Positions 1 to 40,606 of a stretch of 40,606 bases of DNA are shown here, piece by piece. The notes beneath the pieces were generated by a model. It saw nothing but the letters and a program-made list of their open reading frames with translations, was not told the origin of the DNA and did no database searches. The position numbers were made by a program, and so were the translations under genes. The number at the start of each line of letters is the position of its first letter. The first letter of the stretch is position 1. The stretch is from Bdellovibrionales bacterium (GTDB lineage Bacteria > Bdellovibrionota > Bdellovibrionia > Bdellovibrionales > JAGQZY01), in NCBI GenBank assembly GCA_020435205.1, contig JAGQZY010000017.1:1-40606 (forward strand), read 5' to 3'.

Positions 1-471
1 TTTTTGTAGATCATTTTTATTTTTAGCCCAGCCTCTTTTATCAGGATCGAGGATAATACGAATATTTTTATCAAACTTAAAATCTGGCGTGAGCTTCTTC
101 TTGGCGAAAGCCACTCGATCTTTCACCCTTTGTATATAAAAGTCTTGCACATCTTCTAACTGTTTGCAGTTACCCGCCTTAACATTTTTAAAGATGTCCT
201 TCATTTTAGCCTGAAGAGAATCAACATCCTGTTTTGAAAAATAGATTTTCATAGGATCAAAAGATTCAAGATGTTGTTTAATCGTCCTCGCCTCAAGGGT
301 TGGCGTCATCTTACTAGTGTGAATGTGTGCTATCAAAAAACCTTTTTTGATATCATTAAGGCTTTCACACTTTAATTCGATTTCTTTTTTCGAACCAAAA
401 AGATTCCATTGGGCCTGAGATGTCAGAGGTAAAATTAAAATGGAAATCAAGACTAAGAGAGTTTGCTTCAT
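1..471 (-). CDS. Tail-specific (Prc/CtpA, S41) protease, N-terminal part
   Basis: This gene starts at ATG 471 and runs off the left edge; 157 codons are visible. It opens with a signal peptide (residues 1-20, cleavage near SQA/Q), so the product is exported to the periplasm. Residues about 60-157 resemble the N-terminal domain of Prc/Tsp proteases: an 'HLESFDPMKIYFSKQDVD' segment, then 'FYIQRVKDRVAFAKKKL' and 'DPDKRGWAKN', like the family pattern LDxxKxYFxxxD, then YxxRVxERxxYA, then D+xxxxWAK. Prc enzymes cut proteins from the C-terminus with a Ser/Lys dyad; the PDZ and catalytic domains lie outside the window, so activity cannot be judged. An AAGGA Shine-Dalgarno (SD) sequence sits 8 nt before the ATG. 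The family call is from recognisable patterns only. Confidence 0.78.
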   Translation of the reverse strand, partial: MKQTLLVLISILILPLTSQAQWNLFGSKKEIELKCESLNDIKKGFLIAHIHTSKMTPTLEARTIKQHLESFDPMKIYFSKQDVDSLQAKMKDIFKNVKAGNCKQLEDVQDFYIQRVKDRVAFAKKKLTPDFKFDKNIRIILDPDKRGWAKNKNDLQK

Positions 472-505
472 AGATCGTCCTTTTGCGAAACGAGTTACAT
501 TGTTC

Positions 506-534
506 ATTATCCAACAAAAAGGTCCGCAGGTCAT
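506..534 (-). promoter_or_regulatory. Putative promoter of the Prc-like protease gene
   Basis: On the minus strand there is a -35-like ATGACC (534-529), a 17-nt spacer and a -10-like GATAAT (511-506), with the ATG 35 nt downstream of the -10. The match to the sigma-70 consensus is moderate. The rest of the 472-708 gap holds no credible gene, only the palindrome at 659-675. Confidence 0.35.
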
Positions 535-658
535 CGTTCCCCTTCCTCTTTGCCCACAGAGGGCCAGTCGAGAAATGCGGAACTAGGCCTAATCTTTTAT
601 TTTTATTGAAAAAAGGCCACGGCTCCCAGACCAAAGTGTTAGGATTCGTGACCGGATT

Positions 659-675
659 GGTCTCAGATTGAGACC
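659..675. promoter_or_regulatory. Perfect palindrome GGTCTCA-GAT-TGAGACC
   Basis: The arms are 7 bp with a 3-nt centre. It lies between the 3' end of topA and the protease gene, 188 nt upstream of the protease start. A T-run does not follow it in either direction, so it is a poor intrinsic terminator for topA and may be an operator. Its core GTCTCAGATTGAGAC matches elements at 31305-31319 and 38569-38583 almost exactly. ACCGGAT also occurs on both sides of it (651 and 673). Confidence 0.5.
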
Positions 676-708
676 GGATGACCGTCTAAGGTCTAAACTA
701 GATGCGAA

Positions 709-3405
709 TTAACCATTATCGGTGGCTGTTGCCGAGCGGCGAATCACAGTTTTGGACTGACTCGCACTGGCTCCAGCTTTGCCTCCGGTTTTTTTAACCT
801 TTGAGGCTTTCTTGGCTACTTTTGCTTTTTTACTCGCCTTCTTTTTAGTCTTCTTTTTCGTTGTAGTCTTGCGCTTCACCTTTTCTAGCTTTTCTGAAAG
901 TAGCTCAATGGCTTTAGCGGCCGTACAAGAGTCTATGTCTAGATCATCGGGTAAAGATACGTTGATCTTCCCCATCTTAATGTAGGGGCCGTACCGACCA
1001 TTAAATACATTCATGTCCTCTTCAGTCTCCGGGTGTTTACCCAGCTCCTTGAGGGCCGCCGCCTTACCGCGCGATCGCTTCGGTTGAGAAAGAAGTTCCA
1101 TAGCATATTCAAAATCCACTTCAAAAAGAGATTTCGTTTTGGGAATGGAACGAAAATCACCATCACAAACCACAAAAGGTCCAAAGCGACCAATACCCAC
1201 TTTCACTTCTTTATTCAATCCGGGGTGATCACCAAGAGTTTTTGGCAATGACAGAAGGTAAAGGGCTTGGTCAAAGGTCACATCCTCTGGTTCTAAGCCC
1301 GCTGGCAAAGTCGTGCGCTTGGGCTTCGTATTTTCATTGCTGGCATCGCCAAGCTGAACGTAAGGCCCATAACGCCCATTAAGTACATAAATAGGTTCGC
1401 CAGTTTCAGGGTCTGCTCCTAAAGAATCGGCTCCCTTAAGCTTCTGCTCAATCAATTTGTGGCAATCCGCCACGCTGATATCGGCAGGAGCTTGCGAGTC
1501 AGGAAGGGACGCACACAACTCTTCTTCAAGGTCGGTACGACAGACATAGGCCCCGTAGCGTCCTACGCGAAAGCTAAGGTCGGGCAATTCTGGGAACTCA
1601 ATTTGCCTGGCCTGTTCAGGATCGATGGCTGACTCCTGCTTATCCACCTGCGCCTGCAAACCTTTGTCTCCCCAGTAAACACCTTTTAAATATGAGTTGG
1701 AATCTAGGTTTCCGGCAGCGACTTCATCCAGAGAGTTTTCCATTTGTGAAGTAAAACCAAGATCAACATAGGTAGGAAGATATTTTTTTAATAGTCGAGA
1801 TACAATTAAAGCTGTAAAACTTGGAACTAAAGCATTACCCACTTTACTTACATAGCCGCGGTCAACAATGGTACTGAGAATAGCCGCATAAGTAGAAGGT
1901 CTTCCAATCCCCTCTTTTTCCATCATTTGCACAAGACTGGCTTCCGTGTAACGAGCCGGTGGCTTTGTTTCATGCTCTTTGGACTCTGCTGATTTACACT
2001 CGACAGAGTCGCCTTTTTTCATTTTTGGTAATAGAATTTCTTTTTGATTACCATCGGATTCTTCATCGGTACTCTCTACATAAACTTTTAAAAATCCAGG
2101 AAACTCGACGGACTGACCCGAGGCTGAGAAAATAGCCTCTCCAATTGTCAAACGAACATTCACTTGCTTAAGCTGAGCATTCGGCATTTGTGAAGCAATG
2201 GTTCGCTTCCAAATCAATTCGTAAAGACTGCGGGCCACGCCCTTCAACTTTGTATCTTCAGGTGGCGTCATCTCTGTACCCGCTGGACGAATGGCTTCGT
2301 GAGCTTCTTGCGCGCCTTTTACTTTTTTGTCTTCATAACCACGAGGAGCTTCTGGTACGTACTCTTTCCCATAAAGACTTTTAATGCGGTCGCGGGCAGC
2401 ATCAATCGCCTGGGTGGAGAGGGCTTTCGAGTCCGTTCTCATGTAGGTGATGTAACCTTGTTCATAGAGCTTTTGCGCCACTTGCATGGTCTCTTTTGCG
2501 CTCAAATTCAATTTGCGGTTGGCTTCCTGCTGTAAGGTTGAAGTGATAAAGGGTGGTGCCGGCTTTCTAGTGACGGGCTTTTCTTCAACGGTGTCTACCG
2601 TCCAAGTCGCACCAGCAACAGCTTTTTGGATTTCTGCGGCAGCCTTTTGATCCAACCACAGCGTGTCGCCATCTTTGCCTGCAGCCAGCTTGCCAGTATC
2701 CGGATCAAAATCACGACCGGTGGCTACACGCTTTCCTTTGTAGCTCCACAGACGACTTTCGAAATGAGTCTTAGCCATATTATTCTTAGCATAAACCCCC
2801 CAATAGTTAGCCTTCTTAAACTTTAGGCGCTCAAGCTCACGGTCTGCAATTAAGCCAACGGCCACGGACTGCACACGGCCCGCTGATAAACCATAAGCCA
2901 CTTTCTTCCAAAGAAGCGGCGACAGAGTGTAACCGACTAAGCGATCTAAAATGCGGCGAGCTTCTTGGGCGCGCACCAAATCCATGTCCACATCACGAAA
3001 CTCTTTAATCGCTTTTTCAATGGCCTTCTTAGTGATCTCGTGGAAAACCATGCGTTTTGTAGGAACGCGGGGCTTAAGGACTTCAACAAGATGCCAGCTG
3101 ATAGACTCCCCTTCACGGTCTTCATCGGTTGCGAGAATGAGTTCATCAGCATCTTTCAAAAGGTTTTTGAGCTCGCGCACCACCTTGGTTTTTGCTTTAG
3201 GAATACAATAGATAGGCTCAAAATCTTTCTCAACGTTGACTCCCAGACGAGACCATTCCTCTTTTTTATATTTTTCGGGAATGTCTTTTGCCGATTGGGG
3301 CAAATCGCGAACATGCCCCATACAAGATTCGACATGGTACTCCGGGCCAAGAAATTTCTTAATTGTGCGTGCTTTCGTAGGAGACTCAACGATGACCAGT
3401 TTCAT
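709..3405 (-). CDS. topA: DNA topoisomerase I (type IA)
   Basis: 898 aa. It relaxes negatively supercoiled DNA by transient cleavage of one strand. The N-terminal TOPRIM domain begins with VIVESPTKARTIKKFLG and carries the metal-binding acidic motif TDEDREGE (D94, D96, E98). The catalytic tyrosine is Tyr321 in GYITYMRTDS, the canonical position. The C-terminal part has no CxxC zinc ribbons like those of E. coli TopA; it has about four 'GRYGPYV' repeats (FRVGRYGAYV, LNGRYGPYVQ, GIGRFGPFVV, FNGRYGPYIK) as in many non-enterobacterial enzymes. It ends in a Lys/Ala-rich tail of about 60 residues that probably helps DNA binding. The start at 3405 has AAGGAC upstream. It is monocistronic or the first gene of a leftward unit. 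Confidence 0.97.
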   Translation of the reverse strand: MKLVIVESPTKARTIKKFLGPEYHVESCMGHVRDLPQSAKDIPEKYKKEEWSRLGVNVEKDFEPIYCIPKAKTKVVRELKNLLKDADELILATDEDREGESISWHLVEVLKPRVPTKRMVFHEITKKAIEKAIKEFRDVDMDLVRAQEARRILDRLVGYTLSPLLWKKVAYGLSAGRVQSVAVGLIADRELERLKFKKANYWGVYAKNNMAKTHFESRLWSYKGKRVATGRDFDPDTGKLAAGKDGDTLWLDQKAAAEIQKAVAGATWTVDTVEEKPVTRKPAPPFITSTLQQEANRKLNLSAKETMQVAQKLYEQGYITYMRTDSKALSTQAIDAARDRIKSLYGKEYVPEAPRGYEDKKVKGAQEAHEAIRPAGTEMTPPEDTKLKGVARSLYELIWKRTIASQMPNAQLKQVNVRLTIGEAIFSASGQSVEFPGFLKVYVESTDEESDGNQKEILLPKMKKGDSVECKSAESKEHETKPPARYTEASLVQMMEKEGIGRPSTYAAILSTIVDRGYVSKVGNALVPSFTALIVSRLLKKYLPTYVDLGFTSQMENSLDEVAAGNLDSNSYLKGVYWGDKGLQAQVDKQESAIDPEQARQIEFPELPDLSFRVGRYGAYVCRTDLEEELCASLPDSQAPADISVADCHKLIEQKLKGADSLGADPETGEPIYVLNGRYGPYVQLGDASNENTKPKRTTLPAGLEPEDVTFDQALYLLSLPKTLGDHPGLNKEVKVGIGRFGPFVVCDGDFRSIPKTKSLFEVDFEYAMELLSQPKRSRGKAAALKELGKHPETEEDMNVFNGRYGPYIKMGKINVSLPDDLDIDSCTAAKAIELLSEKLEKVKRKTTTKKKTKKKASKKAKVAKKASKVKKTGGKAGASASQSKTVIRRSATATDNG

Positions 3406-3422
3406 ATATCAATTTGTCCTTA

Positions 3423-3451
3423 TATATAGTTGTCAGTTCCGTTTAAAACAA
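3423..3451 (-). promoter_or_regulatory. Putative topA promoter
   Basis: Minus strand: TTGTTT (3451-3446), a 17-nt spacer, then TATATA (3428-3423). It is followed by AAGGAC and the topA ATG at 3405. Spacing and -10 quality fit sigma-70. Confidence 0.5.
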
Positions 3452-3470
3452 TGAAACCTAAATATTCAGC

Positions 3471-3500
3471 TTGCAAGTCTATTTTATAACGCAATATAGT
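3471..3500 (+). promoter_or_regulatory. Putative promoter of the HAD phosphatase gene
   Basis: TTGCAA (3471-3476), an 18-nt spacer, then TATAGT (3495-3500). It is divergent from the topA promoter, and the 156-nt gap contains both. The gene start chosen is 3561. Confidence 0.45.
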
Positions 3501-3560
3501 TAGCTCCCTGCAAAGGTCTTGACTGACACGGAGCAGTTTTTCCTAAAAGAGGGACCATCC

Positions 3561-4334
3561 ATGGATAACTTCAAAGAACTTAAAGCCCCGATTCAAACCC
3601 TTTTTACGGATATTGACGACACCTTAACCACCCATGGAAAGTTACCGGCCGTGGCCTACGAAAAATTATGGCAGCTTTACCGGTCTGGAATCCAGGTTAT
3701 TCCGGTAACAGGACGTCCGGCGGGCTGGTGTGAAATGATTGCAAGGCTTTGGCCAGTGCGGGCAGTGATCGGCGAAAATGGGGCTTTTTACTTCCAATAT
3801 AAAAATAACAAAATGCAACGAGTCTTTGCTATCGATGAAGATCAGCGCAAACGAAACCAGGAACAATTAAAACAAATCGAAAAAGAAATCTTTGCAAAAG
3901 TTCCTCGCGCAGGACTGGCTTCCGATCAATTCACCAGGCTTTTTGATCTGGCCATTGATTTTTGTGAGGACGTCCCTGAACTTAAAACTGACGAGATTCA
4001 ACAGATCGTCGACATATTTAAAAGTCATGGTGCTCAAGCTAAGGTGAGCTCCATTCACGTGAATGGCTGGTTTGGTGATTATGACAAACTTTCCATGTGC
4101 AAAAACTTTTATCAAACCGAATTTGGCGAAGACCTTTCACAAGGACTCAATCGCGCAGCTTTTATTGGTGATTCCCCCAATGATGAACCTATGTTTGCAT
4201 TTTTTGAAAATTCAGTTGCCGTAGGCAATATTCAAAAATTCTTACCACAACTAGAGTATAAGCCCCGCTATCTTGTGCCCAAAGAAGGGGGTGAAGGCTT
4301 CGCAGCCTTCGCCGACCATTTACTTGATAACTAA
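3561..4334 (+). CDS. HAD-superfamily hydrolase (type IIB, sugar-phosphatase-like)
   Basis: 257 aa. HAD motif I is DIDDTLT (nucleophile Asp plus acid/base Asp two residues later), motif II is PVTGRP, and motif IV is GDSPNDEPMF; a long C2-type cap lies between. The pattern is that of the Cof/sucrose-phosphatase/mannosyl-3-phosphoglycerate-phosphatase group, so a sugar or polyol phosphate is the likely substrate, but the sequence does not say which. An upstream in-frame TTG at 3519 would add 14 residues; ATG 3561 is preferred because AGAGGGA precedes it at good spacing and homology-like sequence starts after it. It is convergent with the Ste24-type protease gene, 10 nt away. Confidence 0.85.
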   Translation: MDNFKELKAPIQTLFTDIDDTLTTHGKLPAVAYEKLWQLYRSGIQVIPVTGRPAGWCEMIARLWPVRAVIGENGAFYFQYKNNKMQRVFAIDEDQRKRNQEQLKQIEKEIFAKVPRAGLASDQFTRLFDLAIDFCEDVPELKTDEIQQIVDIFKSHGAQAKVSSIHVNGWFGDYDKLSMCKNFYQTEFGEDLSQGLNRAAFIGDSPNDEPMFAFFENSVAVGNIQKFLPQLEYKPRYLVPKEGGEGFAAFADHLLDN

Positions 4335-4344
4335 TGTTATTTGA

Positions 4345-5607
4345 TTACAATCGTGGTTTTGAACTGTCTTCTTCCACAAGGTTTTCTTTTTTCCAGCGCA
4401 TGGCCATTTCTACTCGGGCTCGACCACTGGGATGATCAAAGAAAATCACTTCTTCCCAAGGGCCGGGATCAAGTTTGCGGTATTCACTCAGTTTAATCGC
4501 AGTTGAGGCAAAACCGTCAGGTTGCCTCGCTGCATTTAAACCAAAAATATCTGCCTCTGATTCCGCTGAGCGAACAATAGAATTAGAAATCGGCGTAAAA
4601 ATAAAAAAGAAAACACTAATCATGCTCATCGCAAAGGGTAAAAGAGCGATATCGTACTCATCGCGAACTCCCCATTGTTTCCAATATCCCGTGAAAAGAT
4701 GCCCCATGGACCAGTAAAGAAAGTAAAAAGCCATCAAAAGAATGATCGTAAAGAAAATAGTCGATTTGTAAACATGGTTGAGAACATAGTGACCCATTTC
4801 GTGGCCCATCACTGCCATGATTTCTTCTTTTGTAGATCGGTTGAGCAAATTATCATTAAGGCTGATTCGCATGGTGCCCCATAAACCACTGACATTAGCG
4901 CTGATTCGTTTACTTTGCTTGGAAGCATCAAATTGGTAAACGTTATCAACAGCAATCCCATTGGCTCGCGCCATAGATAAAATGGCATCCCTCACCTCAC
5001 CTTCTGGCAGAGGTTTATAATCATTAAAGACAGGGGCAAGGAAAACCGGAAAAATAAAACTAATAAACATGAGGAAAAGGCAACCGACAACGGAACCAGC
5101 CAACCACCATGTTTTCGGCATTTTTTTAACAATTTTATAGATCACCGCAACAAAAAGTCCGCCAATAATAATCCCAATTCCTAAACCTTTAAGGCTTTCT
5201 CCGAGCCATCCAGCAAAACTGAGATTGGACAAATCGTACTGATGCTCTCTGATATGGCCCAGATAAACAGAAAGCGGGAAAGAAAGCACATAGGAAAGTA
5301 AAAAGTATTGGATAGCAAATAAAAAATTATGAACAAAGGAAAAGCGGGTCAACCTCTCTGAAAGATCTCGCATCTTGGCAGAAAGACCCGAGAACAAAAG
5401 AATGGCCGCTACGGCAATTCCGTAGAACAAATTCCACAGCTGAATCCAATATCCTCCCTCAAAATAAGCATTAGACTTGGCTGTTTGCTCGGGAGTGAGT
5501 TGATTCAAATATTGGTTTGTCGCATCCTGAACATCAAATTCTGCAAAGCTAAAAAGTGGAATTAAAAATATAACCAACCCCAAAAAAAATCGTCTATCTA
5601 TCTTCAT
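4345..5607 (-). CDS. Ste24/CAAX prenyl protease 1-like M48 metalloprotease
   Basis: 420 aa integral membrane zinc protease. A signal-like first segment is followed by several membrane helices (about 58-75, 90-115, 140-160, 167-195, 283-302, 322-342). The zinc motif is HEMGH at residues 269-273, and the third ligand is a Glu in the ESEAD motif near 351. The C-terminal FFDHPSGRARVEMAM matches the DHPS-R signature of Ste24p/HtpX relatives. In eukaryotes Ste24 trims prenylated proteins and clears blocked translocons; bacterial members are thought to act in membrane protein quality control, which is my inference here. The gene follows the small lipoprotein gene with 6 nt between them, and both lie downstream of tex on the same strand. 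Confidence 0.9.
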   Translation of the reverse strand: MKIDRRFFLGLVIFLIPLFSFAEFDVQDATNQYLNQLTPEQTAKSNAYFEGGYWIQLWNLFYGIAVAAILLFSGLSAKMRDLSERLTRFSFVHNFLFAIQYFLLSYVLSFPLSVYLGHIREHQYDLSNLSFAGWLGESLKGLGIGIIIGGLFVAVIYKIVKKMPKTWWLAGSVVGCLFLMFISFIFPVFLAPVFNDYKPLPEGEVRDAILSMARANGIAVDNVYQFDASKQSKRISANVSGLWGTMRISLNDNLLNRSTKEEIMAVMGHEMGHYVLNHVYKSTIFFTIILLMAFYFLYWSMGHLFTGYWKQWGVRDEYDIALLPFAMSMISVFFFIFTPISNSIVRSAESEADIFGLNAARQPDGFASTAIKLSEYRKLDPGPWEEVIFFDHPSGRARVEMAMRWKKENLVEEDSSKPRL

Positions 5608-5613
5608 AAAGGC

Positions 5614-5907
5614 CTACAGGCAGAGATAAGCTGTGCCGCGAACAGATGTCCCCATGGCGCCGGTTTGTTTGATTTGCACATAGTTAGCCCCCTTCATGGC
5701 TGCATCTTTTTTAAGATCCTCAAGGGCATTTTCGAAAGTCCCCTTGGTGGAAGCGTCACGGCCCTCCACAGGTCCGAGGTCTTTACAATCTTCATCAGCA
5801 GGGTCACGACTCACTTCTACGTTTTTGCTTTCTGGTTTCACAGGTGGAGCACTGGAACAAGCCGCGAACAAAAGAGCAAAAATAAAAAATGGTATTAACT
5901 TTTTCAT
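5614..5907 (-). CDS. Small lipoprotein, DUF4156-like
   Basis: 97 aa. A standard lipobox FAAC puts the acylated Cys at residue 17, followed by SSAPPVKPES. The rest resembles DUF4156 lipoproteins: a Cys-containing 'DCKDLGPVEG' strand, a central helix 'ALEDLKKDAAMKGANYVQI' and a final 'GTAYLCL'. The two remaining Cys could form a disulfide. The function of the family is unknown. It sits between tex (upstream) and the Ste24-type protease (downstream) in a tight leftward cluster. Confidence 0.8.
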   Translation of the reverse strand: MKKLIPFFIFALLFAACSSAPPVKPESKNVEVSRDPADEDCKDLGPVEGRDASTKGTFENALEDLKKDAAMKGANYVQIKQTGAMGTSVRGTAYLCL

Positions 5908-5917
5908 AAAAAACCTC

Positions 5918-8275
5918 TTATCCTTTTTTCAAGGACTCTAATGCCGCAAATGGGTTGTTAAAGGGTTGCGCTGGTTTGCGGCCACCTTTTTGTCCACCGC
6001 CCTTATTTCCTTTGCCACGGGGACCTTTACCTTTACCCTTTTTATCGTTGGACTTTACTGAAACCCTCTTCTTAGCTCCTGCTTTAGATTGGGTTTTCGC
6101 GTTTTCACCAAACTTCATAGTTAGGGAAATCTGGTTCTTGTCCTTATCCACAGATTTAACCTGAACTTGTACCTGATCTCCAGGGCTTAACATCTTTTGT
6201 GGATCATTAATAAACTGATTGGCAATTTCTGAGATGTGAACCAGCCCATCCTGATGCACCCCAATATCAACGAAGGCGCCAAAATTGGTCACATTAGATA
6301 CGATCCCATTACAAATCATCCCATCTTTTAAATCGTCAACACTAAAAATATCATCGCGGAATTGAAAGACCTTATAAGGATCGCGAGGATCTCTTCCTGG
6401 CTTTTTTAACTCGTCAACAATATCCTTAAAGGTGAATTCACCTAGAAGCTTGGACCACTTGTCTTTAAGTTCTAAAACCTTATGGGCTCCTTCACCGAGA
6501 AGGCCAGAGACATTGGTATTCAGTTCTTGGGCCATGTCACGAACGGCCGAATAACGCTCGGGGTGGACGCCGGTAGCATCGAGAGGAACCTCTCCATTGA
6601 CAATTCTTAAGAACCCTGCCGCTTGCTCAAAAGCTTTGGTGCTAAACTGGGGAACTTTATTTAAGTCATCCCGTCTTTTGAAAAGACCTTTTTGCTGGCG
6701 ATGCTCAACAATATTTTTAGCAATACCCGGTCCAATCCCTGCCACATGTTGCAAAAGGTGAACTGAAGCCGTGTTCAAGTCCACACCCACTTTATTCACA
6801 CAGTCTTCAACTACGGCATCGAGACGCTTTTTTAAAGTGCTCTGGGAGACGTCATGTTGATACTGTCCAACCCCAATACTCTTGGGCTCAATTTTCACAA
6901 GCTCAGATAGAGGATCTTGCAAACGACGGGCAATGGAAATAGCTCCACGCACAGTAAGATCCAAGTCTGGAAACTCTTCGCGGGCTGTATCAGAGGCAGA
7001 GTAAATACTCGCTCCACTTTCATTAACCAAAACAACTGGAATGTCTTTTTCAAGATCTTTAAGAACCTTGCGAATAAAGACTTCCGCTTCACGACCACCA
7101 GTTCCATTGCCAACGGCAATGGCGTCAATTTCAATTTGTTTAAGGACTTCCCCAAAAAGTTTTTTGGCATTTTCCTCAGCCTTTTCCCCTTGAATTTTTA
7201 AAACCGTATGGGAAATAAACTGCCCTTTATTATCAACGAGGGCTAATTTGCATCCCGTGCGAAGGCCTGGATCAACACCTAAGACAAAGCGGGAACCAAA
7301 GGGACTGGCCAAGAGTAGCTTTTTTACGTTTTCAGCAAAAACTTCAATGGCAAAAAGGTCGGCAGAGTCTTTTAACTTTTTGTGGACTTCGTTAACCACA
7401 GAAGGCTCAACATGAACGGTGAGAGCCGTTTTAGCGGCTAGGCTTAAAAAGTTCTTAGCTATAGACTTCTCACTGGGGCAGGCAAAAAGCTCGAATTGCT
7501 TTAACAGTTCCTCTTGCTCTGGACTCACAATCGCCACCGTTAGCTCCCCTTCTTTCCAACCGCGGCGCATAGCTAGGTAGCGGTGGGAGTTCTTTTTTTC
7601 AAGAAGCGAGGTGACCTTTTCACTGTGAGCAAAGTAAGTTTCAAATTTGGAGTTTGGCTTCACTTTTTTGCCTGGCTTAGAATCCACCATGCCTTTTTCA
7701 AAAAAGTTTTTGCGGACCAATTCGCGAAGCTCAGGATCATTGGATATTTTTTCGACGATAATATTGTGCGCACCTTTAAGAACTTCTTCATAAGTCGCAA
7801 ACTTAAGCGAAGGATTGATAAATTCCTTGGCTTTGACTTCAAGGGTTATCCCACCGTCGGCTTCGCCATGCCCAAGTCCCCAGATCCAATCGGCCAAGGG
7901 ACCAATGCCAGCTTCCCGTGCTAAAGTGGCCTTGGTCTTTTTCTTTTTCTTGAAAGGACGGTAAAGCTCTTCCAGTTCAGCAAGATCCCAACTTTTTAAA
8001 AGCCTTTGCTTAAGTTCTGGACTCAAGTTTCCCTGCTCTTCCACTTCTTTTAAGATGAATTCTTTGCGTTTTATGATCTCTTTATATTCGCCGTCCGTAT
8101 CAATGACATCGCGAATTTGCACTTCGTCTAAATTCCCTGTTTTTTCTTTGCGGTAGCGAGCGATAAAGGGAACGGTCCCCCCTTCTGCCACCAGGGACAA
8201 GACGGATTGAACTTGCTTCCAGGCAATTTTAGGAAGTCTTTCGGAGAAAAAATGTTCTAAGCTCTTTTCATTCAT
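5918..8275 (-). CDS. tex: Tex-family S1 RNA-binding transcription accessory protein
   Basis: About 785 aa. Tex is a cytoplasmic nucleic-acid-binding factor related to eukaryotic Spt6. Domains in order: an N-terminal helical region with the conserved FIARYRKEKTGNLDE motif, a YqgF/RNase H-like domain (VLGVDPGLRTGCKLALVD), helix-hairpin-helix motifs (HVAGIGPGIAKNIVEHR), and an S1 domain (GIVSNVTNFGAFVDIGVH through GLVHISEIAN). A basic Gly/Lys-rich tail of about 60 residues follows. The open frame extends to 8356, but I place the start at ATG 8275 (MNEKSLEHFF), where Tex homology begins and a GTGAG sequence lies 8 nt upstream; the extra 27 residues look unlike coding sequence. Confidence 0.93.
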   Translation of the reverse strand: MNEKSLEHFFSERLPKIAWKQVQSVLSLVAEGGTVPFIARYRKEKTGNLDEVQIRDVIDTDGEYKEIIKRKEFILKEVEEQGNLSPELKQRLLKSWDLAELEELYRPFKKKKKTKATLAREAGIGPLADWIWGLGHGEADGGITLEVKAKEFINPSLKFATYEEVLKGAHNIIVEKISNDPELRELVRKNFFEKGMVDSKPGKKVKPNSKFETYFAHSEKVTSLLEKKNSHRYLAMRRGWKEGELTVAIVSPEQEELLKQFELFACPSEKSIAKNFLSLAAKTALTVHVEPSVVNEVHKKLKDSADLFAIEVFAENVKKLLLASPFGSRFVLGVDPGLRTGCKLALVDNKGQFISHTVLKIQGEKAEENAKKLFGEVLKQIEIDAIAVGNGTGGREAEVFIRKVLKDLEKDIPVVLVNESGASIYSASDTAREEFPDLDLTVRGAISIARRLQDPLSELVKIEPKSIGVGQYQHDVSQSTLKKRLDAVVEDCVNKVGVDLNTASVHLLQHVAGIGPGIAKNIVEHRQQKGLFKRRDDLNKVPQFSTKAFEQAAGFLRIVNGEVPLDATGVHPERYSAVRDMAQELNTNVSGLLGEGAHKVLELKDKWSKLLGEFTFKDIVDELKKPGRDPRDPYKVFQFRDDIFSVDDLKDGMICNGIVSNVTNFGAFVDIGVHQDGLVHISEIANQFINDPQKMLSPGDQVQVQVKSVDKDKNQISLTMKFGENAKTQSKAGAKKRVSVKSNDKKGKGKGPRGKGNKGGGQKGGRKPAQPFNNPFAALESLKKG

Positions 8276-8443
8276 ACCAATCTCACAGTATTGCAATTGA
8301 GGCCTATTTGTACGCAATTTCCCTGGGGATTTCCAGTCCTGGAGCGGGAAAGGCATTGAAATCGCCCACTTTATGCGTAACGTTAGCCTCTGAATCCGCT
8401 TTTTTCTTTCAAGGGCTGTGGAAATCTTCTAAAACAAAAAGCT

Positions 8444-9514
8444 ATGGACCTTAGAGAACCTATTAAGATTTCTACCCTTGGGGAAGCCCTTGGAGCCCTC
8501 CTGGATGATCAGTCTGGAAATTTGGACCTAGAGGTCACCCACTTTTCTACAGCGGAATTGGCCCAAGCCGGAGCTTTTACTTTTATCAACGATGCTAAAA
8601 AGTGGCCCCTTCTTGAACAAAGTCATTGCACCTGTGTTTTGGCGCCATCGGCCCTCAAAGAAAAAGTCGAAAAAAATGACTTGGGCAAAACCTGGCTCTT
8701 TTCAAAAAACGTCGACCTAGCCGCAAGAGACATTAAACAAAAATTCTTTTTTCAGACCCCCTATCAATCCCATTGGCAAGGGATCCATCCCACGGCCGTC
8801 GTTGGTGAGGGCTCGAGCATCGATGACAGTGCCACCCTTGGCCCCCACGCCGTCGTTGGCAAAAATTGCAAAATAGGCAAAGGCACCTTTATTGGAGCCA
8901 ATGCCTGTATCGAAGATGATGTGACCATTGGTGAGCACACCACCATCCACCCTTTAGCCTATGTTGGCCACCATTGTCTCATTGGCAATCACTGTGAAAT
9001 CAAACCCAACGCGGTCATTGGCAGTGAAGGCTTTGGCTATGCCCACGATCACTTGGGCAATCATTATCGCATTCCCCACACGGGTCGAGTGATTTTAAAA
9101 GATCATGTGCACATCGGTGCTGGCAGCGCTGTTGATCGCGGCACCATCACGGACTCTATTATTGGTGAAGGGACCAAAATTGATAACCACGTTCATTGTG
9201 GACATAACTTTGTCATTGGCAAGAATGGGCTGATCACGGGTCAAGTGGTTGTCGCGGGTTCTACCACTATTGGCGACAATTTTATATGTGGAGGTCATAC
9301 AGCGATCACAGGCCACATCCAAGTGGCTGATAATGTACAGGTGGCTGGATTCTCGGGAGTCGCTAAATCCGTGGAGCGCCCCGGTGCCTACGGGGGTTAC
9401 CCTTTGCAGCCCGTTAAGGACTCCCTACGCACTCGCCAAAATCTTCTTCATCTGACAGAAATGCGCAGAAGCATTAAAAAATTGATGAAAAAAGTTTTCC
9501 CTGAGGAAAGTTAG
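8444..9514 (+). CDS. lpxD: UDP-3-O-acylglucosamine N-acyltransferase
   Basis: 356 aa. LpxD adds the second (amide-linked) acyl chain to UDP-3-O-acyl-GlcN in lipid A synthesis. An N-terminal uridine-binding domain (about 1-105) precedes a left-handed beta-helix of hexapeptide repeats (about 112-320) such as IGKGTF, IGEHTT and IGNHCE. The catalytic His corresponds to His254 in HCGHN. A C-terminal helix (RTRQNLLHLTEMRRSIKKL) matches the acyl-carrier-protein contact helix. It stands alone, not in the usual lpxD-fabZ-lpxA cluster. No SD sequence precedes ATG 8444 (AAAACAAAAAGCT). A weak TTCAAG/TAAAAC pair ends 8 nt before the ATG, so a near-leaderless message is possible. Confidence 0.95.
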   Translation: MDLREPIKISTLGEALGALLDDQSGNLDLEVTHFSTAELAQAGAFTFINDAKKWPLLEQSHCTCVLAPSALKEKVEKNDLGKTWLFSKNVDLAARDIKQKFFFQTPYQSHWQGIHPTAVVGEGSSIDDSATLGPHAVVGKNCKIGKGTFIGANACIEDDVTIGEHTTIHPLAYVGHHCLIGNHCEIKPNAVIGSEGFGYAHDHLGNHYRIPHTGRVILKDHVHIGAGSAVDRGTITDSIIGEGTKIDNHVHCGHNFVIGKNGLITGQVVVAGSTTIGDNFICGGHTAITGHIQVADNVQVAGFSGVAKSVERPGAYGGYPLQPVKDSLRTRQNLLHLTEMRRSIKKLMKKVFPEES

Positions 9515-9517
9515 CTT

Positions 9518-9850
9518 TTATTCGGAGTAGACAATTTCGTCATGAATGATTTTGCAACTTTCAGGCTCAAGCTCATAGGCTTCGATAAAATAACCCACAT
9601 TTTCTTCACCACCTAAAAAATAAACCCAAGCCTCTGCTGAGACCACAGTGTATTCATTATTTTTCACAAGCTCTGGAACAATGAGAATTTCACCTTTTTG
9701 GTGGAGACCTTCCGCTGTAATATAATTAATATCCACATAGCGGTTTTGATCTCGCAAATGGTCAGTGATGACTTGGTTGGCGACTTCATCGCAGGCTACA
9801 GCCGAAGAGAGTGAAACAACAATGGGGAATATCAGAAAGAATATCTTCAT
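9518..9850 (-). CDS. Small secreted protein of unknown function
   Basis: 110 aa with a clear signal peptide (residues 1-19, cleavage near AVA/C). The mature part is about 90 residues, rich in acidic and aromatic residues with two Cys (CDEV near the N-terminus and SCKII near the C-terminus), which suggests a disulfide-bonded periplasmic or secreted fold. I do not recognise a family. The start is 3 nt after the stop of the upstream small secreted gene, so the two are probably cotranscribed. Its 3' end meets lpxD with only 3 nt between, and no terminator is visible. Confidence 0.72.
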   Translation of the reverse strand: MKIFFLIFPIVVSLSSAVACDEVANQVITDHLRDQNRYVDINYITAEGLHQKGEILIVPELVKNNEYTVVSAEAWVYFLGGEENVGYFIEAYELEPESCKIIHDEIVYSE

Positions 9851-9853
9851 GAT

Positions 9854-10234
9854 TTACTCTTCATCCTCATAGTGATTTCCATAAGAAGTCACACCCAAAT
9901 AATTAACAGATTGCAGGTAGCAGCCCAAAGAGCCCGCCGAAAGAATCTCCACGTTGTACTCGCTCACCCACCAGTCACCCTCATCATTCTCACCAGTAAT
10001 TTCATAGTGAAAAGTTTCAAGCTCATCGTCTCCTGATTTTTTCGAGGTGAAAGTGACTGAGCGGTCTTCAAAGTATCCTTGAATCACTCCGATATCCTTA
10101 GCCAGTTTATCCTCAATGACTTTGACGTATTCATCAGCTTTAGCTAAGCAGCTAGCATCTGTCAGTTTGAACTCCTTGGCCTGAGCCATAGGCAATGCAA
10201 ATAAAATTGAAATGATTAAAAATGTAGACTTCAT
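9854..10234 (-). CDS. Small secreted protein of unknown function
   Basis: 126 aa. ATG 10234 is preceded by GGGGGAGAT, a strong SD; the frame is open further upstream but without start support. The signal peptide covers residues 1-18 (cleavage near AQA/K). The mature protein has two Cys (ASCLAKADEY and GSLGCYLQS), a predicted mixed alpha/beta content and an acidic C-terminus (HYEDEE). It resembles its downstream neighbour in size, export and Cys number, so they may work together. I do not recognise the family. Confidence 0.75.
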   Translation of the reverse strand: MKSTFLIISILFALPMAQAKEFKLTDASCLAKADEYVKVIEDKLAKDIGVIQGYFEDRSVTFTSKKSGDDELETFHYEITGENDEGDWWVSEYNVEILSAGSLGCYLQSVNYLGVTSYGNHYEDEE

Positions 10235-10267
10235 ATCTCCCCCTATAAGTGCCGCCAACTTAGCTAA

Positions 10268-10296
10268 TTTCAAGGGGACCAGCAAGCCCCCTGAAA
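10268..10296 (-). terminator. Hairpin between the hydrolase and small secreted genes
   Basis: Read on the minus strand, TTTCAGGGG and CCCCTTGAAA pair with one bulge around a 10-nt loop. It lies downstream of the serine hydrolase gene and 34 nt upstream of the next gene. It lacks a T-run, so it is a weak terminator or mRNA stability element. Confidence 0.3.
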
Positions 10297-10332
10297 ATCT
10301 TTCCTGAAGGACTCTCGAAATGTAGATAAAGT

Positions 10333-11373
10333 TTATTGAGTCGGAGCAGCCACTTGCTTCCAAAAGAGATCTAAAAGCCGGAGAGTGAAGCTGCGCCGGT
10401 TATATGGAGAACGCGAAGGCACGAGGTCTATATGACTCACATCATCGAGGATCACATAGGAGGAGCCAGGGACCACAGCCCGCATGGGCTCGATAACTCC
10501 GTCGCTCAAAGGGGCATTGGGGACCATCACCTCAAGCTGCTTTCTCAAAAAGTAATTGAGGCGGCCATAACTCTGCCAACTCCCTACAGAAAGGGTAGGT
10601 ATCTTGGATACCAGTTCTCTAATAGCTTCCTCATTCTCTGCCAGGAAAAGTTCGCGCACATCCGTTCGCAGGGAATAAAGCACTTCAGAATCACCAGAGG
10701 ACCAAGAGATCAAGAGATCAATAAACCAGCGACTGACGGCCCGGAAGGGATGCTTTAAAAAATCCTCTGGTGAAGTCCCAACAAACTTAGGGTCGGTTAA
10801 ATTATCCGCCAACCGAGTGCCGCGAATAGCCCCCTGCACAGATATCCAACCTTTCACTTTGTTCTGTAATTCAGGATAAGTTAAAAGAGCATAGAGGACA
10901 TCTACACTACCTTTACTATGGGAAACCAAAATGACTGGTTTTTGTGAATCGCGAATGGCCTTAACGATGTCTGCAGCATTGATTTCTGATTCCGCTTCTG
11001 TGTCTGTATTGGCGACTTCAAAATCTAGGTTTGGTTTCATGCCCATCTCAGAAAATATTTCCACTTGGGTGGCAAAATTTTTGTCTATGTAGTCAAAATA
11101 GTCAGCAAGAAAGCCTCTGACCAAAATAAACTTATACTTTTTCATGGTGTGCAAAGCCTTACTATCTTCAAGAATATTTTGAAAATCTTCGCTAAGATCG
11201 CGGGAACCTTGATTGAGATTCTGAATGGCCTTGCGGTCAAGAACCTTGTCACTGAAAACTCGGGGCGAAGCCGATAGAGCCCACACCGGCAACGCCTGAC
11301 CCAAAACGGGAGTGGCAAATAATAAAAAAAATGCGAACGCGAGCGACTGAATTGATCCCATATATCCGCGCAT
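10333..11373 (-). CDS. Secreted alpha/beta hydrolase (lipase/esterase-like)
   Basis: 346 aa. A signal peptide (cleavage near VLG/QA) directs it to the periplasm or outside. The alpha/beta-hydrolase nucleophile elbow is SHSKGS, preceded by the strand PVILV; likely Asp and His partners lie in PLSDGVIEP and DDVSHIDLVPS, the usual order Ser-Asp-His. No oxyanion or lid feature identifies a substrate; lipase, esterase and thioesterase are all possible. Two starts are possible: ATG 11373 (no SD, overlapping a TATAAT box) and ATG 11361 four codons later, preceded by GCGGAT. In both cases the signal peptide is intact. Confidence 0.78.
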   Translation of the reverse strand: MRGYMGSIQSLAFAFFLLFATPVLGQALPVWALSASPRVFSDKVLDRKAIQNLNQGSRDLSEDFQNILEDSKALHTMKKYKFILVRGFLADYFDYIDKNFATQVEIFSEMGMKPNLDFEVANTDTEAESEINAADIVKAIRDSQKPVILVSHSKGSVDVLYALLTYPELQNKVKGWISVQGAIRGTRLADNLTDPKFVGTSPEDFLKHPFRAVSRWFIDLLISWSSGDSEVLYSLRTDVRELFLAENEEAIRELVSKIPTLSVGSWQSYGRLNYFLRKQLEVMVPNAPLSDGVIEPMRAVVPGSSYVILDDVSHIDLVPSRSPYNRRSFTLRLLDLFWKQVAAPTQ

Positions 11374-11378
11374 ATTAT
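11373..11378 (-). promoter_or_regulatory. TATAAT -10 box overlapping the hydrolase start
   Basis: On the minus strand TATAAT ends within the first possible ATG (11373-11371). A transcript starting 6-7 nt downstream would begin just before ATG 11361, giving a nearly leaderless message from the second start. The -35 is poor. Confidence 0.35.
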
Positions 11379-11459
11379 AGAATAAGCTAAGGGCCGTTGG
11401 AAAGGATGGCTCTTTTAAACTGAAGCTTTTACAGGAACCCCTGTTTAAACTTTAGTCGC

Positions 11460-12083
11460 TTACAAGACGCCGATCAGAGCAAAACCTGGGATCACAGAGG
11501 TCGTAAAAGTCACATCTTTGTCCATGGAAATCATACTTTTACCATGGACGTTAATGGCAAAGGTATCCGACGTCCAGAAATTAAAGCCAAGATCCGCCTG
11601 CACATAGTTAAAGGTAATATCGTTCCAGCTAACGAAGTCAAAAATACTGTCATCTTGCTCATCGGTCGTTAGGCTTCCTGCTCTCCAGGTCACGTAGGAG
11701 TATCGAGCCGAAAGATAGACCTCAAACCAATTCTTGCGATAACTTGTGACAGGTCCAAGGAAAAAGCCATCCGAGTTTCCAAAACCAGAACCATAAAAGG
11801 CGCCGCCATAGGCCGCTAAAGACCAACCCTGGGCTTGGTTAATAAAAGAGTATTTTCCCCAAGCCGAGTAAACCATACCGAAGTTTCTTTCAATGAGAAT
11901 ACCGGCATCAAAGTTATCGGTAAGTCCTCGACTGACGGATAGACCCACTGCAGGAAGGACATTGCCGTCAATCTCCCACTTACCTTTACCAACAGTACGA
12001 CCGTTTTTAGTAGTGGTCATCGGCGCTAGAGCACAGCCTGTGGTGAACGACAAAAGAATGAAACATGCAAAGAATTTTTTCAT
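11460..12083 (-). CDS. Outer-membrane beta-barrel-like lipoprotein
   Basis: 207 aa. The standard lipobox TTGC places the lipid-modified Cys at residue 17. Downstream are alternating hydrophobic/aromatic segments typical of beta-strands (for example AVGLSVSRGLTDNFDAGIL, WFEVYLSARYSYVTWRAG, YVQADLGFNFW, AINVHGKSMISM), resembling eight-stranded or larger outer-membrane barrels. The role is unknown. It follows the metallo-beta-lactamase-fold gene by 23 nt with its own SD (AGGGAAG), so a common transcript is likely. Confidence 0.7.
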   Translation of the reverse strand: MKKFFACFILLSFTTGCALAPMTTTKNGRTVGKGKWEIDGNVLPAVGLSVSRGLTDNFDAGILIERNFGMVYSAWGKYSFINQAQGWSLAAYGGAFYGSGFGNSDGFFLGPVTSYRKNWFEVYLSARYSYVTWRAGSLTTDEQDDSIFDFVSWNDITFNYVQADLGFNFWTSDTFAINVHGKSMISMDKDVTFTTSVIPGFALIGVL

Positions 12084-12106
12084 AAAACTTCCCTGTTGAG
12101 TCGACC

Positions 12107-12853
12107 CTATCGATTACGCAAAAGATCGAAGTTTTCTTCTAGAGAAGTGTAGCCAGGGATTTCTGGCCAGTCAAATTTCTCACGACACAGAGAGAACTCC
12201 ACTGCTGAATCTGACAAGGATTGCAAATAGTCCACAAATCCCTGTAGCTTTTTAGCCTCACACACGTCACCTTCATGGGGAACGAGATGGCTTGGCTGGT
12301 ATTTTTTAACGAGAGCCTGTAAGGTTTCCACCCAATTCTTTGGGTTCAAGCCCCTCTGGGAATCAATGATGGGATGGATGCCGTTGTAAAACAGACCACC
12401 TAAAAATAAGACTTTGCGATTTTTTAAGTACACCACAATATCTTTTTCCGAAAAGGTAGCCTCTACGGGTTCGATCACTACGGTTTCATCGCCCCACTGA
12501 ATTTCTATAGTTTCACTGACATCCCTAGGAGTAATGATTTTTGTAAAAGAAAACTCATTTGCTCCCCCAATATAATCGGGAAAAGTCGATGTAGCGATAA
12601 GAGTGGGGGTTTGGCCAGAAAGATTATCTTTAAGCTTTTGAGAGGCCACCCCACTATTGCAATTGATCAATAAGGTTTCTTTACCGTTTTTTAAAACTCC
12701 ACAATTGCCACTACCACCAAGAAAATAACTGAAAGATTGATCCACATCATGAACATGACTCGGCCAGAGGGGGCGTTTTTCAGGCTTCACATAATCCACC
12801 GTCGTGCCCATAAAAACTCCCCAGAATGTATAAAAAGCTTTCATTATTCCCAT
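12107..12853 (-). CDS. Metallo-beta-lactamase-fold protein with degenerate metal site
   Basis: 248 aa. The overall order is that of a metallo-beta-lactamase (MBL) domain: N-terminal strands with GSGNCGVLKNGKETLLINC, then the segment that normally reads THxHxDHxGG but here is TSTFPDYIGGANEF, then KVLFLGGLFYNG (normally GDxxF, the bridging-Asp strand), and PSHLVPHEGD (which often carries the last His). Most metal ligands are absent, so it is probably not a zinc hydrolase. The start at ATG 12853 overlaps the stop of the DUF2156 gene as TAATG, with GGAG 8 nt upstream; the coupling implies a shared task. It could instead be a binding or regulatory partner. Confidence 0.7.
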   Translation of the reverse strand: MGIMKAFYTFWGVFMGTTVDYVKPEKRPLWPSHVHDVDQSFSYFLGGSGNCGVLKNGKETLLINCNSGVASQKLKDNLSGQTPTLIATSTFPDYIGGANEFSFTKIITPRDVSETIEIQWGDETVVIEPVEATFSEKDIVVYLKNRKVLFLGGLFYNGIHPIIDSQRGLNPKNWVETLQALVKKYQPSHLVPHEGDVCEAKKLQGFVDYLQSLSDSAVEFSLCREKFDWPEIPGYTSLEENFDLLRNR

Positions 12854-13893
12854 TAGCGAGGCTCCGGGTTTCTGAGGGTGACCCAAGCAAGATCGGCTAA
12901 ACCTAACCATTTGTTATTTTTATTTTGGAAAAAGCAAAATTCTTTCTCTTCGATACCAGCAAACTTCTTTTTGAAGGCATGCAACCCGCGGGGTCGATAG
13001 AGAAAAGGAACCTGGTAGAGTAGTGAAAAAAGCCTCGCCATCAAACTTTCCCGCCCTACTCGCGCAAAAGGACTGAGACCCAAATTCAATTCCGACACTC
13101 CTTCCTCCTTTAGAATCTCAATAAGGAAGGAAATCAAAAAACTTAACGCATGAGGATCGCGCTTGGGATCATACATGAGATGATCCACATAAAAACCCAA
13201 TTCCCCATCCTGCAAATAAGGAAGGAGACTACAAAAAGCCAAACACTCCCCGTTTTTTTCTACCACAAACCACTCTTCGTAGGACTCTACGGGATTGTTG
13301 GCACAAGGTTTGGACAGCAAGAAACGAATGTGAAAGGGAAGCTTGGCTCGTTTCCAATTTCTGTATAGCCCGAACACTCGGCTTTGATCGGCGCGGTCTT
13401 TGCGGTAAATGGGCAAGGCTGTGTAGTCATGTTGCTGACCCTTGCGCAAAGCCCGGCGCACTTCTTTGGCATCTGGGGATGATAAATCAAAATCTTGTAA
13501 AGGAATGCGCACACTCGTCCCCAACGGCACTTTAAAAAAGTGAGGCTCTGTAAATTGCCTTCCCACATAATAACCACAGATTTTTTTCTTCTTACGACGG
13601 GCAAATTCCCGAAAGGCTTGAAAGACTTCGGAGGCATCAGAGCCTGCGGCCACCAAAGGTTCACCAGCCACCACTAGGTGCTGCAAGGTCTCCTCATAGG
13701 CAATCAGAGCGTCACCAGCATAAAAAAAGCGCTTACCGGTTTTCCAATGGGTGAGAAAATAAGGGGGAATATCAGAAAAAATGGATTTCTGGAACCATCT
13801 TAGAGCTTCATCGGCCTCAGTGGGGTGGGCCAGTCTATAGGAGCGAAGAACTGTCACAAGAAGGGTGTTAGAACACCCTTCCGGATCTGACAA
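12853..13893 (-). CDS. DUF2156 (MprF C-terminal-like) acyltransferase
   Basis: Up to 346 aa. It resembles the soluble synthase domain of phosphatidylglycerol lysyltransferase MprF (two GNAT-like folds): an early '[20 protein letters not shown]' segment, '[12 protein letters not shown]', '[18 protein letters not shown]' and a final '[13 protein letters not shown]', the family's FxGLRxYKxKF signature. Such domains move amino acids or acyl groups from tRNA or thioester carriers to lipids; the acceptor here is unknown and there are no membrane segments. The start is uncertain: TTG 13893 is 3 nt after the hppA stop with no SD, and a hairpin (13861-13880) lies inside the first codons. GTG 13857 is an alternative. 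Stop and next start overlap (TAATG). Confidence 0.72.
13861..13880 (-). terminator. Hairpin after hppA
   Basis: AAGGGTGT and ACACCCTT form a perfect 8-bp stem with a 4-nt loop, 17 nt beyond the hppA stop. On the minus strand it is followed by CTTGTG, a poor T-run. It could end or attenuate hppA transcription before the DUF2156 gene; it overlaps that gene's first codons if TTG 13893 is the start. Confidence 0.4.
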
Positions 13894-13896
13894 TGA

Positions 13897-15957
13897 TTAT
13901 TTCATTGCAATAACAGAGGCGAGCAATAGAGCCACAATAGACATCAATTTGATCAAGATGTTCATGGCAGGGCCCGTAGTATCTTTGAAGGGGTCTCCCA
14001 CAGTGTCACCGACAACAGTGGCTTTGTGAGCTTCCGTGCCTTTTTTCTCACCTTCAATAGAGCCCGTCTCAATGGCTTTCTTGGCGTTATCCCAAGCACC
14101 ACCAGCATTGGACATAAGAAGGGCGAGAAGCACTCCAGAAAGAGTGGCGCCAGCAAGCATACCACCAAGGGCAGCCGGCCCAAGGAACCAACCCACAACC
14201 ACAGGAGCAATCACAGCAAGAAGACCTGGCAAAATCATTTCACGAAGAGCGGCATTGGTAGAAATCTCCACACAACGAGCCGTATCCGGTTTTCCAGTTC
14301 CCTCAAGAAGGCCAGGGATCTCTTTGAACTGACGACGAATCTCCGTCACCATATCAGAGGCTGCTTTCCCCACAGAAGTCATAGTCATGGCTCCGGCCCA
14401 AAGAGGAACCACGGCACCTAAGAAAAGACCAATCACCACCATGGGATCAGTGATGTCCATAGTCAGTGGTGAAGCACCATTAGCGATACGTACTGCGTTT
14501 ACAGATGAGCCGTAGGCCACGAAGAGAGCCAGAGCTGTCAGAGCCGCGGAACCAATGGCAAAACCCTTACCCATAGCGGCTGTGGTGTTTCCAATAGCAT
14601 CGAGCTCGTCAGTGATGGCGCGAACGTCAGGACCAAGGCCAGACATTTCGGAAACACCACCGGCATTATCAGCCACAGGGCCGTAAGCATCGATAGTCAT
14701 AGTCACACCCACTGTAGCCAGCATACCAACGGCAGCCAGTGCAATTCCGTAAAGGCCAGCGGTGTTGTAAGAAACAAAGATACAGGCGCAAAGGATAATG
14801 AGTGGGAACACACAAGACTCGAGACCCACAGCAAAACCAGTGATGATGTTTGTCGCAGGACCTGTTTTGGAAGCCTCAGCAATTCTTAAGATCGGGCTTT
14901 TTGCCGTGTAGTACTCAGTGATGTAACCAATCGCTAGGCCAGCCACAGTACCTGCCAAGATCGGCATAAAGGCACCGGTCTCAAAACCAAGAACTTGCAA
15001 CCCTAGAAAAGAAAAAACAAGAAAGCCACCAGCGGCTGTGTACTCAGAAACATGGAGAGCTTTGGCTGGAGGAAGGGACTTAAAGAAGTTCATTCCAATG
15101 ATTCCAACAAAAGAAGAGGCAAGGCCCATCACAGCAAGCATCAATGGAAGACCCATCAACAAGTAGCGAGCGCCATCTCCGCTAGAGTGAACTTTTAAAA
15201 GAGACTCAACACTCATAGTGGCGGCAATCGCAATGGTGGCCACCATGGCGCCCACATAGGATTCAAAAATATCGGCACCCATACCAGCCACATCACCCAC
15301 GTTGTCACCAACGTTATCGGCGATCACACCAGGGTTACGAGGGTCATCTTCTGGGATACCGGCTTCTACTTTACCAACAAGGTCAGAACCGACGTCAGCA
15401 GCTTTAGTGAAAATACCGCCACCCACGCGAGCAAAAAGAGCAATCGAAGAAGCACCCATGGAGAAACCAGAAATCACACCCACGGTGTCTACATATTGAC
15501 CCCAGATGAAGTAGAACACGCCAAGACCAACAAGACCAAGACTGGCCACAGAAAGTCCCATGACCGCGCCACCTTGGAAAGCCACAAGAAGAGCTGGGCC
15601 GATACCACCTTCTTTTGCCGCCGTTGCTGTACGAACGTTACTACGCGTGGCCGCTTTCATACCGATGAAACCAGCAGTTCCAGAGGCAAGAGCTCCACAC
15701 AAAAAGGCAAATGCCGTTTCCCAACCCTTGATGGGGAAAAGAATGGCAAATACAGCCACCACGAAAATGGCGAGCAATTTATACTCGGCTTTCATGAAGG
15801 TCATGGCGCCTAAGTGAATCTCATCACCAATAGCAGTCATTTTTGCATCACCTGTAGAGAGGCGCATGATTCCAAAGTAGAGGAATGCAGCAAACGCCAG
15901 TCCAAGGCCTCCTGCAACCGGTGCAACAATACCGATGGACTCAATCATTAGAGACAT
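13897..15957 (-). CDS. hppA: Membrane-bound pyrophosphatase, K+-dependent type
   Basis: 686 aa, about 16 membrane helices. It couples hydrolysis of pyrophosphate to export of H+ (or Na+) across the inner membrane. The catalytic loop [11 protein letters not shown], followed by [22 protein letters not shown], is fully conserved, as are [14 protein letters not shown] and DNAGG motifs. At the cation-specificity site the sequence reads GNTTAA, with Ala where K+-independent enzymes have Lys (GNTTKA); by that established rule the enzyme needs K+. Whether it pumps H+ or Na+ cannot be decided by eye. GGAG lies 9 nt before ATG 15957. It is the first gene of the leftward group. Confidence 0.96.
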
Positions 15958-16163
15958 CTGAGGTTTCTCCTTATATTAAAGGGTTAAATATTTGTTTTTG
16001 TAAGACTCTTTGGTTCACCCAAAATGACGCAATTGTCAACGAGATTACGCCCCTCAGAAACCGGACGCATGGCGTTTTGCGAATTGTTGGCCCTGTCCGT
16101 AGAAGAGGGTTGACGAAATCACCCCGATGCCCTGATTTTGGGCACTTACCGCGCGGAGGAACT

Positions 16164-16529
16164 GTGAGCTACGAGGTCTACAAGCTTTTACATTTATTCG
16201 GAATCTTTCTTTTAATCATCTCTTTGAGTGGGATCGCCTCTCATATTTTACAAGGTGGCACGAAAGGCAATTTCAAGAATCGCAAGTTTTTTGGAGCTCT
16301 TCATGGCACTGGTCTTACTATCAGCCTGATCGCAGGATTTGGACTCATTGCCCGCCGCGGATTTGAAATGACCAGTGGTTGGATTTTAGGAAAGCTGCTT
16401 TTTTGGCTGATCCTTGGCGCCTTTCCCGTGATTTTTTACCGACAAAACTCAACTTCGAAAAATAGTTTATACGCTATGATCGCGATTCTGGTCGCCATGC
16501 TTTACCTAGTTGAGTACAAACCATTTTAA
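16164..16529 (+). CDS. Small four-helix membrane protein
   Basis: 121 aa, starting at GTG 16164 with GGAGG 4 nt upstream; the longer open frame upstream overlaps hppA and its leader and looks non-coding. Four membrane helices are evident (about 5-28, 42-62, 68-88, 98-118). A His near the start (LLHLFGI) and another in GALHGTG lie in or near helices, reminiscent of small CopD/SirB2-like membrane proteins, but I cannot assign a family. It is followed 12 nt later by the DUF1499 gene, with which it is probably cotranscribed. It is divergent from hppA. Confidence 0.72.
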   Translation: MSYEVYKLLHLFGIFLLIISLSGIASHILQGGTKGNFKNRKFFGALHGTGLTISLIAGFGLIARRGFEMTSGWILGKLLFWLILGAFPVIFYRQNSTSKNSLYAMIAILVAMLYLVEYKPF

Positions 16530-16541
16530 TGGAGAATAACT

Positions 16542-17039
16542 ATGAAGATTATCAAAGGAATATTTGCACTACTCACTGTCATCGTCGTCGCTTGGGGAGG
16601 CTTGATGTTTTGGCAAGGTCTTAAAAGCAAGCAAACGACTGCCAATATTGGACTAGAAAACGGATCACTCAAGCCTTGTGGTGATAAACCCAACTGTATT
16701 TCTAGTGTAAATGAGGCTGGCTCACCATTTTTCTTTCGCCCGATAGAAAGCGAAAACATCGAGGTCACCTGGGACAACCTCAACATTCTACTTCCCGAGC
16801 TTGGGTTTACCATTGTGAAAGCTGAAGAAAACTATATTCATGCCACCGCGACCACAGCCTTTTTTCGCTTTGTTGATGATATGGAATTTTTACTGAACGA
16901 AGCCAATAACAAAATTTTTGTGCGCTCCCAATCTCGAGTGGGATACTCCGACATGGGGACCAACCGTAAACGCATGCACCACTTAGTTCATGAACTCATG
17001 AACATGGGACAAGGCCCCGCTGAGGGAGAAAAGCCCTAA
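16542..17039 (+). CDS. DUF1499 family protein
   Basis: 165 aa. One N-terminal membrane anchor or signal (residues 5-24) precedes a DUF1499 domain: the signature PCGDKPNCISS, the strand YIHATATTAFFRFVDDMEF and the conserved VRSQSRVGYSDMGTNRKR. The family is widespread in proteobacteria and plastids; its biochemical role is not established. It is likely membrane-anchored facing the periplasm. GGAG is 8 nt upstream of the ATG. The family match is strong across the full domain. Confidence 0.88.
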   Translation: MKIIKGIFALLTVIVVAWGGLMFWQGLKSKQTTANIGLENGSLKPCGDKPNCISSVNEAGSPFFFRPIESENIEVTWDNLNILLPELGFTIVKAEENYIHATATTAFFRFVDDMEFLLNEANNKIFVRSQSRVGYSDMGTNRKRMHHLVHELMNMGQGPAEGEKP

Positions 17040-17154
17040 TAAATCTCAATTTGATTCAGATTTATTCCGTCTCCTATCACTTATTGGGACTTTCTTTTTC
17101 TTTGACTCAATATCTAGTAAAATGAAAGGGAGTTCTAAGGGTTTGGGGGAATTC

Positions 17155-18960
17155 ATGTTAAGTTGGGCAAAATCTATTTTCGCTTTATTTTCTATTGGCA
17201 TATCACTTCTATTTTTTCAAAACTGTGCACCTCAGGGTGATTTTGTCGCTTTATCTGAGCATGACTCAGTCGCCCCAACAGCCTCAGAAAACTTATCTGA
17301 GGATGCCCTCCTGTCTGAAGCTTCAGTGGCAAAAAGTCACAGCGAGGACAACAGTTCTATTTTCTATATCGGCGACCGTCGCGTGGGAGAGGATCACCAT
17401 AAGTACAATGCTTGTCGACAAAAAGATGGCGAAGCATTTGTTGCTGGTACCACATTGTACAGCCAGGAAGATGAACAAAAAATGGCTGGGCAAATTTTTA
17501 ACGTTTTGGATTTTGGGGCCTACGGAGACGGAGAGCACCACCGATTTGATGGCCAACCAAACCCAGCTTGCGGCTCTCATTGCCATCCTCGCCTCGCTCG
17601 CTTTATGGAATTATTTGCGGGTCAGCTTTCATTGAAGCGCGAGAATTATGAACTTAAGTTTTCTGGCGACCCTTCATTAGTCCAAAGGATAAATTTTGAA
17701 AAAGGCATCAACAGTGACGACGAATGGGATTGGATTGCGATTCAAACCGCTCTGTTCGCAGCCGGGCTCTCTGGTGGCGGTACTGTCATCATTCCAAACA
17801 CTGGCCATGATTATTTACTGTCCAGATCTCTATGGATGTATTCCAATACGAAATTGGTGTGGGAGGGCGCTGTTTCCCCACAAGTGCAAAGCTACGTGAA
17901 GTTGATTAAGCCCAGCTATGGGGTGGGTACAGTGATAAGTAACCTCAACCCTTACGATGCCCAAACCTATACAGGAAAATATGATGATGCCTCCACAGAT
18001 ATTGAGTTCAAAAGGGCCTCAAGAAATTTTCGCTGTAAAATCTATTTAATCAACCCAAGGGTCAAAGCCATGGTTGGAGAAAATGGTTTGGCTTTTGCCA
18101 AAGGAGCTTATGATGTTCGCATCGTCGGTGGTCATGTCACTGGAGCTCGCTGGGGAACCCGACAAGATTTCATCAATGGCTACAATGAACAAGGTGGCAG
18201 AGCTCTGCAATTTGAATCCGGCGTGCAAAAAACCATTGTCATGGGGCTTCGCATTTCTGACTCCACCATGGGGTCCTCCAACAGTGCTGGCCTCTACATG
18301 GCCTCCAGAAGCAATAACAACCGCTATCTCAATGCTGCCGATGACATTTACTTAAAGAACATATTCATGGAGCGAGTGAACCTTCCCTTTCTTTTTTCTC
18401 ACCTTGGTCACTCCCTGGACATCCATCAAATAGAAAGCCAAGCCCCTATGAGGGTTCGAGTGGCTGACTTTGTTATAAAGGATATGAAAGATTTAGATAT
18501 GGATCTCGAGTTTCCCTATTCTAAACTCGCCAAAAAAGATCATGCTGGTGTATTCAATTTTCTAGGAGGAAGGCACATCCTTATTACTTCGTCAGCATCA
18601 AGTACCAATAAAATCAGCAATAGCAGTAGCCGCCGTTCTTTAGTCAAAGGTTTTGGCCATGACATCCATATCAATAGTATTGATATTTACGGCAATTATC
18701 AAAACCTGGTCGATTTGTATTTACCTTTGGGAAGACTTTATTCCAGCTACTCACTTTCAGAGCTCTATTTGAAAAACCTAAACTTCAGCGGGAAAATAAA
18801 TCAGATTATTGAGGCGCCATTGGCTAGTGAAAACAACTACAGGGTACAAGATATTGGTTTCGATAATATCCATAGTCGCTTGAGCCCCGATCGAATTTAC
18901 TCGAGACCAGATGTTTTCGATAAACTGAGCTCTGAAGTTGTGATCCTAAACTCTTTTTAA
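17155..18960 (+). CDS. FQNC lipoprotein with pectate-lyase-type beta-helix
   Basis: 601 aa from ATG 17155, chosen because GGGGGA precedes it and it gives a compact signal peptide; the upstream in-frame ATG 17122 lacks these. The lipobox is FFQNC, with Cys24 as the lipidated residue. Residues about 105-260 carry the Pectate_lyase_3 hallmark: FNVLDFGAYGDG, a DDEWDWIAIQTAL segment (normally DDTxAIQxAL), then GGGTVIIPNTGHDYLLSRSLWMYSNTKLVWEG. The rest is Gly/Asn-rich with repeated strand patterns, as in a right-handed parallel beta-helix. These folds bind or cut polysaccharide; no catalytic residues can be assigned. A surface polysaccharide or prey-envelope substrate is only a guess. Confidence 0.82.
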   Translation: MLSWAKSIFALFSIGISLLFFQNCAPQGDFVALSEHDSVAPTASENLSEDALLSEASVAKSHSEDNSSIFYIGDRRVGEDHHKYNACRQKDGEAFVAGTTLYSQEDEQKMAGQIFNVLDFGAYGDGEHHRFDGQPNPACGSHCHPRLARFMELFAGQLSLKRENYELKFSGDPSLVQRINFEKGINSDDEWDWIAIQTALFAAGLSGGGTVIIPNTGHDYLLSRSLWMYSNTKLVWEGAVSPQVQSYVKLIKPSYGVGTVISNLNPYDAQTYTGKYDDASTDIEFKRASRNFRCKIYLINPRVKAMVGENGLAFAKGAYDVRIVGGHVTGARWGTRQDFINGYNEQGGRALQFESGVQKTIVMGLRISDSTMGSSNSAGLYMASRSNNNRYLNAADDIYLKNIFMERVNLPFLFSHLGHSLDIHQIESQAPMRVRVADFVIKDMKDLDMDLEFPYSKLAKKDHAGVFNFLGGRHILITSSASSTNKISNSSSRRSLVKGFGHDIHINSIDIYGNYQNLVDLYLPLGRLYSSYSLSELYLKNLNFSGKINQIIEAPLASENNYRVQDIGFDNIHSRLSPDRIYSRPDVFDKLSSEVVILNSF

Positions 18961-18963
18961 AAT

Positions 18964-18994
18964 TTCAAGGTCCCCACTAATGGGGTCTCTTGAA
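18964..18994 (+). terminator. Imperfect hairpin after the beta-helix lipoprotein gene
   Basis: TTCAAG/CTTGAA and CCCC/GGGG pair around a 6-nt loop with a small internal loop, beginning 4 nt after the stop. No T-run follows, so it is at best a weak terminator. Confidence 0.35.
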
Positions 18995-19081
18995 GCTCAA
19001 AAACTATTCAGTCATGGAGTTTTTACAAGAAAGCCTATGATTCCTTAGAAATCCTTAGCGTCAATGTTACCTTAATGACTC

Positions 19082-19492
19082 ATGAACTGGAAAATGTGTT
19101 TGTTTACATTGTTATTTTCAATGGCTGCCCATGCCCAAACGGGATTCCGCTGTGAATGGATATTTAATCAGGCCAATGCGGAGTTAGCTTCTGCCGACCA
19201 ACAGCTGAGCCCTCTACTGGGAATGAGGGTGGCAAAAAGTAATAAAACAGAAATAGAGAGGTTAATGGATACTGAAATCTATTATTATCTCCTTGGCTAC
19301 TCGAATAAGCTCAACCCGCTGGCTTTGGATAATGTGAGCTTTGCTTTCATTGCTGATATAAAGGCCACCACTCCGAGCCTGATTCGCTCGGTTCTGGATG
19401 GCCGTCTTCACCAGGATCTCATTGACAGCATTCTTTTAAGACGCGAAGAAATCATTCGCGGGCTCCCTCAAGCCCCCATCAGTCGGCGTTAG
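19082..19492 (+). CDS. Small secreted protein of unknown function
   Basis: 136 aa. The signal peptide covers residues 1-18 (cleavage at AHA/Q). The mature part looks mostly helical, with charged stretches (KSNKTEIERLMDTEIYYYLLGYSN, LLRREEIIRG) and one Cys near the N-terminus. I do not recognise a family. There is no SD before ATG 19082 (the preceding bases are TTAATGACTC), so translation may be weak or the start misplaced. The gene ends 15 nt from the hutU stop, convergently, without a clear terminator. Confidence 0.6.
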   Translation: MNWKMCLFTLLFSMAAHAQTGFRCEWIFNQANAELASADQQLSPLLGMRVAKSNKTEIERLMDTEIYYYLLGYSNKLNPLALDNVSFAFIADIKATTPSLIRSVLDGRLHQDLIDSILLRREEIIRGLPQAPISRR

Positions 19493-19507
19493 GTTTTGAC
19501 GGCATTT

Positions 19508-21154
19508 TTACAGCCAGCAGGAGTGCACGCCGCGCTCCTTGGCCACTTCCACAGCATCCTCATAACCGGCATCGACGTGTCGGAAAATACCCATAGCCGG
19601 ATCGGCCGTGAGCACACGCTGCAACCTGGCTTCGGCCTCAGGTGTTCCATCCGCAACAATCACTTGTCCTGCATGCAGACTGTACCCCATACCAACACCA
19701 CCTCCATGATGGAAGCTCACCCAGGTGGCGCCACAGGCTGTGTTACTCAGAGCATTCAAGATCGGCCAGTCGGCGACAGCATCAGAACCATCTTTCATGG
19801 CTTCCGTCTCACGATTGGGTGAGGCCACCGAACCACAATCCAAATGATCACGACCGATCACAATCGGCGCTTTGACTTTGCCGGCTTTGACAAGCTGGTT
19901 AAACTTCACTCCGGCTTTTGCCCTCTCCCCGTATTCTAGCCAGCAAATGCGCGCCGGTAAGCCTTGAAAGGCAATGCGTTCGCGAGCCATCTCTAACCAA
20001 TTAAGCAGATGCTTTTTGTGCGGGAAAAGTTCTTTTAAGGCCTCGTCAAGAACATAGATATCTTCAGGATCACCACTCAAGGCGACAAAGCGAAACGGAC
20101 CACTGCCTTTACAAAATAAGGGGCGAATGTAAGCCGGAACAAAGCCCGGGAAATCAAATGCGTTTTCTACACCCACTTCTTTAGCTTGCGCGCGAATGTT
20201 GTTGCCGTAATCAAAAGTGATGGCTCCCATTTTTTGCAGGGCGAGCATGCCTTGCACATGTTTACCCATGGACTGCATGGAATGCTCGACATACTTTTTT
20301 GGATCCCTTTCACGAAGTTCAGCCGCTTGTTTTAAATTAAATCCCTCCGGAATATAGCCCACTAAAGGGTCGTGAGCCGAGGTTTGATCCGTCAAAATGT
20401 CAGGAACAAATTTTTTATCCACCATTTGATGAATGACCGTAGCCATATTGCCAAGAAGAGCAATGGATTTGGCTTCTCCTTTGTCAGCATAGGCTTTAAT
20501 CTTTGCCCAGGCTTCATTAAGATCATAGCAAATTTCATCCACATATTTGGTCTGCAATCGCTTTTGAATTCGCTCTTCGTCGACCTCTACGGCCAGAATA
20601 CAGGCGCCAGCAAAAACTCCAGCCAAGGGTTGTGCGCCACCCATCCCACCAAGGCCCGCGGTAACAATAACTTTGCCTTGAAGGCTCCCACCAAAGTGTT
20701 GTCTTCCCGCTTCAGCAAAGGTCTCGTAAGTTCCTTGCACAATGCCTTGACTACCAATGTAAATCCAAGATCCGGCGGTCATTTGCCCGTACATCATGAG
20801 ACCTTTTTTATCGAGCTCATGAAAATGCTCCCAAGTGGCCCATTTAGGAACTAAGTTCGAGTTAGCAATTAAAACTCTTGGCGCATCACTGTGGGTTTTA
20901 ATAATACCAATGGGTTTACCCGACTGAACTAATAAAGTTTCATCATTCTCTAAAGTTTTTAGTTCCTCTAAAATTTTATCAAAGCAGGTCCAATTTCTGG
21001 CGGCCTTGCCAATCCCACCATAAACGATGAGCTGCTCTGGAATTTCAGCCACCTCGGGATCTAAGTTGTTTTGAATCATGCGGTAGGCAGCCTCCTGTAG
21101 CCAACCTTTACAATGAAGTTGATTTCCCTTGGGGGCTCTGACTTCTTTTACCAT
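19508..21154 (-). CDS. hutU: Urocanate hydratase
   Basis: 548 aa, the usual length. It converts urocanate to imidazolone propionate, step two of histidine degradation, using tightly bound NAD+ as an electrophile. The NAD-binding loop is [14 protein letters not shown]; the catalytic region reads [24 protein letters not shown] with the conserved Cys; the C-terminal '[19 protein letters not shown]' is typical. The ATG overlaps the end of hutH by 7 nt (ATGGTAA), so translation is coupled. It is the last gene of the leftward block. The next enzymes, hutI and hutG, are not in the window. Confidence 0.97.
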
Positions 21155-22680
21155 TCTAGATCTCCTACGCTATTGTAAACAACTTTAGATATTTCATCAC
21201 TGCAAATCATGTCGTTAATGATGTGTACGTCATCGGAAAAGACGCGGTCCGTTTCAGCAAAGGGTACTTTTTCCCTAATTTTTTTGTAAACATCAAAAAC
21301 TGCCGCCGCTGGCTCCAAGGGCCTTTGCAAATCAAGAGCTTGGCAGGCTGATAAAAATTCCATGGCCACAATACTTTCAGCATTATCGACAATTCCGCCA
21401 AACTTTCGCGCGGCGATCGTGCCCATACTGACATGATCCTCTTTATCCGCAGAAGTGGGAATGCTATCCACACTAGCTGGGTGAGCCAGAACTTTGTTCT
21501 CACTTACCAATGAGGCCGCCGCCACTTGCACAATCATGTGGCCTGAGTTCAGCCCCCCTTTGGGGGCCAGGAAGGCTGGGAGTTCACTCATGGCAGGGTT
21601 GATCATTTTTGAAATTCGACACTCTGAAATACTCGCCATTCCGCTCATTGCAATAGCAGCAAAATCCATGGAAAAAGCCACAGGCTCGCCATGGAAGTTT
21701 CCACAGCTTAAAATTTTGCCTTCATCAGAAAACACCAGAGGGTTATCAGTACTGGAGTTAGCTTCGGTCTCTAAAACATTAAGCACAAAGCGGAGGGCAT
21801 CTTTGGCAGCTCCGTGCACAGCTGGCATACAACGTAAACTGTAGGCATCCTGAACCTTTTGGCAATCTTTGTGACTTTCAGCAAGGCTTGAAGTCTCACC
21901 CATCAATTTTAAAATGTTGCGGGCAGTCTTCGCCTCACCCGGATGGGGCCTGGTCGCTGCAATCAAAGGATCAAAGGCTTTGCGACTCCCCTTGAGAGCT
22001 TCCAAAGTCATAGCGCCAGCCGTATCCGTGAGCCACAAAAGTCTGCGCCCACGATAAAGATTCAAAAGGCCTACAGCTGTCATCACCTGACAACCGTTGA
22101 TCATCGAAAGGCCTTCTTTAGCCTGAAGCTGTAATGGCTCCACATTTTTCTTTTTCAATAGGTCAGTTGTGGGCACGGGTTTTTCATTGCCTCCCCACAC
22201 TTTGCCCTCACCGATAATCGCCAAAGCAAGATGAGAAAGAGGGGCAAGGTCACCACTAGCACCCACACTGCCCTTTTTAGGAATGACGGGGATGATATCG
22301 TTATTTAAATAATTCAAAATAGTTTCTACAACCACAGGTCGAATCCCGCTGTGGCCCCGCGCTAAAGCATTAGCTCGCAAAAACATAATGGCACGGGTTT
22401 CTTCTTTGCTAAACGGCTTACCAATCCCCATAGAATGGGAGCGTATAAGGTTTTTTTGCAATTCAATGATCTGCTCTTGGGAAATAGAGACATTGCTAAA
22501 ATGACCAAAACCCGTATTGACTCCGTAAATGATCTCGCCAGCGGCAACTCTGCCATCAATGTAGTCTCTGGAGGCTTGCATTTTTCGGCGAGAATCAGAG
22601 GAAAGCTCCACCGTCTCTCCCATGTGAGCCACCTTAAAAACCTCTTCCAAAGTGATATTTTCACCATTCAATTGAATCAT
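21148..22680 (-). CDS. hutH: Histidine ammonia-lyase
   Basis: 510 aa, normal length. It deaminates L-histidine to urocanate using the MIO prosthetic group, formed from the Ala-Ser-Gly triad at residues 141-143 in [14 protein letters not shown]. Other family marks are YGVNTGFG (containing the active Tyr), [13 protein letters not shown] and [10 protein letters not shown]. The start ATG overlaps the stop of rpe as ATGA, and its own stop overlaps the hutU start. No separate hut promoter or HutC/HutP-type operator is visible upstream, since the preceding sequence is rpe coding sequence. Confidence 0.97.
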
Positions 22681-23333
22681 GGTTTTTCCTTTAAAATTCG
22701 AATGGCTTCTTTATAGCCATCTTTATGTTTAAAAATATAACTGCCAGCCACCAATACATCGGCATTAGCGAGTTGGTTTTTAGTCTCCCCGTTCACTCCG
22801 CCATCCACTTGGATTAAATACTTGTAATTGTTCTCTTCACGGAGGCGTTTGAGTTCATCCACCTTATCCACCTGGTCTTGCATAAAAGACTGGCCTCCAA
22901 AACCTGGATTCACTGTCATCACTAAAACCAAATCGACATCAGCCAAGAAAGTGGCGATGGCACTGAGGGGCGTAGCTGGGCGTAAAGTGATGCCGGCTTT
23001 GACTCCTTGGGATTTAATTTTTTTTAGCATATCTGCCATGTTGCCGTCAGACTCGATATGTAAAGTGATATTGTCGGCTCCCGCCTTGATAAAATCATCA
23101 ATATAGCGATCGGGCTCCTCAATCATGAGGTGACAATCTAAGTAGGCTTTTTTAATTTTACGAAGGCTTGCGACGACTGGAGCTCCAATGGTCAAATTAG
23201 GTACAAAGTGACCATCCATCACGTCCACATGAATCCAATCGGTTCCAGCATCCATAACTTCATTAATCTCTTTTTCCAAATTGGCAAAGTCAGCCGATAA
23301 AATACTCGGGGCAGGAATAAATGGGTTAGCCAA
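22677..23333 (-). CDS. rpe: Ribulose-phosphate 3-epimerase
   Basis: 218 aa TIM barrel that interconverts ribulose-5-phosphate and xylulose-5-phosphate in the pentose phosphate pathway. Signatures: PSILSADFANLEKEI, HVDVMDGHFVPNLTIG (metal ligand His and catalytic Asp), VMTVNPGFGGQSF, QVDGGVN (second catalytic Asp). The start is TTG 23333, supported by a strong AGGAG 6 nt upstream and by the family's N-terminus; it lies inside the last codons of fmt (8-nt overlap). The stop overlaps hutH (ATGA). Confidence 0.95.
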   Translation of the reverse strand: MANPFIPAPSILSADFANLEKEINEVMDAGTDWIHVDVMDGHFVPNLTIGAPVVASLRKIKKAYLDCHLMIEEPDRYIDDFIKAGADNITLHIESDGNMADMLKKIKSQGVKAGITLRPATPLSAIATFLADVDLVLVMTVNPGFGGQSFMQDQVDKVDELKRLREENNYKYLIQVDGGVNGETKNQLANADVLVAGSYIFKHKDGYKEAIRILKEKP

Positions 23334-24255
23334 GTTGCTCTCCTATCTTTAATTGATATCCACGTAAAAAATCAGCCGCTGCCATTTTGGCTTTACTCTC
23401 TGGTTGAACCATCAAAACTTTTAAAGCCCCTTGCCCACATCCAACTGTCAAAAAATCGTTTCCCAACTCCAACACCTCGCCTGGATTCCCGCTCCCCTGC
23501 AAGGGAAGGCTTTTGTGAATTTTAAGACTTTTATTGCGAAAGCGAGTTTGCGCGAAAGGGCCACCCCCATTCAAAGCACGGATCAAATTGTGAATGTCCA
23601 CGGCAGCTTGACCCCAATCGATGTTCGCCTCTGTTTTTTCAATTTTTTTTGCATAGGTCACCTGGGATTCATCTTGGGGTTGGGCTTGTCTGTCACCTTT
23701 CAAAAAGGCTTTTAAATCCTCAATTAACAATTGGGCGCCCATTTGGCTCAGCTGATCGTGAAGCTCAACAAAGCCCATGGCTATGGGAATTTCCAAAGAT
23801 TTTTCTGCAACCACATCGCCAGCATCCAATTTGGGTACAATCTTTTGCAAACTCACACCACTGATTTTGTCACCAGCCATGAGCGCTCTCTGCATAGGGG
23901 CTGCACCACGCCAGCGAGGCAGTCGACTTGAGTGAATATTAAAAGCACCCAAAGAAAAGCTCTCTAAAAAACTTTTGGGAAGAATCTGCCCATAAGCCAC
24001 CACCACCGCTAAATCCAAAGCTTGTTCCTTTAGTTCTGGAATGATCTCTTTCACAGATTCTGGGGTTTGCACAAAGATCCCCAGTTCTTGAGCACAAATC
24101 TTCACGGGGCTGGGACTCAGCTTTTTGCCCCGACCGGCTGGTCGATCTGGTTGGCTCAATACGGAGACCACCTCAAAATCAGGGTCGGTCACTAGGTTTT
24201 TTAGGCTGGGCACCGCAAACTCCGGTGTCCCGCAAAAAATAAGGCGATAAGGCAT
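23326..24255 (-). CDS. fmt: Methionyl-tRNA formyltransferase
   Basis: 309 aa. It formylates initiator Met-tRNA using 10-formyl-THF. The N-terminal domain has FCGTPEFAVPSL, the catalytic NIHSSRLPRWRGAAPMQRAL (family NxHxSLLPxxRGAAPxQ, with SSRLP replacing SLLP) and GVSLQKIVPKLDAGDV; the C-terminal OB-like domain follows from about 205. It is downstream of def, the usual pairing, but separated by an 83-nt structured leader. No SD lies directly before ATG 24255; a perfect AAGGAGGT occurs about 44 nt upstream, too far for this start. Confidence 0.96.
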   Translation of the reverse strand: MPYRLIFCGTPEFAVPSLKNLVTDPDFEVVSVLSQPDRPAGRGKKLSPSPVKICAQELGIFVQTPESVKEIIPELKEQALDLAVVVAYGQILPKSFLESFSLGAFNIHSSRLPRWRGAAPMQRALMAGDKISGVSLQKIVPKLDAGDVVAEKSLEIPIAMGFVELHDQLSQMGAQLLIEDLKAFLKGDRQAQPQDESQVTYAKKIEKTEANIDWGQAAVDIHNLIRALNGGGPFAQTRFRNKSLKIHKSLPLQGSGNPGEVLELGNDFLTVGCGQGALKVLMVQPESKAKMAAADFLRGYQLKIGEQLG

Positions 24256-24282
24256 AGGGGTAGGTATCTACCACGCCCCGGA

Positions 24283-24309
24283 GGCAAAGGGAATGTGGAC
24301 CTCCTTGCC
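24283..24309 (-). promoter_or_regulatory. Structured fmt leader containing a buried AAGGAGGT
   Basis: On the minus strand GGCAAGG (24309-24303) can pair with CCTTTGCC (24290-24283) with one bulge, enclosing most of an SD-like AAGGAGGT (24306-24299). A second small hairpin, GGTAG/CTACC, lies closer to the fmt ATG. It may govern fmt translation or be a processing site; it is seen only as base-pairing potential. Confidence 0.3.
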
Positions 24310-24338
24310 GCGGCGTCTCTGCTGGAGGTTTAGGACTC

Positions 24339-24932
24339 TTAAACCAATAGCTTTTCTTCGGCCTCTTCCTCTTCTTCAGGAGGCGAGTAGCCAAATTTTT
24401 TGATTTTAGCTTTGATACGATTGGATTTTATGGGGCTCAGACGGTCGATAAAGACTTTACCATCAAGATGGTCCATTTCGTGCTGCATACAAATCGAAAG
24501 AAGGCCATCCAACTGTAGCTCTAGGGGGTTGCCATCCTTGTCCAGCCCAGTCACTTCGATATATTTCGATCTTTGCACAGTTTCGTAATAGCCTGGGAGG
24601 CTTAAACACCCCTCATCGAAGGTGGTTTTTCCCTCTTTTTTGGTGATAACTGGATTGAAAATAACCAGAGGCATTTCCACAGCTTTTTCGAGGTCAGTCA
24701 GGTTTTCATCGAGGTCATAACGGTCCTCGTCCCCCTGGGGGCGAATGTCGATCACAAGAAGAGCTACATCCACACCGACCTGAATGGCCGCCAAACCAAT
24801 GCCTTTTTGCGAGTACATGGTTTCCAGCATATCTTCAGCGAGTTGCTTAAGTTCAGGTGTCACCTTATCCACAGGCTTAGCCTTGTGCCGCAAACGAGGA
24901 TCTGGATACTTTAAGACTTCTAAAATTGCCAT
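24339..24932 (-). CDS. def: Peptide deformylase
   Basis: 197 aa metal (Fe2+) enzyme that removes the formyl group from new proteins. All three motifs are intact: GIGLAAIQVG, EGCLSLPG (Cys ligand) and QHEMDHLDG (HExxH). The C-terminus carries an acidic stretch (PPEEEEEAEEKLLV) beyond the core. It precedes fmt, as in many genomes. There is a 46-nt gap to the upstream PilZ gene. Confidence 0.96.
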   Translation of the reverse strand: MAILEVLKYPDPRLRHKAKPVDKVTPELKQLAEDMLETMYSQKGIGLAAIQVGVDVALLVIDIRPQGDEDRYDLDENLTDLEKAVEMPLVIFNPVITKKEGKTTFDEGCLSLPGYYETVQRSKYIEVTGLDKDGNPLELQLDGLLSICMQHEMDHLDGKVFIDRLSPIKSNRIKAKIKKFGYSPPEEEEEAEEKLLV

Positions 24933-24978
24933 GCCGTAGCTCTACCGAAAAGGCTCAAAAAAATCAATGGAATCGCTA

Positions 24979-25782
24979 TTATTTATCTCTTCTGGGCATA
25001 AAGCCCTTCCCTGAGGTGAGGAGACTTTTTAGCCAGTAGCTAAAACTGTCTTCAGCAAGCACACGCCCTTGCAACATTCGCCCTTGCTTGTGAAGCTCTC
25101 CGACGATGGCTTTGGCCTGAGCCGAGGATTGTTTATTATGATTAAACTCAATACCGCAACCAATCCGATTTTGATCTCCATGATGAATCACGCGCCCCTC
25201 AAAAGTGCCATGGTAGCCACCTTGATTGGGAATTTCGATCTGAATCACATCGCCATCGGCTGGGAGATGTTCTGCTTTTAAAAACAAACCATTTTCAGAA
25301 AAATTGCGAATCTCCCCTTCTTGACTCTTATTATTCACACCAAAAAAACAACGCAGGTCACAGGCATATCGAGGCTTGCTCTCCCACCAACGCAGTCGGG
25401 GGTTAAAATAAATCTCACGAACGGCTGGCATCATAAAGAAAGCCACCACGCCAATATTGACAAGGTAGACAGCTATCACTGGTAAAAGACTAATCGTCCC
25501 CGCCTTGCTAAGATAGCCCGAGTAACTAAAAACAAACAAGGCTGAAATCGCAACAAGATAAATATAGAAGCTCGATTTCTTACACATGTAAATGGCAATA
25601 CCTGCAACAATGGGCAAAACAAAAACATACCAATTGACCTGAAGATAAGCCCAAGAAAAGGCCATTGCAAAATACTGCGCCAAGGGCTTTTTTGTTAGTA
25701 TGGCATTGAAGGCAATATTGCCAATCGGTGCGACAATGTGAAGGAATGCTAATACTATGATAGACCAGGGTTTTCTTCTCAT
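24979..25782 (-). CDS. Membrane protein with C-terminal PilZ domain
   Basis: 267 aa from ATG 25782. The N-terminal half has four to five membrane helices (about 5-25, 35-50, 55-70, 78-95, 103-125). A PilZ domain follows (about 140-230): RYACDLRCFFG, then the second motif RNFSENGLFLKA (NxSxxG, conserved) and RIGCGIEF. PilZ domains bind c-di-GMP through RxxxR plus D/NxSxxG; here the first Arg appears to be replaced (ESKPR), so binding is uncertain. No SD precedes the ATG; a TATCCT box ends 6 nt upstream, so the message may be leaderless. The open frame runs on into the permease gene, but that extension has no start support. Confidence 0.8.
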   Translation of the reverse strand: MRRKPWSIIVLAFLHIVAPIGNIAFNAILTKKPLAQYFAMAFSWAYLQVNWYVFVLPIVAGIAIYMCKKSSFYIYLVAISALFVFSYSGYLSKAGTISLLPVIAVYLVNIGVVAFFMMPAVREIYFNPRLRWWESKPRYACDLRCFFGVNNKSQEGEIRNFSENGLFLKAEHLPADGDVIQIEIPNQGGYHGTFEGRVIHHGDQNRIGCGIEFNHNKQSSAQAKAIVGELHKQGRMLQGRVLAEDSFSYWLKSLLTSGKGFMPRRDK

Positions 25783-25788
25783 AATTAA

Positions 25789-25817
25789 AGGATAGGGCGA
25801 ATCCAAAATTCTGACAA
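25789..25817 (-). promoter_or_regulatory. Putative promoter abutting the PilZ gene start
   Basis: Minus strand: TTGTCA (25817-25812), a 17-nt spacer, TATCCT (25794-25789). The predicted transcription start, 6-7 nt downstream, coincides with the A of ATG 25782. It lies in the 68-nt gap after the LptF/G gene. Confidence 0.42.
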
Positions 25818-25850
25818 CTGAAGTGAGATCTCTAGACAAGAGTCCAGTGA

Positions 25851-26930
25851 TCACGTCCGTTTCATGCGAAAAATGACGTAGGTAATTCCTAAAATGAGGA
25901 TATTGGGGGCCCAAGCGGCGATGATGGGAGGGAGCATTCCATGCTTTCCCATGGTCATTCCAGAGCTATAAGAAGTCCAAAAAATAAAAGTCATCACTAA
26001 AACCAAACCTACATTTTTCGCGGCTCCACCGGAGCGTTGATGAGTGATCACAAAGGGAACACCCAGCAAAGACATCACAAAAATAGTGAATGGAAAGCTC
26101 AGTTTGTTGTGATAGTCCACTTCAAAAGGAGTCATATCTAGACCTGCCTCGCGATTTTTTCGAATGTAACGTCCCAATTCGCGAAAGGTTAAAAAGTCCG
26201 AAGCGGATCCCGTCGTTTGTAAGTCGGAGAGCTCCTCCGTCATGGCGATAGTTTTGCTCTCAAAAGTTTTCACAAGTGGTGTAGAAAGATCATCCACAAA
26301 AAGGGTAATATTGCCGTTGTGAAGGACCCAGCTTCCCTTTTCAATTATAGCCTCTTTTGCGTAAATCACTTGCTGCAGTTTCCAGTTGGGAGCGAAGTAG
26401 TAAAGGGTCGCCCCAAAGGCTTTGCGAGCTTTGGAATCCAGCAATTGAATATTGAAAATAATATCATCAGAGCGATACCAAATTTTATCAGTTTTAACTG
26501 TAGAATAAAGGCCTGGTTTCTTTTTCATTTCGACGTAGTAAATATAGTTTTTCTTTTTCTTTGCAGGGGGAAGAATTTGATCACCCAAATAGAATGCTAA
26601 CCCGACGAAAATGGTAATCCATACGAACATGGGAAGAAGGACCCGCCACAAACTCATCCCCAAACTAAAAAGGGCGGTCAGCTCCCGACTCTTATTGAGT
26701 GCTGAAAGAGTAAACACCACGCCCACAAGACTCGCCACGGGTATCAGTTGGTAAAGGACTTCAAAAGAAAAGACCCCGTAGTAACGAGTGAGTACTGAGA
26801 GGTCCACATCAAAGCGAACCATATTCGACATAAAATCAATCACAAGAAAGAGGGTGAGAAAAACCACCAACCCAGAAAAGAAATACGTCAAAAAGGAGCG
26901 CGAAATATAGCGGTCGATAAGATTGAACAC
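25851..26930 (-). CDS. LptF/LptG (YjgP/YjgQ) family permease
   Basis: 359 aa. LptF and LptG form the membrane part of the LptB2FG ABC transporter that extracts lipopolysaccharide from the inner membrane. The family layout is clear: helices near 15-35, 58-80 and 100-120, a periplasmic beta-jellyroll (about 130-265), then three C-terminal helices from about 275. N-terminal LIDRYISRSFLTYFFSG and the LNKSRELTALFSLGMS coupling-helix region are typical. Only one member is present here, and F versus G cannot be told by eye. The start is GTG 26930, with AAGGA directly adjacent. Confidence 0.9.
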   Translation of the reverse strand: MFNLIDRYISRSFLTYFFSGLVVFLTLFLVIDFMSNMVRFDVDLSVLTRYYGVFSFEVLYQLIPVASLVGVVFTLSALNKSRELTALFSLGMSLWRVLLPMFVWITIFVGLAFYLGDQILPPAKKKKNYIYYVEMKKKPGLYSTVKTDKIWYRSDDIIFNIQLLDSKARKAFGATLYYFAPNWKLQQVIYAKEAIIEKGSWVLHNGNITLFVDDLSTPLVKTFESKTIAMTEELSDLQTTGSASDFLTFRELGRYIRKNREAGLDMTPFEVDYHNKLSFPFTIFVMSLLGVPFVITHQRSGGAAKNVGLVLVMTFIFWTSYSSGMTMGKHGMLPPIIAAWAPNILILGITYVIFRMKRT

Positions 26931-26935
26931 TCCTT

Positions 26936-26965
26936 ATATTAGAAATGGGGGCGCAGAAGCGTCAA
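26936..26965 (-). promoter_or_regulatory. Promoter abutting the LptF/G gene start
   Basis: Minus strand: TTGACG (26965-26960), an 18-nt spacer, TAATAT (26941-26936). Only AAGGA separates the -10 box from GTG 26930, so transcription would begin at or next to the start codon. The same 12-mer TAATATAAGGAG also occurs upstream of hppA. Confidence 0.5.
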
Positions 26966-27047
26966 GGTTGTGTCTTCCCCTGCAGCCAAGGAGAGCGCCC
27001 CTTTGCGGTAAGAAGCACGAATGAGAGCTTCTCGCCGCCCAAGTTTC

Positions 27048-27077
27048 TTGACTCCCATGGAAAAGGAGTTTTAACTT
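27048..27077 (+). promoter_or_regulatory. Putative promoter of the receiver-domain gene
   Basis: TTGACT (27048-27053), an 18-nt spacer, TAACTT (27072-27077). Its expected start point is at or next to ATG 27083. An AGGAG inside the spacer (27064-27068) is 14 nt from the ATG, too far to be a normal SD. Confidence 0.42.
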
Positions 27078-27082
27078 AAAGT

Positions 27083-28219
27083 ATGGCATTGCGCGTCTTA
27101 CTTGCTGATGAAAGCGCCTCCATTCGAAAAGTCTTTCAATTAGGACTGCAGGACTTCGGAGCCGAAGTGAAAAGTGTGCACAACGGTCTCGATGTCATTG
27201 AAGTGGCGGAGCAATTCAAACCGGATATCATTTTTGCCGATATTCTTTTGCAAAAAAAGAATGGCTATGAAGTGAGCGAAGAAATTCGTGGCCATGCCTC
27301 ATTGAAAAGCGTACCTGTGGTTCTCATGTGGAGCTCCTTTATGGAGCTAGATCAAAAGAAATACAAAAGTTGCGGCGCTGCTGCTGAGATGGAAAAGCCA
27401 TTCGAAGTTGATGTCATGCGTAGACACATCAGCGAGCTTGTCGATAGGGCCAAAGAGCAAAAGCTTTCATCTTTCTTAACCTTTCCCAAAGGCATGAACC
27501 AAGAATTTGTTGAGGAGTTCGAAGCCCAAAAAGAGCAAGCTCAGCAAGAGCCACCTCGAGAAAACACCTCTGTCGACATGGCTCAAATCACTAAAGTTCA
27601 TGTCCGCGAAGAAACTCGCCAGGAGGATTATGATGCTGATGCTGAAGACTCTGGCAGCACCTCCATTTTTAATGTGGAGGATGGAGACTTTGATGCTGAA
27701 TTAGAAGTGACCGAGGAGGCACCAATGTCGACTATGGAAACCCTGGCCTCACCCATTGCTGACACTTCGGCTGAAGATCAATGGGAAACTCGAGCCCTTG
27801 GGAATCAAGAGACAGAAGAAATCGTGAAAACGGAAGACGACAGTGACCTAGAGCAGTTCCAGTCTATGGAACTGAGTTCAAAAGATAAGCTCAATCTTGA
27901 TGATTTCCTCTATAAGCCAGAAAGAGATGGACTCACCCAAACCCAACCCAATCCACCACCGATTCATGAATCAACGACGGCAACATCGGCGACGTCTTCT
28001 ATTCCACCGTCACCACAGACGATGACCCCAGTGACAAGATCCGCCACCCAAAATATTGATTTGGATGAGATCGAAGCCATCGTACGCGCCCATACCCAAG
28101 AGATCATTAAATTAAATATCCAAGAGATGCTTCCTAAAATTATTGAAAAAATCGCCCGTGAAGAACTCGAAAAGATCCTTAGACAAGAAATGGCGGCCAT
28201 GGATAAAGGGGCCCCATGA
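27083..28219 (+). CDS. Response-regulator receiver protein with PopZ/RomR-like C-terminus
   Basis: 378 aa. Residues 1-120 form a CheY-like receiver with the acidic pocket D9/E10, phospho-acceptor Asp53 (IIFADILLQKKNGYE) and Lys105 (EKPF); the Thr/Ser switch lies in LMWSSF. Residues about 140-320 are an acidic, Pro/Thr/Ser-rich disordered linker. The last 50 residues form an amphipathic helix (DEIEAIVRAHTQEIIKL then MLPKIIEKIAREELEKI) resembling the PopZ C-terminal oligomerisation motif (NLPxLVExLVRxEIxRV). There is no DNA-binding domain. The layout recalls RomR, the polarity protein needed for predation in Bdellovibrio; identity is unproven. The stop overlaps nadC (ATGA). Confidence 0.82.
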   Translation: MALRVLLADESASIRKVFQLGLQDFGAEVKSVHNGLDVIEVAEQFKPDIIFADILLQKKNGYEVSEEIRGHASLKSVPVVLMWSSFMELDQKKYKSCGAAAEMEKPFEVDVMRRHISELVDRAKEQKLSSFLTFPKGMNQEFVEEFEAQKEQAQQEPPRENTSVDMAQITKVHVREETRQEDYDADAEDSGSTSIFNVEDGDFDAELEVTEEAPMSTMETLASPIADTSAEDQWETRALGNQETEEIVKTEDDSDLEQFQSMELSSKDKLNLDDFLYKPERDGLTQTQPNPPPIHESTTATSATSSIPPSPQTMTPVTRSATQNIDLDEIEAIVRAHTQEIIKLNIQEMLPKIIEKIAREELEKILRQEMAAMDKGAP

Positions 28220-29037
28220 ACTTACAAGAGCTCATTACTGGAGCTTTTGCCGAAGACATTCCCCAGGGCGATATCACGACCTCAGCATTAGGTGTGACGG
28301 ATTCTCATGGCCTGGCTCATCTGATTGCAAAGCAAGACCTTACTCTTTCCGGTAAGGACGTTTTTGATCAATGCTTAAATTTTGTCGATCCTGATTTAAA
28401 AAGTCGATGGAATTTTCAAGATGGCGATAGCATTTACAATGGTCAAACTCTTTGCCAAATTGAGGGCAACTTGATTCAACTTTTAAAAGCAGAAAGGGTG
28501 GCCCTTAATTTTCTGGGGCACCTCAGCGGGATCGCCAGCAAGACCCACACATTTGTTAAAGCTTGCGAAGGCACCCAGTGTAAAATCCTCGACACTCGCA
28601 AAACCCTGCCATTGTATCGCGAATTGAGCAAAAAAGCCGTCGTCGATGGGGGGGGCACCAATCATCGCATGAATTTAAGCGACGGAATTCTTATTAAAGA
28701 AAATCATCTTCAGGTGGGTGGCGGACTTGAAAAAACCATCGCAGCGGTGCGCACAAAGACTGACCTTCCTATCGAGGTCGAAGTTAAAAATTTAGATGAG
28801 GTCCAGCAAGCTATAACTTTGGGTGTTCAGCGCATTATGCTCGACAATATGAGCATGAGTGAAATGGCTAAAGCCATCGGCATCATTCCTCAATCTATTG
28901 AGGTTGAGGCAAGCGGCAATATGACCTTAGATCGCATTCCCCAGGTGGCGAAGCTTGGTGTCAACTTCATTAGTGTTGGGGCCTTGACTCATTCCGTAGA
29001 TTGCGCTGATATTTCATTACTTTTCGATTGGAGTTGA
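28216..29037 (+). CDS. nadC: Nicotinate-nucleotide pyrophosphorylase (carboxylating)
   Basis: 273 aa. It makes nicotinate mononucleotide from quinolinate and PRPP in NAD synthesis. Family marks: EDIPQGDITT, ERVALNFLGHLSGIAS, ILDTRKTLP, the quinolinate-binding NHRMNLSDGILIKENH, IEVEVKNLDE, IMLDNM, and EASGNM. The stretch TRKTLPLYRELSKKAV differs from the common TRKTTPGLRxLEKYAV, but the Arg and Lys positions are retained. It overlaps the upstream receiver gene by 4 nt and is followed 1 nt later by birA. nadA and nadB are not in the window. Confidence 0.95.
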   Translation: MNLQELITGAFAEDIPQGDITTSALGVTDSHGLAHLIAKQDLTLSGKDVFDQCLNFVDPDLKSRWNFQDGDSIYNGQTLCQIEGNLIQLLKAERVALNFLGHLSGIASKTHTFVKACEGTQCKILDTRKTLPLYRELSKKAVVDGGGTNHRMNLSDGILIKENHLQVGGGLEKTIAAVRTKTDLPIEVEVKNLDEVQQAITLGVQRIMLDNMSMSEMAKAIGIIPQSIEVEASGNMTLDRIPQVAKLGVNFISVGALTHSVDCADISLLFDWS

Positions 29038-29038
29038 T

Positions 29039-29740
29039 ATGAATTCAGTCAACCAGTGGACGCAATCCTGGGCTCACAAGCAAAACCTCCCCTGTCATTA
29101 TCAAAATCAAGTCACCAGCACCAATGACCTTGCCAAGCAAGAGTTTGCAAAAAATGGCGACAACTTTGCCCTGTGGGTGGCTGACCATCAAAGCCAGGGA
29201 CGTGGGCGCGAGCAGCGAAGCTGGACCGATCAGGGTCAGGGCGGAGAGCTCCTCAGCACTTGGTGCTATCAATTAGGCTACACTCCCCAACCTATTTTGA
29301 CTCCTCTCCTAGGACTCGCCCTTTATAAAGCTCTCTCTCCAATGAGCGATCAAGTTATCAATATCAAGCCGCCCAATGACTTGCGGGTGGAGGAAATGAA
29401 GTTTGCGGGAATTCTGGTCGAAGCACAAAGCCAGGGGGCGAACACTCGTCTCTTTATCGGCCTGGGTATGGATGTATTCAATGCGTTGCAGGTGGATGTT
29501 CCCACCACTCATCTATCCGCTTTTACCACTGTTGACGAAGCCAGTTGGCATTCCTTTTGTGACCGCCTCAAAAAAGAAATGGATCAGGCGGTGGCCAAGT
29601 CTCAAACGCCCACACTCAGCGAAGACGATCGAGCCCTCCTTTTAAAGGCTTTGCAAAATGGTGACAGCCAAATTAATAAGGTCAAGCAGGACGGCAGCCT
29701 TCAGGTAGGAGATCAAACCATAGATTGGTACCGACTTTAA
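29039..29740 (+). CDS. birA: Biotin--[acetyl-CoA carboxylase] ligase
   Basis: 233 aa, the short (group I) form without the N-terminal DNA-binding domain, so not a biotin repressor. It activates biotin as biotinyl-AMP and transfers it to carboxylase carrier proteins. Motifs: QVTSTNDLAKQ, DHQSQGRGREQRSW (family GRGRxxRxW), IKPPNDL (usually KWPNDL), KFAGILVE, and FIGLGMDVFN. ATG 29039 overlaps the end of nadC context (TGATATG). Confidence 0.9.
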   Translation: MNSVNQWTQSWAHKQNLPCHYQNQVTSTNDLAKQEFAKNGDNFALWVADHQSQGRGREQRSWTDQGQGGELLSTWCYQLGYTPQPILTPLLGLALYKALSPMSDQVINIKPPNDLRVEEMKFAGILVEAQSQGANTRLFIGLGMDVFNALQVDVPTTHLSAFTTVDEASWHSFCDRLKKEMDQAVAKSQTPTLSEDDRALLLKALQNGDSQINKVKQDGSLQVGDQTIDWYRL

Positions 29741-29757
29741 AATTTTAAGGAGCTCCC

Positions 29758-30303
29758 ATGGCCAAAGCTTTAGCCTTTACCCTTGCCATATTTGTTACTA
29801 TTGCCGCCTTTCTCTTTTATCGAACGGGGTATTTTAAAGATGTTGAAATCCAAGCTCAAACCCTTGGTCCCTATACCTTGATGTTTAAAGACCACCAGGG
29901 TGAATATCACAAAATCACTTCTGTCATTGAGGCTGTTGAAACTTTTGCTAAAGACAAGGGGCAAGGCTGTGAAATGGCTTTTGGGCGCTATCTTGATGAC
30001 CCAGATCAAGTCGATCACGATCGTTTGCGAAGTCAGGGCGGGTGCATCAGTTCTAACCCAGAGGCTTTTGTATCCTTACAAGGCACGGAAGGTCTAAAAT
30101 TTGAGAACTTACCGGCTAGAGAGTACATTGTTGCCAGCTTTAACGGGTCGCCAAGCATTGGTCCCTTCGTAGTGTATCCAAAAGTCAAAGATTGGATGAA
30201 AAAATATGGGTACAAAATTGATGGGCCCGTTATCGAAATCTATAAAACGCTTCCTGACCAAAGCGTTTTAACTCGCTATCTTTTTATCTATGCGACTGAA
30301 TAA
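29758..30303 (+). CDS. Membrane-anchored GyrI-like domain protein
   Basis: 181 aa. An N-terminal hydrophobic segment (4-22) is a membrane anchor or uncleaved signal. The remainder resembles a GyrI-like/AraC effector-binding domain: FENLPAREYIVASFNGSPS, KVKDWMKKYGYKIDGPVIEIY, and a final 'TRYLFIYATE' strand with the Glu usual at the end of the ligand cup. Such domains bind small hydrophobic or cationic ligands; a single anchored GyrI-like domain also occurs in eukaryotic TEX264. AAGGAG sits 5 nt upstream. It ends at a strong terminator and is the last gene of the receiver-nadC-birA unit. Confidence 0.78.
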   Translation: MAKALAFTLAIFVTIAAFLFYRTGYFKDVEIQAQTLGPYTLMFKDHQGEYHKITSVIEAVETFAKDKGQGCEMAFGRYLDDPDQVDHDRLRSQGGCISSNPEAFVSLQGTEGLKFENLPAREYIVASFNGSPSIGPFVVYPKVKDWMKKYGYKIDGPVIEIYKTLPDQSVLTRYLFIYATE

Positions 30304-30330
30304 AATATCAAATAGAAATGATCTTTAAAT

Positions 30331-30364
30331 AAAAAAAGCGCAGTTTAGAAGCTGCGCTTTTTTT
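30331..30364. terminator. Strong bidirectional intrinsic terminator
   Basis: A GCGCAG/CTGCGC stem with an 8-nt loop is flanked by seven A on the left and seven T on the right, so it works in both directions. It lies between the convergent GyrI-like gene (plus) and the FQNC lipoprotein gene (minus). Confidence 0.92.
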
Positions 30365-30375
30365 ATCGTTATGGC

Positions 30376-31221
30376 CTAGTAACCGCCTCCGCCGTCACCG
30401 CCTGGTGTCGGCGTTGGTGGTGGTGGTGGTGGTGGGGCCGCTTTATCCAAGAATATCTGAATATGATCAACGGCTGTCATGCCATCTGGACTCGTCTGCG
30501 ACACATTAATATGATGCATAGTCATGAAATTTGGTAAGTGAACTGTGAGAGTAAAAATACCCTCAGAAGTACACTGAGTTTGCACTCGTGGTACATCGCC
30601 CATGGCCACGATAGAGCCTGCGCCAGGCTGACAGCGTCCAACCAAAGTTACGTTTTGTGATCCCGATTCCGATTCTGGCTCTGGAGAAATCACTTCCACA
30701 TTTGGTGGAGGAGTCATGTCATTACATGGGTGACTTGGATCCCCATCGACGCCCCACAATTGAAAGCCTGGGGACATAGGAAGTTGAATGACATCAATTC
30801 CATCATCACCATCATCAGCAAAAACAAGAACAGGACGGCAGATATGATCAAATGGCACTGTGAAACTAAAACTAAGAACTTCTGGACCGCTACCAGTTCC
30901 ACCGGAGTCTGGAGTGAAAGCTACTGTATCACCTATATGAATGCGACCACCATCTTCTTGAACGACATAAAAGTCGATAGCGACACCGGAGTCTCCGCCA
31001 TCAGGGTCATTGACCACCCCATTGATCACACCTTGATCACTCATCGAGGTCAACTCACCGGATAGACTATTGGAACCGATGTCCAATTGATTGTTGTTGT
31101 CGGTTGAGGTTTTTTCAACATTGCCGCTAGCATCAAAACCGTGTTGAGAACAGTTTTGAAAAACTGCAAACATCAACCCACAGCTGGCTAGCGAAAGCAC
31201 AACCTGTTTATACATTCTCAT
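30376..31221 (-). CDS. FQNC lipoprotein with Pro/Gly-rich C-terminus
   Basis: 281 aa from ATG 31221 (GGGGGGAAT upstream); an open extension to 31281 lacks support. The lipobox is VFQNC with Cys24. The mature protein has Asp/Gly-rich linker sequence, two immunoglobulin-like strand-rich regions (about 60-150 and 165-260; the second has a typical surface-repeat ending 'TSPDGMTAVDHIQIFLDKA'), and a low-complexity tail of seven Pro, then TPTPGGDGGGGY. It is probably a surface lipoprotein; I do not recognise a catalytic domain. It is divergent from the haem-lipoprotein operon, sharing its 205-nt control region. Confidence 0.8.
   Translation of the reverse strand: MRMYKQVVLSLASCGLMFAVFQNCSQHGFDASGNVEKTSTDNNNQLDIGSNSLSGELTSMSDQGVINGVVNDPDGGDSGVAIDFYVVQEDGGRIHIGDTVAFTPDSGGTGSGPEVLSFSFTVPFDHICRPVLVFADDGDDGIDVIQLPMSPGFQLWGVDGDPSHPCNDMTPPPNVEVISPEPESESGSQNVTLVGRCQPGAGSIVAMGDVPRVQTQCTSEGIFTLTVHLPNFMTMHHINVSQTSPDGMTAVDHIQIFLDKAAPPPPPPPTPTPGGDGGGGY
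30415..30435 (+). repeat. TGG triplet repeat (seven copies)
   Basis: Seven tandem TGG units (CCA on the coding strand) encode the poly-Pro run near the C-terminus of the FQNC lipoprotein. Copy changes would alter tail length by whole residues without shifting the frame. Confidence 0.9.
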
Positions 31222-31274
31222 GGCATTCCCCCCTGGTGGTTTTGGCCACCATATAATTATCTTAACAAACACCA

Positions 31275-31319
31275 GTCTCAATCCCGTGCTTTTTTCTTAA
31301 GAACGTCTGAGATTGAAAC
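31275..31319. promoter_or_regulatory. Inverted repeat in the divergent control region
   Basis: GTCTCAAT (31275-31282) and ATTGAAAC (31312-31319) form an inverted repeat with one mismatch and a 29-nt centre. The right half belongs to GTCTGAGATTGAAAC (31305-31319), one of three near-identical elements in the window. It lies 84 nt from the minus-strand lipoprotein start and 108 nt from the plus-strand operon start, so it could serve both. Confidence 0.4.
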
Positions 31320-31382
31320 AAAAAAAATAATTTGTCTCACTATGAGAAAATTTCCTAAAAAATAGATCTCATGACTAAAGTC

Positions 31383-31411
31383 CTGACCATTTTTGACGAT
31401 AAGTCTATATA
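31383..31411 (+). promoter_or_regulatory. Putative promoter of the haem-lipoprotein operon
   Basis: CTGACC (31383-31388), a 17-nt spacer, TATATA (31406-31411), then GGGGGG and GTG 31427. The -10 is good, the -35 moderate. Confidence 0.45.
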
Positions 31412-31426
31412 TCCTATGGGGGGATT

Positions 31427-32803
31427 GTGGGGAAAAAGCTTACAGCAGCACTCTTACTATCAAGTGTGTTTCTAACATTCCAAAATTGCGGAGATTTTCA
31501 ACCTCAGCAAGCCTATACGGAAAACCGTGAATCTTTTTCTGTTGATCCTGATTTAGATCCTACGATATCGGAAACCTACAATTGGGCACGCACCATTATG
31601 CAAAGAGTCGCTGGCGTAAGCCTTGGACCTGAAGATCCAGAAATGATCGAGATGATGGGACACCTACAAAACCAAGACGCTCACTCTGCTATAGCTGTGG
31701 CGACACGCCATGATGGCTATTACAATGTCACTCTTCGCGAAATTGCTGCTCCCATGTCTAATCGCGAAGGCAATATTGCTGAGCCCTTAAATGACTTTAT
31801 TGCTACCTTTGTTGGGCTTGTTCGTGATGATCAAAACGCAAAGCTCATGCTTGTTGGTGATGCCTACTACAAAGGCTCTGCTGCTGACACCAACAAACAG
31901 AACGTCTTGAATGATATGATTCGAACGAACGACCACTATCAGGATTTGGACAACAAAGGTATCAACCTACAGCAATCATTAGTGAGCGAACCCATCCAAC
32001 AAATTATCACTGATGACAACCAAGTGATCGATATGCCGGATGCGGCTGGTCTCATCACTAGCCGAGCTTTTATGCAAGCCAATGCCTTTAAAGGGTCGAA
32101 CCGAAGATTGGTTGAACATTCCCTCAAGGATTTCTTATGTTCACCTATTACGTCCTGGGCCGACATCAACAACCCTGATGACAAGGTTGGACAAGATGTG
32201 GATCGCTTTCCCGTTGGCAAAAATAGTATTTTTCAGAGCACTTGCAAAGCTTGTCATTCCGCTATGGACGCCTATAGACCTGCTTTTGCCCACGTGGATT
32301 TTGACCTTGATGAAAGTAATGATCAGTTTTCTTTTATTAAATACAAGTTTAATATTCAAACCGACCCTCATCCAACCAACCCTGGCGAAACTGTAATTGT
32401 TCCTTTTTCCCAGCAATTTATTCCGTCGAAATTTCGACGAAACAAAGATGTCTACCCACCAGGGTTTCTTGTCACCAATGACACTTGGTTCAACTATAAT
32501 TTAGGGCAAAATAATATTGAACGCTTTGGCTGGAGATCACCAGCGCAAGGCAACGGCATAAAATCTTTCGGAGAACTTCTTTCAGAGTCCAAAGCCTTTA
32601 GTCGCTGTATGGCTAAGAAAGTTTATAAAAAAGTCTGTCGCAAAGATTTGGACATGGTGGAGAGTCCAGTGATTCAGGAGCTCGCTGAAGACTTTGAACA
32701 AAAAAATTACTCAGTCAGAGAGCTAACCATTTCGACAGCTATGCGGTCGGACTGCTTTGGGTTGGATGTCAGCGAGATCGAATACGAGGAGGTAAATCAA
32801 TGA
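31427..32803 (+). CDS. FQNC lipoprotein with CXXCH haem motif
   Basis: 458 aa from GTG 31427, with GGGGGG 3 nt upstream. The lipobox is TFQNC with Cys21. One c-type haem-binding motif, CKACH (residues 273-277), sits in a 'STCKACHSAMDAYRPAFAHVDFD' context close to the CxxCHxxxDPxGFAxExFD signature of DUF1588-type and planctomycete-type cytochrome domains. The N-terminal 250 residues are helical. Met residues downstream that could be the sixth ligand cannot be picked by eye. It is first in a four-gene operon, overlapping the next gene by 4 nt (ATGA). Redox function is inferred. Confidence 0.82.
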   Translation: MGKKLTAALLLSSVFLTFQNCGDFQPQQAYTENRESFSVDPDLDPTISETYNWARTIMQRVAGVSLGPEDPEMIEMMGHLQNQDAHSAIAVATRHDGYYNVTLREIAAPMSNREGNIAEPLNDFIATFVGLVRDDQNAKLMLVGDAYYKGSAADTNKQNVLNDMIRTNDHYQDLDNKGINLQQSLVSEPIQQIITDDNQVIDMPDAAGLITSRAFMQANAFKGSNRRLVEHSLKDFLCSPITSWADINNPDDKVGQDVDRFPVGKNSIFQSTCKACHSAMDAYRPAFAHVDFDLDESNDQFSFIKYKFNIQTDPHPTNPGETVIVPFSQQFIPSKFRRNKDVYPPGFLVTNDTWFNYNLGQNNIERFGWRSPAQGNGIKSFGELLSESKAFSRCMAKKVYKKVCRKDLDMVESPVIQELAEDFEQKNYSVRELTISTAMRSDCFGLDVSEIEYEEVNQ

Positions 32804-33399
32804 GACTGATTTTAGCTCTTGTATTTTTATCTCTTGCCAGTTGCGCTCCCATGGAAAGCAACGAAAATCGTGGTTTAGCCTCTGAGGGCCTTTGTACCAA
32901 TTGTTCGAAAAGCCTCGGTAAGGTTGAGGAAAGTAGCCCTACCCAGATTCTTAACCAAACTCGCACCCTACAAAGCTATCGGACTTGCCTGGGTGCAAAA
33001 ACTTTGGATGAAACCTCAGTCACAAAATATAATACTATAAAATCCAACCTCTCATATGGTGGTGAGGCGAGTTCAATCAACAACACAGTTGTTTTTACTA
33101 ATGTCAAAGCTGCTGTCGTTTCTTGCCATGCCGCTATTGAATACGCAAAAAGAACCAACGATCGAACGGTGTTTATGGGCTTTAGCTTGGATAATGTTGG
33201 TTTTGGTAACCCAGACCAAGAAGGTACTATCCAGAAAATTGCCCAAAACTGCTGGGGAAGAAAAGCAACCCAACAAGAGATCGACTTTATTCTTAATAAA
33301 AGCAATCAGATATTTATTGGAGGACAAAGGGCCTCGCGTGATGCCGCCATGTTTATATGTATAGCTATGCTTTCCACACCGGACGCAATGAAACAGTAG
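32800..33399 (+). CDS. Small lipoprotein in the haem/DUF1501 operon
   Basis: 199 aa. The standard lipobox LASC gives Cys15. A CTNC motif follows shortly (GLCTNCSKS) but lacks the His of a haem site. Three further Cys are spread through the mature protein (RTCLGAK, VVSCHAA, QNCWGRKA) with one more in MFICIAM, so disulfides or metal binding are possible. 'NCWGRKATQQEIDFI' recalls the helical 'LLGRxPTxxE' element often found next to DUF1588/DUF1800-type proteins. Its start overlaps the upstream gene and its stop is 8 nt before the DUF1501-like gene. Confidence 0.75.
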   Translation: MRLILALVFLSLASCAPMESNENRGLASEGLCTNCSKSLGKVEESSPTQILNQTRTLQSYRTCLGAKTLDETSVTKYNTIKSNLSYGGEASSINNTVVFTNVKAAVVSCHAAIEYAKRTNDRTVFMGFSLDNVGFGNPDQEGTIQKIAQNCWGRKATQQEIDFILNKSNQIFIGGQRASRDAAMFICIAMLSTPDAMKQ

Positions 33400-33407
33400 G
33401 AAAAGAG

Positions 33408-34934
33408 ATGAGCAAGAAAGATCTACAAAAATTGAAAGTGCAGGAAGAGGTTGAAAAAACCTTGCACGACTATTGTGTTGAGGGTGGCCATACATTCCCT
33501 CGAAGTCGCCGGGAATTTTTATCTTCAGGTTTAATCAGTCTGAGTGCAACAGTTATGGCACCCACTCTTTTTTCGCTGATCAACAATCGAGCTCAAGCGG
33601 CTGAAGGCTGCCCAGTGGGTGATCCGTCTCTGTCTCCATTTATCCAAATCAACCTTGCAGGTGGGGCCGCTTTATGCGCCAACTTTGTGGCTGGAGATGA
33701 ACAAGGAAATCTCTTATCTAGCTATCAGCGCATGGGATTAGGAACAACACCGTCGCTCACTCGAGTTTGTAGCAACCAAGCGCCTTTTGCTACCGGATCT
33801 GGTTTTTTAAGTGGTTTGCAGGCCGGGGCCAATGCAGCTACTCTCTCCACAACGGGTTTTGTATCCATGAGTGCCTTTTCTTTTGATGATACTCCCGACA
33901 ACGAACAAAACATTATCGGTCTTGTCGCCCATGCTGGGCAACAGGGGCTTTATCTTCCTACGACGCTTGCGAGTTCTCAGATTAGAGATTTTGGCCAGGT
34001 TCAGGTGAGTAATTCAAAGTACTTTTCCTCACCGGCATTTATGGCGCCCCCCTCCCCACTAAAGGTGGACTCCGTGGGATCGCTTATGGAGGCCTTAACC
34101 TTACAGACACCAACCTTAAATGATATCACTGGAGTTCTGAGCAGCCAGCAAAGCCTTTATCAAACATTAATGGGCGTCATTAGTGATCTCTCTAAATTTC
34201 AACTCAACGCCATGCGCACTCGCACTCCATCTTCTGAGGAGTTTAAAAAACTCATGAAATGTGCTCATGAACAAAATGATAACTTTGTCCAGGCGAATCA
34301 AAGTCTTCCCAATCTAAACATTGAACAGGAATCTGGCCTTTCTAGCTTCTGGCTCAATGATTCCGACCTCGAGAAAAACAAAATTCTTGGATCTATCGTA
34401 CTTTCGACTCTGAAAAGAGTGAGTGGGCCTGCTTTTATCCAATTGGGTGGTTACGATTATCACCAGGGAGCAGGGTCTCGACCCAAGGCAAATGAAATGG
34501 ATGAGTTTGCTGGTAAATTAGTGGGGCGCATCCTTAGAACAGCAAAGCTCTTGAATACTCCTGTCTTTATATATGTGACTAGCGATGGTTCAGCTTTTTC
34601 TAATGAATCGTCGAGTAACACCGTCGGTTTTGCGGGAGATCGAGCCACTCATGCTATGAATTTTATGTTTGGATTTAAACCCAGTGTAGCCCCACAAATG
34701 GGTGCCGAAATGGGACCCAGCTATCAACTCAACCATTTTGATAAAGTGGGTCTTGAAGTCAACACTCTCCATCTTGTTGGAAAGAGCGTGCCTCTTAGCT
34801 CCGCAGCTGCTTTTCTGAACTATTTAAGCTTTAGTGGAAAGATGGGATTGCTCAGCAAACCAGAACTACAGAAAGTGAAACAAGCCATCACCGATGCCGG
34901 CAGCTTAGAAGAAGTTTTAAGGTTTAAGGGATAG
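33408..34934 (+). CDS. Tat-exported DUF1501-like protein
   Basis: 508 aa from ATG 33408, with AGGAAAAGAG upstream; the frame is open to 33357 but that part overlaps the previous gene. After a 32-residue charged leader comes a twin-arginine signal, SRREFLSSG (R34/R35), with the hydrophobic stretch LISLSATVMAPTLFSL, so it is exported folded. 'FIQINLAGGAALCANFVAGD' matches the DUF1501 start (usually LVQIFLxGGxDxxNxxVP), and 'FIQLGGYDYHQG' plus 'TPVFIYVTSDGSAF' match its later WDTH and TSEFGR regions in weakened form. DUF1501 belongs to the alkaline-phosphatase/sulfatase-like fold; the usual metal residues look partly lost. Confidence 0.8.
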   Translation: MSKKDLQKLKVQEEVEKTLHDYCVEGGHTFPRSRREFLSSGLISLSATVMAPTLFSLINNRAQAAEGCPVGDPSLSPFIQINLAGGAALCANFVAGDEQGNLLSSYQRMGLGTTPSLTRVCSNQAPFATGSGFLSGLQAGANAATLSTTGFVSMSAFSFDDTPDNEQNIIGLVAHAGQQGLYLPTTLASSQIRDFGQVQVSNSKYFSSPAFMAPPSPLKVDSVGSLMEALTLQTPTLNDITGVLSSQQSLYQTLMGVISDLSKFQLNAMRTRTPSSEEFKKLMKCAHEQNDNFVQANQSLPNLNIEQESGLSSFWLNDSDLEKNKILGSIVLSTLKRVSGPAFIQLGGYDYHQGAGSRPKANEMDEFAGKLVGRILRTAKLLNTPVFIYVTSDGSAFSNESSSNTVGFAGDRATHAMNFMFGFKPSVAPQMGAEMGPSYQLNHFDKVGLEVNTLHLVGKSVPLSSAAAFLNYLSFSGKMGLLSKPELQKVKQAITDAGSLEEVLRFKG

Positions 34935-34936
34935 CT

Positions 34937-35812
34937 ATGAACAAGGTAACGACCGGGCTCTTATTTTTTATTACTTTTATTAGCGCTGTACTCTTTCAGA
35001 ACTGTGGCGGTCCTAGCCATTCTGGATCGGTTTCTAAGGGTTCAGGTACGGATGACGATTTAAGTAAAAAAAGTTGTGAGGTTATCTTGCAGGAAGCCTA
35101 TCGCGACACCTTTCACTCCTTTGCCTTAGAAAACCGCTGTAACCATTGCCATGTTGTTGGCGGCGCTGGAAAAAGTGCCTTTGCCCAACCCGACTATATC
35201 CCTGCTATGGATGCCTTTATTGGTCTTGGTGGCGCTGAAAAGTTTGCTCTTAAGGCTGTCAGTGACCATCAAAGTGGATACACAGGCCCTCACCTCGCTC
35301 CTTCTGTCAGTGACAACGTAGAGACCTGGTCCGCGGCTGTCGATAGCTACAATAGTTGCGGCCAAGACCAAGTGGAGAATCCTGAAGTCCGCTACGTAAC
35401 CTCGGAAAAATTGATTAACTTAATCAATGCGAATGGCACTCCTAAGACGAGTGATGAATTCCAGAAAATCACCTGGGACCTCAGCCAAGAAGACTTTTCC
35501 GCAAATGCTGTGGGGGCTGAGTTTTCGATTTCAGTCATGTATACAGAGCGTTTTAAAGGAATTCCTGTCTACGTATTTACTTTCCCGACTTTAAAAACTG
35601 GCAATCAAACCATCACCATTTTAGGGGTCAATGTCGTGATCAATGGAGAAAAGTACGGACGCACCACCTTTGACTTCAAAAGTGTCACACTCGCTCCAAA
35701 CTCCACTATCCAACTCTCAAATATTGGTTTAGATCTTCAACCTGAAAATGGCGAATTCATCACGGCTGGCGATGTGGTTCAAATTGAGTTTGATTACTTT
35801 ATTGTGAACTAG
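34937..35812 (+). CDS. FQNC lipoprotein with CXXCH motif, last gene of operon
   Basis: 291 aa; ATG 34937 lies 2 nt after the stop of the DUF1501-like gene. The lipobox is LFQNC with Cys23. The haem-type motif CNHCH is at residues 68-72, within 'YRDTFHSFALENRCNHCHVVGG', like a mono-haem cytochrome segment of about 100 residues (23-150). The C-terminal 140 residues are strand-rich (TFPTLKTGNQTITILGVNVVING, FDFKSVTLAPNSTIQLSNIGL), probably a beta-sandwich. No disulfide-forming or catalytic pattern is evident there. Its 3' end overlaps the convergent small membrane protein gene by 14 nt. Confidence 0.8.
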   Translation: MNKVTTGLLFFITFISAVLFQNCGGPSHSGSVSKGSGTDDDLSKKSCEVILQEAYRDTFHSFALENRCNHCHVVGGAGKSAFAQPDYIPAMDAFIGLGGAEKFALKAVSDHQSGYTGPHLAPSVSDNVETWSAAVDSYNSCGQDQVENPEVRYVTSEKLINLINANGTPKTSDEFQKITWDLSQEDFSANAVGAEFSISVMYTERFKGIPVYVFTFPTLKTGNQTITILGVNVVINGEKYGRTTFDFKSVTLAPNSTIQLSNIGLDLQPENGEFITAGDVVQIEFDYFIVN

Positions 35813-36155
35813 AGACTTTCTTTTTTGACCAGTGCAGAAAGACATAAATTCCCAAAAGCAAAATCTTAAGAGGAAGAAGATACTTCAACAGTCCATAAAA
35901 GGATGAGACCGACAAAAAAATGGTCATTGCCATGACTAAATAAAATGCCAGCTTCTGATACCAAGAGCGAAAACTGGTTGCAAAGGTCACCCCTTTCCTA
36001 AACCTCAGCAAAGGCGACAGAATCAACCAAAATAGCAGAAGTGTGTCCACAATCAGCAGCACGCTCAAGCCTGCCGACCTTTCAAAAGACCAATGCCCCC
36101 ACAACCAAATATTGATGGTGAGAGCAAGAGCGATCAGAACAATAGCCAAGGGCAC
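35799..36155 (-). CDS. Small membrane protein coupled to aconitase
   Basis: 118 aa, three to four membrane helices (about 3-20, 28-48, 70-88, 92-110) and a basic C-terminus (WSKKKVSSSQ). The start is GTG 36155, directly after the aconitase stop (TAAGTG), with AGAGG 5 nt upstream, so translation is probably coupled. I do not recognise a family. Its 3' end overlaps the lipoprotein gene on the other strand by 14 nt, with no terminator between them. Confidence 0.62.
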   Translation of the reverse strand: MPLAIVLIALALTINIWLWGHWSFERSAGLSVLLIVDTLLLFWLILSPLLRFRKGVTFATSFRSWYQKLAFYLVMAMTIFLSVSSFYGLLKYLLPLKILLLGIYVFLHWSKKKVSSSQ

Positions 36156-38420
36156 TTAGGCCTCTTGACGGAGGAGATTGAGAGCAGAGCCCGCCTGGAA
36201 CCATTTCACCTGTTCATCATTATATGTGTGTTTTAACTCCACAGTTTCCTGCTTACCATCGCTATGGGTGATTTCAAGCTTGAGATTTTTACCTGGAGCA
36301 AAATCGGTGAGACCATGAATCGCCAAACGATCGTCTTCTTGAATTTTGTCATAATCACTAGGATTAGCAAAAGTGAGTGCCAAAACCCCTTGTTTTTTAA
36401 GGTTGGTCTCGTGGATCCGAGCAAAGCTCTTCACGATGACTGCAGCGGCACCTAAAAAGCGAGGCGACATAGCCGCATGCTCACGACTAGAACCTTCTCC
36501 ATAGTTATCGTCCCCAACGATGACCCAGGCTTTGTTTGCCTTTTTGTATTCACGTCCTAATTTTGAAAAAGGAACACCTGTATCACCTGTAATTTGATTT
36601 TTCCCCGTGCCCGCCTCCCCTGTGAAAGCGTTCACGGCCGTTAATAGCATATTGTCAGAAATGTTGTCCAAGTGACCACGAAATTTTAACCATTTACCAG
36701 CCGGACTGATATGATCGGTCGTGCACTTGCCTTTGGCCTTAGCAAGAACGATAAGGTCCTCAAAATCCTTACCATCCCAGGGGGCAAAAGGCTCAAGCAA
36801 CTGTAATCGCTCTGAATCGGGTTTCACTTTGACTTCCACACCTGTTCCTTTGGGCTCTTGATAGCCTTCAAGATCGGCAACAAAACCTGTGCTCGGAAAC
36901 TCGGGCGCTTCTGGGGCCGTCAATTTTATTTTTTTACCATCGGGAGTTTCCAAAGAATCCGTCATAGGATTGAAATCCAATCGACCTGCCAATCCCAATG
37001 CCATGGTGGTCTCTGGACTCCCAATGAAAGAAAGGGTGTCTGGATTGGCATCGTTGCGACCTTTAAAGTTTCGATTGAAAGAGGTGACGATGGAATTCAC
37101 ATCCCCTTTTTTAAAGTCGTCGCGCTTCCATTGACCAATACAAGGCCCACAGGCATTCGCTAAAACTGTGGCTCCCACATCAGTAAGCACCTTCATTTGC
37201 CCGTCTCTTTCAATGGTTTTTTGAATCATGGTCGAACCAGGAGACACCATGAAAGTTTGTGGCATCTTAATTCCTGCCTCAAGAGCTTGCTTGGCCACAT
37301 CCGTGGCGCGACCAATATCTTCATAAGAGGAGTTTGTGCAAGAACCAATCAAGGCGGCAGAAAGATCTGTCGGCCAACCATTTTCTTTGGCTTTTTCCTT
37401 CATTTCACTAATAGAGTGAGCCAAATCGGGGGTGTGTGGCCCTACTAAATGGGGCTCCAAGGTGTCTAAATCAATTTCGATCACTTGATCATAGTAACTT
37501 TCAGGATTGGTGACGACCTCTGAATCCGCGCGCAGAAGGTCTTTATTTTCATCAGCAATGGCTGCGATTTGAGATCGACTGGTAATCTCTAGGTAAGATT
37601 TCATGCGGTCATCAAAAGGAAAAATCGAACAAGTGGCACCAAGCTCGGCCCCCATATTGGTAATGGTGCCCTTACCTGTACAGCTAATCGATTCACAACC
37701 GTCACCAAAGTACTCAACGATACGATCTGTTCCTCCCTTTACACTTAAAATCCCAAGGAGTTTTAAAATCACATCTTTAGGAGAGGCCCAACCATTGAGT
37801 TTTCCCTTAAGGTGCACTCCAATGAGCTGTGGATTTTTAACTTCCCAAGGAAGGCCAGCCATCACATCAGAAGCATCAGCTCCGCCCACGCCAACGGCAA
37901 CCATACCTAAGCCACCGGCATTAGGAGTGTGGGAGTCAGTACCAATCATCAGACCACCAGGAAAGGCATAGTTTTCAAGGACCACTTGGTGAATAATTCC
38001 CGCCCCAGGCTTCCAAAAACCAATCCCATAACGGCTAGCCGCTGAGGAAAGAAACTGAAAAACCTCGTTGTTTTCATGTTGGGAGTTTTTCATATCTTCC
38101 GACGCGCCTTTGTAGGCCAAAATCAAATGATCACAATGGACGGTCGACGGCACTGCGGCCTCGTCCTTCCCTGCCAGCATAAATTGCAAAAGAGCCATTT
38201 GCGCGGTGGCATCCTGCATGGCCACCCGATCTGGTCTGAGCATAAGAAAGCTTTTTCCTCTGTCTAGTTCCTGGTTTTGTGGATCATCCAAGTGGCCAAA
38301 GAGAACCTTTTCAGCGAGGGTCAAGGGGCGCCCCAACCTCCCCTTCACAACCTTAAGTTTGTCGCGGGTCGTTTGGTAAACGTTCTTCACCATTTGCGGG
38401 GTGGTTTCAATATTCGCCAT
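36156..38420 (-). CDS. Aconitate hydratase, mitochondrial type
   Basis: 754 aa. It isomerises citrate to isocitrate in the TCA cycle through a 4Fe-4S cluster. The cluster Cys are in GSCTNSS and [10 protein letters not shown]. Other marks: [50 protein letters not shown], and the swivel-domain [15 protein letters not shown] and [15 protein letters not shown]. Length and sequence fit the eukaryotic mitochondrial ACO2 type, distinct from the 890-aa AcnA/IRP1 and from AcnB. AAGGAG lies 9 nt before ATG 38420. A perfect palindrome (38438-38449) is just upstream. A small membrane protein gene follows without a gap. Confidence 0.96.
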
Positions 38421-38437
38421 AGTATAGATCTCCTTCA

Positions 38438-38449
38438 GTCCAATTGGAC
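38438..38449. promoter_or_regulatory. Palindrome GTCCAATTGGAC before aconitase
   Basis: A perfect 12-bp palindrome with its right end 18 nt upstream of the aconitase ATG, just before the SD. Outer bases AGT/ACT also pair in part. It is a candidate operator overlapping the 5' untranslated region; the protein is unknown. Confidence 0.4.
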
Positions 38450-38568
38450 CCTGAGACTATGCTAAATGGGCTCTATCGACAATAACTGCTGCAAAGTCCC
38501 ACCCTGTATATACCGATTTTGGGGTGTTAAAATCCTCCTCCCCCTCCAAAATATTGTACGATTCCACC

Positions 38569-38583
38569 GTCTCAGATTGAAAC
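38569..38583 (+). promoter_or_regulatory. GTCTCAGATTGAAAC element
   Basis: It lies between the divergent aconitase (149 nt away) and secreted-protein (96 nt away) genes. It shares 14 of 15 bases with the element at 31305-31319 and 14 of 15 with the core of the palindrome at 659-675. The 258-nt gap holds no credible gene. Confidence 0.4.
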
Positions 38584-38621
38584 CATCATAGCCGAGCGCC
38601 CCCTCAATCGCGATCCTCGGC

Positions 38622-38651
38622 TTGGCATTGCTTTTGCTGTTTTTACAGTAT
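38622..38651 (+). promoter_or_regulatory. Putative promoter of the secreted-protein gene
   Basis: TTGGCA (38622-38627), an 18-nt spacer, CAGTAT (38646-38651), then GGGGGA and ATG 38679. The -10 is weak. Confidence 0.3.
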
Positions 38652-38678
38652 GTTAAGTAACTAAAGGGGGAAATTCTC

Positions 38679-39170
38679 ATGGTGATACGATTGATACTTG
38701 CACTAGGATTGCTATTTACTGTTGGTGCGCGAGCCGCAGACCTATTACCCATCAAGGTCAGAACCACACAGGGACAAATTGCAGATGTCAATTCCGACTC
38801 ACTTCTCTTTATCGATAACCGCTCTATCTATCTTCAACCCAGTCAAAAGGGTGTTTTTCAATCTGTATTTTATTTTAAAAACAAAAGCCAAAATGAAACA
38901 CCTTACCTTGATGTGCGGATCTCATTTGCCGAAGGCACATATGATTTTCAGGTGCAACAAGGTGACAAAGAGTGGGTGTCTATTGGCACGGCCCACGGTC
39001 AAGCTGGCTGGCAAAGACTGCGCTTGAATTTACCAGGTGATCCTGCTGATCTTGCCTTTGGCAAAAACAAATTTAAAATTCGCTTAGTTGGAAATTCTAG
39101 TCAAGGGGCCGCTGAACTGGATTACCTAGGAATTTCCACGGACAAATTCCAGGTCACACAAGCCGACTAA
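38679..39170 (+). CDS. Secreted beta-sandwich-like protein
   Basis: 163 aa with a signal peptide (1-19, cleavage at ARA/A). GGGGGA lies 8 nt before the ATG. The mature part alternates short hydrophobic strands with polar turns (VFQSVFYFKNKSQNE, YLDVRISFAEGTYDFQV, WQRLRLNLPGDP, NKFKIRLVGNSSQGAAEL), like a jelly-roll or carbohydrate-binding-type fold of about 140 residues. There are no Cys. Function unknown. It ends 33 nt before the convergent topoisomerase VI gene, with a hairpin in between. Confidence 0.75.
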   Translation: MVIRLILALGLLFTVGARAADLLPIKVRTTQGQIADVNSDSLLFIDNRSIYLQPSQKGVFQSVFYFKNKSQNETPYLDVRISFAEGTYDFQVQQGDKEWVSIGTAHGQAGWQRLRLNLPGDPADLAFGKNKFKIRLVGNSSQGAAELDYLGISTDKFQVTQAD

Positions 39171-39193
39171 CCTCAAAAAGCAAAGGCCGTTGA

Positions 39194-39222
39194 AAAGGGA
39201 AGCTTAAATATAGCTTCCCTTT
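39194..39222. terminator. Hairpin between convergent genes
   Basis: AAAGGGAAGCT (39194-39204) pairs perfectly with AGCTTCCCTTT (39212-39222) around a 7-nt loop. On the plus strand it is followed by CTAATTTT, on the minus strand by TCAACGG (with TTTT at the stem end). It includes the last codons of the topoisomerase VI A gene and could end both transcripts. Confidence 0.6.
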
Positions 39223-40367
39223 CTAATTTTATCGACGATGATCTTTTCACAAATATGGGGATCTTTAGGGTCGACCGAATATAAGGCCTGCTGTTCGCAA
39301 CGCTTCTTTTCTTTGATAAGCCATTGGAGTGTCGCTGCTAATTTCTTGTTCTTTTTGTCCTGAAAGAAAGGATCATTTTTAAGAGCATCCTTAGCTTTTT
39401 TCAAGGCACGAGCCTCTTTCACATCGCCTTCACGAACGGAATAGCAGTGCAAATCATATTTTTTAACATCTTCAGGAAGAATTCCTAAAAATTTTACATC
39501 TGGTGCCGAAAAATCACTATTACGAATGAGACTAGCCGCCGACCCCGCCTTTAGAGTTCGATAAATATTTTGCAAAGTATAAGCATCCAAATCTCCGAAA
39601 AAGAAAATGGGTATCTTTAATTGAGTTTGAATGGTTTTTGTCCAACCGCGAACGGCGTTACTGGGAACCCCTTGGGCACCCATGACAATGCAGTTGTGTC
39701 TTTTGGTCATGCCATTCGCTACCAATGTATTGGCCGTACCTTCTGATTCAACCACCAAGCAAAACTCGATTTTCTTTTTCATTTTAAGTTTCAAGGATTG
39801 AGGGCGATTTTTTGGCTGAAAGGGGCTCGTCCCCAACATGCTCAGATCAATAGTGGCCTTCTCTCCATCAGGCATGCTTTCCGTCACGACCAGATTTTGC
39901 GAGTAGGTCTGACCTCCGCGATCGTTGGCAAAGCAGTTCAGCTCTTCACGATAGATTTCCAAAAGATCACAAATGTAATCAATAATCGAATCACTCTCAG
40001 GTTGATCATCAAAATCCAAAGGTTTGAGGTCCTTATCGGATTTGATCATACCTTTAGCAACGTAATAAATTTCACGTTTTGTATTCACATTACCAATGTC
40101 CAAATTGCGCAAAAGAATTTCGAGCAAAAAAGTCATACGAGCCATTTTTTGCACAGAAGATACGTTCAGCTCAGTGGTCACCACTTTGTCGCCCGGGGTG
40201 AGATAGCCCACTTTAGGGTCGTAGTAAGAATTATCAAGAGCGCATTTCACCGCCTGCAAAGCCGGCCGCTTAGCATTCTCCAGGTCTTTTAACATTCGGT
40301 CGCAAATCGCTCTGGCCTCTTTTGGAATATTTTTGGTTAGTTCGCGAACTCTAATCATTTTAGACAT
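39204..40367 (-). CDS. DNA topoisomerase VI subunit A (Spo11/TOP6A)
   Basis: 387 aa. Subunit A makes double-strand breaks through a winged-helix tyrosine and a TOPRIM metal site. The catalytic Tyr is in VNTKREIYYV (Tyr101 or 102). The TOPRIM Glu is in CLVVESEGTANTLV, and the acidic pair in FFFGDLDAYTLQNIYRTLKAGS (archaeal form DGDPxGxxIxxxxKxGS). 'FLGILPEDVKKY' corresponds to the FxGxxPxDxxKY motif of the family. Topo VI is mainly archaeal and plant, and sporadic in bacteria. It starts 12 nt after a Lys-rich coding end, consistent with a B-then-A operon. Confidence 0.85.
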   Translation of the reverse strand: MSKMIRVRELTKNIPKEARAICDRMLKDLENAKRPALQAVKCALDNSYYDPKVGYLTPGDKVVTTELNVSSVQKMARMTFLLEILLRNLDIGNVNTKREIYYVAKGMIKSDKDLKPLDFDDQPESDSIIDYICDLLEIYREELNCFANDRGGQTYSQNLVVTESMPDGEKATIDLSMLGTSPFQPKNRPQSLKLKMKKKIEFCLVVESEGTANTLVANGMTKRHNCIVMGAQGVPSNAVRGWTKTIQTQLKIPIFFFGDLDAYTLQNIYRTLKAGSAASLIRNSDFSAPDVKFLGILPEDVKKYDLHCYSVREGDVKEARALKKAKDALKNDPFFQDKKNKKLAATLQWLIKEKKRCEQQALYSVDPKDPHICEKIIVDKIRKGSYI

Positions 40368-40379
40368 AGCTCTATACCT

Positions 40380-40606
40380 TTACTTTTTCTTTACAGAAGG
40401 TTTCTTTTTACTCGCTTTTTTACTCACCTTGGCTTTGGTCTTTTTCTTGCTAGCCTTTTTTGCTGTCTTGGCCTTTTTAACTGCAGCTTTCTTTTTGGTT
40501 TTCTTAGTCGTAGCCTTTTTATTTATAGACTTAGAGGACGACTTCGCGGACTTTTTTTTTGCACCCCGAGCCGTAGCCTCTTCTACTTCCTCCCGTGGAC
40601 TCTCTT
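40380..40606 (-). CDS. Lys/Ala-rich C-terminus, probably topoisomerase VI subunit B
   Basis: The frame enters from the right edge and ends at TAA 40382-40380, giving 74 residues, 30 of them Lys, interspersed with Ala, Ser and Thr. Such tails bind DNA and resemble the tail of TopA in this window. Nothing of a GHKL ATPase or transducer domain is visible, so the assignment to subunit B rests on position: it lies 12 nt upstream of the subunit A gene on the same strand. A histone H1-like protein is the alternative. Confidence 0.5.
   Translation of the reverse strand, partial: ESPREEVEEATARGAKKKSAKSSSKSINKKATTKKTKKKAAVKKAKTAKKASKKKTKAKVSKKASKKKPSVKKK

Follow-up and report, generated by a model that had tools for sequence, protein, structure and literature searches.

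Planctomycetes and Verrucomicrobia are rich in proteins of the PSCyt, PSD, and DUF1501 families, for which no function is known. A carbohydrate-related role has been proposed for the PSCyt gene clusters of both groups. The arrangements closest to the locus described here are PSCyt3-PSD2 proteins paired with DUF1552-type proteins, and DUF1501 proteins (Pfam ID PF07394) found with PSCyt2/PSD1 or DUF1800 partners. A further system of relevance is that of DUF3570, which, according to the main text of Meheust et al. 2021 (PMC8238504), is flavinylated by ApbE, as shown by expression and mutation, and forms clusters with thioredoxin-like proteins and DUF4266. Here, we describe a four-gene operon that combines features of these systems and whose most probable, if by no means certain, product is an envelope electron-transfer complex.

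The window, i.e., the entire stretch of 40,606 nucleotides analysed (contig JAGQZY010000017.1 of a Bdellovibrionales bacterium), carries at positions 31427-35812 of the forward strand four co-directional genes, of which the first two overlap by 4 nt and the others follow after gaps of 8 and 2 nt. P1 (31427..32803; 458 aa, GTG start) is an exported, predicted lipoprotein of PSCyt3-PSD2-like (DUF1588-DUF1585) character with a single CXXCH motif, CKACH, at residues 273-277 (32243..32257). P2 (32800..33399; 199 aa) is a small Cys-containing predicted lipoprotein. P3 (33408..34934; 508 aa) is a Tat-exported DUF1501-like protein, apparently of the alkaline-phosphatase superfamily, with the twin arginines of its signal region at residues 34-35 (R34 R35; 33507..33512). 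P4 (34937..35812; 291 aa) is again a predicted lipoprotein, in which an N-terminal PSCyt1-type cytochrome c region with the motif CNHCH (residues 68-72; 35138..35152) is followed by a C-terminal beta-rich domain. A scan of the operon for promoters and terminators revealed nothing convincing, the matches being no more numerous than in shuffled sequence.

Both the near-contiguity of the four genes and the CXXCH motifs of P1 and P4 had been pointed out in a sequence-only reading of this DNA, and both observations hold. All Cys and His residues of the two motifs are invariant in the respective families (50/50 relatives for P1 and 31/31 for P4); the chance expectation from composition is 0.002 CXXCH-type motifs per protein. 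The same reading counted three lipid-anchored products. This is supported for P2 and P4, whose N-terminal Cys, the predicted lipidation site, never varies (29/29 and 31/31 relatives, respectively), while P1 calls for a correction: its lipobox Cys is retained in only 4 of 33 relatives, all 4 from the window's own family, so that P1 lipidation would be a local feature. The lipoboxes of P1 and P4 are both FQN-C, with Asn rather than Ala, Gly, or Ser at position -1; this pattern is typical of the lineage, and the lipidation of both proteins is a prediction.

P1 can be classified, by its profile matches, as a divergent PSCyt3-PSD2 (DUF1588-DUF1585; PF07627/PF07624) protein. It matches PSD2 in Pfam (1.6e-5), with a score of 28.5 bits in the genome search, above the cut-off, and of 24.9 versus 25.8 as a protein. 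Among its 33 relatives, PSD2/DUF1585 is recognised in 24 and PSCyt3/DUF1588 in 7 at a Pfam E value of ≤0.1. An hhalign comparison with classical PSCyt3 proteins from within the phylum gave 96.5 % and an E value of 7e-10 over 297 columns, with the CXXCH motifs aligned (CKACHSAMD versus CFGCHREMD). The alignment begins at residue 211 of the PSCyt3 reference profile, and the N-terminal PSD3 and PSD5 domains are not present in P1. The AlphaFold2 model of P1 is confident (pLDDT 88.7, pTM 0.86); its comparison with solved structures revealed no similar fold (best E value, 5.3), and a comparison with PDB sequences gave no meaningful match for P1, P2, or P3. With no solved fold matching the model, the case for haem in P1 is built on its invariant CXXCH and its homology to PSCyt3. 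The lack of a PDB match would also suit a non-redox surface or sensing complex with CXXCH motifs of purely structural importance, as would additional Cys and Asp positions that show no variation in the P1 family and are compatible with disulphides or metal. Nevertheless, we consider such a complex very improbable, given the clear relationship of P4 to cytochrome c, the invariance of the CXXCH Cys and His residues in both families, and the linkage to thioredoxin, DUF3570, and ApbE in relatives.

The assignment of P4 as a putative PSCyt1-type cytochrome c comes from its family. The window's P4 by itself had no Pfam match; its 31 relatives include 24 with Cytochrom_C and 12 with PSCyt1. The family profile matches sequences of cytochrome c6, bc1 cytochrome c, and CcoP of the cbb3 oxidase, with the best cytochrome matches falling in a C-terminal second cytochrome domain that is exclusive to the longer homologues. 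No family was assigned to P2 by domain search, and a weak hint of PSD5/DUF1595 was seen in 3 of its 29 relatives. An apparent match between P2 and the missing N-terminal half of PSCyt3 (70.8 %) came down to 3 % without the signal peptide, and P2 is therefore not claimed as an N-terminal PSCyt3 part. In Gammaproteobacteria, the gene order is P1, a single protein of ~830 aa, and P3. This protein consists of P4, a LamG domain (Laminin_G_3), and a terminal P2 domain; it contains two CXXCH motifs and is matched by the P4 profile at both the cytochrome part and the C-terminal beta domain. The presence of P2 and P4 in one polypeptide is the strongest evidence that the two act together.

The Tat-type RR signal of P3 is invariant in all 59 relatives. 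A Pfam search for DUF1501 (PF07394) gave no match among 32 P3-family members. The P3 profile aligned globally with DUF1501 at 84 % (E value, 9e-7), whereas the DUF1552-like set, a weaker candidate for the parent family, gave 0 %; local profile matches reached 55-90 % over short stretches. The top PDB matches of the P3 AlphaFold2 model (pLDDT 82.6) in Foldseek were mostly to the alkaline-phosphatase superfamily, all of them weak (best E value, 3.5e-3; TM, 0.2-0.3). Of the motifs that characterise the better-conserved DUF1501 proteins, P3 retains GG, the final Asp, and D-x-H in the form of an invariant D-Y-H (residues 350-352; 34455..34463), the counterpart of D-[TS]-H. EFGR has been lost, as have the Asp in GGxD and the His in TDHG; GGxD is replaced by GGAx, SEFGR by SDG, and TDHG by D[RN]x. 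The full motif set (GGxD, D[TS]H, SEFGR, TDHG) is incomplete also in divergent DUF1501 proteins. P3 thus appears to be a DUF1501-like protein of alkaline-phosphatase ancestry with a partially kept metal motif. Its site is reduced, yet not free to drift, as seven of its residues are the same in all 59 proteins compared (D161, D350, Y351, H352, D393, G394, and D411); D365 is nearly strict. The strictly kept D-Y-H, D161, D393, and D411 could mean an active site.

Taken with the data on P1 and P4, these results agree with the proposals that the locus is related to the DUF1501 and DUF1588 families, that its DUF1501 partner has weakened metal motifs, and that its cytochrome parts are spread over two proteins, P1 and P4, with the CXXCH part of P4 belonging to the cytochrome c superfamily. 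Of the families for which the sequence-only reading had proposed HMM searches, DUF1588 and cytochrome c were matched in P1 and P4 relatives, respectively, and Pfam DUF1501 was not matched in the P3 family members searched.

The invariance of D161, D350, H352, D393, and D411 would also fit a degradative or glycan-modifying machine, with P3 as a surface hydrolase, LamG and P2 binding polysaccharide, and the cytochromes taking or supplying electrons for oxidative attack. The long P1 homologues and the fused protein of Gammaproteobacteria do contain LamG_3, and PSCyt genes of Verrucomicrobia are found near sulfatases and encode carbohydrate-binding modules (PMC5615132). However, the window's own proteins lack LamG, there was no sign of a glycoside hydrolase or sulfatase gene adjoining the operon, P3 has lost the Asp of GGxD and the His of TDHG that are common to the better-conserved DUF1501 proteins, and the conserved neighbours are redox proteins; we regard this possibility as unlikely.

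The gene order P1-P2-P3-P4 on one strand, whose conservation in relatives had been set beforehand as a test of the sequence-only reading, is kept across the order Bdellovibrionales, including Bdellovibrio bacteriovorus. P3 is present in 40 of 60 relatives of the window's genome and absent from the one same-genus relative examined. A scan of GTDB genomes, for which a tight subset of the P3 alignment served as the query (the P3 sequence alone gave no match), returned at least 516 P3 relatives, 80 of which were kept. These 80 named loci come from Bdellovibrionales (including B. bacteriovorus strain kdesi), whose members show the same gene order, as well as from Bacteriovoracaceae and Gammaproteobacteria, the latter including Marinobacter, Rheinheimera, Microbulbifer, and Alteromonadaceae. 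Among 185 sampled gammaproteobacterial species, P3 was matched in 26 and was near complete and in a single piece in 23; the other 3 were two short fragments (~1e-24) and one match split over two contigs. In the P3 tree, a branch with an SH-aLRT value of 99 separates the operon proteins of Bdellovibrionales from the proteins of Gammaproteobacteria. The gammaproteobacterial side also holds the Bacteriovoracaceae proteins and two divergent P3-like proteins of Bdellovibrionales (one from locus L044, the other being the second copy of L066). This distribution does not support the originally suggested link to predation: Marinobacter, Rheinheimera, Microbulbifer, and others possess the module, and the window's same-genus relative does not.

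Nor do the relatives support the self-contained nature that had been supposed for the module. In Gammaproteobacteria (in the fused form) and in one Bdellovibrionales family (as the unfused operon, with DUF4266 added), it is located between DUF3570-TlpA and ApbE, inside a larger cluster of the flavin-based type for extracytosolic electron transfer. ApbE flanks the gammaproteobacterial cluster in 27 loci, and a divergent lipoprotein with an HZS_alpha domain adjoins P1 in 24 loci, with two CXXCH motifs in those read at length. Wider gammaproteobacterial reads include DUF3570 and small outer-membrane barrels, and a TlpA-like thioredoxin flanks the fused module in Microbulbifer (one read). A search for HZS_alpha in the Bdellovibrionales relatives gave no match, with control genomes equally empty. 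DUF3570 is encoded in 10 of 60 Bdellovibrionales genomes and shares a contig with the operon in 7 of these 10. In six of them, with intact contigs, DUF3570 is found 4.6-5.4 kb from P3, and ApbE 2.1-5.2 kb away on the other side; in the seventh (G042), the DUF3570 by the operon is only partial. In the Bdellovibrionales loci read, the interval between DUF3570 and P1 encodes a TlpA-like thioredoxin, DUF4266 with a C-terminal CXC, and a small CXXCH lipoprotein. These genomes all belong to one family and so are not mutually independent; Gammaproteobacteria provide a second line of evidence, and the separation of the two P3 clades argues that the link to ApbE and DUF3570 is not the result of one recent transfer. 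The [ST]GA[ST] site is SAAS or TSAS in the DUF3570 proteins of Marinobacter and Bdellovibrionales, so that their flavinylation is not assured.

Some gammaproteobacterial clusters additionally contain TPR proteins, accompanied by ExbB, ExbD, and a protein resembling TonB. Such ExbB-ExbD-ExbD-TonB-like genes and the outer-membrane barrels, along with the ferrous iron transporter mentioned for some DUF3570 clusters in the main text of PMC8238504, would be in line with metal (iron) reduction or uptake: at the outer membrane, a flavin-cytochrome chain would reduce a metal such as ferric iron, and the partial site of P3 would bind metal instead of hydrolysing esters. However, reading the surroundings of the operon, both in the window and in the Bdellovibrionales loci covered, brought up neither siderophore genes nor metal transporters, nor were ExbB/ExbD noticed; we consider this scenario quite unlikely.

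The window's genome encodes the operon twice, the second copy being divided between two contigs (C163 and C109), and a genome search detected neither ApbE nor DUF3570. Thus, the module stands alone in this organism, in two copies, and the evidence on its electron partner comes from relatives. Covalent flavin on the window's own proteins was considered and rejected, as there is no [ST]GA[ST] in P1 to P4 and no ApbE. A c-type cytochrome assembly gene was matched in this genome, with one in-frame stop (TAG) in the match.

An envelope redox complex, as proposed in the sequence-only reading, remains the best interpretation of the haem motifs, the homologies, and the redox neighbours in relatives, and the degradative, metal, and non-redox alternatives are all less well supported. 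We infer a physical complex in which P1 (PSCyt3-PSD2-like) and P4 (PSCyt1-type) would be haem-loaded, exported c-type cytochromes that pass electrons by haem c, and P2 would be a small subunit, the companion of P4. P3 would fold in the cytoplasm, be exported by Tat, and most likely serve as a scaffold or substrate-binding subunit, having apparently descended from DUF1501/alkaline-phosphatase-like enzymes with the loss of part of the metal site. In relatives, this complex would be coupled to a flavin branch of a TlpA-like thioredoxin, flavinylated DUF3570, and DUF4266, with ApbE as the flavin transferase, and this flavin/thioredoxin arm would be the likely partner in electron exchange. The window's organism has neither ApbE nor DUF3570, and its cytochromes would exchange electrons with another carrier. 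The electron flow itself, its direction, and its final substrate likewise belong to what we infer. More tentatively, the operon might represent a widespread system of electron transfer outside the cytosol, in which a Tat-exported pseudo-phosphatase would hold together a split PSCyt cytochrome module, and which would be coupled to flavinylated DUF3570 and thioredoxin in many bacteria and work without the flavin arm in window-type lineages; this broader generalisation is plausible rather than probable.

If real, such a widespread system would assign a redox function to the PSCyt/DUF1501 gene pairs, which have long gone unexplained. The co-location with DUF3570 and ApbE in relatives offers the first testable idea of the role of the module. 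Its positional tie to a flavin system with a biochemically proven component, and its occurrence in B. bacteriovorus as well as in Gammaproteobacteria available in culture (Marinobacter, Rheinheimera, Microbulbifer), open the question of PSCyt/DUF1501 function to direct tests: whether haem is loaded, whether a complex forms, whether electrons are exchanged with DUF3570 or thioredoxin, and what deletion mutants show.

Among the known systems close to the operon is the PSCyt3-PSD2 and DUF1552-type pair of Planctomycetes and Verrucomicrobia, also found in Bdellovibrionota (loci L204, L206, and L208-L210). P1 aligns with the C-terminal half of these PSCyt3-PSD2 proteins over the 297 columns, CXXCH included, and in both cases a partner with an RR signal is encoded adjacently. 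In contrast to that pair, the P1-P4 operon comprises four genes instead of two, and the P1 partner, P3, is DUF1501-like, whereas the partners in L204-L210 were called DUF1552 by eye; the N-terminal part of the PSCyt3-PSD2 proteins is missing from P1 or located on other genes, with P2 unproven in this role. With DUF1501 proteins accompanied by PSCyt2/PSD1 or DUF1800, P3 shares the Tat signal, GG, D-x-H, and a cytochrome-like neighbour, but it differs from them in that none of its family members searched scores as DUF1501 in Pfam and in the replacement of GGxD, SEFGR, and TDHG. The DUF1800-DUF1501 pair itself was rejected as a match, with P1, P2, and P4 all scoring <1 % against DUF1800. The DUF3570, ApbE, thioredoxin-like, and DUF4266 components of the clusters presented by Meheust et al. 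2021 (PMC8238504, main text) are the same four that flank P1-P2-P3-P4 in one Bdellovibrionales family, and ApbE, DUF3570, and TlpA (one read) flank the fused gammaproteobacterial module; the window's genome differs in having neither ApbE nor DUF3570. A term search of that main text found no mention of a cytochrome/DUF1501-like module. The hydrazine synthase alpha-like (HZS_alpha) diheme protein has its counterpart in the two-CXXCH lipoprotein divergent by P1 in Gammaproteobacteria, outside the operon of the window. The open-access literature searched described neither the module of four genes nor its association with DUF3570/ApbE, although subscription papers or supplementary tables may list either. 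Its pieces are known as families, and the DUF3570/ApbE clusters are known as well; the four-gene module is a variant of the PSCyt/DUF1501 kind.

Several proteins encoded in the window begin with lipobox-like signal peptides that carry Asn at position -1, following the pattern [FY][QNT]N-C, in many cases as FQNC. These include the first and last products of the four-gene operon, namely, the PSCyt3-PSD2-like CXXCH protein P1 (start at 31427) and the PSCyt1-type cytochrome c lipoprotein P4 (start at 34937), as well as the products of 17122-18960 and 30376-31281 (minus strand). Such peptides are also found in L068 and L063, two loci elsewhere in the same genome, and in many other Bdellovibrionales loci; 54 of 79 lipobox-like signal peptides from loci of this order display the Asn variant, versus 1 of 45 from gammaproteobacterial loci. 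Among proteins outside the P families, the respective counts are 8/15 and 0/11, although the 8 may mostly represent a single gene family, the FG-GAP lipoprotein. This could possibly be a lineage-specific lipobox that standard predictors overlook.

L068 and L063 lie on contigs C163 and C109, respectively, and together make up a second, diverged copy of the entire operon, spanning the contig break. On contigs C86 (L034, 7805-10631) and C96 (L035, 4999-8138), a CXXCH protein with weak similarity to PSCyt3 or PSD2 is in each case paired with a true DUF1501 protein, so that this genome contains four such loci in all. Its cytochrome c assembly gene (G000:C165:1219-1818) has one in-frame TAG.

In many Bdellovibrionales, an FG-GAP repeat lipoprotein gene is located immediately upstream of P1 (L124, 1141-3015, and ten similar loci). 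In Bdellovibrio bacteriovorus (L156, 8763-10341), the operon is followed by genes for a further cytochrome-like protein and YceI. The Bdellovibrionales form of the operon is also found on a contig labelled Streptomyces griseus (L150); this label is probably wrong.

In the gammaproteobacterial clusters L215 to L220, the module is joined with HZS_alpha diheme lipoproteins, DUF3570, and outer-membrane barrels, and in some of them also with TPR proteins and ExbB/ExbD/TonB-like proteins; these clusters look like a trans-envelope machine.
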